From contig NZ_MLFS01000008.1 of assembly GCF_002095485.1 (NCBI RefSeq), forward strand, positions 1-64,000: a stretch of DNA of 64,000 nucleotides, written 5' to 3'. Below, in pieces: positions 1 through 64,000 of the stretch. Made by a program: the position numbers and the translations under genes. The number at the start of each line of letters is the position of its first letter. The stretch's first letter is position 1. The stretch is from Pantoea wallisii (lineage in GTDB: Bacteria; Pseudomonadota; Gammaproteobacteria; Enterobacterales; Enterobacteriaceae). Under the pieces are notes generated by a model. That model had not been told where the DNA came from. It was given only the letters and a program-made list of their open reading frames with translations, and searched no databases.

Positions 1-183
1 ACCAAATGTTAGCCCACCTAAGTATCTCAAAGTCTAGTCAAATCTTTAACTTCAAACACTTACCTCAAGTTAATAGCCCATTAACGTTCACCACTGTATT
101 TCAAAATCCACTCTGTTTAGTTGGTACATATGTTGGTATGTTAAGTTCGATATTGCAGATACCATCATCTGAGGGTTTTTAGT

Positions 184-1440
184 ATGGCGCTCACAGAGTT
201 AAAAGTAAGAAATACAAAGCCTTCTGATAAACCTGTCAAAATGACCGACGGTAATGGTATGCACCTGTTGATCACCACAAGTGGTTCCAAGTACTGGCGT
301 TTTCAGTATCGCTTCGCTGGTAAACAGAAAATTCTCGCACTGGGAGTTTATCCAGAGGTTTCATTGTCAGAAGCCAGACGAAGAAGAGATGAAGCCCGTC
401 AGCTCGTTGCAAACCATGTAGACCCAAGTGAAAAGCGCAAAGCAGAAAAGATTGAGAACAAAGGCTTGCTAACATTTGAGCAAGTTGCACGACAATGGCA
501 TACCAGTAACAGAACCTGGTCAGACAGTCATAGAACCACCGTATTGAACAGCCTTGTTACCCATTTGTTCCCTGTCATCGGCAAACGTTATCTTAGCGAT
601 CTAAAGACTCGTGATTTGTTGGTTCCGCTGAAAAAAGCAGAAGCATCAGGACACAATGAATTAGCTTCCCGATTACAACAACGCATTACGGCGGTGATGA
701 GGTATGCCGTTCACAATGCATTGATTGAACAAAATCCTGCAAACGACCTCGCTGGTGCAGTTGTTTCCGCTAAAAGTGTCCATCGCCCTGCCCTTTCTCT
801 GGAACGATTGCCAGAGCTTATGAACCGTTTGGAAGCATATAAAGGAAGAGGCATTACCCAAATTGCAGTGCAGTTAACACTCCTGACCTTTGTCCGTTCG
901 AGTGAACTGCGATTTGCTCGCTGGTCAGAAGTTGATCTCAAAAATTCACTGTGGACTATCCCCGGAAAGCGACAACCTATGAAAGGGGTCAAATATTCTG
1001 CAAGAGGGGCAAAAATGAAAACGCCTCATTTGGTTCCATTAAGCTCACAAGCCAAAGCACTTATGGAAGAGCTTCATACGATCAGTGGTAACAAAGAACT
1101 TATGTTCATTGGTTTTACCGGGGACGACAAACCTATCAGTGAAAACACTGTCAACAAAGCACTTAGGGCGATGGGCTACGATACGAAAGCTGAAGTCTGC
1201 GGGCATGGTTTCAGGACTATGGCATGTAGTGCCTTAATCGAATCGGGATTATGGTCGAGAGATGCTGTGGAAAGACAAATGAGCCACCAGGAACGCAACA
1301 GTGTCCGGGCTGCTTACATACATAAAGCGGAGCATTTGGAAGAACGGAAACTCATGTTGCAATGGTGGGCTGACTACTTAGAAGCTTGTAAAGAAGAAGC
1401 ACAGACACCTTTTTCCTTCTCTATTCAGCATTCAGAATAG
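184..1440 (+). CDS. P4-type tyrosine recombinase (island integrase)
   Basis: 418-aa site-specific integrase. The N-terminus has the DUF4102-like arm-binding fold of P4/IntS integrases (KxTDGxGMHLL, then YRFAGKQKILALGVYPEVSL). A SAM-like core-binding domain follows at about 100-200 and the catalytic domain from about 205. Visible active-site pieces are the Arg of the FVRSSELR box, the HGFR (HxxR) box and the C-terminal RAAYIH tyrosine. Length is normal for the family, so it is probably intact. It presumably excises and integrates the AT-rich segment to its right. The matching tRNA or tmRNA attachment site is not in the window and should lie left of position 1. The start is preceded only by a weak RBS (GAGGG). 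The 183 bp upstream are AT-rich and hold no gene I can support. Confidence 0.95.
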   Translation: MALTELKVRNTKPSDKPVKMTDGNGMHLLITTSGSKYWRFQYRFAGKQKILALGVYPEVSLSEARRRRDEARQLVANHVDPSEKRKAEKIENKGLLTFEQVARQWHTSNRTWSDSHRTTVLNSLVTHLFPVIGKRYLSDLKTRDLLVPLKKAEASGHNELASRLQQRITAVMRYAVHNALIEQNPANDLAGAVVSAKSVHRPALSLERLPELMNRLEAYKGRGITQIAVQLTLLTFVRSSELRFARWSEVDLKNSLWTIPGKRQPMKGVKYSARGAKMKTPHLVPLSSQAKALMEELHTISGNKELMFIGFTGDDKPISENTVNKALRAMGYDTKAEVCGHGFRTMACSALIESGLWSRDAVERQMSHQERNSVRAAYIHKAEHLEERKLMLQWWADYLEACKEEAQTPFSFSIQHSE

Positions 1441-1684
1441 TGAGTAACAAACGATACGTATTTAATATTTTATAATCGAGAACTCGATGTAGGCTGCGAA
1501 TATCTATTAAGAATTCAAAGCTTCCTTTTGTAATATAAGTTCAATGGGGTTATTCATTAGCATATCGAAACAAATCTGAAATTTGTGGTAAGAAACTCCG
1601 CGATTTGGATCAATAAGTTCAAACCGTATAAGAGCCAGCAATCAATTCCTGGCTTTTATATTTTATAAAAAAATTACAGATATT

Positions 1685-2217
1685 GTTCGAGTAGGTGTCC
1701 CTGAAGACATGCTTTGTTCAGCTTTGAACATAAGTTCAGATTCATTAAAAAGTGATCTATCAGTTCTTAAAGGCATATGCCCTGAGGTTATAGAATTATT
1801 TAATGATAGAGATATACCTAAAAACACATTTATGATCATAAAAAGAATGTTCCCTTTTAGGCAAATAGAATGTGCAAACCTAATGATAAAATTTGATAAT
1901 TATTCAAGGATTTTTGCTCAATCGCTTTATCACAGTTCATCACCTGGGCTTTTAAACGACAAAGGTAAACCTAACATTGATGAGAGATCTGGTAATAGAA
2001 AAGCAATTGAAAGGCTTGAAAAAGAGATGACTCAGGTCCATTTCGATACACAAAAGATAAAAGAAAACTACGGTTCCAATAGCTTGAAGCTAACGATCGT
2101 TATCTCTCACATAAAAAAATACTCGAAAACCCTAAGGTTTTCCATTGGCTTCTTAGGAATAAACAAGATTAACTTAGTGAACTTACCAAGATATCTGACA
2201 TTGAGAAATTAGCTTAA
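1685..2217 (+). pseudogene. RepB/ParB-like partition protein C-terminal remnant
   Basis: The reading frame (ATG at 1709) matches the C-terminal domain of RepB-type plasmid partition proteins (PF07506-like). Recognisable pieces are a GICPEVIELF segment, the RQIECANLMI box, and the LEKEM...YG segment. Similarity continues upstream of the ATG without a start (VRVGVPED, 1685-1708), so the N-terminal ParB-like part is missing. After an A7 run at 2113-2119 the match moves to another frame (ILENPKVFHWLLRNKQD), which is then cut by a TAA at 2170-2172 before resuming (LSELTKISDIEKLA) and ending at 2217. Truncation, frameshift and an internal stop together indicate real decay, although the A7 shift alone could be a sequencing error. 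Such genes are typical cargo of integrase-bearing islands. The 1441-1684 stretch is AT-rich and shows no intact gene. Confidence 0.65.
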
Positions 2218-2261
2218 AAAAGCATGATCATTCAGTTTAGTTAGTTCGAATCGAAAAATGC

Positions 2262-2289
2262 TTGCTTTCGTAATTTATTTTATTAAAAT
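2262..2289 (+). promoter_or_regulatory. Putative sigma-70 promoter for the 2296-2530 RNA
   Basis: TTGCTT (2262-2267), 16-bp spacer, TAAAAT (2284-2289; five of six bases of the -10 consensus). The predicted start is about 2296, which is exactly the first base of a 14-bp inverted repeat. No ORF follows, which supports a non-coding transcript. Confidence 0.45.
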
Positions 2290-2295
2290 GCAGTC

Positions 2296-2530
2296 TACCA
2301 CTGAGGCACTCTTTCCTGCCAACTCCCATAGTATGCTTGCTTTGCACATGGGGTGTAAAGGCTATCAGTAGCTGACTGAGATAAGATTGAGTAAAAACCA
2401 TGAATAACAAATGTGTGCTGGTATGCCAGTATCAACGTTTTCGGTTTGGACGGTGGGAAACGGTGTGTCAGCACCTCCGTTCCCTACCTAACCGTTAATG
2501 ATTGATGGTGCCTCAGTGGTAACCCTTTTT
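2296..2530 (+). ncRNA. Structured RNA candidate with retron-like architecture
   Basis: Two perfect 14-bp inverted repeats, TACCACTGAGGCAC at 2296-2309 and its complement at 2508-2521, enclose 198 bp with no convincing ORF. Inside on the + strand lie a stem at 2340-2347/2353-2360 (one G-T pair, loop ATGGG), small stems at about 2361-2372 and 2416-2431 (loop TATG), and a long hairpin at 2442-2494 built of stacked helices (CGGTT/AACCG, GGT/ACC, GGGAA/TTCCC, CGG/CCG, GTG/CAC, loop TCAG). A T5 run at 2526-2530 follows the second repeat. Paired ends, short hairpins first and one long hairpin last, plus a private promoter, resemble a retron msr-msd with a1/a2 repeats. No reverse transcriptase gene is present in the window, and I cannot point to a canonical priming guanosine directly after the first repeat. 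Alternatives are a MITE-like element or another structured sRNA. Confidence 0.45.
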
Positions 2531-4718
2531 ATTCTGCAATTTCTTTGTCAATTTCCACTCCAAACATTCGGTTGTAATGCGGTAAATCATCGGTTTTATT
2601 AAAGACATCCTTAAAGATATCGAAATATTTTTCAGTACTTCCCCTGCCTAAGTTATTTATATTTGAAGAATCTAAATGTGACCCTCTGTGCATATACCGA
2701 CAGAAGGACTTATAAGTAATATCATTTTCTGATTCTGCAAGTTGTTCCAATGCTATTTTAAGGTTATCCAGCTTACAAGAAAAAGAAAAATAATACTCAA
2801 GGATGTTTCGCATTACATTCGGAAGAATAACAGGATTTACAATACCATCCTTCACATTTTTTAATAACTCCCAATAGGATTCATATTCATTTTTTATATC
2901 ACCTTTAGACATAGTAATAACATCACTAAATTCATTCTTCACCACTCTCAATAAACTGTATTGCTTTTCAAAATTCTTCACTTTAGGAGGCGCTAACTTT
3001 AGAAGCTCCTGAAAGAAGAACAAATTATGTGTGAGTATCAGAATTTTAGCATCTGATGGCATACCTTGAATAATTCGATAATGTATTAATGACGATATCT
3101 CATAAATGTAATCATGTGATAAACTTGATATAGGGTCATCTATGACAATTATTTTATCTTTAAGATCTCCTTCTTCGAATTGACCTTCGCAACACTCTAA
3201 GAAATACAGGAAGGTTATTATTGTTTTCTCCCCTTCACTTAAAGATTTATAAATTTCAACATTGTCATTTCCTCTGTGTATTTGAAAGAAATTCCTTTCG
3301 TGTGCTTTTTTAATCTCTAAACCACTTAGGCCTAATCTTTTGAGTGAAGAATTTATTTTATCTACAGTTTCATCCATATTAGAAACTTGTTTTCTAAGTT
3401 CTGAAAGCCTATCTTTTTCCTGCTGAACTTCTCTTTCAATGACTGCCTTTCTTTCAAGCATTAAACTCTTATCACCATTCAACTCATCCATATTGACTTT
3501 ATTATTATCAATTAAATCACCGCATAAATTCCTTAAGACCATCCAGAGTTTATTTGAAAGGTTAGAAACACTTATTTCATATTCATTTAATCTTTCATTG
3601 ATTTCTTTTATTTCTCCATTCAAACTTTTTATTCTTGCATTTAACTTATCATGAATATTTGATGAATCAATAAGTGATATTACTGCTGATGGCTTTTCGA
3701 TCTTTTCTTTGAGGGCGCTTTTGTTCAGTACAAGTGATTGCCCGATCTGTTTGATGAGGTTCCAGATACTATCGTCATTAGAAATATAACCCGAGCCATT
3801 CAATGAATCTTCTAAGTTTTTTATGTATTCATCACAAGCATTGGAGTAGTTATTATGGATACCTTTCAGATCATTTAATTTTTTTTCATATGTTTCGTCA
3901 AAGACATCTCTTATTGCTTTTAAGAAATCATTATTAACTGTATCACTTTGGCAAAATGGGCATCTCGTGTCACTAACATAACCTAATCCTAACTTGACCC
4001 AATCAGCATTGCCTAACTCTTCAATAACATTTGAAAGGTAACTATTAGATGATGGGATTAATGGCGTTAGGAGTAATTCTTCCTGCTGTATATTTAAGAT
4101 AGGCATTGATGGGTGATAAATTGAACTGAAAGAAGAAGTTTTATTATTTTTTAATTTTTTATATTCATTTAAAACATCACCTGAACTATCCTCATCTTTT
4201 TTATCCTGTATGCATATTTTACTATACAGGCTATCTTTTCTTAAACTCTTTGTCATCAACTCAGTGAGTTCAGTTGTTCTAATGTGTGCTGTTTTTTTCC
4301 ATACAGCTTCTTTGCAGCTATTCTCAAGCTTTATAAGCATTTCATCTTTTTCTTTAACTTCATTATCCAGACGAATTAGCCTACCTTTCAAACTTGCTAT
4401 TTTTTTATCTGAATGTTTTATCTCCTCCATCACTTCTTTGTTACTTTGGCTTAGAGTAAAAACTCCTGGTTGTTCTGATTTATGATAAAAAGAGTCTTCT
4501 ACGAACTGACTATTATAAACGATATAATTATAGTCACCTTCTCTACTAAAAGAGCATTCATTGTATGCCACATTAGATGGACTGTAAAAATATCCTGAGA
4601 TAGTTGATTTACCACTTCCATTCTGTCCATAAATAAGATTAACTTTCTTACTCAAATCTATGTTAATGCTTCTTTCTTTAGAGTAGCTTCTTACATTTTT
4701 AATTACTAACTGTGCCAT
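2529..4718 (-). CDS. AAA_13-type ATPase with zinc hook, RloC/PrrC-like
   Basis: 729 aa from the ATG at 4718, chosen because AAGGAAGG sits just upstream; the longer frame to 4772 lacks an RBS. ABC/Rad50-type ATPase split by a coiled coil: Walker A GQNGSGKST (31-39), zinc-hook-like CPFC (253-256) in the middle, signature SLSEGEK (492-498), Walker B IIVIDDP (523-529) and H-loop LTHN (562-565). The C-terminal 100 residues carry R637-x3-E641 and a later R674-x6-H681. This pattern resembles the catalytic residues of the anticodon nucleases PrrC and RloC and the HEPN RNase signature, but related motifs also occur across AAA_13 proteins not shown to be nucleases. A hairpin at 4761-4786 separates it from the upstream genes, so it probably has its own promoter. 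A defence function by RNA cleavage is inference. AT-rich like the rest of the island. Confidence 0.85.
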   Translation of the reverse strand: MAQLVIKNVRSYSKERSINIDLSKKVNLIYGQNGSGKSTISGYFYSPSNVAYNECSFSREGDYNYIVYNSQFVEDSFYHKSEQPGVFTLSQSNKEVMEEIKHSDKKIASLKGRLIRLDNEVKEKDEMLIKLENSCKEAVWKKTAHIRTTELTELMTKSLRKDSLYSKICIQDKKDEDSSGDVLNEYKKLKNNKTSSFSSIYHPSMPILNIQQEELLLTPLIPSSNSYLSNVIEELGNADWVKLGLGYVSDTRCPFCQSDTVNNDFLKAIRDVFDETYEKKLNDLKGIHNNYSNACDEYIKNLEDSLNGSGYISNDDSIWNLIKQIGQSLVLNKSALKEKIEKPSAVISLIDSSNIHDKLNARIKSLNGEIKEINERLNEYEISVSNLSNKLWMVLRNLCGDLIDNNKVNMDELNGDKSLMLERKAVIEREVQQEKDRLSELRKQVSNMDETVDKINSSLKRLGLSGLEIKKAHERNFFQIHRGNDNVEIYKSLSEGEKTIITFLYFLECCEGQFEEGDLKDKIIVIDDPISSLSHDYIYEISSLIHYRIIQGMPSDAKILILTHNLFFFQELLKLAPPKVKNFEKQYSLLRVVKNEFSDVITMSKGDIKNEYESYWELLKNVKDGIVNPVILPNVMRNILEYYFSFSCKLDNLKIALEQLAESENDITYKSFCRYMHRGSHLDSSNINNLGRGSTEKYFDIFKDVFNKTDDLPHYNRMFGVEIDKEIAE

Positions 4719-4760
4719 TGATACCTTCCTTTTATCCTGCAGGACACAAATATAATATTC

Positions 4761-4786
4761 AAAATGGCTCATTAATGAGCCATTTT
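4761..4786. terminator. Palindromic hairpin between orf93 and the ATPase gene
   Basis: AAAATGGCTCA-TTAA-TGAGCCATTTT is a perfect 11-bp stem with a 4-nt loop. On the minus strand it lies after the stop codon of the 93-aa gene and ends in TTTT, so it can terminate the hxs-orf93 transcript. The ATPase gene would then start a separate unit. Confidence 0.6.
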
Positions 4787-4797
4787 ATTGATAAGTA

Positions 4798-5079
4798 TCA
4801 ATAGTTATTCCAGTTATCTTGAAGCCACGAAGTGACATTCTTGTGACTTCTGACATCTCCCGGTAAATATTCTCTTATCATTTTCTCTGTTTTAAGTGCT
4901 GACTCTTTACTTTTAAAAGAATGCTTTTCTGCAAACCTATTTATGAAATGAAGAACTTCATATCCTTCGTTTCTGCTGAGCAATGTGCTGTCAGGCTTAC
5001 CTGTTTTTTTAGGATCGTCATCACCTATAGCAGTCCAACTATATGTATATTGTAAATCAGATTTATTTATAAGGGTCAT
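4798..5079 (-). CDS. Unknown 93-aa protein downstream of hxsA
   Basis: I do not recognise this protein. The start at 5079 is chosen for its strong GGAGG RBS; the frame extends to 5139 without one. The product is soluble, charged and rich in Lys, Asp and Ser, with no signal peptide, membrane segment or cysteine. It begins MTLINKSDLQYTYSW and ends in WLQDNWNNY, with a predicted helical middle (FINRFAEKHSFKSKESALKTEKMIREYL). It lies 56 bp after the hxsA stop on the same strand, ahead of a terminator-like hairpin, so it is probably the last gene of the hxs transcription unit. Whether it serves the Hxs system or the neighbouring ATPase cannot be told from sequence. Confidence 0.7.
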   Translation of the reverse strand: MTLINKSDLQYTYSWTAIGDDDPKKTGKPDSTLLSRNEGYEVLHFINRFAEKHSFKSKESALKTEKMIREYLPGDVRSHKNVTSWLQDNWNNY

Positions 5080-5135
5080 AATAACCTCCAAAATATAATT
5101 GATGATATTATCGGTTTGAGCACTATTTACTTCTT

Positions 5136-5774
5136 TCAACGAGCTAAAATACTTAATGAATTCAACAACTGAGTATCCAAGGTTTCCCTTACCGGTGTAG
5201 GCAATCCATTTGCAACTCTATAATTCTTAATAGCAGTTCGTGTCGCAGGTCCCATGCTCCCGTCAATATTACCGTTGTAAAAACCTTTATCGAGCAAGGC
5301 GAACTGCACTCTCATGATCAACCGCTTACGTTTTTCTGTATCCGAAGTCAGCCCACTACTTGCTCGATTAGCACCTGTGGTTCCTGCTGAGTTTGTTGTG
5401 GTTGTGCTATCTGTGTCATTAGAGCGAAGTGAACGGACAGAGGAGGAGGAGGAAGACGACGAACGAGTTCCTGAACTGGATGAGTCTGAAGTGCTAGGGG
5501 AACTGTATGTTTTTGGATAATAAGGAGTGCTTCCACCATAGTAGCCACCGCCTGATGAGGAACGGTGTGAGCTGTGGCTACGGTGAGAACTGTGACTTCT
5601 GTGTCCTGCAATGTAGAACGGCACTTCGGTGTTGAGCGGGGCTATCACCAAATCATGTTCGTTCAATGTCATACCAGGTAAGTCACTGGCACCAGTAGAC
5701 GAATCACTTGCCCAAACAGAGTTATTAAGAGCCAAAAAACCAGGAAGGAGAGCCGCGAAATTAAACTTTTTCAT
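5136..5774 (-). CDS. hxsA: His-Xaa-Ser repeat protein HxsA
   Basis: 212 aa from the ATG at 5774, whose ATGA overlaps the stop of hxsC; the longer frame to 5852 runs inside hxsC. Residues 1-23 look like a Sec signal peptide (MKKFNFAALLPGFLALNN...WA). Residues 58-72 are five tandem His-Xaa-Ser triplets (HRS HSS HRS HSS HRS), followed by Gly/Tyr and a long Ser/Thr-rich linker. The C-terminal 55 residues (QFALLDKGFYNGNIDG...PATRTAIKNYR) form a PG_binding_1-like peptidoglycan-binding domain. It is the presumed substrate of the two radical SAM enzymes next door. The architecture predicts an exported wall-associated protein whose His-X-Ser tract is modified. The family is defined in databases, but I know of no established modification or function. 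Confidence 0.92.
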   Translation of the reverse strand: MKKFNFAALLPGFLALNNSVWASDSSTGASDLPGMTLNEHDLVIAPLNTEVPFYIAGHRSHSSHRSHSSHRSSSGGGYYGGSTPYYPKTYSSPSTSDSSSSGTRSSSSSSSSVRSLRSNDTDSTTTTNSAGTTGANRASSGLTSDTEKRKRLIMRVQFALLDKGFYNGNIDGSMGPATRTAIKNYRVANGLPTPVRETLDTQLLNSLSILAR

Positions 5775-6883
5775 ATTATTGGTCTCGGAGGTTGATGAAA
5801 ACGGCCTTTTGATGAACTGAAATAACCAGCACAGGAAGACTTCTGAGTGCATTCATCACATTCTTTGGGATAGTAATTTTTCCAGTCAGAAATCGACTGA
5901 GTTGCAAAATTCCATGCCCTTTCAGGAAGGTGGCATAGTGGGTAATTGAAGATGGTAAGAGGGATACCTGACCTGTGTGCAGTGTTTACAGCCGAAAGGA
6001 TTTGTTCGCTGTAGTTGTCGTGCTCTATGAAGATTGATGACCAGTTCTTACGGGCCCATCCAATCGACTCCAGTCCCATCAGAGAGATTTGGTTAATGTT
6101 CGAGAACACACGGCCAGCAAACTCTACAAGGTCATCAAGCTCTGTATAGTTCGCCTGAGTAGGAATGACTCTCAGTTCGATGTTGATACCTGAGTTACCG
6201 GCATTGATCAGTCCCCTGACTGTTTCATCAAAGGCTCCCTCGCTTCCGACCAGATAGTCGTGCACTGATGCTCTTGAAGAATAAAGCGGTATCCCAAACG
6301 TGATTTTGATCTTATCGCTTCTTTCCTTCATCTGCTGGGTAAAGCTGACATCCGCAAACTTCCTTCCGTTGGTTAGAACATGCAGTGCTGTGTCAGGGGA
6401 GTTTTCGATTATGAAGTCCAGAAAATGCAGGAAGTCTTCGCCATAGAGCAAAGGCTCTCCCCCGCTCACTCCCACTACTCCATTCAGAGAGAAAGAAGCT
6501 ATAGCCAGAGCTGACTGGTTAAGAAGCCAGTCATCGTTTCCAGCTTTAGGAGGCTGAGAACAAAACAGGCAACTGTTGTTGCACCTTTCAGTGACCAGCA
6601 CAGTGTTATGGTTTGCTCTACGGGACAGTATCACCCGGAGCATGTTGCCGTTGTTAATGATCCCAATGTCACCATCTTCTATGGAATCGAACAGTTCCTG
6701 GCTCACAATCGAGTCTGCAAAATATGCAGGCAGTCTGGAATTGAGTTGTGTCGCAGTGACAAGCAAATTTGGCAGATAGAATTGAGGATTCTCGGGCTTG
6801 GTTTTACATAGGCAATAGAAGCCTTGCTGAACTGGCAAGTCTGATGAAAACCGGAAAATATCGTTTCTCAGCACCTCAAACAT
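5771..6883 (-). CDS. hxsC: His-Xaa-Ser system radical SAM maturase HxsC
   Basis: 370 aa from the ATG at 6883, preceded by AGGTGGGC and overlapping the last codons of hxsB; the upstream in-frame ATG at 6934 lies deeper inside hxsB. The radical SAM cluster motif CxxxCxxC is C101-C105-C108 (ERCNNSCLFC). A glycine-rich GGEP follows (GVSGGEPLLYG), and a C-terminal cysteine set (CDECTQKSSC) could bind a second cluster. The last bases overlap hxsA by ATGA. With HxsB it forms the paired-maturase signature of the Hxs system. A peptide-modifying reaction on HxsA is inferred from genome context and radical SAM chemistry. Confidence 0.93.
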   Translation of the reverse strand: MFEVLRNDIFRFSSDLPVQQGFYCLCKTKPENPQFYLPNLLVTATQLNSRLPAYFADSIVSQELFDSIEDGDIGIINNGNMLRVILSRRANHNTVLVTERCNNSCLFCSQPPKAGNDDWLLNQSALAIASFSLNGVVGVSGGEPLLYGEDFLHFLDFIIENSPDTALHVLTNGRKFADVSFTQQMKERSDKIKITFGIPLYSSRASVHDYLVGSEGAFDETVRGLINAGNSGINIELRVIPTQANYTELDDLVEFAGRVFSNINQISLMGLESIGWARKNWSSIFIEHDNYSEQILSAVNTAHRSGIPLTIFNYPLCHLPERAWNFATQSISDWKNYYPKECDECTQKSSCAGYFSSSKGRFHQPPRPII

Positions 6884-8270
6884 AAGCCCACCTTTTGAGC
6901 ATCTCAGCCATTGGTCCATTCTGAGAGATTTCATTCAGCAGGAAGCGGAACATCCCTTTGTGATACTGGCAGAAGGTAGACCGACTCTTGTCACCCACAG
7001 GCTCGCCCTGAACACTGATGTTCTGACAAGGATCTGCTCCACAGAAAGGTTGGTAAGCACAGGTATCACAACCGGGCATGGCGAAATTAAATGAAGATGA
7101 GAGAGCGGAACGGTAGTATTCGTTGCTACTGAATGAGAGTGAAGCAAACTCTCCTGCACTGAAATCTGCTTCGGGATTTACTTTCTGGAGCATACGGCTT
7201 TCGTCGCTGCCGTAGATCTTGCCGTCATAGTTAAACAGGATGCAGTTCAGCACGACTCCGCTTGGTGATTTCAGATCTGCATAACCACTGAAGCCCGAAT
7301 TGAAAATTCGCTTTAGATGGATTGAAGCCGAATGCTCAACGACAGGTATGCCCTTCAGGTTCTGAAGCAACACTTCCTGCATTAACTTCTTATAAAACTC
7401 AAAATATTCAGGCATTGAAAAAGTGAAGCTCTGCTTCTGAGCAAACCCATAAGGACTCACTGGCCTGATAAACATGTCGGTTAGGCCAAGAGACAGATGA
7501 GCATCCACTATGGAGGCTGGCTCTTTTGTTAGCTCTTTTGTAACTGTGGTTACCGTAGCTACCCGGTTTGCTCCCAGCTCTTCTGTGATTTTTCTAATGC
7601 CCGTGACAGCTTTGTTGTGAGCCTGAGAGTCGGTGAGGATACGATTCTTGTTGTGGACGGCTTCATTACCATCCAGCGAGACGGAGAAAGTGATGTTCCG
7701 TCTTTTAACCCAAGAGAGGATGCTTTCATCGAGTATTGAGAGACTGGTGGCAATAACCATTTCGAAAGCATCACTACCTAATGAACTCTCGCATTCCTCA
7801 TAAATTGCCCGAACAAGATCGAACCTGAGAAGCGGTTCTCCGCCCTGCACTTCTATCTTATATGGCGGAGTGCCAAGTTTCTTAATAGTGCTGACGATTT
7901 GCGGTATCAGTTCTGGGTTGAGGTCATAACCATCAGCGGTAACCGATGCTCTGCTGACCTGGCAATACTTGCATGTATGATCACACCTGAGAGTCGGCAC
8001 AATCATAAAGATTGGTCTGACGGCCAGTTCGTTCATCAGTCGCTTGGCAAAGGCAGAACTCAGTGAGGCTTTTGAAACTGCCTGAGTTGCATCGTCTGCA
8101 ATGAACAATCTGCTTTTGAGTAGCCGGGAGGTTGTTTGTTCTGGAGGGAATTTGTTATCGACAAGAAGATGTAGTTCTTCGTTATCGATGAAGCTGTGAA
8201 AGCCAGCAAGGTTGCTGATGAAGACTTTGCCATTGCTCAGGCGGTCAAAATTGAATGGCATCGTATTCAT
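6876..8270 (-). CDS. hxsB: His-Xaa-Ser system radical SAM maturase HxsB
   Basis: 464 aa. The start at 8270 overlaps the stop of hxsD by ATGA, so translation is probably coupled. The N-terminal 85 residues resemble a peptide-recognition region. The radical SAM motif is C96-C100-C103 (LRCDHTCKYC), with the GGEP motif in VQGGEPLLRF. The C-terminus is SPASM-like, with cysteines in CDTCAYQPFCGADPC and a final FCQYHKG, consistent with auxiliary iron-sulfur clusters. SPASM proteins commonly modify ribosomally made peptides, so this is probably the main enzyme acting on HxsA. No frameshift or missing ligand is seen. Confidence 0.93.
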   Translation of the reverse strand: MNTMPFNFDRLSNGKVFISNLAGFHSFIDNEELHLLVDNKFPPEQTTSRLLKSRLFIADDATQAVSKASLSSAFAKRLMNELAVRPIFMIVPTLRCDHTCKYCQVSRASVTADGYDLNPELIPQIVSTIKKLGTPPYKIEVQGGEPLLRFDLVRAIYEECESSLGSDAFEMVIATSLSILDESILSWVKRRNITFSVSLDGNEAVHNKNRILTDSQAHNKAVTGIRKITEELGANRVATVTTVTKELTKEPASIVDAHLSLGLTDMFIRPVSPYGFAQKQSFTFSMPEYFEFYKKLMQEVLLQNLKGIPVVEHSASIHLKRIFNSGFSGYADLKSPSGVVLNCILFNYDGKIYGSDESRMLQKVNPEADFSAGEFASLSFSSNEYYRSALSSSFNFAMPGCDTCAYQPFCGADPCQNISVQGEPVGDKSRSTFCQYHKGMFRFLLNEISQNGPMAEMLKRWAYV

Positions 8271-8539
8271 TCGGCAAGTCTCGAATCGATGCTCCTCAGA
8301 ACATTGTCGATAATTGAAGTCCTTACCTGCACGGTATGGACCTGAAGCTTTTCTCTGAGCTTATAATCATTTAGCAGTCGCGCGAACTCGAACTCAATCT
8401 CGTCGTTCAAATGTTCGAACGACACCAGCCAATATTTATCGTCTTCATCAAGCTTCCAGTGGGCAATAGAACTCATCCAATAGAGGCTGTTTCGAAGCAC
8501 CCATTCAGAATACATTGTTTTTAATATGTTTTTTTGCAT
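8267..8539 (-). CDS. hxsD: His-Xaa-Ser system protein HxsD
   Basis: 90-aa protein with the family hallmark LLNDYxLRE (ARLLNDYKLRE). Its size and position as first gene, overlapping hxsB by ATGA, match HxsD. There is no cysteine, signal peptide or membrane segment. The start at 8539 is the first ATG, with GGGTGG about 10 nt upstream. Its role is unknown; an adaptor or recognition protein for the maturases is plausible. Confidence 0.92.
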   Translation of the reverse strand: MQKNILKTMYSEWVLRNSLYWMSSIAHWKLDEDDKYWLVSFEHLNDEIEFEFARLLNDYKLREKLQVHTVQVRTSIIDNVLRSIDSRLAE

Positions 8540-9091
8540 AACATTACCACCCAGAAAGTATCAAAGTAGAAATACAATAGTTTTAATTACCTTTCAAAGA
8601 ATGTAGCTAACCGCGAAAAAAATTATCAAAAACGGCAACAATCCATAAGCTGCTGTTTTAAAATGATTTTATTATGGCAGGATACAGAATATTCTTATTT
8701 CGCAATAATAATCATCGCGTATTGGAATGTAAATTTGTTTTGTGGATTTTTATGATACTTACCAAAGTGTTTACATTAATTTATAATTTGATTAAATTTC
8801 GAGCATCAAAGCTCATCAGCTAACTTATTGATTTAAAATCTAATAATGGATAATCGATCAACTGTCTGAAAAACCAGCGGAAGAGGTATGTTCAATATGT
8901 TAACAGTCACTTCATGATTGGGTGATCATTGAGAAAGGTGAAAGCCCTTGATTTAAATAATGAATTTAATGAAGGCTCACAAGATATCTAAAATATCCCG
9001 TGTTAGCTTTATCACTTCATATAAATTTTTGCTATCACACGGAGTAGATCACCTTACTGGTGCAATTCGATTCAGTCGCCACGAAACGATG
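8540..9091. other. AT-rich gene-free stretch at the island's right side
   Basis: About 550 bp between hxsD and the AraC gene. It is strongly AT-rich until about 9050, where composition jumps to the GC-rich pattern of the following genes. This is the likely right boundary of the island. I see no RNA gene, and no direct repeat of the window's left end that would define an attachment site. Confidence 0.5.
8569..8597 (-). promoter_or_regulatory. Putative promoter of the hxsDBCA operon
   Basis: On the minus strand TTGAAA (8597-8592) and TATTTC (8574-8569) are 17 bp apart and lie just upstream of hxsD. The -10 match is weak. Confidence 0.3.
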
Positions 9092-9955
9092 TCAGCACTG
9101 CCGCCATACCGAAGGCGCAACGCCGTGCTGCTGGCGAAAGCGGTTACTGAAGTGGCTGGAGGAGTGAAAACCGCAGCGCAGTGCGATCTCGGTGACGGGC
9201 AAGGTGCTGAATTTAAGCAGTTGCTGTGCGGTCTCCATGCGGCGACGCATGACATATTGATGCGGCGCTTCGCCCATGCTGCTACGAAACATCCGCGCAA
9301 AGTGGTATTCGCTCAGCGCCGCCTCGGCTGCCAGCTGCGCCAGGGTGAGCGGCTGGTCCAGCTGCGCATCAATGTATGCCACTATCCGGCGCAGCACTGC
9401 CGGGGCCAGACCGCCGCGCACCTGCGGAGCCTGCCACTGCACATCGCTGTAACGCTGAAGCAAATGCGTCATCAGCAGCGTTGAGGCGCTGCTCAGCATC
9501 AGCTGATTTGCCGGCTGCTGCCAGTCAGCGCTGAGCAGAAAATGGCGATACAGCTGCGTAATGCGATCGTCATCCGCAAAGATCTTCTCATGCAGCGTGA
9601 GCTGTGCCGGGCTGCGATCCCACACCTGCTCGCCGAGGTGGCGCAGATGGGCATCCGTGCAGTAGAGATGAACAAAGGAGAGATCGGCGCGCAAATCCCA
9701 GGTGGATTCGGTGCCCGATGGCATCAGGCAGAAGCGATCCGGCGCGCCGCCGTTACGCCAGCCGTGCGGCGTTTTGTGCCAGGTGTCGTAACCATCCGCC
9801 GTATAGAGGCTCAGCGTGTGGTGATCGCTCAGGTTGGTAACCCGATCGCCACTGTTGAACCACGCCGCCAGTTTGATACCGCTCGACAACTGTACGCTGT
9901 CACGTAGCTGTGCTTTGTGGCGTTGCAGTAGAGTGAAGGTTTGGTATTCAGGCAT
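9092..9955 (-). CDS. AraC family transcriptional regulator
   Basis: 287 aa. The N-terminal ~170 residues form a sensing/dimerisation domain with no clear ligand motif. The C-terminal ~100 residues hold two helix-turn-helix units (PLTLAQLAAEAALSEYHFARMF and PVTEIALRCGFHSSSHFSNRFR), the classic AraC signature. It is divergent from the EamA exporter gene 180 bp away, so it probably controls that gene. The effector is unknown. Confidence 0.9.
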   Translation of the reverse strand: MPEYQTFTLLQRHKAQLRDSVQLSSGIKLAAWFNSGDRVTNLSDHHTLSLYTADGYDTWHKTPHGWRNGGAPDRFCLMPSGTESTWDLRADLSFVHLYCTDAHLRHLGEQVWDRSPAQLTLHEKIFADDDRITQLYRHFLLSADWQQPANQLMLSSASTLLMTHLLQRYSDVQWQAPQVRGGLAPAVLRRIVAYIDAQLDQPLTLAQLAAEAALSEYHFARMFRSSMGEAPHQYVMRRRMETAQQLLKFSTLPVTEIALRCGFHSSSHFSNRFRQQHGVAPSVWRQC

Positions 9956-10133
9956 GAGGCGGCATCGCAGTAACCAGATGAGCCTACAGTTTACGCATCC
10001 TCACGGACAGAGAACAGGCCAGTGCCGGACATCCGCGGAAAAAGCGCAAGATTTTGCAAGTCGCGCGCAAACCTGTGCAAGCGGCGCTGCCCGCTGCCGG
10101 TCACACTGTTCGCCTGTTTTTGCCGGAGAGCGC

Positions 10134-11036
10134 ATGATGAATCTGATGTTATACCTCGCCGTGGTGCTGATTTGGGGCACCACCTGGATTGCTATTTTTT
10201 TACAGCAGGAAGCCGCTGCTACGCCGGTCTATGTCGCGGTGTTCTGGCGCTTCCTGCTGGCGTCAGTGGTGATGCTGGTAATATTGAAACTGTTCAAACG
10301 GTTACGTTCACTCGATAGACGCGATCACCTGTTTTGCATGGCGCAGGGCTGCTGCGTCTTCGGCTTCAATTTTGTCTGCTTTTATCATGCGGCCGCGCTA
10401 ATCAGCACCGGACTGGAGTCGGTCATTTTTTCCATGGCGGTACTGTATAACGCGCTGAACAGCTGGATCTTCTTCCGTCAGCGCCCCTCAGCGCGCCTGC
10501 TGCCCGCCGCCGTGCTCGGCCTTGGCGGCATTGTGGCGCTGTTCTGGCATGATATTCAGGCGGCGCACCCGGCACCGCAGCTGCTGTGGGGCGTGGGCTT
10601 GAGCGCACTGGGCACGCTGGGCTTCTCATTCGGCAACATGATCTCAACGCGTCATCAGCGGCGGCAGCGTGATGTGCTTACTACCAATAGTTACGCCATG
10701 CTGTATGGGGCAATAGTGATGCTAATGATGGCGCTGCTGCAGGGCGATGCGCTGGCCCCGGCGCTCAATCTGCAGTGGCTGGGCGCCATGAGCTATCTGG
10801 CCCTGTTTGGTTCGGTATTAGGTTTTGGTGCGTACTTTACGCTGGTGGGACGTATCGGAGCCAGCCAGGCAGCGTACAGCACATTGCTGTTCCCGCTGGT
10901 GGCGCTAACGCTCTCGACGCTGTACGAAGGATATCAGTGGCACAATAATGCGATTGTGGGATTGGTAATGATCCTGGCAGGCAATATGGTGATGTTTGTT
11001 CGCTGGCCGGCGAATCGCAAGGTGCGTCTGGCCTAG
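10134..11036 (+). CDS. EamA/DMT family transporter
   Basis: 300-aa inner membrane protein with about ten membrane segments in two EamA repeats (first: LMLYLAVVLIWGTTWIAIF; second around residues 150-280). The ATG at 10134, immediately followed by a second ATG, is chosen because GGAGAG lies just upstream. The open frame reaches back to 9834, but that extension is hydrophilic and unlike the family. It probably exports a metabolite or drug. The divergent AraC gene is its likely regulator. Confidence 0.88.
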   Translation: MMNLMLYLAVVLIWGTTWIAIFLQQEAAATPVYVAVFWRFLLASVVMLVILKLFKRLRSLDRRDHLFCMAQGCCVFGFNFVCFYHAAALISTGLESVIFSMAVLYNALNSWIFFRQRPSARLLPAAVLGLGGIVALFWHDIQAAHPAPQLLWGVGLSALGTLGFSFGNMISTRHQRRQRDVLTTNSYAMLYGAIVMLMMALLQGDALAPALNLQWLGAMSYLALFGSVLGFGAYFTLVGRIGASQAAYSTLLFPLVALTLSTLYEGYQWHNNAIVGLVMILAGNMVMFVRWPANRKVRLA

Positions 11037-11039
11037 CAA

Positions 11040-11060
11040 GAGCGGGCATTGCGCCCGCTC
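11040..11060. terminator. Hairpin after the EamA transporter gene
   Basis: GAGCGGGC-ATTGC-GCCCGCTC, an 8-bp perfect stem between two convergent genes. There is no long T-run. Confidence 0.55.
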
Positions 11061-11070
11061 CCTTGCTCCT

Positions 11071-11310
11071 CTAGCGCCAGCCGCCGACACCGATATTGAG
11101 CTGGTGAGGTTTATTTATGGCTTTTCTGGCAATCCAGTAAAGCAGAACGCGGTCATCATCTCTGTCGCGATCGGCCATAGCCAAAAGTTTTAGCGACAGC
11201 GTGGACTTGTTCACAGGCTGATGTTCATCGCTTAACTCGATCACCGCCTGACCGATGATGCAGCAGACTTCATTCTCGCTGGTCGCGGATTCATATGCTC
11301 GGTCTTTCAT
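11071..11310 (-). CDS. YmgB/AriR-like small biofilm/acid-response protein
   Basis: 79 aa, mostly helical. The segment CCIIGQAVIELSDEHQPVNKSTLSLKLLA aligns by eye with the VLGQAV...VNNKNIILSLI region of E. coli YmgB/AriR, the family defined by that small protein. A strong RBS (AGGAGGAA) precedes the ATG at 11310. Family members are stress- or biofilm-linked dimers, often in the Rcs/YcgEF circuit. The assignment rests on a short match. Confidence 0.6.
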   Translation of the reverse strand: MKDRAYESATSENEVCCIIGQAVIELSDEHQPVNKSTLSLKLLAMADRDRDDDRVLLYWIARKAINKPHQLNIGVGGWR

Positions 11311-11464
11311 ATTTCCTCCTGTTGAATGAGTCTTAAGCCTGGCAAAGATGCGGGATTCTGCAGCGAAAAGGCCGCCTGAAAAACAGATTGTTACATACGC
11401 TCATCTGCAGCAACGTCGTGCCATGTATTGACATCACCGTTTCGCTTATCCGGCCGGCGGGCAA

Positions 11465-11495
11465 TGCCATTCATACCCGTTTCGCTGCATTTCAT
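11465..11495 (+). promoter_or_regulatory. YpdB-type response regulator site upstream of yhjX
   Basis: Two direct half-sites, TGCCATTCAT (11465-11474) and TGCATTTCAT (11486-11495), separated by exactly 11 bp. This fits the GGCATTTCAT-N11-GGCATTTCAT arrangement I recall for the E. coli YpdB target at yhjX. It lies about 100 bp ahead of the yhjX start, and the cognate ypdA-ypdB genes are in this window. Confidence 0.75.
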
Positions 11496-11592
11496 TCCCA
11501 GCTATTGACCCTTCATGCCATCGCGCACCCCCTGCGCGTGCGAGGTGTTTATTATCGCTGCAGATTCCGTATTCCCGGATGGGAGATAAAAA

Positions 11593-12810
11593 ATGACCAC
11601 TGCTACGACTCCGCAACACCAGCGTACCCGCATGCTTACCCTCACTGGCACCATCATCACCCAGTTTGCCCTGGGCTCAGTTTACACATGGAGTTTATTC
11701 AACGGCCAGCTGGCGCAAAAGCTTGATGCACCCGTTAGCCAGGTCGCCTTCTCTTTTGGTCTGCTAAGCCTGGGTCTGGCGATAGCCTCTTCGCTGGCGG
11801 GTAAATTGCAGGAGCGCTTTGGCGTGCGTAACGTTACCATTGGCGCAGGCCTGTTAATGGCGGTAGGTTTCTGGCTCACCGCGCATGCGGACAATCTGAT
11901 GATGCTCTATCTCAGCGCGGGCATTCTGGTTGGCCTTGCGGATGGGGCTGGCTATCTGCTGACGCTCTCAAACTGCGTGAAGTGGTTCCCCGAGCGTAAA
12001 GGGCTGATCTCTGCCTGTTCGATTGGCGCTTATGGTCTTGGCAGTCTTGGCTTTAAGTTTATCTGCGGAGCGTTGCTCAGCACGCAGGGGCTGGAAAACA
12101 CCTTCATGATCTGGGGCGTGCTGGCGATGAGTATGATCATCATCGGGGCGCTGATGATGCGTGATGCGCCAGTGCAAACTTCGCAGGGCAATGCGCAGCG
12201 CGCCGTGCAGGATTACACGCTGGCGCAATCGGTGCGTTTGCCACAGTACTGGATGCTGGCGCTGATGTTCCTCACCGCCTGCATGAGTGGTCTGTACGTT
12301 ATTGGAGTAGCCAAAGATATTGGTGAGGGGATGGTGCGCCTGAGCACACAAACCGCAGCCAATGCCGTAACCGTTATTGCTATCGCCAACCTTAGCGGCC
12401 GTCTGATCCTGGGCGTACTCTCCGATAAAATGGCACGTATCCGCGTAATTTCGCTGGCGCAGCTTATTTCGCTGCTGGGGATGAGTATCCTGCTGTTCAC
12501 CCACATGAACGAGACGACCTTCTTCCTGTCGCTGGCCTGCGTAGCGTTCAGCTTTGGTGGCACCATCACCGTGTTCCCTTCCCTTATCAGCGACTTCTTT
12601 GGCTTAAATAATCTCACGAAAAACTATGGTCTGATCTACCTGGGCTTCGGTATCGGCAGCGTACTGGGTTCACTGGTTGCGTCGCTGTTCGGCGGCTTTA
12701 CCGTGACCTTCAGCCTGATCATGACGCTGCTGGTGATCTCCTTTGTGCTGTCACTCAGCATCCGTCTGCCAAATCGTCAAAATGTTCCTCAATCTCTGCT
12801 GCATAATTAA
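11593..12810 (+). CDS. yhjX: YhjX-like MFS transporter (pyruvate-responsive)
   Basis: 405-aa, 12-segment major facilitator of the oxalate/formate antiporter-like group. The early QFALGSVYTWSLFNG and LSNCVKWFPERKG motifs are nearly those of E. coli YhjX. The ATG at 11593 has GGGAG upstream. In E. coli yhjX is the main target of the YpdA/YpdB pyruvate-sensing pair, and the promoter here keeps that site. A role in pyruvate or carboxylate movement is likely. A terminator-like hairpin follows. Confidence 0.92.
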   Translation: MTTATTPQHQRTRMLTLTGTIITQFALGSVYTWSLFNGQLAQKLDAPVSQVAFSFGLLSLGLAIASSLAGKLQERFGVRNVTIGAGLLMAVGFWLTAHADNLMMLYLSAGILVGLADGAGYLLTLSNCVKWFPERKGLISACSIGAYGLGSLGFKFICGALLSTQGLENTFMIWGVLAMSMIIIGALMMRDAPVQTSQGNAQRAVQDYTLAQSVRLPQYWMLALMFLTACMSGLYVIGVAKDIGEGMVRLSTQTAANAVTVIAIANLSGRLILGVLSDKMARIRVISLAQLISLLGMSILLFTHMNETTFFLSLACVAFSFGGTITVFPSLISDFFGLNNLTKNYGLIYLGFGIGSVLGSLVASLFGGFTVTFSLIMTLLVISFVLSLSIRLPNRQNVPQSLLHN

Positions 12811-12817
12811 TGCGCCA

Positions 12818-12848
12818 GCGTGCCGCGTCAGTACGGCACGCATTTTCT
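12818..12848 (+). terminator. Terminator of yhjX
   Basis: GCGTGCCG (12818-12825) pairs with CGGCACGC (12834-12841), followed by ATTTTCT. Confidence 0.7.
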
Positions 12849-13091
12849 CTTCTTAATCGCCGCTATTATTCTCTGATGAGAACGACTATTATTTAAACTT
12901 GCCTTTCGGAGTAATCGGGTTATTATTACTGCGCATTCAGTTTATTCCGATTGGTTTACTCCCCGCTTTTTAATTTTTAGCTTTAAATTGACACATCCGG
13001 AAATAGTTGCAGAAATAACTCTACATTCGCTGCATCTTCACTCCACTTTTCCTGGTTAATCTGACTGCATTGGAAAAGAGGAGGACTCTCC

Positions 13092-13238
13092 ATGAAGAAG
13101 TTAATAAAGGTGGCATCAGTTGTCGCCATTATGACGATGCTAAGCGGTTGTATTATCGATCGTGGACACGGTGGCGGTTGGGGACATGGACACGACCGCG
13201 GCTGGCATCACGGACATGGCGGATGGCATCACCGCTAA
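13092..13238 (+). CDS. Small His/Gly-rich lipoprotein (48 aa)
   Basis: A short gene with a strong AGGAGGA RBS. The product starts MKKLIKVASVVAIMTMLSGC: a signal peptide ending in a lipobox (LSGC), so the mature protein starts at a lipidated Cys. The remaining 28 residues are mostly His, Gly, Trp and Arg (HGHD, HHGHGGWHHR), suggesting metal binding. It is followed by a bidirectional terminator. I know no named homologue. An overlapping longer frame (13070-13264) is a shadow. Confidence 0.75.
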   Translation: MKKLIKVASVVAIMTMLSGCIIDRGHGGGWGHGHDRGWHHGHGGWHHR

Positions 13239-13277
13239 TCGGGCAAAGCACACACAGCACATAATAAAAAAAGAGAA

Positions 13278-13308
13278 AGGGCGGGAAATTATCCCGCCCT
13301 ATTTTTTA
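13278..13308. terminator. Bidirectional terminator between two lipoprotein genes
   Basis: AGGGCGGGA/TCCCGCCCT stem with an ATTTTTT tail on the + side and an A-run on the other side, between convergent genes. Confidence 0.85.
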
Positions 13309-13587
13309 ACTCTTTACTGCGTAATTACACTGATACCAGGCTTTCTTTAATCCGGGCAGGTGGCTATCTTCCACCGGCAGTGATTCCACTTTATCAAATC
13401 CGCGCTCGCTACAGTAATTTGCCAGATCGAGCTCCAGCGCATCTTTATTTAACGTGTGCGGATCGTAACGGTACTGCACGGTATTTGAGCTATGGTCTTC
13501 ATCAACACGCTCAAATCCCCCTGGTTTACTGACGCTGCAACCGGCCAGCATAAAAAGCGCCATCGCGCTAATAACGATTTTTTTCAT
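13306..13587 (-). CDS. Small lipoprotein, function unknown
   Basis: 93 aa with a clear lipoprotein signal (MKKIVISAMALFMLAGC; lipobox LAGC). The mature part is hydrophilic, with two Cys (NYC and YQCNY) that could form a disulfide in the periplasm. No recognised domain. The ATG at 13587 follows AGGACACCCT. The 250 bp between it and the next gene hold no ORF I support. Confidence 0.8.
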   Translation of the reverse strand: MKKIVISAMALFMLAGCSVSKPGGFERVDEDHSSNTVQYRYDPHTLNKDALELDLANYCSERGFDKVESLPVEDSHLPGLKKAWYQCNYAVKS

Positions 13588-13819
13588 TAGGGTGTCCTCA
13601 TCAGGCGTAGCACTTTACGAGCCAGCGCCGGGCGCTTCTATAGGAAAAAGCGCGAAATGTCTTATAAAGCTAAAGCTTTTGCCAATCAAATCAATAAAAC
13701 TAAACGGTTTTTCTTATCACAGAGAGCATGAGAGTATGCCTTCAGACAATACGAAGTCTGCACCACACCAGGTGATACACATAATAGACATATCTAAAGT
13801 GACCTTTATGCCCGTGCTG

Positions 13820-13841
13820 AGCGGGCTTTTTTTTGCCCGCT
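13820..13841 (-). terminator. Hairpin overlapping the stop of the 267-aa membrane protein gene
   Basis: AGCGGGC-T8-GCCCGCT. It overlaps the stop codon at 13840-13842 and could end the leftward usp-membrane protein transcript. Confidence 0.4.
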
Positions 13842-14643
13842 ATCCGGTCAGGCTGACCATCTTACGCAAAAGATTGGCGGCGTGTTTGTCAGGCAATGCC
13901 AGAATGCCGCTATAGAGATCAATCGACATCGCGCACATCGCACTGCGATCCACCGCCGTATCCGCCGGCATATTCAGCTGCTGCAGCTTATCGCCCCACT
14001 TGCTATACAGCGTTTCCACAACGTGTTGAAGATCGCGCTGCGCCATCGCCTGATCGACCGGCAGCTCCGGGCCTGTGCTGGCCTGCAACAGCTGTTCCAG
14101 CGCCTGACCGTCCTGTTGATTCAGCTCCGGCGAGAGCACCTGCTGCAGATTGACGCCACCGCTGACCTGGGGATAGAGAAAACGGAAACAGCGCTGCGGG
14201 TCCTGCTGCTGCAGCGCCTGCATCTCCTGTACCGACACGCGAATATAGTGGATGACGGCTTCGTCGCTGGCGTGCGTCATGCGCTGATTCACCAAATCCA
14301 TCAACCAGCCGCGCATATCGCCCAGCGCCTGATCGGCTGGTACACCTTCGCCCAATTTATGCAGCAGTTCACGGTTGAGCAGCTGCCACAGCGCAGGCTC
14401 CTGCATCTTAAGCACGCGATAACCCGGCGCCTGGCTCAGTTGTGAGGTCACCTCTGCCGCCAGCGCCTCACGCTGCTGGCGCGGGTGCAGCCAGCTGAAC
14501 CACAGCAAGTTTGCCAGAACCAGCGGCAACAGGAATAGAATCACGCCCTGCCAGGCGCGCAGCGCAGTGGTGCGCACCAGAAGTGTGATAAGGATGGCCA
14601 GCACGACAAATGCGGCCAGCGTAAGCGGAAAAAGCGAAAGCAT
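13840..14643 (-). CDS. Inner membrane protein of unknown function
   Basis: 267 aa. Two N-terminal membrane helices (LSLFPLTLAAFVVLAILITLLV and WQGVILFLLPLVLANLLWF) are followed by a ~210-residue helical Gln/Leu-rich domain, probably periplasmic or cytoplasmic, with two Cys. I do not recognise the family. It lies 9 bp after the universal stress protein gene on the same strand, so they are probably cotranscribed. Confidence 0.75.
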   Translation of the reverse strand: MLSLFPLTLAAFVVLAILITLLVRTTALRAWQGVILFLLPLVLANLLWFSWLHPRQQREALAAEVTSQLSQAPGYRVLKMQEPALWQLLNRELLHKLGEGVPADQALGDMRGWLMDLVNQRMTHASDEAVIHYIRVSVQEMQALQQQDPQRCFRFLYPQVSGGVNLQQVLSPELNQQDGQALEQLLQASTGPELPVDQAMAQRDLQHVVETLYSKWGDKLQQLNMPADTAVDRSAMCAMSIDLYSGILALPDKHAANLLRKMVSLTG

Positions 14644-14652
14644 GGTGCGGGA

Positions 14653-15105
14653 TCAATCCTTGCGAACGTCAATCAAAACCGGGCAGTGAGCACGCTCAAT
14701 TACTGCAGCGCTTACTGACCCTTTCAGCAGGCGGTTAAACGGCGAGAGCGGACGGCGTCCCATAATAATCATGCTGGCATGCAGGGCCGCAGCTTGCGCC
14801 ACAATCGTCTCTGCCGCTTCACCAGCCACAATCAGCCCTTTCGCGTCAATGCCGGCACGTAATAACGGTGCCAGCGCATGGCGCACGACCCGTTCTGCGG
14901 TGTTTTGCTCATCTTTTGCCACCAGAAAATCATCCGGATCTTCACCGGCATCAATCTCCATGGGCTGATTGCAGGAGGAGTACGCCGGGTCAATACAACA
15001 CAGCACCCTGACCTGCGCCTGTTGCGCCAGCGCCTGCTCGATAGTTAAGGCGATCACTTTCTCTGCCACCGGCGAATTATCAATGGCCATCAGCAAGGTT
15101 TTCAT
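14653..15105 (-). CDS. Universal stress protein family (UspA-like)
   Basis: 150-aa single-domain Usp protein: N-terminal MKTLLMAIDNS strand-loop and a C-terminal nucleotide-binding loop GRRPLSPFNRLLKGSVS. The usual G-x2-G-x9-G-S/T pattern is altered because the second Gly is Pro, so ATP binding may be modified. It is the middle gene of a leftward cluster: IclR (7 bp upstream), usp, membrane protein (9 bp downstream). Confidence 0.9.
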   Translation of the reverse strand: MKTLLMAIDNSPVAEKVIALTIEQALAQQAQVRVLCCIDPAYSSCNQPMEIDAGEDPDDFLVAKDEQNTAERVVRHALAPLLRAGIDAKGLIVAGEAAETIVAQAAALHASMIIMGRRPLSPFNRLLKGSVSAAVIERAHCPVLIDVRKD

Positions 15106-15112
15106 CAGTTGG

Positions 15113-15898
15113 TTATCCCTCCACAGCAGTTATTTTGCCAATTTCGCGAATCAGCGCCTCTTTGCACTGCATGATTGCCTCGCGGTAGCGCGTCTCATGT
15201 TTAGGGAAGCGTGCGGAGGGCACCAGCAGCGTAATGCAGAAGCGTCCAAAGAGCGTATCAATCGCCACCGCCATCGTGGTGATGCCCTCCAGCGTTTCAC
15301 CCCGATCGATCGCCAGTCCACTGGCGCGCACTTCAGCGATCAGCGCCAGCAGCTGCGGCAACGTTTTCACCGTTTTATCGGTCAGCTCTTTATACGCTTC
15401 ACCTACCAGCAGCCGTACATCTTCGTCGCTCTCCATCGCCAGCAGAGCGCGACCACCGGAGGTGCTGTAGAGCGGCAGATTGAGGCCGATACGCGGCACA
15501 ACGCGCAGCTCACGCGTAGCCACCACATAGTGGACGATGGCCAGCTGCGTGCCGCTGGCGCGCGCCAGCGAGACCGTTTCATTGATATCCGCCGAGAGTT
15601 GTTCAAGGAAGGGCCGTACAATCTCAACCACATCGCTGTGCACGCTGGAGATCAGCTTAAGCAGCGCCGGCCCCAGGCGCAAACCGCCTGCTCCGCTGCT
15701 GCGTACCAGCTGCGCGCTGTCCAGCGCTGCTACAATGCGTTGTACCGTTGAGCGCGGCAGATCAACCACCTGCGCGATCTCACCGAGACTCATGCCGCCC
15801 GGGTGTTCGCCAAGGGCATTTAAAATTTTTGCCGCACGCGCAATGACCTGAATGCCACCCGCTTTTTCATCCTCACGGCTTGAGGGAGTATCCACCAT
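15113..15898 (-). CDS. IclR family transcriptional regulator
   Basis: 261 aa from the ATG at 15898, which has AAGGA upstream; the open frame to 16015 runs over the operator repeats. The N-terminal winged helix-turn-helix (GGIQVIARAAKILNAL...LPRSTVQRIVAAL) is followed by an IclR effector domain. It is divergent from an EmrB/EmrA-type efflux pair, with two nearly identical 20-bp boxes between, so it very likely represses the pump and perhaps itself. The ligand is unknown. Confidence 0.92.
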   Translation of the reverse strand: MVDTPSSREDEKAGGIQVIARAAKILNALGEHPGGMSLGEIAQVVDLPRSTVQRIVAALDSAQLVRSSGAGGLRLGPALLKLISSVHSDVVEIVRPFLEQLSADINETVSLARASGTQLAIVHYVVATRELRVVPRIGLNLPLYSTSGGRALLAMESDEDVRLLVGEAYKELTDKTVKTLPQLLALIAEVRASGLAIDRGETLEGITTMAVAIDTLFGRFCITLLVPSARFPKHETRYREAIMQCKEALIREIGKITAVEG

Positions 15899-15954
15899 GA
15901 TGCGTTCCTTTTTGGCCTGCCCTACTTTAGCGCGAATGATCGCACTTTTACACC

Positions 15955-16019
15955 CTGTATCACATTGCAATACATCATATCGGGATGTAAGATGCGAACC
16001 TGTATCACATCGCAATACA
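15955..16019. promoter_or_regulatory. Tandem operator boxes between iclR-like gene and pump
   Basis: CTGTATCACATTGCAATACA (15955-15974) and the same 20-mer with one T-to-C change (16000-16019). Each box has TGTAT/ATACA arms, i.e. partial dyad symmetry. Repeat spacing is 45 bp. They are probable IclR-protein binding sites. Confidence 0.65.
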
Positions 16020-16046
16020 CTGCATCAATATAACGAGACACCTGCT

Positions 16047-17648
16047 ATGAACGCCCAGCCTGCTGCGGCGCCGGCACCCCATCCGTTTACCCTGCGCCTG
16101 GCGCTTGGGCTGGCTGGCGTGCTGATCGCCGCGCTCACTTCCGGTTTAAATGACCGCGTAACGGATATCGCGCTGGCCGATATTCGTGCTGCGATCGGCA
16201 TCAGTTACGATCAGGGTAGCTGGATCATCTCTGCTTACCAGGCGGCGGAAGTGGCCGCAATGATGATCGCCCCCTGGTTTGCGGTCACCTTCTCCCTGCG
16301 CCGCTTTGCATTAGCGGTCTCTGCCGGCTTTATGTTGTGCGGCCTGCTGTTGCCGTTTGCGCCCGACGCCCCGCTGTTTATCGCCCTGCGCGTGGTGCAG
16401 GGTCTATTTGGCGGCGCCCTGCCGCCGTTGTTGATGACGGTGGCGCTGCGTTTCCTGCCGCCGCCAATCAAGCTTTACGGTCTCAGTGCCTACGCGCTTA
16501 CCGCCACCTTTGGCCCGAACATGGCCGCGCCGCTGGCCGCCTTCTGGACCGATGATGTTGGCTGGATGTTCGTCTTCTGGCAGGTGGTACCCGCCATGCT
16601 GATCGCCATGCTGCTGATTGGCTGGGGCCTGCCGCAGGATCCGCTGCGCATTGAGCGCTTTAAGCAGATGGACCTGTTCGGCATGCTGACGGGCTGCTCG
16701 GGGATGGCGCTGCTGATCCTGGCGCTGACTCAGGGCGAACGGCTTGACTGGCTCAGCTCGCCGCTGTTCATCGCGCTATTATTCAGCGCCCTGGCGTTGC
16801 TGATTGTGTTCTTTATTAATGAATGGTTTCACCCGCTGCCGCTGTTTAAGTTGCAGATGCTGCGCCGTTCCAATCTGGCGCATGGCCTGCTGGCGCTGGC
16901 GGGCGTCCTGATTCTGGCGCTCTCGGGTTCGGCATTGCCCTCGGCGTACTTCGCTCAGGTTGAGGGATTCCGGACGCTACAGTTCGCCCCACTGGCGCTG
17001 ACCATCGGCCTGCCACAGCTGCTGATTGCGCCGCTGGTTGCTGCCCTGCTGAATATTCGCTGGATCGATTGCCGCTGGGTACTGGCGGCGGGCGTAACGC
17101 TGTTGATAATCGCCTGCCTGATGGGCATGCACATTACTACAGACTGGGCGCGGCAGAACTTCTGGCCGATTCAGGTGCTGCAGGCGTTCGGTCAGCCCAT
17201 GGTGATCCTGCCGGTATTGATGAGCGCCACCAGCGTTGTGGCCCCGCCGGAAGGGCCCTTTGCGTCAGCGATGTTCAACACCGTGCGCGGCTTCTCCAGT
17301 ATTGCTGCCGGCACGCTGGTGGAGTGGTTTATCAGCCACCGCGAGCAGTTTCACTCCAGCGTGCTGGTGGATCACGCCGCCAGCCGCAGCTGGCTAATGA
17401 CCGCGCCGAACAGCGCCCAGGCCAGCAGCAGTTTGCCTCTATTACCGGACGGCAGCGCCAGTAGCGCGGAAAATCTGAGCGGCTTTGCGACGCTGCTGAA
17501 GCATCAGGCTATGGTGCTAAGCCTGAGCGATGCCTGGCTGATGCTGATCGGTTTTGGCGTGCTGCTCCTGCTGCTGACGTTGTGCCTGGCGAAACGCGTC
17601 TGGCCGCCGCAAACCCTGATTCAACCTGTTAAGACCACCCCGGGATAA
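16047..17648 (+). CDS. DHA2-family MFS drug exporter (EmrB-like)
   Basis: 533-aa, about 14 membrane segments, of the H+ antiporter DHA2 family. ALTSGLNDRVTDIALADIRAAIG near the start corresponds to the usual helix 1-2 region, with the motif C-like segment in helix 5. The ATG at 16047 is used; the frame extends to 15852 through the operator region. It is paired with an HlyD-type adaptor 5 bp downstream, so the two should form a tripartite pump with a TolC-like outer channel. Gene order is pump then adaptor, the reverse of emrAB. Confidence 0.9.
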   Translation: MNAQPAAAPAPHPFTLRLALGLAGVLIAALTSGLNDRVTDIALADIRAAIGISYDQGSWIISAYQAAEVAAMMIAPWFAVTFSLRRFALAVSAGFMLCGLLLPFAPDAPLFIALRVVQGLFGGALPPLLMTVALRFLPPPIKLYGLSAYALTATFGPNMAAPLAAFWTDDVGWMFVFWQVVPAMLIAMLLIGWGLPQDPLRIERFKQMDLFGMLTGCSGMALLILALTQGERLDWLSSPLFIALLFSALALLIVFFINEWFHPLPLFKLQMLRRSNLAHGLLALAGVLILALSGSALPSAYFAQVEGFRTLQFAPLALTIGLPQLLIAPLVAALLNIRWIDCRWVLAAGVTLLIIACLMGMHITTDWARQNFWPIQVLQAFGQPMVILPVLMSATSVVAPPEGPFASAMFNTVRGFSSIAAGTLVEWFISHREQFHSSVLVDHAASRSWLMTAPNSAQASSSLPLLPDGSASSAENLSGFATLLKHQAMVLSLSDAWLMLIGFGVLLLLLTLCLAKRVWPPQTLIQPVKTTPG

Positions 17649-17653
17649 CTGTT

Positions 17654-18679
17654 ATGCAAGTTACAACGAAAAGAACGGCGCTGTTAAGCGCCCTGCTGGT
17701 GATACTGCTGGCGATGGTATTTGCTGTCTGGTCAGCGATGAGCGGCAACGATCACCGTACTGACGATGCGTATGTCAACGCGGATTACACGCTGGTGGCG
17801 CCAAAAGTGTCAGGCTATATCGCCAGCGTCAACGTGCAGGATAATCAGTACGTGAAGGCTGGCGATGTGCTGGCCACGCTGGACGATCGCGATTACCGCG
17901 TGGCGCTGGAGACGGCGCAGGCCACTTTGCAGGTCAGTGAAGCGAAGCGACTCAGCGCCCGGGCCCAGCTGGACCAGCAGCAGTCGACTATCGAACAGGC
18001 CAAAGCCACACTCGCCGCCAGCCAGGCGTCAGCGCAGTATGCCGGCCAGAGCGCGGCGCGCTATAACCAGCTGTACAAAAGTGGCACCATCGCCGCTGAC
18101 GATCAGCAGAAAGCCAACTCAACGCAGCGCTCAGCTTCGGCGGCAGTGCGCCAGAGCGAAGCTGCGGTGGCCTTTGCATTGAAGCAGGTCGGCGTGCTGC
18201 AGGCTGCATTACGCGAGGCGGACGCAGATGTCGCCGCCGCCCAGGCCAGCGTCGATCAAGCGAAGCTGAATCTCTCCTATACGCGTATTATCGCGCCGGT
18301 GGAGGGCATGGTCGGCCAGCGCGCGGTGCGCACGGGAGCGTATGTCAGCGCGGGCACGCGTTTGCTGGCGGTGGTGCCGCTGCAGCAGACCTACATCACC
18401 GCGAACTATCTGGAAACGCAGCTGGCGGATGTGCGTCAGGGGCAGAAGGTGACCATCAATATTGATGCGCTGCCCGGCAAGACGTTTACCGGCCACGTTG
18501 ATAGCATTGCACCGGCCACCGGGGCGACTTTTTCAGCCATCTCTCCCGATAATGCGACAGGCAACTACACTAAAGTGGTTCAGCGTTTGCCGGTCAAAAT
18601 TGTCCTGGATGCGGGTCAACCCAATCTGGCGCAGTTGCGTGTCGGCATGTCGGCGATTCCGCACATTGAGACCCGATGA
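17654..18679 (+). CDS. HlyD/EmrA-like membrane fusion protein
   Basis: 341 aa. One N-terminal membrane anchor (ALLSALLVILLAMVFAVWSAM) is followed by a biotinyl-lipoyl-like half (DDAYVNADYTLVAPKVSGYI), a long Ala/Gln-rich coiled coil (about 85-200) and the second lipoyl half with YTRIIAPVEGMVGQRAVRTGAYV. This is the typical EmrA architecture. It is translated right after the pump gene and is periplasmic, linking the pump to an outer-membrane channel. No hairpin of note follows before the ypdK leader. Confidence 0.92.
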   Translation: MQVTTKRTALLSALLVILLAMVFAVWSAMSGNDHRTDDAYVNADYTLVAPKVSGYIASVNVQDNQYVKAGDVLATLDDRDYRVALETAQATLQVSEAKRLSARAQLDQQQSTIEQAKATLAASQASAQYAGQSAARYNQLYKSGTIAADDQQKANSTQRSASAAVRQSEAAVAFALKQVGVLQAALREADADVAAAQASVDQAKLNLSYTRIIAPVEGMVGQRAVRTGAYVSAGTRLLAVVPLQQTYITANYLETQLADVRQGQKVTINIDALPGKTFTGHVDSIAPATGATFSAISPDNATGNYTKVVQRLPVKIVLDAGQPNLAQLRVGMSAIPHIETR

Positions 18680-18881
18680 AAATGTGAGCAAGTTCTCAGA
18701 AGTGACCTATTTATTTTCGGATCGATTACGCGTAAATTAGCGCTCGATCCTGTTCCGGGGCAGCCCGGAGCGACCTGAGTAGAAAGCGTGTAGCGATGAT
18801 GAACTCCACCTTTCTCTTATTCTGTTCGGGTTACGCTGGTTTGGGATCGCCATTATTGTAACCGCTCAGAGGAGTTGTTTT

Positions 18882-18953
18882 GTGAAATACGCTTTGATGG
18901 GAATCTCTTTCTTCGTCTTACTTTGGGTCGGCACCTTTGTGCTGATGCTCTAG
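18882..18953 (+). CDS. ypdK: Small membrane protein YpdK (23 aa)
   Basis: A GTG-started 23-codon gene with a good RBS (AGAGGAG, 7 nt upstream). The product MKYALMGISFFVLLWVGTFVLML closely follows the E. coli YpdK pattern MKYFFMGISFMVIVWAGTF and forms a single membrane helix. The place is also conserved: directly beside alaC, here convergent with it and sharing a terminator. Function unknown. Confidence 0.85.
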   Translation: MKYALMGISFFVLLWVGTFVLML

Positions 18954-18964
18954 AGCCGCCAGGC

Positions 18965-18986
18965 GGGGCGACCTCTCAGTCGCCCC
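18965..18986. terminator. Hairpin between ypdK and alaC
   Basis: GGGGCGA-CCTCTCAG-TCGCCCC, a 7-bp GC stem between convergent genes. Confidence 0.65.
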
Positions 18987-18995
18987 GATTTGCGC

Positions 18996-20231
18996 TTACT
19001 CTGCTTCTTCCAGTGCTTTCACCGTTCCCGGCAAAATGCCGTCGGCGCGGAACATCGCTTTAATGCCACGTACCGCCTGACGAATACGGTCGCTGTTTTC
19101 AATCAGTGCAAAACGCACGTGGGTATCCCCGTAGTCCCCGAAGCCGATGCCCGGCGACACGCACACCTTCGCCTCCTGTAGCAGCAATTTGGCAAACTCC
19201 AGCGATCCGAGATGCGCATAGTGGTCAGGGATTTTTGCCCAGACATACATGGACGCCTTAGGCAGATCCACCATCCAGCCGGCTTCATGCAGCCCTTTCA
19301 CCAGCACATCGCGCCGGCGTTTATACTGCTCAGCAATATCACGGACGCACTGCTGATCGCCCTCCAGCGCAGCAATCGCCGCCACCTGCAACGGCGTGAA
19401 CGTGCCGTAGTCGTGGTAGCTTTTGATGCGTGCCAGCGCGGCTACCAGCTCTTTATTGCCCACCATAAAGCCGATACGCCAGCCCGCCATGTTGTAGCTT
19501 TTAGACAGGGTGAAAAACTCTACTGCCACGTCGCGTGCGCCGGGCACCTGCATAATGGATGGCGCTTTCCAGCCGTCATAGGTGATATCGGCGTAGGCGA
19601 GATCGTGAATCACCAGCACGTTGTACTGCTTCGCCAGCGCAATCACCCGCTCAAAGAAGTCCAGCTCAACGCATTGTGAGGTTGGATTGGACGGGAAACC
19701 GAGAATCATCATCTTCGGTTTTGGATAGCTCTCACGGATAGCGCGTTCCAGCTCGTTAAAGAAATCGACGCCTGCTACCAGCGGCACGGAGCGAACCTGC
19801 GCGCCGGCGATCACGGCGCCGTAGATGTGAATCGGGTAGCTGGGATTGGGCACCAGCACGGTATCACCGTGATCGAGCGTTGCCAGCATCAGATGTGCCA
19901 GCCCCTCTTTCGAGCCGATGGTCACGATCGCTTCTGATTCGGGATCGATCTCCACCTGATAGCGGTCAGCATACCAGCGTGAGATGGCCCGACGCAGACG
20001 CGGAATGCCGCGTGAGGTGGAGTAACCATGCGTATCTTCGCGCTGCGCCACCTGGCAGAGCTTCTCTACGATATGCGGCGGCGTGGCACCATCGGGGTTG
20101 CCCATGGAGAAATCGATGATGTCTTCGCCGCGCCGGCGCGCAGCCATCTTCAACTCAGCGGTGATGTTAAATACATACGGGGGCAAGCGTTCAATACGCG
20201 AGAAACGACGGGGTGTGCTGTTATCAGCCAT
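18996..20231 (-). CDS. alaC: Glutamate-pyruvate aminotransferase AlaC
   Basis: 411 aa, class I PLP-dependent aminotransferase. The PLP lysine lies in [14 protein letters not shown], preceded by GFPSNPTSQ and [12 protein letters not shown]. The N-terminal [29 protein letters not shown] is characteristic of AlaC (YfdZ). It makes alanine from pyruvate and glutamate. The position between ypdK and ypdA matches E. coli and places it next to the pyruvate-sensing system. Confidence 0.95.
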
Positions 20232-20349
20232 GATGTCCTCTGGATTACGTGAGCGCCCGGACCGTCCGAGCGACGCTGGTCACTGCGGTGACCTAACCAA
20301 GAACATAACGTGCTGATAACAGGATTGTCGAGAGTGGCAGAAAATTTTT

Positions 20350-20873
20350 TTAATTTTGCGTATTCAGCCGGCCAAACACCCAATCGTTCACCCATTGGTC
20401 TTTTAGCAGATAATTATCCCGCAATGTTCCCTCAAGCACGAAACCGTTCTTCTCCAGAATGCGGCGCGAGGGCCAGTTTCCCTCGATCACCAGCGCTTTG
20501 AGCTTATGAAATTCAGCGTCAAGCAGAAACGTGCTGAGCGCCGCCAGCGCTTCGCTGCCATAGCCCTGACCGGTAAACGCATGACGCAACATATAGCCCA
20601 CTTCCGCCTGCCGGTACGGATGCCACTCGGCGCTACAGCCAAACAGACCAATGGCTTCGCCGGTTTCCCGCACGCGGCGACCAGGCACAGCATGTGAAAG
20701 CTGGTCGGCAGCCAGGGCGCCAGCCGTTCGGTAAAGCGCTGGCGAATGTCGTTTTCGTCGGGTATCTCGCTAACCCAGGTCATGGTGGCGGCATCTTCAT
20801 GTACCGCTTTGAAGATCTGCCAGTCTTCCGCCTGCAGGCGACTGAGGATAAGACGAGGGGTAAATAGTTGCAT
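20350..20873 (-). CDS. GNAT acetyltransferase (RimJ-like), frame broken by one missing base
   Basis: Two frames make one protein of about 174 aa. The first starts at 20873 (MQLFTPRLILSRLQAEDW...HMLCLV) and the second continues (VRETGEAIGLFGC...GYMLRHAFTGQGYGSEAL...WPSRRILEKNGFVLEG). The acetyl-CoA loop QGYGSEAL is in the second part. The span is one base short of a whole number of codons, and one extra G at 20676-20677 (+ strand) would restore it. It resembles ribosomal-protein or aminoglycoside-type N-acetyltransferases of the Acetyltransf_3 group. The break is probably a consensus error. Confidence 0.75.
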
Positions 20874-21058
20874 TGCTGCGCTCCGCTATTTTGCATAGGG
20901 CAACATAGCAAACAGCATTCGTGACAGCCAGTGGCTGGCGCACGGATCCGGTAATCCTCTTTTTTACCGTCAGGATTTCCCTATTTACCCGGCAGTGCTG
21001 GCGGATCGCGATCACATTTTTTATCATAGCTGCACTGATGTCTTGCCTGAGAACGCCC

Positions 21059-22768
21059 GTGCCCTCCCACTTCGACATGCTGTTAGCGGTGTTTGATCGC
21101 GCCGCGCTAATGCTGATCTGCCTGTTCTTCCTCACCCGCACGCGCGTTTTCCGTCAGCTATTACAAAAAGATGAGCACTCGCCCGGCGAAAAAATTGTGG
21201 TCACGGCCATTTTCTCGCTGTTTGCGCTGTTCAGCACCTGGTCCGGCATTGACGTTGATGGCTCGCTGCTTAACGTTCGCGTGATTGCGGTGATGGCCGG
21301 CGGGATTCTGTTTGGGCCGTGGGTGGGCATCGCCACCGGCGTCATCGCCGGCGTGCATCGCTTCCTGATTGATATGGATGGCGTCACCTCCGTGCCCTGC
21401 CTGATTACCAGCATCATTGCCGGCATTGCAGCCGGGATGATTAACCGGCGCGTGAGCAAAGAGCAGCGCTGGCGGGCCGGTATCCTCGGCGGCATGCTGT
21501 GCGAAAGCCTGACCATGGTGATGATCGTGCTGTGGGCCAAACCGATGACGCTTGGCCTGACCATTGTGTCAGAGATTGCGCTGCCGATGGTGCTGGGCGC
21601 CTCAAGCATCGGTTTGATTGTGCTGCTGGTGCAAAGCGTCGAGGGGGAGAAAGAGGCGATTGCGGCGCGCCAGGCTAAGCTGGCACTGGAGATCGCCAAC
21701 AAAACCCTGCCGCTGTTCCGCCAGACCAACAGCGACTCATTGCGTCAGGTATGTGAAATTATCCGCAGCGATATTCACGCCGACGCGGTAGCGATAACCA
21801 ATACCCGGCAGATCCTCGCCTATGTTGGTTACGGCGAGCAGAACTATCACAACGGCGACGATGGCATCAGTCCGACCACCTCACAGGCCATTAGCAGCGG
21901 CAAAATCATCATCAGGAACAATGATGAAGCGCACCGCACCAAAGATATCCACTCAATGCTGGTTATTCCCCTTTGGGAAAAAGGGGAAGTAACGGGCACG
22001 CTAAAAATTTACTATCGCCGCGCCCACCGCATCACTGGCTCACTCAAAGAGATGGCGATTGGCCTGTCGCAAATTATCTCCACCCAGTTGGAAGTGTCAC
22101 GCGCCGAACAGCTACGCGAGATGGCGAATAAAGCTGAACTGCGTGCGCTGCAAAGTAAGATCAATCCGCACTTCCTGTTCAACGCCCTCAACGCGATCTC
22201 CTCCTCTATCCGCCTCAATCCGGATACGGCGCGTCAACTGGTGATCAATCTCTCACGCTACCTGCGTTATAACCTGGAGCTCAACGACGATGAGCCTATC
22301 GACATCAAGAAAGAGCTGTGGCAGGTGAAGGATTACGTGGCGATTGAGCAGGCGCGCTTTGGCGATAAGCTCTCAATGATTTTTGATGTGGATGAGGATC
22401 TGCACATTACCCTGCCAAGCCTGCTGATTCAGCCGCTGGTGGAGAATGCGATTGTGCATGGTATCCAGCCGTGCCGGGGCAAAGGTGTGGTCACGCTGAG
22501 CGTCAAAGATTTGGGCGATCGCGTGCGCGTGGCGGTACGGGATACCGGTGCCGGCATCAGTGAAGAGGTGATTGAACGGGTCGCTCGCAATGAGATGCCA
22601 GGCAACAAGATTGGCCTGCTTAATGTGCACCATCGGGTGAAACTGCTCTCCGGCCAGGGACTCCGCATTACCCGCCTGGAGCCGGGTACAGAGATCGCCT
22701 TTACCCTCAGCAAAAGTGGTCAGCGGCTGCCCGTGCCGTTAAGCCGTCAGACGGAAACCTCAGCGTGA
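21059..22768 (+). CDS. ypdA: Pyruvate-sensing histidine kinase YpdA (PyrS)
   Basis: 569 aa from a GTG at 21059, which puts [12 protein letters not shown] in register with the E. coli start MHEIFNMLLAVF; the frame opens at 20921 and an ATG at 21038 is an alternative. An N-terminal 5TM LytS-like domain is followed by a GAF domain (about 240-350), then the His_kinase domain with [15 protein letters not shown] (phospho-His) and a HATPase with [14 protein letters not shown] and [15 protein letters not shown]. It senses extracellular pyruvate in E. coli and phosphorylates YpdB, whose GTG overlaps its stop codon. Confidence 0.92.
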
Positions 22769-23490
22769 AAGCCATTATTGTCGAAGACGAATTTCTTGCG
22801 CAGCAAGAGCTAAGCTGGATGATTCAGCAACACAGCCAGATTACGATTGAAGCCTGTTTTGATGACGGGCTGGATGTGCTCCGGTATCTGCAAACTCACC
22901 GGGTTGATGTCATCTTCCTTGATATCAATATTCCGTCGCTGGACGGCATGTTGCTGGCGCAGAACATCAACCAGTTTACGCATAAGCCGCTGATTGTCTT
23001 TATCACTGCCTGGAAAGAGCATGCGGTAGAGGCATTTGAGCTGGAGGCTTTTGACTACATCCTCAAGCCGTATCATGAGTCGCGCATCGTCACGATGCTG
23101 AATAAGCTGGAAGCCACCGCGCAGCAGCAGGCACAGCAGCCCAATCCCGCCGCCGGTACGCCGCAAACCGTTAATCTGGTCAAAGATGAGCGCATTATCG
23201 TGACCGATATCAACGATATCTACTACGTTGAGGCGCATGAGAAGCTGACGTTTGTCTATACGCGGCGCGAAGCTTACGTCATGTCGATGGCGATCAGCGA
23301 GTTTTGCAGCCGGCTGCCTGAGCAGATGTTTTTCCGCTGCCATCGGTCGTACTGCGTCAACCTGAGCAAGATTCGCGAGATCGAACCCTGGTTTAACAAC
23401 ACTTATCTGGTGAAGCTGCGCGATCTGGATGCGCAGGTGCCCGTGAGTCGCAGCAAAGTGAAGGCGTTTCGCCAGCTGATGCACTTATAA
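22765..23490 (+). CDS. ypdB: LytTR response regulator YpdB (PyrR)
   Basis: 241 aa with a GTG start overlapping ypdA by 4 bp. Receiver domain 1-120 with the phospho-acceptor Asp in [13 protein letters not shown] and the Lys in DYILKPY. The LytTR DNA-binding domain is at about 140-241 ([15 protein letters not shown]). In E. coli YpdB activates yhjX. The matching binding site stands 11 kb upstream in this window. Confidence 0.95.
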
Positions 23491-23514
23491 GGCGAACGGC
23501 AGGCGCCGTTCGCC
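23491..23514. terminator. Hairpin between ypdB and glk
   Basis: GGCGAACGGC-AGGC-GCCGTTCGCC, a perfect 10-bp stem immediately after the ypdB stop and 9 bp from the convergent glk end. Confidence 0.65.
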
Positions 23515-23522
23515 CGCGGTAA

Positions 23523-24487
23523 TTACAGGATACGGCCGAGCACCTGACGCAAGTGCGCGCCGGCGCCAAGCAGGCCTGGCTGATCGTGCGTAATCATGTA
23601 GACCGGGATATCAACCAGATAGTCGCGGAAGCGGCCCTTATCTTCAAAGGCGGCGCGGAAGCCTGACGCTTTAAAGAACTCCAGGAAGCGCGGCACAATG
23701 CCACCCGCGATATACACGCCGCCAAAGGTGCCGAGATTCAACGCCAGATTCCCGCCAAAGCGGCCCATGATGACGCAGAACAGCGTCAGCGCGCGGCGGC
23801 AGTCGATACAGATATCCTGCAAGGCGCGTTCAGTGACATCTTTAGGTTTGAGGTTTTCCGGCTCACGCTGATCCGATTTCACAATCGCCCGGTACAGATT
23901 GACCAGCCCGGCACCTGAGAGCACGCGCTCTGCAGAGACGTGACCGAGCTCAGCGCGCAGCACTTCCAGAATCGCATCTTCCTCTTCACTGTTCGGGGCA
24001 AAATCAACGTGACCGCCCTCGCCCGGCAGACTGACCCAGCGCTGCGCCACGTGCACCAGATGCTGACGCCAAGACCGGTACCCGCGCCATAGATGGCAAT
24101 CGGCTTATCTTTCACCGGCGTTTTGCCGCCGAACTGGATGACATCACTCTCTGCCAGCATCGGAATCGCCATCGACACGGCGGTGAAGTCGTTGATGATC
24201 TCCAGCGTCTCAAAGCCAAGGCTCTGTTTCATCTGGCTGGCGGAGAACGCCCAGTCATGGTTGGTCATCTCCACCCAGTCGCCGGTAATCGGGCAGGCGA
24301 TGGCGATACAACCGTGGGTGATATCCTGTTTCTGCTCGTCGAGATAGTGACGAATTACCGCTTCCAGGTTGTCGTAGTCTGATGTGGAGAATGTTTTGGC
24401 CTGGGAGATGGTGCCGGTTTCCACCTCACACAACGCGAGGCGAGCGTTAGTACCGCCCACATCGCCGACCAGGGCGTATTTTGTCAT
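23523..24487 (-). CDS. glk: Glucokinase Glk, frame broken by one missing base
   Basis: About 321 aa over two frames. [21 protein letters not shown] (phosphate loop) through GAGTGLGVS is in the first frame. The second continues with [22 protein letters not shown] and ends [10 protein letters not shown], as in E. coli Glk (321 aa). The region is one base short: GTCAGC-ATCTG should read GTCAGCCATCTG (His), i.e. a G is missing near 24062 on the + strand. ATP-dependent phosphorylation of free cytoplasmic glucose. The order ypdB-glk follows E. coli. Confidence 0.93.
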
Positions 24488-24640
24488 TCTTCTGCTGCTC
24501 CGCTTGGGTCATAAACAATTGCAGGACACTATAAGAGCCTGCCAATAAAACAACAACGCCCACCAGCACGATGAGCGTTGTTCAGTGAGTGCGTTGCACA
24601 GCCTGGCGATTGCGCGCGCCGCTGTATAGAGGCAACTGTC

Positions 24641-26302
24641 CTAAACTGTGCGGCTATTCCGCTGATGCAGCGCCGCCGTCACTTTACGCAGCAGCGGCGG
24701 CAGGTCCTGTTTGTCCATCACCACCTCAATCAGTGACAGGCAGCGCTGCTGCGCCAGCAGCGCCAGCACGCCCTCCAGCTGCGCCGTTTCACTGATGCGC
24801 CAGCTTTGCGCACTGCACTGCAGGCTCATCGCCTGCGGCAGTGCTGTCCAGTTCCAGCGGGCAATATCGTTATAGCGCTGCTCTGCGCCATGAATGGCTC
24901 GCTCAACCGTATAGCCATCATTATTCAGCAGGAAAATGATCGGCTGCAGTCCGTCACGCTGGATAGAGCCCAGCTCCTGAATTGTCAGCTGTGCCGACCC
25001 ATCCCCGATGATCAGAATCACCCGACGATCGGGCTGCGCCGTTTGCGCGCCAAAGGTGGCGGGTAAAGTATAGCCAATCGATCCCCACAGCGGCTGAACG
25101 ATCAGCTCTGCCCCCTGCGGCAGCCGCAGGGCGGCGGCACCAAATGCAGCAGTGCCTTGATCGGCAAGGATAATATCACCTGGCTGCAGAAAGCGCTGCA
25201 TCGCCTGCCAGAATGCCTGCTGACTGATTACCGCTGCAGCAGTGGGCGCCGTTTCCTCATACAGCGCGGGCGGCGCGGTGTGCCAGTGCGCGCAGTGGCG
25301 TTGATAAATCGGCAAAAGTGCGGTCAGCGCCTGCGCCATGCTCAGCGGTGCAAAGGTTTCGCCCGCCACGGTGGCGTGAAACGGCTGCAGATCGATCAGG
25401 CGTTCAGCCGGCAGCTGCTGGGTGAATCCGGCGGTGAGCGTATCGGTAAACCGCACGCCTGCGCAGATGGTCACATCCGTCTCTTCAATTGCGGCCCGTA
25501 CCGCGGCTGTGCTGCCTTCAGCGGCATAGGTTCCGACATAGCCTGGCTGTTGCTCATTTAGCACGCCTTTCCCCATCAGCAGCGTTGCGGCGGGAATCGC
25601 GCGCAGTTCACGCAGGTGCGCGAGTGACGCCTGCAACTGCCAGCGGCCGGCCAGGAAATCCGCCAGTAACGCCACGCGCTGTGCCGGTGCCAGCAGTCGC
25701 TCCGCCGCCGCCGCAAAGGCTGCGGCAGCACAGGCATGCACGACCGGCGCTTCCGGCGATCGCTCTGCGGGCAAGGTCACGTCCGCCGCAGCGACATCCA
25801 CCGCCAGCAGCAGATAGCCCGGACGGTGCTGGCGCAGCGCCTCATCAATCACCCGATCAATCTCTGCCACAGCATTGTCCACCGTTAACACCGCCGCGGC
25901 AGCGCTCACCTCTTGCGCCATACGCAAAAAATGGCGGAAATCGCCATCGCCAAGTGAGTGATGCACGCAATCACCCTGACGCTGCGCTGCGCTGGCCGGT
26001 GCGCCGACAATGTGAATCACCGGCACATACTCCGCATAGCTGCCTGCAATACCGTTAATGGCGCTGAGTTCGCCAACGCCAAAGGTGGTGAGCAGTGCCG
26101 CCGCACCGTTACAGCGTCCGTACCCATCGGCAGCGTAAGCGGCGTTGAGTTCGTTGGCGCAGCCTACCCAGGCGATGTCAGGATGATCGATGACGCTATC
26201 AAGAAACTGCAGGTTGTAATCGCCAGGCACGCCAAACAGATGACGGATGCCAGCCTGGTGTAAACGGTTTAACAGATAGTCGCCAACATTGAGGGTTTTC
26301 AT
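24641..26302 (-). CDS. ipdC: Indolepyruvate decarboxylase IpdC
   Basis: 553-aa thiamine diphosphate enzyme: catalytic Glu in CANELNAAYAADGYGR, HH pair in DCVHHSLGDGDF, and the ThDP/Mg motif from GDGSAQLT to NNDGYT. It converts indole-3-pyruvate to indole-3-acetaldehyde, the key step of the indolepyruvate route to the plant auxin IAA, in enterobacteria such as Enterobacter and Pantoea. E. coli lacks it. Divergent from the aldo/keto reductase gene. Phenylpyruvate decarboxylation is a possible second activity. Confidence 0.93.
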   Translation of the reverse strand: MKTLNVGDYLLNRLHQAGIRHLFGVPGDYNLQFLDSVIDHPDIAWVGCANELNAAYAADGYGRCNGAAALLTTFGVGELSAINGIAGSYAEYVPVIHIVGAPASAAQRQGDCVHHSLGDGDFRHFLRMAQEVSAAAAVLTVDNAVAEIDRVIDEALRQHRPGYLLLAVDVAAADVTLPAERSPEAPVVHACAAAAFAAAAERLLAPAQRVALLADFLAGRWQLQASLAHLRELRAIPAATLLMGKGVLNEQQPGYVGTYAAEGSTAAVRAAIEETDVTICAGVRFTDTLTAGFTQQLPAERLIDLQPFHATVAGETFAPLSMAQALTALLPIYQRHCAHWHTAPPALYEETAPTAAAVISQQAFWQAMQRFLQPGDIILADQGTAAFGAAALRLPQGAELIVQPLWGSIGYTLPATFGAQTAQPDRRVILIIGDGSAQLTIQELGSIQRDGLQPIIFLLNNDGYTVERAIHGAEQRYNDIARWNWTALPQAMSLQCSAQSWRISETAQLEGVLALLAQQRCLSLIEVVMDKQDLPPLLRKVTAALHQRNSRTV

Positions 26303-26515
26303 CGCAAGCTCCAGCGCAAAGGGTTATCTGGAGTATTAGCGAGGTGGCTGATTTGGCGAGATTTTCACCATCATCGCACGCTCATCGTTGGCAAGGATTC
26401 GTTACGACGGCAGATAATTCTGTAAGTTGCGATCATTGCCGCGTTTCACCTTGGTGTAAACGCATACACTGATAAGCTGTTGCCACTTTCTCCCCCTTTG
26501 AGACAGGAATGCTGC

Positions 26516-27504
26516 ATGAGTACTTTTCCCCATCCCGAACGTTATCAGCAGATGCAATACCGTCGTAGCGGCCGGAGCGGTCTGAAGTTACCCGCTATTT
26601 CGCTGGGTTTATGGCACAACTTTGGCGACAGCACGCGCGTTGACAATAGTCGTGCGCTGCTGCGCCATGCTTTTGATCGCGGTATCACCCACTTCGATCT
26701 CGCCAACAATTATGGGCCGCCGCCGGGCTCGGCCGAGAGCAACTTTGGCCGTATCCTGCGCGAAGATTTCCACGGCCTGCGGGATGAACTGGTGATCTCT
26801 ACCAAAGCCGGTTACACCATGTGGGAAGGTCCGTACGGCGACTGGGGTTCACGTAAATACCTGATCTCCAGCCTTGATCAGAGCCTGAAACGCATGGGCC
26901 TGGAGTACGTGGATATCTTTTACCATCACCGTCCGGACCCGGAAACCCGCTTGAAGAGACCATGTGTGCGCTGGATCAGGTGGTGCGCCAGGGGAAAGCG
27001 CTCTACGCCGCTCTCTCCAACTATCCGGCAGATCGCGCTGCAGAGGCGATCGCCATTTTGCGCGATCTCGGTACGCCATGCCTGATTCACCAGCCGCGCT
27101 ATTCGATGTTCGAACGCGCGCCGGAGCAGGGTTTGCTGGATGTGCTGGGCGATAACGGCGTGGGCTGCATTGCCTTCTCCCCGCTGGCGGGCGGCGTACT
27201 GACCGATCGCTATCTGCAAGGCATTCCGGAGGATTCACGCGTTGCCAGCGGCAGCAAGTTCCTCAATGAGAATCAGCTGACGCAGGAGAAGATGGAGAAA
27301 GTGCGTCAGCTACAGGCCATTGCCCAGCAGCGCGGCCAGAAACTGGCGCAGATGGCGCTGAGCTGGGTGCTGCGCGATGCGCGCGTCACGTCGGTGTTGA
27401 TTGGTGCCAGTAAGACGACGCAAATTGATGATGCCGTTGAGATGCTGGGTCAATCCGCTCTGAGCCAGCAAGAGATCGACGCCATTAGCGCAATTCTGGT
27501 GTAA
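26516..27504 (+). CDS. Aldo/keto reductase (YghZ/Gpr-like), frame broken by one missing base
   Basis: About 329 aa from the ATG at 26516. The first frame carries the NADPH-dependent AKR core (FDLANNYGPPPGSAE; catalytic Tyr in NYG; Lys in ISTKAGY). The second resumes at CALDQVVRQGKALYAALSNY and ends IDAISAILV. GAAACCCGC should be GAAACCCCGC, so one C is missing from the run at 26946-26948. E. coli YghZ reduces L-glyceraldehyde 3-phosphate and methylglyoxal. Here it lies beside ipdC, so reduction of an aldehyde product is possible but only inferred. Confidence 0.88.
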
Positions 27505-27660
27505 GCGTTTACCCGCCCGGCCTTTATCGGGCGTTTCCTCCAGCACAAAACTCTGCTTAACCCCTCTTCTGCACTTTTTCAGAATAAGTCTCAAGGTAGG
27601 GCTGGTCCGATGTGGCACACTGGCGCAACGGTAGCCTCGATGCTGCCGCAAGGAGAAACG

Positions 27661-28017
27661 ATGAAACGTGCCATTTTATTTGCCGCTTTGCTGGCAACCT
27701 TATCCCCCCTGGCGATGCACACAGCTGAAGCCAATAGCGCCACCATTAACCTTGCTCCTGGCGTGACACTGCACCTCGGCGATCGTGACCGTCGCGGCTA
27801 CTACTGGGACGGCGGTCGCTGGCGTGAACCGCGCTGGTGGCATGACCGTTACCAGTACAACGATCACCGCTGGTGGCGCCACGCCGAGTGGAAACGTCAC
27901 CGTGCCTGGGAGCGCGAGCGCGAACGCCGCTGGCATGAGCGCGAGCGTCATGAACACTGGCGCCACGATCATCGCCATGATCGTCACCACGATCGCCACG
28001 ACCACCATCACCACTAA
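27661..28017 (+). CDS. ypeC: DUF2502 secreted His/Arg/Trp-rich protein YpeC
   Basis: 118 aa from the ATG at 27661 (AAGGAG upstream). A signal peptide (MKRAILFAALLATLSPLAMHTAEA) precedes a motif shared with E. coli YpeC (LGDRDRRGYYWDGGRWRE) and a very basic tail dense in His, Arg and Trp ending in HDHHHH. Likely periplasmic, possibly metal-binding. As in E. coli it is the convergent neighbour of mntH. Confidence 0.88.
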   Translation: MKRAILFAALLATLSPLAMHTAEANSATINLAPGVTLHLGDRDRRGYYWDGGRWREPRWWHDRYQYNDHRWWRHAEWKRHRAWERERERRWHERERHEHWRHDHRHDRHHDRHDHHHH

Positions 28018-28020
28018 AAA

Positions 28021-28055
28021 AAATCCCGGCGCGATAACCGCACCGGGATTTTTTT
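28021..28055. terminator. Bidirectional terminator between ypeC and mntH
   Basis: AAATCCCGG (28021-28029) pairs with CCGGGATTT (28043-28051), flanked by A-run and T-run. Confidence 0.9.
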
Positions 28056-28068
28056 ATCTTGCGCGTTT

Positions 28069-29310
28069 TTACCAGCCCAGCGCTTCGCCCACCAGCAGGT
28101 AGAGGTTAAGCGCCACCACCAGCACCACAATCAATCGTCCGGCGTTTTGCATCAGACGTGAATTCACCAGCTCATCTCCCATGATCTCGCGGTTGCCGGT
28201 AAACGACAGCAGCGGAATGAGCGCCAGCGCGATACCAAAGCTCAGCAGTACCTGACTCATCACCAGGATGCGCGTCGGGTCCCAGCCTGCCCAGATGACG
28301 ATGAAGGATGGCAGCATAGTAATAGTACGGCGAAACCAGAGCGGAATGTGAAAGCGGATAAAGCCCTGCATAACCACCTGCCCGGCCAGCGTGCCCACGA
28401 CGGTGGAGGACAAGCCTGCCGCGACCAGACTCAGACCAAATACTATTGCCGCAGCTTTGCCCAGCAGCGGTTGCAGCGTCAGATAAGCCTGATCAAGATC
28501 GACGATGCTGGTGTGGCCGCTAAAGTGGAACGCAGCCGCCGCCGTCGCCATCATCGCCAGATTGACGAAGCCTGCGATGGTCATGGCAATCGCCACGTCG
28601 AGTTTGGTTGAGGAGTAACGCTCCGCCTTGCTGCCTCTGTTACCGTGCTGCGTCAGCGCCGAGTGCAGATAGATAACATGCGGCATGATGGTCGCACCCA
28701 GCACACCAGCGGCAAGGAATACCGCGTCAGAGGTTGGCAGAGAAGGCAGCGCCATACCCACCATCAGCTGGCTTACTTTTGGCTGCGAGAAAAACAGCTC
28801 GACAATGTAAGCCGCCGCGACAAACAGCAGCAAACCGCCAATCACCAGCTCCAGCGGCTTTTGCCCGCGGCTTTGCAGCATCAGGATCAGGAAGGTGGCA
28901 ATACCGGTTAATACCGCACCCTGCAGAAGCGAGATGCCAAGCAGCAGCTTGAAGCCCAGTGCGGCACCAATAAACTCCGCCAGGTCGGTTGCCATGGCGA
29001 TGATCTCCGCCTGCACCCAATAGAACCATACTGCCGGGCGCGGAAAACGGTCACGGATATGTTCAGCAAGGTTTTTACCGGTGGCAATGCCCAGCTTGGC
29101 GGACATCAGCTGAATCAGCATGGCCATGATATTGGCCCAGACCACCACCCACAGCAGCTTGTAACCGTAAGCGGCGCCGGCCTGAATATTGGTTGCGAAG
29201 TTGCCGGGATCGATATAACCAATGGCCGCGATGAAGGCCGGTCCCAGCAGCGCGAGTTTGATCTTTCTGGCTCCGCGAGCAGCGCGCTCGGCGGTGCGAC
29301 TTTCTGACAT
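28069..29310 (-). CDS. mntH: Mn2+/H+ symporter MntH (NRAMP)
   Basis: 413 aa from the ATG at 29310; the open frame to 29370 extends into the leader. Eleven-segment NRAMP transporter with the helix 1 motif IDPGNFATN and the transport motif in [16 protein letters not shown]-like form ([16 protein letters not shown]). Also [12 protein letters not shown] (helix 6 MPH). Proton-driven Mn(II) uptake at the inner membrane. Two MntR-like boxes stand upstream, predicting repression by Mn-MntR. Confidence 0.95.
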
Positions 29311-29413
29311 AGTAGATACCCTGTCCTGACGCTTGTTTGACCCATGCAGCTTAACGGCCCTACAAGGCAAGTGAAATTTGATTATAGTTATCGCAGTAAT
29401 AGATGGTGCTATA

Positions 29414-29463
29414 AAGTATAGCCATTGCTATACCTCAGAGTAAATATAGCCCTTGCTAAAAAA
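29414..29463 (-). promoter_or_regulatory. Two MntR-like boxes in the mntH promoter
   Basis: Box 1 is a perfect dyad GTATAGC-CATT-GCTATAC (29416-29433). Box 2, about 28 bp away, is a degenerate copy (TATAGC-CCTT-GCTAAA, about 29445-29460). The E. coli mntH site is of the form ACATAGC-N4-GCTATGT. Confidence 0.75.
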
Positions 29464-29680
29464 TGTGCAACAGCAATCACTCTACTCCCGGGTCAAATTA
29501 TAGACAATCTCTTTGTGGATATTTCTTGTGAAGGATTTGTGAAGAGGTTGTGAGTGCTGAGACTATTCTGAGAAAAAAGGCGATACTGAATACTTATATT
29601 GCGGGTTTGATCTCGTTTTTAAGTAACGCGTTACATAGAATACGCACCAAAATACAACCCTCCTCAAATTTGGAGCCGCT

Positions 29681-30871
29681 ATGTCCCATATTTTGCACTT
29701 CCTGTTGGCACTGGCCGTGGTCGCCGTGCTGGCGTTGCTGGTCAGCCACGATCGCAAGAGTATCCGTATCCGTTACATCGTGCAGCTGCTGGTGATAGAA
29801 GTCCTGCTGGCGTGGTTCTTCCTTAACTCTGAGGCGGGCCTGGGCTTCGTTAAAGGGTTTGCGGGTCTGTTCGACCACCTGTTGAAGTACGCTGCCGAAG
29901 GCACCAATTTTGTGTTCGGTAATATGAATGAAAAAGGCCTGGCCTTCTTCTTCCTCAATGTTTTGTGCCCTATTGTCTTTATCTCGGCACTGATCGGTAT
30001 TTTGCAGCATTTCCGCATTCTGCCGTGGGTCATCCGCGGTATCGGAACCGTACTGTCAAAAGTGAACGGCATGGGCAAGCTGGAATCCTTTAACGCCGTC
30101 AGCTCTCTGATTCTGGGACAGTCAGAAAACTTCATCGCCTATAAGGATATCCTTGGCAAGATGTCGCAGCGCCGCATGTACACCATGGCAGCCACAGCGA
30201 TGTCGACCGTTTCGATGTCGATCGTGGGTGCTTACATGACCATGCTGCAGCCGAAGTATGTGGTCGCAGCGCTGGTGCTCAACATGTTCAGTACCTTTAT
30301 CGTATTGTCGCTGATTAACCCGTACCGCGTCGACAGCGAAGAGGATTTGCAGCTGCAGGACCTGCATAAAGGGCAGAGCTTCTTTGAGATGCTGGGCGAA
30401 TATATCCTGGCCGGTTTCAAAGTGGCGATTATCGTTGCAGCCATGCTGATTGGTTTCATCGCGCTGATTTCAGGCCTGAATGCGCTGTTTGACTTTATTT
30501 TCGGCATCAGCTTCCAGGGCGTGCTGGGCTACGTGTTCTATCCGTTTGCCTGGGTGATGGGCGTTCCATCAGGTGAAGCCCTGCAGGTGGGCAGCATCAT
30601 GGCGACCAAGCTGGTTTCCAATGAATTTGTTGCAATGATGGACCTGCAGAAGATTGCGGGACAGCTGTCACCGCATGCGGAAGGGATTCTGTCTGTGTTC
30701 CTCGTCTCCTTTGCTAACTTCTCTTCAATCGGCATCGTGGCCGGTGCGATCAAAGGTCTGCATGAAGAGCAGGGTAACGTGGTATCCCGCTTCGGCCTGA
30801 AACTGCTGTACGGTTCAACGCTGGTGAGCGTGCTCTCTGCTGCCATTGCCGGTCTGGTATTGGCCTTCTGA
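29681..30871 (+). CDS. nupC: Nucleoside/H+ symporter NupC
   Basis: 396-aa concentrative nucleoside transporter. It contains [20 protein letters not shown], the family motif around the nucleoside site, and [24 protein letters not shown]. Divergent from mntH across about 370 bp that hold the MntR boxes and AT-rich promoter DNA. Uptake of pyrimidine nucleosides and adenosine. A strong terminator follows. Confidence 0.95.
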
Positions 30872-30878
30872 TGCAAAA

Positions 30879-30900
30879 AGGGCGAGCTGCGGCTCGCCCT
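30879..30900 (+). terminator. Terminator of nupC
   Basis: AGGGCGAG-CTGCGG-CTCGCCCT followed by TCTCTTCT. Confidence 0.75.
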
Positions 30901-31185
30901 TCTCTTCTGATAACCTTCTGCTTTATCACCCCGGTTTGCTACCGGCTCTGACGGGTCGTCGCTATCCCCTCTTTTTATTCCCCGTACAGCATCGCAGTGG
31001 CAGATGTAACGCATTCCCATACTCCGATAGCCCGGCGCATAGCGGCAACACAACGTGTCAGTGACGAAAGTCAGGCAAACGCCTTTAGCATGAATACGCC
31101 AGGCGCAACGAGAAGCCATAGCTGGCTGCTATACAAAAAATGTCTGGATTGGATAAACAACGAATGTTCAGGATGAACAGAGAAT

Positions 31186-31261
<76 letters not shown>

Positions 31262-31305
31262 ACATCTGGAACGTATTTCTTCGGTTCAAACCGTTGGGAG
31301 CGGTT

Positions 31306-31381
<76 letters not shown>

Positions 31382-31418
31382 GTACCGAAAAAACCGCCGG
31401 GTTAACCCGACGGACGGC

Positions 31419-31447
31419 ATAATATGAAACGGCTGTTGGAGTGTCAA
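31419..31447 (-). promoter_or_regulatory. Promoter of the tRNA-Ala operon
   Basis: Minus strand TTGACA (31447-31442), exact 17-bp spacer, TATTAT (31424-31419), then a GC-rich discriminator: a strong sigma-70 promoter suited to stringent control. Confidence 0.85.
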
Positions 31448-31743
31448 CGGCAAATTCCTGTTCTGTGTTCGATCGCTGAAAAAGGCGGCAACCCGATGCC
31501 ACAATGGCCTTTTTTCCGCCGTATTACGGCGCGCCTGCCCTTCTCTGTCCGATCTTCATTAAACAGCAGCTCAACAACCGCTCACCCTGGGGTTAATTTC
31601 AGGTTAAAGATGTTAGCGCCAGGCTTGTTTTCGTTAATGGTGCGTGTAAAACTTAGCGCGCTAATTAACCGGACAACCCTCCAGGGTTAACACTCGTTGC
31701 CCGGTCAGCACTTCCTCCTTGTTTAATAAAAGAAAAGTGAATT

Positions 31744-32532
31744 ATGTCTTTGCATACACCAAAAGAGATCGCACAGCTGGCGATTCAGTCTGGCGTGGCT
31801 AAAAGCCGCCTGCCGGTTTCCACCTTATTAATTCTTGGCTTTATGGCCGGTGCATTTATTGCTACCGGGTTCCTGCTTGATCTGCACGTTATTAACCAGT
31901 TACCGGCTGAGTGGGGATCGTTCTCCAGTTTCCTCGGCGCGGCGGTGTTCCCGGTTGGCCTGATTCTTACCGTGCTGGCCGGCGGCGAACTGCTGACAGG
32001 CAATATGATGACGCTGCCAATTGCCTGGTTTGCCCGTCGTATTAGCGGTTTCAGCGTGGTGCGTAACTGGTTTTGGGTCACCGTCGCCAATTTTATTGGC
32101 AGCGTTGCGGTAGCATGGTTCTTTGGACATATGCTGGGCATGACCGAAGGGGACTACCTGAAGAAAACCGTCGCCATTGCCCATGCGAAAGTGAATGCTG
32201 ACTTCCTGCACGCTTTCATCTCAGGCATTGGCTGTAACTGGCTGGTCTGCCTGGCGGTATGGCTGGCTTTTGCCAGTAAAGATATGGTCGGTAAAATTAT
32301 GGGTATGTGGTTCCCGGTAATGGCGTTTGTGGCCATTGGCTTCCAGCACGTTATCGCCAACATGTTCATCGTGCCTGCGGCTATTTTTGCCGGTCAGATG
32401 AGCTGGGCAGAGTTTTTACCCAATGTTATTGCGGTATTTTTAGGAAACGGTGTGGGCGGTGCGATCTTTGTTGGCCTCACCTATTTCCTCGCTTTCCGTC
32501 CGGAGCAGCCGGCCGTTAGCGAAGCGCAGTAA
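31744..32532 (+). CDS. Formate/nitrite transporter (FNT) family protein
   Basis: 262-aa membrane protein with six segments in the FNT fold. LAGGELLTGNMMTLPIAWF matches the conserved loop region and GIGCNWLVCLAVWLAF is the characteristic helix with the gating loop; FQHVIANMFIVP holds the family's central His. It transports formate, nitrite or a similar small anion; the substrate cannot be told. The preceding 360 bp hold the tRNA-Ala promoter and nothing else I recognise. Confidence 0.9.
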   Translation: MSLHTPKEIAQLAIQSGVAKSRLPVSTLLILGFMAGAFIATGFLLDLHVINQLPAEWGSFSSFLGAAVFPVGLILTVLAGGELLTGNMMTLPIAWFARRISGFSVVRNWFWVTVANFIGSVAVAWFFGHMLGMTEGDYLKKTVAIAHAKVNADFLHAFISGIGCNWLVCLAVWLAFASKDMVGKIMGMWFPVMAFVAIGFQHVIANMFIVPAAIFAGQMSWAEFLPNVIAVFLGNGVGGAIFVGLTYFLAFRPEQPAVSEAQ

Positions 32533-32643
32533 TCTAAATATGCCTTTTGTCACCCCGCAAAAGGCATTTTCTGCCTGGATTACTTCTCCCCGTAACGTTT
32601 TGTTGTAATATGTAGAGCTAATGTATTTAACAGGGACAGCATC

Positions 32644-32997
32644 GTGAAAAAGGAATGGCTTACCCCCGAAGAGCTCGCGCTGGAAACGGGCTACAGTCGG
32701 CAGACGGTGAATAAATGGATCAAGCGTGAAAACTGGACAACCACGCCCAAGCCCGGTGTACAGGGCGGTAAGGCGCGATTGATTCATATTGATGAACGCG
32801 TAAAGAGCTTTATTCAGTCCACTCGCCACGCGAGCGAACCGGCGGCTAATTACGGTGCGCAGCAAAATACGTTACCTGCGTTATTAATAAATTCTGTCCA
32901 GCAAATGACGACTGTCGAACAGGAACAACTGGCGGCACTGCTGTTACGGGAAGGAATCAGGGGCGTGCTGGAGAGACTGGGAATCCAGGAAGAGTAA
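32644..32997 (+). CDS. yfeC: DNA-binding protein YfeC (DUF1323)
   Basis: 117 aa. An N-terminal MerR/excisionase-like helix-turn-helix (MKKEWLTPEELALETGYSRQTVNKWIKRENW) continues with TTPKPGVQGGKARLIH, nearly the E. coli YfeC sequence. The C-terminal VEQEQLAALLLREGI helix is also shared. Small putative regulator with target unknown. As in E. coli it is convergent with gltX, but yfeD is absent. Confidence 0.92.
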   Translation: MKKEWLTPEELALETGYSRQTVNKWIKRENWTTTPKPGVQGGKARLIHIDERVKSFIQSTRHASEPAANYGAQQNTLPALLINSVQQMTTVEQEQLAALLLREGIRGVLERLGIQEE

Positions 32998-33029
32998 AAA
33001 AGCCGGGAGCGTGAGCTTCCGGCTTTTTT
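32996..33029. terminator. Bidirectional terminator between yfeC and gltX
   Basis: An AAAAAGCCGG...CCGGCTTTTTT stem-loop. The stem begins inside the yfeC stop codon. Confidence 0.9.
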
Positions 33030-33075
33030 GTTACTGGCACGGATAACAGCAGCCTGCTGGCTGCCGTCTGCCTGC

Positions 33076-34497
33076 TTATGCCTGCGCTTCGCGCTCTGCA
33101 ATAAAGGCCAGCGCTTTTTCGATACGCGCCACGCTACGGCTGCGGCCAATGGCTTCAACCGTGACATCCAGCGCAGGGGACTGGCCCGCACCGGTTACGG
33201 CGACGCGCAGCGGCATACCCACTTTACCCATGCCCAGCTCCAGCTCGTCCGCTGCCGCCTGAATAGCATGATGCACATTTTCCGCACTCCATGCGCTGTC
33301 ACTGATGGCCGCCAGCTTGTCACGTACCACTTCCAGCGGCTGACGCGCTACCGGACGCAGGTGCTTCTTCGCAGCATCGGCATCAAAGGCCTCAAACTCT
33401 TCATAGAAGTAACGGCACGACGCCGCGATTTCGACCAGTGTCTTACAGCGCTCGCCCAGCAGTGTAACCAGCTTCGCCAGCTCCGGACCGGTACGGGTAT
33501 CGATCTTCTGCTGCTCAATGTGCCACTGCAGCTGCGTTGCCACATACTCTGGCGGCAGCGTATTGATGTAGTGGTGGTTCAGCCACTGCAGTTTTTCCGT
33601 GTTGAATGCGCTGGCGGACTTGCTCACTGCATCCAGCGTAAACAGTTCGGTCATCTCAGGTACGCTGAAGATCTCCTGATCGCCATGTGACCAGCCAAGA
33701 CGCACCAGGTAGTTGAGCAGCGCTTCCGGCAGATAGCCGTCATCACGGTACTGCATTACGCCCACGGCACCGTGGCGCTTGGAGAGCTTCTTCCCGTCAT
33801 CGCCCAGAATCATGGAGACGTGCGCATAGGTTGGCACCTCTGCACCGATCGCTTTCAGGATGTTGATCTGACGCGGCGTGTTATTGATATGGTCTTCGCC
33901 ACGAATAACGTGCGTGATCCCCATATCCCAGTCATCCACCACCACACAGAAGTTATAGGTTGGTGAGCCGTCGGTACGGCGGATAATCAGATCATCCAGC
34001 TCCTGATTGCTGAACTCAATCGGGCCACGGATCTGGTCGTCAAAGATCACCGAGCCCTCCTGCGGATTGCGGAAACGCACTACGCAGGGTTCATTATCAG
34101 CGTGATGGTCATGGCTATCGCGGCAGCGGCCGTCGTAACGCGGCTTCTCACCCTTCGCCATCTGCTCTTCACGCAGGGCTTCCAGGCGCTCTTTCGAGCA
34201 ATAGCATTTATAAGCTGTACCGGCTTCCAGCATCTCGTCGATGACATGGTTGTAGCGATCAAAACGTTTGGTCTGGTAGTACGGGCCTTCATCCCAATCG
34301 AGGCTCAGCCAGTTCATGCCATCCATGATGGCTTCAATGGCTTCCGGGGTAGAACGCTCCAGATCGGTATCTTCAATACGCAGGACGAATTCGCCCTTGT
34401 TATGACGCGCATAGAGCCAGGAGTAAAGCGCAGTACGCGCACCGCCGACGTGCAGGTAACCGGTCGGGCTGGGTGCGAAGCGGGTTTTGATTTTCAT
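33076..34497 (-). CDS. gltX: Glutamyl-tRNA synthetase GltX
   Basis: 473-aa class I synthetase. The HIGH-type motif is in [11 protein letters not shown], the zinc cysteines follow CYCSKERL...CRDSH, and the KMSKS motif is KLSKRHG. Charges tRNA-Glu in the cytoplasm. Length equals the E. coli enzyme (471) within two residues. Divergent from the tRNA-Val/Lys operon. Confidence 0.97.
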
Positions 34498-34736
34498 TCA
34501 GCATTGCCTTAAGTGCGCAGGTTTTATTGTCTGGATGACAAAAAAACGGGTTAACGCGAAAAAACAGTGCGCATATTCTAACAGGTGAAGCTGATTCCTC
34601 AATCATTGTCACGGCCGCAGCGTGGAGAGGAAGAGGTTTTTCTGCTAATAAAACCAGCACATTGGCTAAAAGCACTGCATGATGTCTAAATTTAAAGCGA
34701 ACGCGCAGTTAACTTTTAAAAAGCTTTTAAAAAGCG

Positions 34737-34764
34737 TTGACTCACTTTGAAGGATCCCTATAAT
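34737..34764 (+). promoter_or_regulatory. Promoter of the tRNA-Val/tRNA-Lys operon
   Basis: TTGACT (34737-34742), 16-bp spacer, perfect TATAAT (34759-34764), then a GCGACTCC discriminator. An A/T-rich UP-like tract (CTTTTAAAAAGCTTTTAAAA) lies just upstream. Confidence 0.9.
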
Positions 34765-34781
34765 GCGACTCCACACAGCGG

Positions 34782-34857
34782 GGGTGATTAGCTCAGTTGG
34801 TAGAGCATCTCCTTTACACGGAGGGGGTCGGCGGTTCGAGCCCGTCATCACCCACCA
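34782..34857 (+). tRNA. valU: tRNA-Val(TAC), copy 1
   Basis: 76 nt with CCA; anticodon loop TTTACAC, T-arm GGCGGTTCGAGCCCGTC. Acceptor GGGTGAT pairs with ATCACCC. Confidence 0.95.
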
Positions 34858-34894
34858 CTCTTAAAGTGGTCCGCAGTGTGCAAGAGTAAAATAT

Positions 34895-34970
34895 GGGCGA
34901 TTAGCTCAGTTGGTAGAGCATCTCCTTTACACGGAGGGGGTCGGCGGTTCGAGCCCGTCATCGCCCACCA
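34895..34970 (+). tRNA. valX: tRNA-Val(TAC), copy 2
   Basis: 76 nt with CCA, identical to copy 1 except the acceptor pair T4-A69 is C4-G69 (GGGCGAT/ATCGCCC). Confidence 0.95.
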
Positions 34971-35011
34971 TATCTTAGTCAGATGACACTCTTGTTAAGC
35001 AGTTCCGAAGT

Positions 35012-35087
35012 GGGCGATTAGCTCAGTTGGTAGAGCATCTCCTTTACACGGAGGGGGTCGGCGGTTCGAGCCCGTCATCGCCCACCA
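35012..35087 (+). tRNA. valY: tRNA-Val(TAC), copy 3
   Basis: 76 nt with CCA, same sequence as copy 2, 41 bp downstream of it. Confidence 0.95.
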
Positions 35088-35091
35088 CTTC

Positions 35092-35167
35092 GGGTCGTTA
35101 GCTCAGTTGGTAGAGCAGTTGACTTTTAATCAATTGGTCGCAGGTTCGAATCCTGCACGACCCACCA
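35092..35167 (+). tRNA. lysV: tRNA-Lys(TTT)
   Basis: 76 nt with CCA; anticodon loop CTTTTAA, T-arm GCAGGTTCGAATCCTGC. Starts only 4 bp after the third tRNA-Val. Its last 18 bases plus the terminator are duplicated 181 bp downstream. Confidence 0.96.
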
Positions 35168-35390
35168 AATTCAGAAAGAAGCGCCCTCAGGGCGCTTTTT
35201 TCGTTTCTGTGCGCCGTAGCGTAACGTGCAGGATGAGAACCTGCAGCAGGTTCGACTGAATCGCCGGGAGCGATTCAGGCTGATGCGTCAGCATCACCCG
35301 CAGGGCGAGGCCCCGGATGGGCCGAGGCATATCCTGCACGACCCACCAAATTCAGAAAGAAGCGCCCTCAGGGCGCTTTTTTCGTTTCTG
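35150..35390 (+). repeat. 60-bp perfect direct repeat of tRNA-Lys 3' end plus terminator, enclosing a multi-hairpin insert
   Basis: Bases 35150-35209 and 35331-35390 are identical over 60 bp: the last 18 bases of tRNA-Lys (ATCCTGCACGACCCACCA), the linker, and the rho-independent terminator. Between them (35210-35330) is a chain of small palindromes: AACCTG/CAGGTT, GAATCG/CGATTC, CTGA/TCAG and GGCCC/GGGCC. These are enclosed by a 9-bp inverted repeat, GTGCAGGAT (35226-35234) with ATCCTGCAC (35331-35339). It looks like an insertion or duplication at a tRNA 3' end. The second terminator is at 35360-35382. Confidence 0.85.
35179..35201 (+). terminator. Terminator of the tRNA operon, copy 1
   Basis: AAGCGCCC-TCA-GGGCGC followed by TTTTTT. 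An identical copy stands at 35360-35382. Confidence 0.9.
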
Positions 35391-35527
35391 CTCTGCCCTA
35401 TTTTGCTCTGCTATGCCAATCCTTCCCGGATGGTGACAAAACATTTTCGCAACCTTAACACTCCCTGGCATCAAGTCCCGCTCCGGTATTTCCGATAACA
35501 GAGAGGCACATTTGCAAGGAGAACGTA

Positions 35528-35878
35528 ATGACTACCATTTCAACCAGTACCACAATTGGCAGCGGCAGCACTTCAGGCTCCGGCAGCACGTCTGACAGCA
35601 GCGCATCAAAAATCGCCAGCCTGACAAAACAGATCACCAGCCTGAACGATGAATTAAAAGATGTGGCAAAAGATAAAACGTTGACCGACCAGCAGCGCAC
35701 GCAAAAACAGGAGACGATCAACGCGCAGATCCAGATGCTGCAGGCGCAGATTCAGCAGTTGCAGCAGCAGGAAAAAGAGAAAACCGAACAAAAACAGGAG
35801 AAGCAGGAGATTACTGAGGTAAAAGCCGACGGCATCAATCGCCCGACAGACACTAACCAGATCAATGTCTACGTTTAA
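35528..35878 (+). CDS. FlxA-like coiled-coil protein
   Basis: 116 aa. A Ser/Thr/Gly-rich N-terminus is followed by a Gln/Lys-rich coiled coil ([18 protein letters not shown]...[15 protein letters not shown]) and a C-terminal INVYV, the layout of the FlxA family (PF14282-like). In E. coli flxA is a flagellar sigma-28-dependent gene of unknown function. No signal peptide. RBS AAGGAG lies ahead of the ATG. Its end overlaps the convergent yfeR stop by 4 bp. Confidence 0.8.
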
Positions 35879-36795
35879 AACGCCGGATTAAGCGTGCGGC
35901 TTTGCGTCAGCAGCGCGGCCTGCTGGCGCACCTCCTGCCAGATGGCCTCAGCCGCTGGCGTCAGCGAGCGGTTTTTACGCTTAATCAACATCAAACTGCG
36001 GTTGATCTCTGGATAGAGTCGGCGCACCGTCAGTCGGCGTCCGGAAGGCAAAGGCAGCGCCAGCGCGGGTAAGATACTGATACCGATACCGGCCTCTACC
36101 ATCGGATAGAGCGTTGCCGGATGGCCGATCTCTTGCACCACCTCCACACTCAGCGCCAGCTGCTGAAGCGCGGCATCCACCAGAATGCGGCTACCGGAAG
36201 CGTAATCCTGCAGGACCAGCCGACGCCCGGCCAGCATTGACCACTGCGCCTGCTCAACCTGTGCCAGCGCATCATCCTGATGGCATAACAGCAGGAAAGG
36301 CTCCTGCAGAATCTCTTCACCATCGAAATCTGCATCACGCAATGGCCCGATCACGATGCCAAAATCTACTTCGGCATTGCGTACGCTTTGTAGCACCCAC
36401 TGCTGCACCCTATCATGCAGGATGACACGAATCTCCGGGTAGCGCTGCTGGCTGCTTGCCAGGCACTGCGGCATCAGGTGTGCAGAGGGCGTCTGGCTGG
36501 CCGCAACGCGCACCGTTCCGCTACGCTGTTCGCCATAGCTGCGCACATCCTGCACCGTGGTGCTCAGCTCCTCCAGCTGCCGCTCCAGACGCGTTGCCAG
36601 CTGCTGACCGGCTTCCGTCAGCATCACTTCACGCGTCGTGCGGTCCAGCAGGCGTACCCCCATCTCACTCTCCAGCTCTTTAATGCTGTGGCTGACGGCA
36701 GACTGACTCAGCCCGATCACCTGCCCTGCCTGGCTAAAACTGCCGTGTCGCGCTACCGCCACAAAAGTACGTAACTGTCGTAAGGTGTAATTCAT
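35875..36795 (-). CDS. yfeR: LysR family regulator YfeR
   Basis: 306 aa. N-terminal winged helix [42 protein letters not shown] and an effector domain with [31 protein letters not shown], both close to E. coli YfeR. Divergent from yfeH, which it regulates in Salmonella in relation to osmolarity, so the same is likely here. Confidence 0.93.
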
Positions 36796-36894
36796 CGAAA
36801 TCGCTCATAGATTGATGCAATAAATCAATTTTATTTCTAAACCTGCCTGACGCACAATCAGCAACATCTTTTTATATTTAACCGGATTGTAACA

Positions 36895-37896
36895 ATGGGC
36901 TTTTTACGACTTGACCCGATGATGGTCAAACTCATCATCACGGTACTGCTGGCGAGCTTCTTCCCGGCAAAAGGCGGATTTGTCGATTTCTTTGAATACC
37001 TGACCACCGCAGCCATCGCCCTGCTGTTCTTTATGCACGGCGCCAAGTTATCGCGCGAGAAAATCATCGCCGGCAGCAGCCACTGGCGTCTGCATCTGTG
37101 GATTATGTGCAGCACCTTTGTCATCTTTCCGCTGCTGGGCTTGCTGCTGGTGTGGTGGCATCCGGTGAATGTCGGGCCTGAAATTTACACCGGCTTCCTC
37201 TATCTCTGTATTCTGCCGGCGACGGTACAATCGTCTATCGCTTTTACCTCAATGGCCGGTGGCAATGTCGCCGCGGCAGTTTGCGCCGCCTCGGCTTCCA
37301 GCCTGCTGGGCGTGTTTATCTCGCCGCTGCTGGTCAACCTGGTAATGAACGTGCACAGCGAAGCACCCGGCAACGGGCTGGAGCAGATTGGCAAAATCAT
37401 GCTGCAGCTGCTGGTGCCATTTGTTATCGGACACCTGTCGCGTCGCTGGATTGGTGGCTGGGTCGAGAAACATCGCGGTCTGATTGGCAAAACGGACCAG
37501 ACATCTATCCTACTGGTGGTTTACTCTGCCTTCAGTGAAGCGGTAGTGAACGGTATCTGGCATCGCGTGGGCGTGGATACGCTGCTGTGGATTCTGGCAG
37601 GCAGCGTGCTGATTCTGTGCATCGCACTGCTGATCAACGTCGGTGCCTCACGGCTGTTTGGTTTCAGCCGCGCCGATGAGATTGTGGTGCTGTTCTGCGG
37701 CTCGAAAAAGAGCCTGGCGAATGGTGTACCGATGGCGAACATCTTGTTCCCGGCCAGTGCCGTAGGGATCATCGTACTGCCGCTGATGATCTTCCATCAG
37801 GTGCAGCTGATGGTGTGCTCCTTTATTGCCCAGCGTTATAAAGCCGGTAATGCCAAAATCCTGGCAGAGCAACAGGTGACGGTTCAGAAGTCCTGA
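36895..37896 (+). CDS. yfeH: Bile acid:sodium symporter family protein YfeH
   Basis: 333-aa, about ten membrane segments. AIALLFFMHGAKLSRE, CILPATVQSSIAFTSMAGGNVAAA and CGSKKSLANGVPMANILFP are hallmark SBF-like (PF13593) motifs and match YfeH. Substrate unknown. Start at 36895 with only a weak RBS. Divergent yfeR is the probable regulator. Confidence 0.93.
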   Translation: MGFLRLDPMMVKLIITVLLASFFPAKGGFVDFFEYLTTAAIALLFFMHGAKLSREKIIAGSSHWRLHLWIMCSTFVIFPLLGLLLVWWHPVNVGPEIYTGFLYLCILPATVQSSIAFTSMAGGNVAAAVCAASASSLLGVFISPLLVNLVMNVHSEAPGNGLEQIGKIMLQLLVPFVIGHLSRRWIGGWVEKHRGLIGKTDQTSILLVVYSAFSEAVVNGIWHRVGVDTLLWILAGSVLILCIALLINVGASRLFGFSRADEIVVLFCGSKKSLANGVPMANILFPASAVGIIVLPLMIFHQVQLMVCSFIAQRYKAGNAKILAEQQVTVQKS

Positions 37897-37903
37897 TCGT
37901 TAA

Positions 37904-37929
37904 GGCCCGCACAAGCGGGCCCTATTTTT
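37904..37929. terminator. Terminator shared by yfeH and ypeB
   Basis: GGCCCGC-ACAA-GCGGGCC followed by CTATTTTT between convergent genes. Confidence 0.85.
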
Positions 37930-38145
37930 ATCCGCTGCGCTTCAGCGGCTTCACTAGCCCCTGTAAACCCTCGATTTTAATCGCCAGCGTCAACTGCATG
38001 AGTTCGCCCAGCTTACCGGCCGGAAAAGCGTCTTTGCGGGCAAACCACAGCAAATACTCCTCCGGCACATCGATCAGCATCTGCCTTTATATTTGCCAAA
38101 CGGCATGGCGGTATTGGCAATCTCAACCAGCTGATGTTTGTCCAT
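37928..38145 (-). CDS. ypeB: YpeB (DUF3820), frame broken by one missing base
   Basis: The ATG at 38145, one base after the ligA stop, opens MDKHQLVEIANTAMPFGKYKGR. The next frame then gives MLIDVPEEYLLWFARKDAF...LVKPLKRSG and stops at 37928. Together they reproduce the 72-aa E. coli YpeB. The span of 218 bp is one base less than 73 codons, with the loss at about 38081-38082. Small protein of unknown function translated with ligA. The shift hides it from ORF callers and is probably a sequence error. Confidence 0.88.
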
Positions 38146-38146
38146 C

Positions 38147-40170
<2,024 letters not shown>

Positions 40171-40179
40171 TCATCCGAT

Positions 40180-40204
40180 AAAAAACCCCCGACTAGCGGG
40201 GTTT
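40180..40204 (-). terminator. Terminator between zipA and ligA
   Basis: Minus strand AACCCC-GCTAGTC-GGGGGTT followed by TTTTAT, about 29 bp past the zipA stop. Confidence 0.7.
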
Positions 40205-40232
40205 AGTTGATATTCTTCGCTATCGGCCGCTG

Positions 40233-41224
40233 TCAGCCAATAACCTCGCGAATGCGCGCTTTATAGGTTTCCAGCTTCTGTGGCGTCATCATGCGACGCT
40301 CATCATCCAGCACCACGCCACCAACATCATCAGCGATACGCTGGGCGGACTGCAGCATCAGCTTGAAGTTCTGATTCGCGTCACCGTATGACGGCACCAT
40401 CATAAAGATGGAGATGCCCGGGGTAGTAAAATCGCCCATTTCATCCGGATTAAACGAACCGGGTTTAACCATATTCGCCAGGCTAAACAGCACCGGGCCG
40501 CTGCCGGCCGGGCTGAGGTGACGATGGAAAATGTTCATCTCACCAAACTGGAATCCCGCCTGAAGAATACCCTGCAACAGGCTTCGCCGTTCAGCGCGCC
40601 ACCCGCATGGGCGGCAACGTGCAGCACCAGTACGGCCTCTTTTTTACTGCCCGGCGCCGCAGGCTGCTGAGGCGCAGAGGCTTCCGGCGCCTGAACCGGC
40701 ACGGTCTCTTCTTTGATTTCAGGCTCTGGCGCGTCAGCAGCGCTGAATTCTGGCGCGGGCTGAATCGCCGGGAGCGGCTCATTATCCAGTAACGGATCGG
40801 CCTGAACAGGTTGTGGCTGCGGCTGCGGTTTAGGCGGTGCAGCAGCGGGCTGCGGTTGCGGTGCAGGCTGACGAACAGGCTCATCGTCCAGCAGCGGATC
40901 GCCTGTCAGCGGCGTCTCATGACGTGGGAATGGCTGGCGTGGTGCTTCCGCGACGCGCGGCGCAGCCGGTTTAGCAACCGGCGCATCAAATGGCGGCTCT
41001 TCTTCGGCATCACGATGACGACGGACACGCACTTCACCGACGCCTTCATCTTCGTCGCTCAGCAGATCTTCATCCGCTTCTTCGCGCTGTTTCAGACGTT
41101 TGTGCGGGCGATCGCGAAACACGGAAGAGCGCTCTTTACGGCTGGTCCACAGTCCGTGAAGAAGAAGCGCTATTATGGCGATCGCGCCAACAACGATTAA
41201 TATCAGACGCAAATCCTGCATCAT
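40233..41224 (-). CDS. zipA: Cell division protein ZipA, frame broken by one missing base
   Basis: About 330 aa from the ATG at 41224, matching the E. coli start [10 protein letters not shown]; the open frame to 41263 is an extension. One N-terminal membrane anchor, a charged then Pro/Gln-rich linker (about 50-180), and the C-terminal FtsZ-binding domain ([26 protein letters not shown]...[16 protein letters not shown]). GAAGCCTGTTGC should have one more C (GAAGCCCTGTTG), i.e. a G is missing near 40580-40581 on the + strand. It anchors the Z ring and is essential in E. coli. Confidence 0.95.
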
Positions 41225-41441
41225 TGTATTCTCTGTTGTTCCAATACCTTGCCACCACGGCAAACTTTATCCTCTAACTGTATTTGCCCAGCTACACAAG
41301 TGCAAGTCTGTGCAGTATTTTCTGACAAATAAGATAGCTGACCCACGCTTTTTTGCTGTTTTTTCGCGCAAAGTGCGCCTGTCACCGATAAAAAGCCAGG
41401 TTATGATGTTCGCGCCGCCACATTCAGGAGAAAGGCTCGTT

Positions 41442-42203
41442 ATGCCCGCAGAGAATTCGGTCTCTTCATTTAATGGTATTCACTACTTTGCCGAGGGCTG
41501 GAAGCTGGTGCGTCTGCCCGGCATTCGCCGCTACGTTATCATTCCGTTACTGGTCAATATCGTGCTGCTTGGCGGTGCGTTTATCTGGCTGTTCCGGCAG
41601 CTGGGCCACTGGATTCCGCAGCTGATGGCACACATTCCGGATTGGCTACAGTGGCTGAGCTATCTGCTGTGGCCGCTCTCGGTTATCTCGATTGTGCTGG
41701 TGTTCAGCTACTTCTTCTCTACGATTGCAAACTGGATTGCAGCGCCCTTCTGCGGTTTGCTGGCAGAGCAACTTGAGGGCCGGCTGACCGGCAAACCGCT
41801 ACCGGATAGTGGCTGGATGGGCATGATGAGAGATATCCCGCGCATCATGAAACGTGAATTACAGAAGCTGGGCTACTATTTGCCGCGCGCGCTGGGGTTA
41901 CTGCTACTCTACTTTATCCCCGGCTTTGGTCAAACCGTTGCACCGGTGCTGTGGTTCCTGTTCAGTGCGTGGATGCTCTCCGTACAGTATTGCGACTACC
42001 CGTTTGACAACCACAAAGTGAGCTTCCATCAGATGCGTAGCGCGCTGCGCCAGCACAAAACCGCTAACATGCAGTTTGGCGCGATGGTAAGTCTGTTTAC
42101 CATGATTCCGATTCTGAACCTGGCGATCATGCCGGTGGCCGTGTGCGGCGCGACGGCGATGTGGGTTGATCGCTATCGTCATCAGCATGCGCGTCACCCT
42201 TAA
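41442..42203 (+). CDS. cysZ: Sulfate permease/transporter CysZ
   Basis: 253 aa from the ATG at 41442, with CAGGAG upstream; the long open frame from 41175 antiparallels zipA. Membrane protein with [49 protein letters not shown] and [14 protein letters not shown], as in E. coli CysZ of the same length. It takes in sulfate for cysteine synthesis. Followed by cysK, 140 bp downstream. Confidence 0.95.
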
Positions 42204-42343
42204 TGCATCAATCAGCCTTATGCATTTTTGCGTGGGGCTTATGGTTGCCGGCTATATAGATATACGATTTCTTTCCTTCCGCCGAAGGTCAGAACAGGTA
42301 TGCTCTGATGGTTCCCAATATTTCATACAGTTAAGGACGGGCT

Positions 42344-43315
42344 ATGAGTAAGATCTATGAAGACAACTCTTTGACAATTGGTCATACGCCGCTGGTTCGA
42401 CTGAACCGCATCGGTAATGGACGCATCCTGGCGAAGGTCGAATCGCGTAACCCGAGCTTCAGCGTCAAATGCCGCATCGGTGCCAATATGATTTGGGACG
42501 CAGAAAAACGCGGTATTCTTAAGCCGGGCGTTGAACTGGTCGAACCGACCAGCGGCAATACCGGGATTGCCCTGGCCTATGTGGCCGCGGCGCGCGGTTA
42601 CAAACTGACGCTGACCATGCCAGAAACCATGTCGATTGAGCGTCGCAAGCTGCTGAAAGCGCTGGGTGCCAACCTGGTGCTGACCGAAGGTCCGAAAGGC
42701 ATGAAAGGCGCGATCGCCAAAGCGGAAGAGATTGTCGCCAGCGATCCGGACAAGTTCGTCCTGCTGCAGCAGTTCAGCAATCCGGCTAACCCGGAAATTC
42801 ACGAAAAAACCACCGGCCCGGAGATCTGGGAAGATACCGACGGTGACGTTGACGTGTTTATCTCTGGCGTGGGCACCGGCGGTACGCTGACGGGCGTAAG
42901 CCGCTACATCAAAAATACCAAAGGCAAAAAAGATCTGATTACCGTTGCCGTAGAGCCCACCGATTCACCGGTGATTGCCCAGGCAATCGCGGGTGAAGAG
43001 ATTAAACCGGGTCCGCATAAGATTCAGGGTATCGGTGCCGGCTTCATTCCGGGCAACCTGGATCTTAAACTGGTGGATCGCGTTGTGGCGATCACCAATG
43101 AAGAGGCCATCAGCACTGCGCGCCAGCTGATGGAAGAAGAGGGTATTCTGGCGGGTATCTCTTCCGGTGCCGCCGTGGCTGCTGCTCTGAAACTGCAGGA
43201 GGATGAAGCGTTCGCGAACAAGAATATTGTGGTGATCCTGCCCTCTTCCGGTGAGCGCTATCTGAGTACTGCCCTGTTTGCCGATCTCTTTACCGAAAAA
43301 GAGCTGCAGGCCTGA
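42344..43315 (+). CDS. cysK: O-acetylserine sulfhydrylase A CysK
   Basis: 323-aa PLP enzyme. The N-terminal [13 protein letters not shown] precedes the PLP-binding segment, where the lysine lies in [30 protein letters not shown] binds substrate and [10 protein letters not shown] binds the phosphate. It makes cysteine from O-acetylserine and sulfide. A terminator follows, then the pts operon. Confidence 0.96.
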
Positions 43316-43337
43316 GTGCCATAGTCTGAAAGTGACG

Positions 43338-43365
43338 AAAAAAGCACCCGAATGGGTGCTTTTTT
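43338..43365 (+). terminator. Terminator of cysK
   Basis: AGCACCC-GAAT-GGGTGCT followed by TTTTT. Confidence 0.85.
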
Positions 43366-43480
43366 GTGGCGCAGATCTCACTTTCATCACCAGGCAGATT
43401 GATTTCGGTGATACGGCTCTGGTATTTAAGCTTCCAATTATTTCGGTGCCTGAAATTAATCTGCCTTTGAAGTGGATCAA

Positions 43481-43494
43481 GCTGAATCGATTTA
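43481..43494. promoter_or_regulatory. Cra (FruR)-like site upstream of ptsH
   Basis: GCTGAATCGATTTA closely fits the Cra consensus (TGAAnCGnTTnA). E. coli ptsH carries a Cra site in its leader. It sits about 210 bp ahead of the ptsH ATG. The rest of the 387-bp cysK-ptsH gap is leader DNA with the ptsH-proximal TAGACTTTAG (-10-like) segment. Confidence 0.65.
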
Positions 43495-43702
43495 CTGATT
43501 TGGTGAAACGGCGAATCACGGCATAATTAGCAAAGTGACGAAGTCGCACAGTTTTTGACGCGTCATCGAAAATGACTTATTCATTCAGGCGCTTTATTGG
43601 TTCGCATGATGCCATAGCAGCGTACCTGGACAGGCTAAAGTTACGGCTCCAGGCTAGACTTTAGATCCATAACACCAAACCTGATCAAGTTGGGGAAATA
43701 GA

Positions 43703-43960
43703 ATGTTCCAGCAAGAAGTTACCATTACCGCACCTAACGGCCTTCATACCCGTCCTGCAGCGCAGTTTGTTAAAGAAGCTAAGGCTTTCCAGTCTGAAAT
43801 CACCGTGACTTCAAATGGCAAATCTGCCAGCGCAAAAAGCCTGTTCAAACTGCAAACACTGGGTCTGACTCAGGGTACGGTTGTTACGCTCTCTGCCGAA
43901 GGCGAAGATGAGCAGCAGGCAGTAGAGCACCTGGTCAAGCTGATGGCTGAGCTGGAGTAA
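43703..43960 (+). CDS. ptsH: Phosphocarrier protein HPr
   Basis: 85 aa, same length as E. coli HPr. Phospho-His15 in [15 protein letters not shown], and a [16 protein letters not shown] region around Ser46. Passes phosphate from enzyme I to sugar-specific EIIA proteins. First gene of ptsHI-crr; RBS GGGGAAA. Confidence 0.97.
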
Positions 43961-44020
43961 TTCCGCTCAGGTAAGCAACTAAACCGACTCCTTTGCCCCA
44001 TTGAGTGCAAATATCTTGAT

Positions 44021-44039
44021 CGCGGACAACCTGTCCGCG
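44021..44039 (+). other. Hairpin in the ptsH-ptsI gap
   Basis: CGCGGACA-ACC-TGTCCGCG, an 8-bp stem with a 3-nt loop, in a 159-bp spacer (E. coli has only about 40 bp). There is no T-run, so mRNA stability or partial attenuation is more likely than termination. Confidence 0.45.
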
Positions 44040-44119
44040 TTATTGCTTCCTTAGAGTACTGCTCCGCGACAGTGGCAACGCATTGGGTCAATGAGCCATC
44101 GTGATTAAAAGGTAGGGTT

Positions 44120-45847
44120 ATGATTTCAGGCATTTTAGCATCACCGGGTATCGCTTTCGGCAAAGCACTGCTGCTGAAGGAAGACGAGATCGTCATCAGC
44201 CGTAAAAAGATTACTGACGACCAGGTTGAGCAGGAAGTCGCACGCTTCCTCGATGGCCGCAGTAAAGCAGCCGAACAGCTTGAAGCCATCCGCGTGAAAG
44301 CCGGTGAAACCTTCGGGGAAGAGAAAGCGGCGATCTTTGAAGGTCACATTATGCTGCTCGAAGACGAAGAGCTTGAGCAGGAAATCATCGACCTGATTAA
44401 AAAAGATCACTTAACCGCTGACGCTGCCGCTCACTCGGTGGTTGATGGTCAGGCAAAAGCCCTGGAAGAGCTCGATGATGAGTATCTGAAAGAGCGTGCT
44501 GCCGATGTGCGTGATATCGGTAAACGTCTGCTGCAGAACATTCTTGGCCTGCACATCGTTGATCTGAGCGCCATTGCTGACGAATCCATTCTGGTGGCCA
44601 AAGATTTAACGCCGTCAGAAACCGCACAGCTGAACCTGAAGAAGGTGCTGGGCTTTATTACCGATCTGGGTGGCCGTACGTCGCACACCTCGATCATGGC
44701 GCGCTCGCTTGAGCTGCCGGCCATTGTGGGTACGGGCACCGTGACCACTACCGTGAAAAACGGTGATTTCCTGATTCTGGATGGCGTAAACAATAACGTT
44801 TATGTCAATCCGACTGAGGATGTACTGGAAGAGCTGAAAGCCATTCAGACCCAGTATCTTTCCGATAAACATGAGCTGGCGAAGCTGAAAGACCTGCCTG
44901 CTATAACGCTGGATGGTCATCAGGTTGAAGTGTGCGCCAACATCGGTACCGTGCGCGATGTCGCGGGTGCTGAGCGCAACGGCGCGGAAGGCGTGGGCCT
45001 GTACCGTACCGAGTTCCTGTTTATGGACCGCGATTCACTGCCTACCGAAGAGGAGCAGTTCCAGGCCTATAAAGCCGTTGCGGAAGCGATGGGCTCCCAG
45101 GCAGTAATTGTACGCACCATGGATATCGGCGGTGACAAAGACCTGCCGTACATGAACCTGCCGAAAGAGGAGAACCCGTTCCTCGGCTGGCGCGCGATCC
45201 GTATTGCCATGGATCGTAAAGAGATTCTGCATGCCCAGCTGCGCGCCATTCTGCGTGCATCCTCCTTTGGTAAACTGCGCATCATGTTCCCGATGATCAT
45301 TTCGGTGGAAGAGGTGCGTTTCCTGAAGGCAGAGCTGGAGATGCTGAAAGCGCAGCTGCGTGAAGAGGGTAAAGCTTTTGATGAAACCATTGAAGTGGGC
45401 ATCATGGTTGAAACCCCAGCTTCTGCAGTGATTGCTCGCCATCTGGCGAAAGAGGTCGACTTCTTTAGTATTGGGACAAATGACCTGACGCAGTATACTC
45501 TGGCGGTCGATCGTGGTAATGATTTGATTTCACACCTCTATAACCCAATGACGCCATCTGTTCTTGGCCTCATCAAGCAAGTGATCGACGCATCACATGC
45601 CGAAGGGAAATGGACCGGCATGTGTGGTGAGCTGGCTGGTGATGAACGTGCTACACTACTGTTACTGGGAATGGGGCTGGACGAATTCAGCATGAGTGCC
45701 ATTTCAATCCCAAGCATCAAGAAAATTATTCGTAATACCAATTTCGAAGATGCGAAGGCATTGGCGGAGCAGGCTCTGGCTCAACCCACAGCGGATGATT
45801 TAATGAACCTGGTGAACAAGTTCATTAAAGAAAAAACGCTCTGCTGA
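44120..45847 (+). CDS. ptsI: PTS enzyme I
   Basis: 575 aa, exactly the E. coli length. Phospho-His in [24 protein letters not shown]; the PEP-binding barrel has [41 protein letters not shown] and the catalytic Cys in [12 protein letters not shown]. Transfers phosphate from PEP to HPr. RBS AAGGTAGGG. Confidence 0.97.
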
Positions 45848-45889
45848 TCCACGAGATGCTGGCCCCAAATTACTGCTTAGGAGAAGATC

Positions 45890-46393
45890 ATGGGTTTGTT
45901 TTCTAAACTTTTTGGCGAAAAATCAGAGAGCGCGTCAGGGACTATCGATATCGTTGCGCCTCTGTCAGGCGAAATCGTGAATATCGAAGACGTACCTGAT
46001 GTGGTTTTTGCTGAGAAAATCGTGGGTGATGGCATCGCTATCAAACCAAGTGGCAACAAAATGGTTGCACCGGTAGACGGTACTATCGGCAAGATTTTCG
46101 AAACCAACCACGCGTTCTCAATCGAGTCTGACAACGGTATCGAGCTGTTTGTCCACTTCGGTATCGACACGGTTGAACTGAAAGGCGAAGGCTTTAAACG
46201 CATCGCTGAAGAAGGCCAGAAAGTGAAAAAAGGCGATGTGGTGATCGAGTTTGATCTGCCACTGCTGGAAGAGAAAGCGAAATCCACGCTAACGCCGGTT
46301 GTGATCTCGAACATGGATGAGATCAAAGACCTGATTAAGCTCTCCGGTCAGGTAACTGTGGGCGAAACCCCGGTTATCCGTATCAAGAAGTAA
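45890..46393 (+). CDS. crr: PTS glucose-specific EIIA (Crr)
   Basis: 167 aa. Phospho-His in [21 protein letters not shown], second active-site His in [11 protein letters not shown]. Carries phosphate to EIICB-Glc and, depending on phosphorylation, controls adenylate cyclase and inducer exclusion. 42 bp after ptsI and followed by a strong terminator. Confidence 0.97.
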
Positions 46394-46409
46394 GCGGCGC
46401 TTGCAGCAT

Positions 46410-46440
46410 AAAAAACGGCACCTGATGGGTGCCGTTTTTG
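46410..46440 (+). terminator. Terminator of ptsHI-crr
   Basis: AAAAACGGCACC-TGAT-GGGTGCCGTTTTTG; the stem is nearly symmetric. Confidence 0.9.
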
Positions 46441-46539
46441 TTTTGTGCGGACGAAAAAACCGGACAACGCGCGCGCCGGCACAGACGTGGCCGCTCCCCC
46501 TTTCAGTCTCAGCAGTGCCGTGGTTAAAAGCCCCGTATA

Positions 46540-47900
46540 TCACTCCGGGCGCCAGCGCGGCAGCCGCAGCGTAAGTTCCAGCCCGCCTTCCGGGCGATTC
46601 ACCGCCTTTACTTCGCCGTGATGCGCCAGAATCACCTTGCGCACAATTGATAGCCCTAAACCGTAGCCTTTGCCCATCAGCGGCGAATTGACCCGTACAA
46701 AGGGATCAAAGATGCTGGAGAGCTTCTCTTCATCCACGCCGGGGCCCTGATCGCGCACGCGAATCGCCAGCCACTGATTCTCCGCCTGCAGCAGCACACT
46801 AATGTGCTGCCCCTGATGCGAAAAACGCAGCGCATTACGCAGAACATTCTCCACCCCGCGGCGAATCAGCTCGGCGTTACCGCGCACCGTATAGTCAGCG
46901 TGCTCATCCACCTGAAACGCTATCTTCACACCAGGAATCTGCGCTTCATAACGTACGTCCGTCACCACCGCATGCAGTAAACCCGTCAGATCAAAATATT
47001 GCTCACCCGGCATGCTCTCATGCTCGGCACGCGATAGCGTCAGCAGCTCACCAATCATCTTATCAAGACGTCGCGCCTCTTCGTCGATACGGTTCAGCGA
47101 TGAGACCACCGATTCCGGCGTCTGTCGTGCCAGCCGGTAGCCAGCTGCAGTCGAGCCAGCGGAGATCGCAGCTCGTGCGAGATGTCGTGCAGCAGCTCCT
47201 CACGCGCTTTCACCAGCGTATCAAGACGCTCGACCATGGCATCGAAATCCTTCGCCACGATTGAGAGCTCATCGTGCCGCTTACGCATGACCGGATAGAG
47301 CCGTACCGATAGATCCCCGCTGGAGACGCGGGCAAAGCCCTCACGCAGCTGGCGCATTGGCCGCGTCAGATTCCATGCCAGCAGCAGGCTGAACAGCAAG
47401 CCCAGCGCGCCGGCGAAAGTAAACATCGGCTCAGGAATATTGAGAATACGCCGCGGCCCGCCGCCGCCCATTGAGCTGTCTTCACGCAGGCCTTTCACAT
47501 CATAGCGCAGCTCGTAGGTTTTCCCGTCCGCACCCCGTACCCAGCGCACAATCACATTCGGGAAAGGGCCGTGGAAGGGCTGATTAAAGGTCTCGGGCGG
47601 GGCATTAACTGGCGTGGAGTCCGGCTTCGCATGCTGAATCACTGAAAAGAACTGGCGATCGTTTGGCTCCCAGTCTGCCATCATATCGTCAAGCGAGGCG
47701 GGCCCACCGCGCTCCAGCACCGATACCGCCGAAGCCATCTGCAGATTCACGATCCGCCGAATCGCGACAATCTCCGGGGGTTCATGGCGATTACCGGAAA
47801 GGGTAAAACCGAGCCACAGGAGCTGGCTGATAATCACAAACACGATCCAGAAGCCCAGCAGGATCTTCCAGAACATGCGGCCGCGATAGCTGTGCTTCAT
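46540..47900 (-). CDS. CpxA-like sensor histidine kinase, frame broken by one missing base
   Basis: About 453 aa over two frames. The first has a membrane helix at 10-33, a ~130-residue periplasmic domain, a second helix (FAGALGLLFSLLLAW), HAMP (TRPMRQLREGFARVSSGDLSVRL) and the H box LLHDISHELRSPLARLQLATG. The second carries on with VVSSLNRIDEEARRLDKMIGELLTLSR, the N box (VENVLRNALRFS), DQGPGVDEEKL and GYGLGLSIV. ACCGGCTGGCA should be ACCGGCCTGGCA, so a G is missing near 47133 on the + strand. The signal is unknown. Paired with the regulator upstream by a 4-bp overlap. Confidence 0.88.
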
Positions 47901-48580
47901 CGAATACGATAACCGATACTGCGCACCGTTTCGATATTCACGCTGTCGGCGGTTAGCGCAGCCAGCTTCTGGCGAATATTGCTGATATGCACGTCAACGC
48001 TGCGGTCGTAGGCTTCACGCGGGCGGCCAAGCCCCTTCTCCGACAGCTCATCTTTCGACACCACGCGATCCGGCGCACGCAGTAGCAGATCAAGCAGATT
48101 AAATTCAGAGGCCGTCAGGTCAAACGCTTTGCCCTGCCACTCGGTGATGCGTGTTGCCGGATTGAGACTGAGATCGCCCCACCGCAGCAGCTCTTTTTTA
48201 TCCAACACGGGTGCCTGATCTTCAAAACGACGCAGCACCGCGCGCAGACGCGCCACCAGTTCGCGCGGGTAGCACGGCTTTGGCATATAGTCGTCGGCCC
48301 CCATCTCCAGGCCAATTACCCGGTCAATATTGTCGCCTTTGGCCGTCAGCATGATTACCGGCAGCCGGCTGTTCTGCCGCACCTGACGTAGCACATCAAT
48401 GCCGCTCATATCCGGCAGCATAATGTCGAGAATCATTGCGGTATAGTTACCGGAAAGCGCCCCTTCGATTCCGGCGCTGCCGGTTAAAACTAATTGCGTT
48501 TCAAAGCCTTCCGCAATCAGGTATTGGCTTAGCATGGTGCCAAGCTCGACATCATCATCAACAAGCAGAATTTTCATCAT
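47897..48580 (-). CDS. CpxR-like OmpR-family response regulator
   Basis: 227 aa. Receiver domain with the phospho-Asp in AMILDIMLPDMSGIDVLR and Lys in DDYMPKPCYPREL, then a winged-helix domain (LTASEFNLLDLLLRAPDRVVSKDELSEKGLGR...VDVHISNIRQKL). Related to CpxR but clearly a paralogue. Its stop overlaps the kinase start. No such pair stands here between crr and cysM in E. coli. Confidence 0.92.
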   Translation of the reverse strand: MMKILLVDDDVELGTMLSQYLIAEGFETQLVLTGSAGIEGALSGNYTAMILDIMLPDMSGIDVLRQVRQNSRLPVIMLTAKGDNIDRVIGLEMGADDYMPKPCYPRELVARLRAVLRRFEDQAPVLDKKELLRWGDLSLNPATRITEWQGKAFDLTASEFNLLDLLLRAPDRVVSKDELSEKGLGRPREAYDRSVDVHISNIRQKLAALTADSVNIETVRSIGYRIR

Positions 48581-48752
48581 TATCTCTCGGGCTACATTGC
48601 CGCTATTTTGGCCTGAGTACGCTGCGAACGCAGCCGCTTTTACGCGATCCTTACAGTGACCGCATCAGAACATGCTCAGCGAGACTATAGACAAAAATGG
48701 CCCGTCACCGCGTTAACGATCGCACAGGCCCGCTAAAAGGCAGGAGATGAAC

Positions 48753-49634
48753 TTAGTGGAAAACGCCGGTAGAGAGATAACGATCGCCGCGATCGCAGAC
48801 AATTGCCACGATCACACTGCCCGGCTGTGCGGCCGCAACGCGCAATGCGCCTGCTACGGCACCACCAGAACTGACGCCGCAAAAGATGCCTTCGCGCTGC
48901 GCCAGCGCCCGCATCGTCGCTTCTGCTTCATGCTGCGCCATATCGATCACCTCATCCACCAGCTCGGGCCGGAAAATGCCTGGCAAATAGGCTGCCGGCC
49001 AGCGTCGAATACCGGGAATGCTGCTGCCCTCCTGCGGCTGCAGGCCAATCACCCGCACCGCTGGCGCGCACTCTTTGAGGTATCGCCCTACGCCGCTGAT
49101 GGTGCCGGTGGTGCCCATGCTGGAGACAAAGTGGGTCATACGGCCCTGCGTCTGCTGCCAGATCTCCGGGCCCGTGGTGAGGTAGTGACCCAGCGGGTTA
49201 TCGGGATTGTTAAACTGATCGAGCACCCTGCCCTCACCGCGATCCGCCATCGCCTGTGCCAGATCGCGCGCCCCTTCCATGCCCTGCTCGCGTGATACCA
49301 GCACCAGTTCGGCACCGTAGGCACGCATGGCGTCCTGCCGCTCCTGGCTCATGTTCTCCGGCATCAGCAAACGTAACTTATAGCCTTTCAGCGCCGCAAT
49401 CATCGCCAGCGCAATGCCGGTATTGCCGCTGGTGGCTTCAATCAGCCGATCGCCTGGCCGGATATCGCCACGCTTCTCCGCCTGATGGATCATCGACCAG
49501 GCCGCTCTGTCTTTCACCGATCCTGCCGGATTATTGCCCTCCAGCTTAAGCCAGATTTCGCTGCCGTTGTCCGGCGTCAGGCGCTGCAACTTAATCAGCG
49601 GCGTATTGCCGATGGTATTTTCCAGAGTGGTCAC
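48753..49634 (-). CDS. cysM: O-acetylserine sulfhydrylase B CysM
   Basis: 293-aa PLP enzyme. TIGNTPLIKLQRL, the PLP lysine in [32 protein letters not shown] and SSMGTTGTISGVGRYLKE. Uses sulfide or thiosulfate with O-acetylserine. Downstream of cysA on the same strand, with a hairpin in the 72-bp gap. Confidence 0.96.
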   Translation of the reverse strand: MTTLENTIGNTPLIKLQRLTPDNGSEIWLKLEGNNPAGSVKDRAAWSMIHQAEKRGDIRPGDRLIEATSGNTGIALAMIAALKGYKLRLLMPENMSQERQDAMRAYGAELVLVSREQGMEGARDLAQAMADRGEGRVLDQFNNPDNPLGHYLTTGPEIWQQTQGRMTHFVSSMGTTGTISGVGRYLKECAPAVRVIGLQPQEGSSIPGIRRWPAAYLPGIFRPELVDEVIDMAQHEAEATMRALAQREGIFCGVSSGGAVAGALRVAAAQPGSVIVAIVCDRGDRYLSTGVFH

Positions 49635-49667
49635 GGTGTCATTCCAGACGAAAGAGAAACAAAGAAA

Positions 49668-49690
49668 TCGGGCGGGAAAATCCCGCCCGA
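49668..49690. terminator. Hairpin between cysA and cysM
   Basis: TCGGGCGGGA-AAA-TCCCGCCCGA, a perfect 10-bp stem. It could attenuate readthrough from cysPTWA into cysM. Confidence 0.7.
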
Positions 49691-49706
49691 AGGAGTGTCA
49701 AAAATA

Positions 49707-50795
49707 TCAGGCGCTCTCGGCAAAGGCAACCGGGCGCAGCGGCGTTGTGCCGTGGTAGAGCCGGGCCTGTTGCAGGCCGATAAACAGGCGCTCCCCGCGT
49801 ACTGGCGCAGTGTGTTCGCCATCATAGACCACGGAGAATGCCTCGCCCGTCCAGCCCATCGGCTGCACCACCAGCTGCCAGAAGTGCCCGCGTGGACTAA
49901 TCTCCAGCACCTGCACCGGCAGTGGCGTCTCCAGGCTGCTCTGGCGCGACACGTCCACTTCCCACGGACGCAGGAACAGCTCAACCTCACCCTGATGTGC
50001 CGGCGTATAGCCCAGCGGCCAGCGATGGGCAGCAACGTGGAACTGCGAGCCGTGCACTTCACCCTCAAAGCGGTTCACTTCACCCAGGAACTCCAGCACA
50101 AAGCGCGTCGCCGGTTCGCGCCACACATCATCTGGCGCGCCCACTTGTTCGATATTGCCCTGACTCATCACGACCACGCTGTCCGCCACTTCCATGGCCT
50201 CTTCCTGGTCGTGCGTCACAAATACGCTGGTGAACTTCAACTCTTCATGCAGCTGACGCAGCCAGCGGCGCAGCTCTTTACGCACCTGGGCATCCAGCGC
50301 ACCAAAGGGCTCATCCAGCAGCAGGATCTGCGGTTCAACCGCCAGCGCACGTGCCAGCGCGACACGCTGCTTCTGCCCGCCGGAGAGCTGAGCCGGATAG
50401 CGGTTAGCCAGATGCGCCAGCTGCACCATCTCCAGCAAGCGCATCACGCGTTTTTTGATCTCAGCCGCGTTGGGGCGCTCACGGCGCGGCAGCACCGTCA
50501 GGCCAAATGCGATGTTGTCGAACACCGTCATATGGCGGAACAGCGCATAGTGCTGGAACACAAATCCCACCTGGCGATCGCGCGCGTGCATGCGGCTTAC
50601 ATCTTTACCGTGAAAATTGATCTGGCCGCTATTCTGATGTTCCAGTCCGGCGATGATGCGCAGCAGCGTGGTTTTACCGGAGCCGGAGGGGCCCAGCAGC
50701 GCCACCATCTTGCCGGAGGGAATATCCAGAGAGATATCGTTCAGCACCGGGGTGCGGCCAAACGCTTTGTTAATCTGTTTGATCTCAATGCTCAT
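49707..50795 (-). CDS. cysA: Sulfate/thiosulfate ABC transporter ATPase CysA
   Basis: 362 aa. Walker [13 protein letters not shown], signature [15 protein letters not shown], Walker [14 protein letters not shown]-loop VTHDQEEAM; a TOBE-like domain follows at about 240-350. Overlaps the cysW end by 11 bp, so it is translationally coupled. Energises import through CysT-CysW. Confidence 0.97.
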
Positions 50796-51657
50796 GATTT
50801 TCCTCCTGTTGGCGCTTCTGCTGATGCTCTAATCGCCACTGCACCACGCTTTTCAGAAACAGCGTCACAATTGCCATCAGGGTCAGCAGCGCGGCAGCGG
50901 TAAAGGCGCCGACGGTGTTGTAGTCCTGATGCAGTAATTCAACCTGGAGCGGTAAGGTGTAGGTCTCACCGCGAATCGATCCGGAGACCACGGATACCGC
51001 GCCAAACTCACCGATGGCACGCGCGTTGGTCAGTACCACGCCGTACAGCAGCGCCCAGCGAATATTGGGCAGCGTGACGCGTCGGAACATCTGCCAGCCG
51101 GATGCGCCCAGCAGTACCGCCGCTTCATCTTCATGGCTGCCCTGACTCAGCATCACCGGTACCAGCTCACGCACCACAAACGGACAGGTGACAAAGATGG
51201 TTGCCAGCACAATGCCCGGCCAGGAGAACATAATCTGGATGTTGTGTGCATCCAGCCAGCCACCGGCCGGACCGTTAACGCCCCAGAACAGCAGGTACAT
51301 CAGGCCCGCCACCACCGGCGATACGGCAAACGGAATATCGAACAGCGTCAGCAGCAGCTGGCGCCCGGGGAAGGTAAAGCGCGTGACCAGCCACGCCAGC
51401 AGCGTGCCGAAAACCAGGTTAACCGGCACGGTGATCAGCGCCACCAGTACCGTCAGCCAGATAGCGTGCAGCATGTCGCTATCCTGCAGGTTGCTGAAGG
51501 TCTGCCCGATCCCCTGATTGAGTGCTTCCCAGAAGATGGAGATCATCGGCACCACTAACAGCAGGATAGAGATCACTGCGCCAGTGCCGATCAGCAGCCA
51601 CTTGCCCCAGTTTACCGGCTGGCGCTCCGCATGATTGATCTGCGAAATCTCAGCCAT
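50785..51657 (-). CDS. cysW: Sulfate/thiosulfate ABC permease CysW
   Basis: 290 aa with six membrane segments and the EAA loop [28 protein letters not shown] that contacts CysA. It starts on the last base of the cysT stop (TAATG). Confidence 0.97.
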
Positions 51658-52490
51658 TAGTGGCCTCCTAAGCGACGGCCAAAGCGGCTTTGCAGGGTAT
51701 TGATGGCAAACAGCAGCAGAAGCGAGGCAGCAAGAATCACCGAAGCGACAGCGCTGGCAGCCGGATAATCAAACTCCTGCAGGCGGACAAAGATCATCAG
51801 CGAGGTCACTTCCGTTTTCCAGGCGATGTTGCCGGCGATGAAAATGACCGCGCCAAACTCGCCGAGGCTGCGTGTAAAGGAGAGCGCCGTACCGGCCAGC
51901 AGCGCCGGTGCTACTTCCGGCAGCACCACACGGCGGAAGCTCTGCCACGGGGTAGCGCCCAGCGTTTCGGCTGCCTCTTCATACTCCGGCCCCAACTCCT
52001 CCAGCACCGGCTGTACGGTTCGCACCACAAACGGGATGCTGGTGAACGCCATCGCCACGGCAATACCAAGCCAGGTGTAAGAGACTTTAATATCAAAATG
52101 TGCCAGCCACTGACCGTACCAGCCGTTGATGGAGAACAGTCCGGCGAGCGTCAGGCCCGCAACCGCGGTAGGCAGCGCAAACGGCAGGTCCATCAGGCCA
52201 TCCAGCAGCGTGCGGCCCGGGAAACGGTAGCGTGTCAGAATCCATGCCATCAGCATGCCAAACACGGCGTTAAACAGTGATGCCACGCCCGCTGAGAGCA
52301 GCGTCACTTTATAGGCGGCGATCAGCTGTGGATTGGTGATCACATCCCAGTATTGTGCCAGCGTCATTTGTGACAGCTGCATCAGCAGCGCGCTGATGGG
52401 CAGCAGCAGGATCAGGCATGTGAACAGCAGGCTGGTGCCCAGGCTCAGGCCAAAGCCCGGCAGGACACGTTTCTGTGCGGAAGCGAACAT
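51657..52490 (-). CDS. cysT: Sulfate/thiosulfate ABC permease CysT (CysU)
   Basis: 277 aa, six membrane segments, EAA loop EYEEAAETLGATPWQSFRRVVLPEVAPAL. The start overlaps the cysP stop by one base (TGATG). Heterodimer partner of CysW. Confidence 0.97.
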   Translation of the reverse strand: MFASAQKRVLPGFGLSLGTSLLFTCLILLLPISALLMQLSQMTLAQYWDVITNPQLIAAYKVTLLSAGVASLFNAVFGMLMAWILTRYRFPGRTLLDGLMDLPFALPTAVAGLTLAGLFSINGWYGQWLAHFDIKVSYTWLGIAVAMAFTSIPFVVRTVQPVLEELGPEYEEAAETLGATPWQSFRRVVLPEVAPALLAGTALSFTRSLGEFGAVIFIAGNIAWKTEVTSLMIFVRLQEFDYPAASAVASVILAASLLLLFAINTLQSRFGRRLGGH

Positions 52491-53506
52491 CAGCCACGCC
52501 CCGCTGCCAGCAGTTTGTCCAGCTCACCGCCGCTGGCAAAATGCGTTTTCATCACGTTATCCCAGCCGCCGAAAGCGTCATTGACGTTGAACAGCGCAGT
52601 CTGCGGGAAGCGATCTTTTTGCGCCGCCATCAGCTGCGGGTTGTTCACGCGGTAGTAGAATTGGGTGATGATCTTCTGCGCATCCGGCGTGTAGAGATAG
52701 TTCAGGTAGGCTTTTGCCGCCTCGGTCGTGCCATTGTGTTCGACGTTTTTGTCGATCCAGGCCACCGGAAACTCAGCCAGGATATTGGTTTTTGGCACGA
52801 TCACATCGTACTCATCTTTGCCGTACTGGTTACGGATGTTATTCACTTCTGATTCAAAGCTGATCAGCACATCGCCTAACCCACGTTCCGCGAAGGTGGT
52901 GGTCGCGCCCCGCCCGCCGGTATCAAACACTTCGACGTTACGCAGGAATTTCGCCATGTAGGCTTCGGTTTTGGCTTTATCGTTGCCATCAGCCTGACTG
53001 GCCGCGCCCCAGGCTGCGAGATAGGTATAACGGCCATTACCGGAGGTTTTGGGATTAGGGAAGATCAGTTTTACGTTGTCGCGGGCCAGATCGCGCCAGT
53101 CGTGGATCTGTTTTGGATTTCCCTTGCGTACCAGGAACGCCATGGTGGAGTAAAACGGTGAGCTGCTGTTGGGCAGGCGGCTCTGCCAGTCAGCCGGTAT
53201 CAGGTTGCCTTTATCGTGCAGGACCTGCACATCAGTGACCTGGTTATAGGTCACGACGTCAGCACGCAACCCCTGCAAAATCGCCAGCGCCTGTTTAGAT
53301 GAACCGGCGTGCGACTGCTTGATAGTGAGCTTATCGTTCGGATGCGCCGCATCCCACTGCTGCTCGAACGGCGCATTCAGGGCAACAAACAGTTCACGCG
53401 ACACATCATAAGAGCTGTTTAGCAGCTCCGTCGCCTGTGCCGCCGTCACTAACGAGAGCGACAGCGCGATACCGCCAAGCCATTTTTTCGAAACCGGAAG
53501 TGTCAT
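52490..53506 (-). CDS. cysP: Thiosulfate/sulfate-binding protein CysP
   Basis: 338 aa from the ATG at 53506, which begins the signal peptide ([20 protein letters not shown]...AQA); the frame opens at 53542. Periplasmic binding protein with [15 protein letters not shown] at the mature start, and [15 protein letters not shown] and [17 protein letters not shown] around the anion site. Delivers thiosulfate and sulfate to CysTWA. First gene of the operon; CysB activation is expected from E. coli but no site is claimed here. Confidence 0.96.
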
Positions 53507-53917
53507 GCTGCACCCTGAGAAGTGGAGAACGAGCCTTGTCATTAGATGCAGTCAGTGTATTTATAACTCAGGGTAAAGCTGTAACGGTTTTATATATCGT
53601 TTAGGGATTTCAAAGTCTAAAAAGGCATAAGAACACGGCAGAGTTTATGCGTCAGGCGGGAATGAATTGCCACGGGTTAGCGCGCTGGAAAACTGCGTTT
53701 TTTGCACCAAAAATGGGGGCGTGGCTACAGAAAGTGAGCCCGGTCAGGAGGGAGTGTGAGCACGCCCGGAGCGGCACAATTTATTGCGCCAGGCAAACAA
53801 GGCAGATGTATAAGCGCGATGAATCGCGCCGCTACGGGTATATGCCGGCTGATGATGGCCCCGCCAAACACACGCTTCGTAGCGGCGCAATTTATTGCGC
53901 CAGGCAGCCGTAGCGCC
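53507..53917. repeat. cysP-yfeX intergenic region with REP-like palindromes
   Basis: 410 bp: the cysP promoter, then three copies of a GC palindrome. GAGCGGCACAATTTATTGCG lies at about 53769, an inverted copy GCGCGATGAATCGCGCCGC at about 53816, and TAGCGGCGCAATTTATTGCG at about 53880. The + copies continue GCCAGGCA. No gene is seen; ucpA, present here in E. coli, is absent. The copies resemble interspersed repetitive palindromes. Confidence 0.7.
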
Positions 53918-54814
53918 TCACAGCGCCTGTAACGCGCTGAGTGAAGGAGCAAAGAAATAGCTGCCGGTCACCGGCCTGGTGAGGCGCAGCATGGCATCCA
54001 TCTTGCCGTCGCGCTCGCCAAACATACTCAGCAGCTGCTGCTCAATGTTATACAGACGGTGGCAGTAGGAGATAAAGTAGAGGCCGTGCGTGCCGCTGGC
54101 GGTGCCGTAAGGCAGGCTCTGGCGCAGAATCTTCAGGCCTTTCCCCTCTTCTTTCAGATCTACCCGGCTAAGGTGCGAAGTGGCAGGACGCCGATCGCCC
54201 GGCAGCTCTTCGTTATCCACTTTGGTCCGGCCGATAATCGCCTCCTGCTTCCCGACATCCATCCGGTTCCACAGCGTAAGGTTGTGCTCCCAGCGCTGGG
54301 TAAACACATAGCTGCCGCCGGCGTCCGGGCCCTCAGCGATGATCGCCACCTGCTGGCGCGCCTCGCCCTGCGGGTTTTCAGTGCCGTCCACAAAACCGGA
54401 AAGATCGCGATCTTCCACCCAGCGAAAGCCGTGGGTCTCATCTTCAACGTGGAGCGCGCCGGCAAATGCGGCCAGCGCCTGCTGCGCCAGCGAGAAGTTG
54501 ACGTCATGGCGCAGCGACTGGATATGTATCAGCACATCGCGCTGCGTGGCCGGCGCGATGCCTTTTCCGAGCGGCGTAAAAGCTTTGAGCTCAGGCGCTG
54601 AATCCCCACCCCGCAGATCCCGCCACAGCGCATCACCAAAAGCGATTACTGCGCCCAGACCGGCATCGGGAAATTGCTGTTGCAGCGCAGCCAGCTGCTG
54701 CAGAAGGGTTTTGCTGCCCTGGCGCAGCGCGTTGAGATCGCCCGTGGCACGGGCTTCAAGCCAAATGGCGAAACGGCGGTGTTCCGGCAGAATTCCGCTT
54801 TGAAAGTGAGACAT
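53918..54814 (-). CDS. yfeX: Dyp-type heme peroxidase YfeX
   Basis: 298 aa with the Dyp signature GFVDGTENP (catalytic Asp) and the proximal His/distal Arg region [25 protein letters not shown]. Cytoplasmic heme protein; porphyrinogen oxidation and heme deferrochelation have been proposed for E. coli YfeX. It is first in the leftward direction of a local group with yfeY and ypeA. Confidence 0.95.
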
Positions 54815-54914
54815 TGCAATGCTCTCCGGCAGGATAATTAAAGGCGTTTTTTTGCGCCCGTATCATACCGGAAAGCCCCGGGCAGAAGATGCGTTAGCGC
54901 AACTTTTTTGCCGG

Positions 54915-55535
54915 TTAACGCTGCCAGACGATGCGACTGATTTTCCAGCCTTTTAACGTCTCATCCGACGGCATCAGACCGGCCGGGCCGTGCCACTCGC
55001 CGCTGTAGATATAGGCGATATGCTGGCTACCCGGCGCGCGGCACTCAACGTCATGCGCATCAAGACCGGCGACCATTTTGCAGTTGTCGAAGGCTTTACT
55101 GTATTTATCACTGAAGCGATCGCCGATTTTACTGCCGTCGGCGCTGGTGGCATCGGCATCCTGCACCTCAATGCGCTCAACGCGCTGCTTGCCGCTGATA
55201 ACCAGCTTCACGCTGCCATCATCCAGTGCCTGCCAGAAATCCTCTACCTGGCCACCCTGGGTGCGCATGCCCTGACGCAGCTGATAGTCATTGTTCAGCG
55301 CCTTACTGATTGTCGTCTCTGACATCGCCGTGCTGCTGTTCAGCCCCGCTACGCCCTGCTCAGTTACGGTCAGTGAACCGCCGAACCAGCTGAACGGGTT
55401 GAGCGCCGACCAGTGATAGCTGAGCGGGTTATACCAGTGGCTCTCCTCCGCCCGGGAAGAGGAAGAGGAGCCGGAACTGGCACACCCGGCCAGAATCATT
55501 GCGCTTGCCAGCAGGGCGGGACGAACAACTTTCAT
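54915..55535 (-). CDS. yfeY: Lipoprotein YfeY
   Basis: 206 aa from the ATG at 55535 (AAGGAG upstream); the frame opens at 55583. Signal peptide with lipobox LAGC, a Ser-rich spacer, then SHWYNPLSYHWSALNPFSWFGGSLTVTEQGVAGLN, shared with E. coli YfeY (a RpoE-regulated lipoprotein), and a C-terminal WKISRIVWQR. Function unknown. Confidence 0.88.
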   Translation of the reverse strand: MKVVRPALLASAMILAGCASSGSSSSSRAEESHWYNPLSYHWSALNPFSWFGGSLTVTEQGVAGLNSSTAMSETTISKALNNDYQLRQGMRTQGGQVEDFWQALDDGSVKLVISGKQRVERIEVQDADATSADGSKIGDRFSDKYSKAFDNCKMVAGLDAHDVECRAPGSQHIAYIYSGEWHGPAGLMPSDETLKGWKISRIVWQR

Positions 55536-55634
55536 GCTTACTCCTTGATCTTTTGTGCCGGTTGGCGTGCCTGTTGGAGTCACAAACCGGCAAAAAGTTT
55601 AGTTGTTTTGCGCATACGCCACGCCGGCGCTCGC

Positions 55635-56060
55635 TTAATACTCGCGATCTTCAATCAGCCGCTTGCCCAGCAGCACTGAATCAACCGGCTCGTAGTCGAG
55701 TTTTTCGTAGAAGGCGCTCACCTGCTCGTTCTCTTCACGCACCATCAGATTGATTTTCGGACAGCCGCGCGCAATCAGTTTCTTCTCCAGTCGGTTCATC
55801 AGCGCGTTGGCAAAACCACGCCCCTGATAGTCAGGGTGCACCGCCAGATAGTAGACGGAGCCGCGATGGCCGTCATAGCCGCCCATCAGCGTACCGACCA
55901 CCACGCCGCCCACCTCTGCCACCAGGAATAGCTCCGGGTCGTGGTTCATTTTGCGTTCAATATCCAGTTCCGGATCGTTCCACGGACGTAACAGATCGCA
56001 ACGCTCCCAGAGCGTGATCACTTCTTCAAAATCTTCCTGGCGGAAAGAGCGGATTTCCAT
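55635..56060 (-). CDS. ypeA: GNAT N-acetyltransferase YpeA
   Basis: 141 aa from the ATG at 56060, matching the E. coli start [21 protein letters not shown]; the frame opens at 56105. The acetyl-CoA loop is [18 protein letters not shown], with [22 protein letters not shown] before it. Substrate unknown. Lies between yfeY and divergent amiA. Confidence 0.93.
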
Positions 56061-56270
56061 CGGCGTTACCCTGCAATTTGGCACAATTCGCTGATTATCA
56101 CGCATTCTTTGCCTGGCGCAACCCTCACGCTATGCAACGGTGGAAAAAATCGGCTAAATAGCCGTTAGCGAGATGAAATACAAAGTAAAGACCTGAAATG
56201 ATTGCAGGGTCGCCGGGGACTTATTGTTACGCTATAACACGGGGCTGGTTTACCTGTCAGGGACACGTTA

Positions 56271-57122
56271 ATGAATAAGATTTCACTGCTGAAGCGGCTG
56301 ACCAATCGCCGCCAGCTGATCCTCTCCGGACTGGCGCTGGCCATTCTGTCGCCGCGGGCCATTCAGGCAAAAGAGGAGCAGGCTACTTTGCGTCCGCGCC
56401 ATGCGCCGCCAAAGCCTGCCAGCAACGGTAAACGTATCGTGATGATCGATCCTGGTCACGGCGGCATTGATTCCGGTGCGGTGGGGCAGGAGGGATCGGA
56501 AGAGAAGCACATTGTGCTGGAGATCGCTAATACCGTGCGCACGCTACTGCAGAACCATCCGAAAGTGGAGGTCCGTCTGACGCGTGACAGCGACCACTTC
56601 ATCCCGCTCTATCAACGCGTGGAGATCGCCCATCAGCATGGCGCCAATCTGTTTATGTCCATCCATGCCGATGGCTATACCAGCCCGGAAGCCAACGGCG
56701 CTTCGGTGTTTGCGCTGTCAAATCGCGGTGCCAGTAGCGCGATGGCGCGCTATATGTCGCAGCGCGAGAACGATGCCGACAAGCTGGGCGGCGCGGAGGT
56801 GCAGCAAAAAGATCACTATCTCAACCAGATTCTGTTCGACCTGGTGCAGACCGACACCATCCGTAACAGCCTGACGCTGGGTAAGCATGTGCTCGACCAG
56901 ATTCGCCCGGTGCATCATCTGCACAGCCAGCACACTGAACAGGCGGCATTTGCGGTACTGAAATCGCCCTCCATCCCTTCGGTGCTGGTCGAGACCTCAT
57001 TTATCACTAACCCGCGCGAAGAGCAGCTGCTGGGTACGCATGCGTTTCGTCAGAAGATCGCCAGCGCGATTGCCGATGGCATCGTCAATTACTTTGATGA
57101 GTACGATCGACGCCAGGCATAG
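56271..57122 (+). CDS. amiA: N-acetylmuramoyl-L-alanine amidase AmiA
   Basis: 283 aa. Twin-arginine signal (TNRRQLILSGLALAIL) for Tat export, then an Amidase_3 zinc hydrolase: His in IDPGHGGIDSGAVG, Glu in GSEEKHIVLEIANTV, His in SIHADGY, Glu in LVETSFITNPREE. Cleaves septal peptidoglycan to separate daughter cells; activated by EnvC in E. coli. hemF follows 47 bp on. Confidence 0.95.
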   Translation: MNKISLLKRLTNRRQLILSGLALAILSPRAIQAKEEQATLRPRHAPPKPASNGKRIVMIDPGHGGIDSGAVGQEGSEEKHIVLEIANTVRTLLQNHPKVEVRLTRDSDHFIPLYQRVEIAHQHGANLFMSIHADGYTSPEANGASVFALSNRGASSAMARYMSQRENDADKLGGAEVQQKDHYLNQILFDLVQTDTIRNSLTLGKHVLDQIRPVHHLHSQHTEQAAFAVLKSPSIPSVLVETSFITNPREEQLLGTHAFRQKIASAIADGIVNYFDEYDRRQA

Positions 57123-57166
57123 CCTTTTCCTGTGGTAGAATCGCGGCAAATTTTTGCAGTGAGTGA

Positions 57167-58090
<924 letters not shown>

Positions 58091-58128
58091 ATCCCACGCC
58101 GTCCGGTTGGTATGCCGTGTGCGGCCAG

Positions 58129-58184
58129 GTGCGCATTAATGCGCACTATGTGGCCCAGGTCGCCATTCATGGCGACCTGGGCCA
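58129..58184. repeat. Tandem palindromes between hemF and maeB
   Basis: GTGCGCATTAATGCGCAC (58129-58146) is an 18-bp perfect palindrome. It is followed by a 15-bp perfect stem, TGGCCCAGGTCGCCA (58151-58165), with loop TTCA. They lie between convergent hemF and maeB and may act as a bidirectional terminator or a repetitive element. The eut operon found here in E. coli is absent. Confidence 0.8.
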
Positions 58185-58202
58185 TTAAATGTGACATGCC
58201 GC

Positions 58203-60482
58203 TTACAACGGCTCGGTCTGCGCCTCCACCACCGCTAACGCCACCATATTCACAATCCGCCGTACCGACGCGATGCGCGTCAGCACATGCACCGGCTTGC
58301 GGATCCCCATTAATACCGGTCCGACGGTCACGCCCTCGGAACAGGAGACGCGCAGCAGGTTATAACTGATACGCGCCGCCTCAACGTTGGGCATAATCAG
58401 CAAATTGGCGGTGCCTTTTAGCGGACTGTCGGGCATCTGCTCGCGTCGAATGCTCTCCACCAGCGCGGCATCACCGTGCATCTCCCCGTCCACCTCCAGA
58501 TCCGGTGCGCGCTGCTGAATCAGCGCCAGCGCTTCACGCATTTTGCGCGCGCCCGGCGCGTTCGAGGTACCAAAACTGGAGTGCGACAGCAGCGCCACGC
58601 GCGGCTCAATACCAAAACGCCGCACCGTCTCTGCCGCCAGCAGCGTAATGTCCGCCAGCTGCTGGGCGCTGGGGTCCTCATTAACGTAGGTATCCGCAAT
58701 AAATGTGTTGCCGCTCGGCAGCAGCAGTGCATTCATCGCGCCGGCCACTTTCACATCGTCACGGAAGCCAAACACTCTCTCTACCACGTCATAGTGCTCG
58801 CGGTAATCGCCGATGGTGCCGCAGATCATCGCATCGGCTTCACCGCGGTGCACCATGATCGCGCCAATCAGCGTAGGATTACCGATCACCGCCCGCTGTG
58901 CGGTTTCCGGCGTCACGCCGCGGCGCTTCATCAACTGATAATATTCGTTCCAGTAGGCTTTAAAGCGCGGGTCGGATTCATTATTCACAATCTCAAAATC
59001 CTTACCGGCTTCGATTTTCAGCCCCTGCTTTTGCAGGCGCATGGCGATCACATTTGGCCGGCCAATCAGAATCGGTTTCGCCAGCCCGAGCGACACCAGC
59101 TCCTGCGTCGCATGCAGCACGCGCACCTCCTCCCCTTCCGCCAGGACTACGCGCTTTGGCGCCTTACGCGCCTGCGAGAAAATCGGCTTCATGAACAGAT
59201 TGGTTTTATAGACGAATTCGGTGAGCTGCTCGCGGTAAGCCTCGAAGTCCTCAATCGGCCGCGTCGCGACGCCGGACTCCATCGCCGCCTGCGCAACGGC
59301 GGGTGCAATCTGCACAATCAGCCGTGGGTCGAAGGGTTTCGGAATCAGATACTCCGCGCCAAAGCTTAAATCCTGATCGTCATAAGCTGATGCCACCACA
59401 TCGCTCTGCTCCGCCTGCGCCAGCGCGGCAATGGCGTGTACCGCCGCCAGTTTCATCTCCTCATTGATCGCCGTGGCACCGACATCCAGCGCGCCGCGGA
59501 AGATGAACGGGAAGCAGAGCACGTTGTTAACCTGGTTCGGAAAATCAGAGCGCCCGGTGCAGATAATCGCATCCGGCCGCACCTGCTTCGCCAGCGGCGG
59601 CATGATTTCGGGTTCCGGGTTGGCAAGCGCCAGAATCAGCGGATCCTGCGCCATCTTCTGCACCATCCCGGGCGTCAGCGCCTTTGGCCCGGAGCAGCCA
59701 AGAAAGATATCCGCGCCGCCCATCACATCATCCAGCGTGCGTGCGCCGCTGTCCGCAACTGCGTAGGCGGCTTTGGTGGGTGCCATATCCGGTTCGCGAT
59801 CGCGGTAAATAACGCCTTTGGAGTCGCACACCACGATGTTGTGCTGCTGCAGACCGAGCGCCACCAGCAGATTGAGGCAGGCGATCGCCGAGGCGCCGGC
59901 ACCGGATACCACCAGCCGCACCTCAGCGATCGATTTGCCCACCACCTGCAGGCCATTCAGTACCGCCGCCGTGCAGATAATGGCCGTGCCGTGCTGATCG
60001 TCGTGGAACACCGGAATCTGCATGCGCTCACGCAGCTTCTGCTCGATGTAGAAACACTCGGGTGCTTTGATATCCTCCAGATTGATGCCGCCGAACGTGG
60101 GCTCCAGCGCGGCGATCACCTCAATTAGCTTATCCGGATCGTGCTCATCAATTTCGATGTCAAACACATCAATGCCGGCAAACTTCTTGAACAGTACCCC
60201 TTTGCCCTCCATTACCGGCTTACCGGCCAGCGCACCAATGTTGCCCAGCCCCAGCACGGCCGTGCCGTTAGAGATAACCGCCACCAGATTGCCGCGCGCG
60301 GTGTATTTATGTGCGGCCAGCGGATCGGCGGCTATCTCCAGGCACGGCGCCGCCACGCCTGGCGAATAGGCCAGCGCCAGATCGCGTTGTGTTGCCAGTG
60401 GCTTGGTAGGAGAGACCTGGATTTTTCCGGGCGTGGGATATTGGTGAAAATCGAGTGCGCTCTGCTTGAGTTGGTCGTCCAT
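58203..60482 (-). CDS. maeB: NADP-dependent malic enzyme MaeB
   Basis: 759 aa from the ATG at 60482, matching E. coli [12 protein letters not shown]; the frame opens at 60587. N-terminal malic domain with YSPGVAAPC and [15 protein letters not shown] fold with [16 protein letters not shown], then a C-terminal phosphotransacetylase-like domain (about 430-759; [35 protein letters not shown]). Converts malate to pyruvate and CO2 with NADPH; the C-terminal part is regulatory (acetyl-CoA). Confidence 0.96.
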
Positions 60483-60829
60483 TCGGCTTCCTTTTGCACG
60501 GCTGAAAGCCCCAGTATAGGAACGCGCGGCGCAAAAGAGGGTGAAGGCGCTCAAAGAATGCACAGCCATAAGGGCACAGATTGCCACCGTCTCGCCTGCG
60601 GCTTTGGCACAGCCTGCTATTCTTTAGGATGGCAAAACGCAGAGCTGAACCGATCAGGCAGTCCAACCCGCACAAACGCATCCGGACACCACAATCAGAG
60701 AAAACGCATTTTCTTCCCCTGACGTCTGTTGCACTGTGTGGAACCTGCATTCCCGGCAAACGGTGCACATAAGGCAGTGACGCCCCGGTTCCCTTTTGCC
60801 CACATTATTGCTAATCAAGGAGTTAAGCG
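60483..60829. other. maeB-talA divergent intergenic region
   Basis: 347 bp with no gene I support. GCTATTCT (about 60616-60623) resembles a sigma-S-type -10 (CTATACT) directed to talA. E. coli talA-tktB is RpoS-dependent, so this is plausible but weak. Confidence 0.3.
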
Positions 60830-61780
60830 ATGAACCAGCTAGATGCATTAAAACAGTTCACCACCGTGGTGGCGGACAGCGGCGATATCGAATCTATTCG
60901 CAACTACCATCCGCAGGATGCTACCACCAACCCCTCTCTGATCCTGAAAGCTTCCGGTCTTGACGCTTATAAACACCTGATTGATGACGCCATCGACTAT
61001 GCGAAAAAACAGGGCGGCAGCAAAGAGACGCAAATTATCAACGCCAGCGATAAAGTGGCGATCAATCTCGGCATGGAGATTCTGAAAAGCGTACCGGGGC
61101 GTGTTTCGACCGAAGTAGATGCGCGCCTCTCTTTCGATCGTGGCATGTGCGTAACCAAAGCTGAAAAGCTGGTACGTCTGTATGAAGAGCACGGCATCGA
61201 TCGCTCGCGCATTCTGATCAAGCTGGCCTCGACCTGGGAAGGCATTAAGGCAGCCGAGGAGCTGGAGAAGAACGGTATCCAGTGTAACCTGACGCTGCTG
61301 TTCTCCTTCGCCCAGGCGCGCGCCTGTGCCGAAGCCGGGGTTTACCTGATCTCGCCATTCGTGGGACGTATCTTCGACTACTACAACTCGCGCAAGCCTA
61401 TGGACCCGTATGTGGTTGATGAGGATCCGGGCGTGAAATCGGTCCGTCGTATCTATGACTACTACAAAAAGCACCGTTATAACACGGTGATCATGGGTGC
61501 CAGCTTCCGTAAAGTGGAGCAGATTCTGGCGCTGGCCGGCTGCGATCGCCTGACCATTTCACCGAATCTGCTGGAGGAGCTGGCGAACAGCGACGCGCCG
61601 CTGGAGCGCAAACTGGAGCCATCCACCGAGGGCTTCCATCAGCCAGCCTCGCTCTCTGAAGCCGAGTTCCGCTGGGAGCACAATCAGGATCCGATGGCGG
61701 TGGAAAAACTGTCGGACGGTATCCGTCAGTTCGCCGTTGACCAGCAGAAACTGGAAGACGTGCTGGCTGCCCGCCTGTAA
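60830..61780 (+). CDS. talA: Transaldolase A
   Basis: 316 aa. [12 protein letters not shown] near the N-terminus, the Schiff-base lysine in [14 protein letters not shown], and [12 protein letters not shown]. Interconverts sedoheptulose 7-phosphate plus glyceraldehyde 3-phosphate with erythrose 4-phosphate plus fructose 6-phosphate. RBS AAGGAG. Paired with tktB as in E. coli, hence talA rather than talB. Confidence 0.95.
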
Positions 61781-61849
61781 TGCCTCAACCCGCTTAAGCC
61801 GGACGGGCGTTTGCCCGTCCGCTGTTGCCCAATCACAAGGGAGACCTTT

Positions 61850-63859
61850 ATGTCATCACGCAGAGAGCTGGCTAACGCGATTCGTGCCCTGAGCATGGAT
61901 GCGGTACAGAAAGCAAATTCCGGACACCCAGGTATGCCGATGGGCATGGCCGATATCGCCGAAGTGCTGTGGCGCGACTTTCTGAAGCACAACCCGACCA
62001 ATCCGGCATGGGCGGATCGTGACCGCTTTATCCTCTCTAACGGCCACGGTTCGATGCTGCTGTATAGCCTGCTGCACCTCACCGGTTATGATCTGCCGAT
62101 GGAAGAGCTGAAAAACTTCCGCCAGCTGCACTCAAAAACCCCTGGTCATCCGGAGATCGGCTACACGCCGGGCGTTGAGACCACCACCGGGCCGCTCGGT
62201 CAGGGGCTGGCAAACGCCGTTGGCCTAGCCATCGCTGAGCGCACGCTGGCCGCGCAGTTTAACCAGCCGGGCCACGACATCGTCGATCACCACACCTATG
62301 TGTTCATGGGTGATGGCTGTCTGATGGAGGGGATTTCGCATGAGGTCTGCTCGCTGGCCGGTACGCTGGGCCTCGGCAAACTGATCGGCTTCTACGATCA
62401 CAACGGCATCTCGATTGATGGCGAGACCGAAGGCTGGTTTAGCGACGATACCCATAAGCGCTTTGAAGCCTATAACTGGCACGTTGTCGGCAGCAAAGAG
62501 GGCATCGACGGACATGACGCGGACGCCATTGCTGCAGCGATCAAAGAAGCGCAGAGCGTCACCGATAAGCCTTCACTGATTATCTGCCGTACGGTGATCG
62601 GTTTCGGTTCACCGAACAAAGCGGGTAAAGAGGAGTCGCACGGCGCGGCGCTGGGTGACGAAGAGATTGCGCTGACGCGCAAGCAGCTGGGCTGGAACTA
62701 CGGTCCGTTTGAGATCCCGCAGGAGATTTATCAGCAGTGGGATGCCAAAGAAGCCGGTGCGCAGCATGAGAAATCCTGGGATGAGAAATTTGCCGCCTAT
62801 CAGCAGGCGCACCCGGAACTGGCTAAAGAGTTCAGCCGTCGTCTGAACGGTGAAATGCCAGCGCAGTGGGAGAGCACCACGGCAGAATTCATCCGTAATC
62901 TGCAGGCCAATCCGCAGAAAATTGCCAGCCGTAAAGCGTCGCAGAACACGCTGGAAGCTTTTGGCAAGCTGCTGCCTGAGTTCCTCGGCGGCTCGGCGGA
63001 CCTGGCGCCCAGCAACCTCACAATCTGGTCCGGTTCAAAATCGATCAAAGAGGATCTTGCCGGTAACTATATTCACTACGGCGTACGTGAATTCGGTATG
63101 ACCGCTATCGCCAACGGTATCGCCCATCACGGTGGCTTTGTACCCTACACCGCGACCTTCCTGATGTTTGTGGAGTACGCGCGTAACGCAGCGCGTATGG
63201 CTGCCCTGATGAAGGCGCGTCAGATCATGGTGTATACCCATGACTCCATCGGTCTGGGCGAGGATGGGCCTACACACCAGCCGGTGGAACAGCTCGCCAG
63301 CCTGCGCGTGACGCCAAACTTCAGTACCTGGCGCCCGTGCGATCAGGTGGAGACGGCCGTAGCGTGGAAAGCGGCAGTTGAGCGCCATCACGGCCCGACC
63401 GCGCTGATTCTGTCCCGTCAGAATCTGTTGCAGCCGGAGCGTACGCCGCAGCAGGTAGAGAATATTGCGCGCGGCGGTTATATCCTTAAGGATTGCGACG
63501 GCACGCCGGATGTCATCCTGATCGCCACCGGTTCAGAAGTGGAGATTACGCTGGGTGCAGAAGCGAAACTGAGCGCTGACGGCCATAAAGTCCGCGTGGT
63601 CTCGCTGCCAAGCACCGATGTGTTTGATAAGCAGGATATCGGCTACCGTGAATCGGTGCTGCCGTCTACTGTGCGTGCGCGCGTGGCGGTCGAAGCCGGC
63701 ATCGCCGATTACTGGTACAAGTATGTGGGCATCGACGGCAAAATTGTCGGCATGACCACGTTTGGCGAATCAGCGCCGGCCGGTAAGCTGTTCCCGGCCT
63801 TTGGTTTCACCGTTGAAAACGTGGTGAGCCAGGCAGAATCGTTACTTAAACCGGCATAA
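61850..63859 (+). CDS. tktB: Transketolase 2
   Basis: 669 aa from the ATG at 61850 (GGGAG upstream); the frame opens at 61811. Thiamine diphosphate motif [12 protein letters not shown]...NGISIDG, catalytic His region [17 protein letters not shown], pyrimidine domain with [18 protein letters not shown], and a C-terminal domain. Works with TalA in the non-oxidative pentose phosphate pathway. Named tktB by position. Confidence 0.95.
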
Positions 63860-63864
63860 TCATC

Positions 63865-63894
63865 CGGCCCTTTTCCGCTAACGGGAAAGGGCCG
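63865..63894 (+). terminator. Terminator of talA-tktB
   Basis: CGGCCCTTT...AAAGGGCCG, a 9-bp outer stem, followed by TCTTCTCTT. The last 105 bp of the window hold no feature I recognise. Confidence 0.75.
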
Positions 63895-64000
63895 TCTTCT
63901 CTTCACAGCCTGATACAGAAAAAAACCCGCACCGCCCCCTTCCCGCTTCGCGCAAACTGATTACTATAAGGTTTCCTCCGATTCTTATAGCGGACGTCTT

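What the first reader, a model, noticed from the sequence alone, without database searches (positions are those of the whole stretch)
4798..8539. Complete His-Xaa-Ser (Hxs) paired radical SAM system with an attached unknown gene
Seen: four overlapping genes (hxsD-hxsB-hxsC-hxsA, joined by ATGA or short overlaps). Two carry radical SAM CxxxCxxC motifs, and the small first gene carries the LLNDYxLRE hallmark. The last gene encodes an exported protein with exactly five tandem His-X-Ser triplets at residues 58-72 and a peptidoglycan-binding C-terminus. Known: these families are defined in databases, but the modification and its purpose are, to my knowledge, unestablished. Inferred: HxsB/HxsC modify the His-X-Ser tract before export, giving a wall-anchored RiPP-like product, perhaps for metal binding or competition. 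The locus is carried on an integrase island.
Basis: partly seen in the sequence, partly recalled or inferred. Interest (0 to 1): 0.78.

Follow-up and report, generated by a model that had tools for sequence, protein, structure and literature searches.

The report
Modified-protein operon with swappable phage-defence cassette
A known but unexplained bacterial protein-modification operon (His-Xaa-Ser system) sits on a mobile island, and in related bacteria the genes directly after it are repeatedly exchanged, in some cases for anti-phage defence systems, which gives a testable hint of what the operon may be for.

Summary
hxsD-hxsB-hxsC-hxsA (8539-5136, minus strand) pass NCBIfam's curated cut-offs; HxsA has exactly five His-X-Ser triplets at residues 58-72. 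The families are known; the papers found give no function. In 29 close coding sequences the tract shows 0 amino-acid changes against 3040 synonymous codon differences (pairwise, not independent). HxsB models as a radical SAM maturase with an N-terminal part ordered like a RiPP recognition element. Likeliest chemistry, inferred only: His-Ser (i, i+2) crosslinks.

New is the neighbourhood. The "attached unknown gene" is not an Hxs component. It and an AAA_13 gene form a cassette behind hxsA. Among 49 close loci 37 have a same-strand ORF within 150 bp of hxsA, against 2 of 43 upstream; DNA homology between loci with different cassettes ends at the hxsA stop; at least 18 exchanges are needed. The slot holds DUF6119 in 22 loci, and Gabija, Qat, PDC-S06, SIR2, PRTase-CE or PDC-S19 genes in 11. 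PADLOC genes alone are not significantly commoner than upstream (6 of 20 vs 3 of 20). An anti-phage role for Hxs is suggested, not shown.

The parts
8267..8539 (-). hxsD, 90 aa accessory protein
   Evidence: TIGR03976 91.4 bits; AlphaFold model pLDDT 92.8, beta-alpha-beta-beta-long alpha
6876..8270 (-). hxsB, radical SAM/SPASM-like maturase with an N-terminal domain of RRE-like order
   Evidence: TIGR03978 581.6 bits; model aligns with 5why (CteB, name recalled) from residue 5 to 455, Z 30.4
5771..6883 (-). hxsC, second radical SAM maturase (370 aa from ATG 6883)
   Evidence: TIGR03977 409.9 bits; CxxxCxxC plus four further conserved Cys; start checked
5136..5774 (-). hxsA, 212 aa: signal-peptide-like N-terminus, five His-X-Ser triplets, Ser-rich linker, PG-binding C-terminus
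   Evidence: TIGR03979 162.9 bits; PG_binding_1 25.2 bits; tract at 58-72
5559..5603 (-). HRSHSSHRSHSSHRS tract (hxsA codons 58-72)
   Evidence: 0 nonsynonymous, 3040 synonymous codon differences in 6090 codon comparisons (406 pairs of 29 sequences)
4798..5079 (-). X93, small gene of the exchangeable cassette, not an Hxs component
2529..4718 (-). AAA_13 ATPase (729 aa from ATG 4718; 747 aa as listed to 4772), predicted anti-phage gene PDC-S06; second gene of the cassette
   Evidence: PF13166 379.7 bits; PADLOC PDC-S06 810 bits
4760..4787 (-). terminator-like hairpin between X93 and the AAA_13 gene (weak)
   Evidence: 8 such sites found in 4600-9100, 3.6 expected
1709..2212 (+). RepB/ParB-like gene, shorter than its relatives, part of the island backbone
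   Evidence: PF07506 42.7 bits; 94.5% DNA identity to L004 over 529 bases
184..1440 (+). tyrosine integrase of the island
   Evidence: Pfam Phage_integrase and Arm-DNA-bind_3; sits at tRNA-Arg(CCT) by comparison with L004

Best explanation
This is a canonical His-Xaa-Ser system. HxsB, which seems to carry its own leader-binding domain, and HxsC, with HxsD as accessory, modify the His-X-Ser tract of HxsA in the cytoplasm. The most likely change is His(i)-Ser(i+2) crosslinking, one three-residue ring per triplet. HxsA is then exported by its signal peptide and held at the peptidoglycan by its C-terminal domain. On these mobile islands hxsDBCA is the constant first part of an operon-like array whose second part is an exchangeable cassette, in some loci an anti-phage system (here X93 plus an AAA_13 ATPase). 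I think the modified HxsA most likely serves the same purpose as the cassette: an envelope-level first layer against incoming phage or mobile DNA, expressed together with a cytoplasmic second layer. Shown by sequence: gene families, tract constancy, operon-like order, end of homology at the hxsA stop. Inferred: modification, its chemistry, export, anchoring, co-transcription and anti-phage role.
For: Four families above cut-off. Tract constant in protein while synonymous codons drift; triplet number 5 in most close relatives, 6 in Pectobacterium, Proteus, Morganella and Providencia, 6-8 in Bacteroidota, with the middle residue free (R, S, Y, K, Q, V, G, A). HxsB model: three strands then three helices, radical SAM core, SPASM-like end; best match 5why/5wgg, then anSME. 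Chemistry precedent, passages of the review PMC11002830: C2(His)-Cbeta(i+2) bonds by HaaB, YhhB and ScaB, and a Phe-Ser bond by MscB. Downstream slot: 37 of 49 loci have a same-strand ORF within -10..150 bp (median gap 26) against 2 of 43 upstream, Fisher p 8e-13, loci treated as independent. Homology between loci with different cassettes ends at the hxsA stop (median 0 bp, 95% within 26.5 bp, 1606 ordered pairs). At least 18 cassette changes on the hxs tree. Cassettes: Qat, Gabija, PDC-S06, PDC-S19, SIR2/ThsA-like and PRTase-CE in 11 of 49, DUF6119 in 22 of 49. L004 shares the integrase, RepB and hxs DNA with the window but has DUF6119 in place of X93+AAA_13.
Against: No hxs protein is a PADLOC defence family; HxsB and HxsC get only weak viperin hits, expected of any radical SAM protein. 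In a matched set PADLOC-recognised genes are not significantly commoner downstream (6 of 20, four of these genes unscanned) than upstream (3 of 20; p 0.45); the difference depends on counting DUF6119, whose function is unknown. 14 of 49 loci have another gene or nothing recognisable in the slot, one carries an ATP-grasp cluster. The loci are related, some near-identical, and were found by similarity to this system. Cassette labels are more clustered on the tree than shuffled ones (18 changes, shuffled mean 24.1, as low in 0 of 200). Pairs with the same label also often lose homology at the stop (median 1 bp, upper quartile 592), as DUF6119 variants diverge. HxsB is no member of a named cyclophane-forming family (YhhB model 47.7 bits against 445). 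A weak hairpin separates X93 from AAA_13.
Confidence: 0.4

Rival explanations
1. Hxs has its own unrelated function at the envelope (stress, metal handling, wall maintenance), and the hxsA 3' end is merely a cargo insertion point or a recombination anchor on defence-rich islands; the anti-phage neighbours are hitch-hikers.
For: RiPP clusters lie near defence genes in general (passages of PMC12715929). DUF6119 is next to an HxS tract in only 2 of 10 loci from 295 genomes. The Rec/ParB island module occurs without hxs in 3 of 3 fetched regions in which the hxs side is in view; three more end at a contig edge there. Upstream genes are PADLOC hits in 3 of 20. hxs also sits on Klebsiella and Enterobacter plasmids beside IS elements.
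Against: The exchanged gene is mostly on the same strand and within about 100 bp, whereas the other flank is not (37 of 49 vs 2 of 43); blind insertion would not favour that.
Confidence: 0.4
2. HxsA is a competition factor: a RiPP-like, wall-displayed or released antibacterial product.
For: Paired radical SAM maturases on a precursor-like protein; mobile distribution.
Against: Apart from hxs no cluster of neighbouring ORFs is present in more than 14 of 48 loci (the 14 are integrases), so no immunity, protease or exporter gene accompanies hxs generally (several clusters unidentified). The product keeps a peptidoglycan-binding domain in the Enterobacterales, Bacteroidota and Agrobacterium examples scanned.
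Confidence: 0.1
3. The His-rich tract is a metal-binding site, with or without radical SAM modification.
For: His every third residue; copper-binding His-crosslinked peptides exist (PMC10206099, search listing only).
Against: Ser is as constant as His, and no other gene cluster accompanies hxs generally; metal binding alone would not need two radical SAM enzymes.
Confidence: 0.1

Closest known systems
His-Xaa-Ser (Hxs) system, TIGR03976-TIGR03979 (Haft and Basu; their paper is not held, recalled, and cited through passages of PMC9062424)
   Same: All four families, order, motifs and tract
   Different: Here it is the first half of an operon-like array with an exchangeable cassette; not mentioned in the passages seen
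Triceptide / three-residue cyclophane maturases (XncB, HaaB, YhhB, ScaB)
   Same: Radical SAM with SPASM-like end; an aromatic or His residue and a partner two residues on
   Different: HxsB falls far below the YhhB and AmcB cut-offs; two enzymes; tandem triplets in a PG-binding protein
CteB (name recalled), sactipeptide maturase, PDB 5WGG/5WHY
   Same: Best structural match of HxsB, aligned from 5 to 455, Z 30.4, rmsd 3.9 over 387 residues
   Different: That enzyme makes thioethers; the HxS tract has no Cys
Anti-phage defence hotspots in mobile elements (for example P2/P4-like prophages, as cited in passages of PMC10250203)
   Same: A conserved anchor beside a slot with changing defence systems
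   Different: The anchor here is itself a four-gene protein-modification operon, on the same strand and immediately upstream

Membership tests
His-Xaa-Ser system | HxsD, HxsB, HxsC and HxsA above curated cut-offs, adjacent, one strand | tested here: met
His-Xaa-Ser system | Tandem His-X-Ser triplets in HxsA | tested here: met
   five, residues 58-72
His-Xaa-Ser system | Signal peptide on HxsA | not testable with these tools
   MKKFNFAALLPGFLALNNSVWA looks like one by eye only
His-Xaa-Ser system | Chemical modification of the tract | not testable with these tools
   needs mass spectrometry
Cyclophane-forming radical SAM maturases (YhhB, AmcB families) | Score above the family cut-off | tested here: not met
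   HxsB 47.7 bits vs 445 (NF041707) and 39 vs 425 (NF041718)
RRE-bearing radical SAM/SPASM maturases (CteB-like architecture) | N-terminal RRE fold (three strands, three helices) before the radical SAM core | tested here: inconclusive
   HxsB model 1-82 has that order and the 5why alignment starts at residue 5; the domain was not searched alone
RiPP recognition element (HxsD) | RRE fold | tested here: inconclusive
   HxsD model is beta-alpha-beta-beta-alpha; best matches are designed ferredoxin-like and KH folds, Z up to 7.8
Known anti-phage system (Hxs genes themselves) | PADLOC family match | tested here: not met
   none for HxsD and HxsA at E 0.01; weak generic viperin hits for HxsB and HxsC
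PDC-S06 / AAA_13 (gene 2529-4718) | Family score | tested here: met
   810 bits and 379.7 bits

The most novel reading that the evidence does not exclude
The Hxs system is the envelope arm of a two-layer anti-phage operon: a peptidoglycan-bound protein with radical-SAM-made His-Ser rings blocks or senses phage DNA entry, and it is paired with a cytoplasmic effector that is swapped at the hxsA stop codon. DUF6119/TIGR04141 would then be an undescribed anti-phage effector.
Probability: 0.25. Interest if true: 0.88.

Novelty: new variant of a known kind. Interest (0 to 1): 0.62.

Why it matters
Hxs has been an orphan in the databases; the few papers found give it no function. A repeated exchange of cassettes, some of them anti-phage systems, with homology ending at the hxsA stop codon gives a concrete hypothesis that can be tested in a laboratory E. 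coli strain. It also nominates DUF6119, which occupies the slot in 22 of 49 loci, and the X93 family as defence candidates, and offers hxsA as a marker for finding new defence genes. If the crosslink idea holds, the tract would be a cell-wall protein decorated with rings so far known from small peptide products.

Tried and rejected
Attached gene as an Hxs component: rejected (4 of 49 loci; relatives beside defence genes). HxsD as the recognition element: its model does not suggest it, but it is not excluded. PADLOC genes alone downstream against upstream: tested, not significant. Right attachment site: only an 8-bp shared word seen by eye. Direct repeats in 1-9300: nothing convincing (20 of 37 families shown). 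Papers: searches for His-Xaa-Ser, HxsA-D, paired radical SAM, HxS motif and TIGR04141/DUF6119 gave no function for Hxs or DUF6119; radical SAM with anti-phage terms led to general co-location of RiPP clusters and defence (passages). Two RRE papers hold no Hxs term. The Haft and Basu paper is not held.

L024 was left out of downstream counts (contig ends 184 bp after hxsA). On the upstream side 43 of 50 close loci had enough sequence. Near-identical loci remain among the 49 (for example L067-L069, L014/L066, L071/L073/L074). Of 27 loci with an upstream ORF of 200 aa or more within 1 kb 20 were scanned; left out were the window, L015, L016, L024, L064, L065 and L072. Of the 20 matching downstream genes four were not scanned (L006, L020, L021, L145), seven are DUF6119 by BLAST. 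The six-triplet row L012 drops out of the tract codon counts by length. An out-of-frame reading of L028 HxsA was discarded (its HxsB aligns in three pieces; not mended). In one search three of six backbone regions end at a contig edge on the side where hxs would lie and say nothing.
Full report
WHAT IS THERE. The four hxs genes lie head to tail on the minus strand: hxsD 8539-8267, hxsB 8270-6876, hxsC 6883-5771, hxsA 5774-5136. Each passes its NCBIfam cut-off. HxsA (212 aa) has a signal-peptide-like start (by eye), five His-X-Ser triplets at 58-72, a Ser-rich linker and a PG_binding_1 end. Behind it, on the same strand, come a 93-aa gene (4798-5079, here X93) and an AAA_13 ATPase (2529-4718; PADLOC PDC-S06, 810 bits). 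A RepB-like gene and a tyrosine integrase complete the island.

THE ISLAND. The window is the start of contig 8 of its genome. In Candidatus Pantoea gossypiicola (L004) the same integrase region (93% over 1538 bases) abuts a tRNA-Arg(CCT), whose last four bases coincide with our first four. In 2 of 5 fetched regions of unnamed relatives that tRNA lies upstream of the AraC-type gene whose homology begins at about 9098 here; in 3 none was found. The island therefore most likely spans about 1-9098 between tRNA-Arg and the AraC-type gene. GC content is 31-47% inside and 58% in the next kilobase. No clear right attachment repeat was found.

DISTRIBUTION. One genome-contig scan gave 32 named loci, mostly Enterobacterales, with Bacteroidota and a Moranbacteria MAG. 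tblastn with HxsB (E <= 1e-5) matches 442 of 72,556 plasmid records, 401 over at least 80% of the query, 332 of the 442 Klebsiella; the weakest are other radical SAM proteins. The operon's DNA matches 154 of 5426 E. coli genomes (96 over at least 80%), all places chromosomal, and HxsB a Leptospira phage. After dropping 8 repeats, 66 distinct loci were examined: 66 have a tract, 64 HxsC by motif, 59 an HxsD-like ORF by motif; L020's HxsC is seen by tblastn, and two HxsD misses start at a contig end (L066, L068). The four genes do travel together.

THE TRACT. Of 30 distinct close coding sequences 29 have five triplets; their 406 pairs give 3040 synonymous and 0 nonsynonymous codon differences in 6090 codon comparisons. 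The signal region gives 3034 and 173, the leader 5242 and 1198, the PG domain 11414 and 3798. Pairs are not independent, but the contrast is plain: the tract is held at the amino-acid level and is not a drifting DNA repeat. In wider relatives the triplet number is 5 to 8 and the middle residue varies while His and Ser stay. Short HxsA proteins occur in the Leptospira phage, Sphingobium and a Moranbacteria MAG, so wall binding is not universal.

THE ENZYMES. The HxsB model (pLDDT 81) begins with three strands and three helices, the order of a RiPP recognition element (recalled), followed by a radical SAM barrel and a partly low-confidence SPASM-like end. Its best match is 5why/5wgg (CteB, name recalled), aligned from 5 to 455, Z 30.4, rmsd 3.9 over 387 residues; anSME scores 28.8. 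So HxsB probably binds the HxsA leader itself. HxsC keeps CxxxCxxC, GGEP and four further cysteines in at least 97% of 64 rows. HxsD (pLDDT 92.8) is beta-alpha-beta-beta-alpha, a common arrangement with no telling match.

CHEMISTRY (inferred). His and Ser two residues apart is the geometry of triceptides: a review (PMC11002830, passages seen) reports C2(His)-Cbeta bonds between residues i and i+2 by HaaB, YhhB and ScaB, and a Phe-Ser bond by MscB. HxsB is not a member of the YhhB or AmcB families by score. It may work like them; that is the most economical proposal, not a result.

THE NEIGHBOURHOOD, THE NEW PART. X93 is not an Hxs gene: it follows hxsA in only 4 of 49 close loci. The window's cassette X93+AAA_13 recurs in L007 and L158; X93 without AAA_13 in L145. 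Elsewhere the same slot holds DUF6119/TIGR04141 (22 of 49; in L016 the ORF starts only 406 bp on), Gabija (L003, L070, L072), Qat (L002, L147), PDC-S19 (L023, gap 320), a SIR2/ThsA-like protein (L154), a PRTase-CE ATPase (L152), or an ATP-grasp cluster (L151); 14 hold something else or nothing recognised. Profile searches scored one or more representatives of each class; the rest were assigned by BLAST identity of 42-90%.

TESTS. (a) A same-strand ORF within -10..150 bp is found downstream in 37 of 49 loci (median gap 26) and upstream of hxsD in 2 of 43; Fisher p 8e-13, loci treated as independent. ORFs were called mechanically: of the 37, six are under 154 aa besides the window's X93 and one is a transposase by annotation (L065); L158, which has X93, counts as a miss. 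(b) Between loci with different cassettes DNA homology stops at the hxsA stop codon: median 0 bp, 95th percentile 26.5 bp, 1606 ordered pairs. Same-label pairs (466) have a median of 1 bp and an upper quartile of 592, since the DUF6119 label joins divergent variants. (c) On an hxsB-hxsC DNA tree of 49 rows the ten cassette labels need at least 18 changes; the least possible is 9, the shuffled mean 24.1, so labels are partly inherited and often exchanged. L070 (Gabija) and L147 (Qat) are sisters with almost identical hxs. (d) Control: the nearest upstream ORF of 200 aa or more within 1 kb is a PADLOC hit in 3 of 20 loci scanned out of 27 eligible, against 6 of the 20 downstream genes of the same loci, four of which were not scanned (p 0.45); with DUF6119 counted, 13 of 20 (p 0.003). 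DUF6119 is not an established defence gene, so enrichment in known defence genes is not proven; the exchange itself is. (e) In seven Bacteroidota loci with the order A-D-B-C, three have PADLOC hits after hxsC on the same strand (L027 second gene HEC-01A 470 bits, L029 AriA-like 65 bits, L030 HNH 49 bits and then HEC-06-like 81 and 84 bits); L026's next gene has none; in L025, L031 and L033 the next ORF is on the other strand and was not scanned.

LIMITS. Loci were found by similarity to this system and are related. DUF6119 stands beside an HxS tract in 2 of 10 loci in 295 genomes of the order. The Rec/ParB island module is in 10 of 295 genomes of the family, two of them with hxs (L142, L146); of six others fetched, three show the hxs side and have no tract, three end at a contig edge there. 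So neither gene set depends on hxs. That RiPP clusters lie near defence genes is known in general (PMC12715929, passages). An exchange point at hxsA was not mentioned in the listings and passages reached through.

VERDICT. The exchange of anti-phage and unknown cassettes directly behind hxsA is, as far as I could see, new, and makes the function of Hxs testable.

Noticed in passing
L004:13202-14824, L011:13156-14766 and 20 further loci: DUF6119/TIGR04141 proteins after hxsA in 22 of 49 close loci; no function in papers found. Candidate anti-phage gene.
   Followed up: partly
L151:7133-9250: The slot after hxsA holds a small ORF, an ATP-grasp protein with an MvdD pre-ATP-grasp domain (graspetide-like is recalled) and a third ORF: perhaps a second kind of RiPP cassette.
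   Followed up: no
   Followed up: no
L025-L027, L029-L031, L033, L078: HxsD of Bacteroidota and the Leptospira phage carries a C-terminal tail like SDPVGFDP, absent from Enterobacterales HxsD.
   Followed up: no
L190, L191: Rec/ParB island modules without hxs have, by eye, type I restriction-like genes nearby (not scanned).
   Followed up: no
L065 (Enterobacter asburiae plasmid): hxs lies about 6 kb from mcr-10.1 among IS elements (annotation of the record).
   Followed up: no
window 31186-35167: tRNA genes (2 Ala, 3 Val, 1 Lys) in the backbone, not linked to the island.
   Followed up: no
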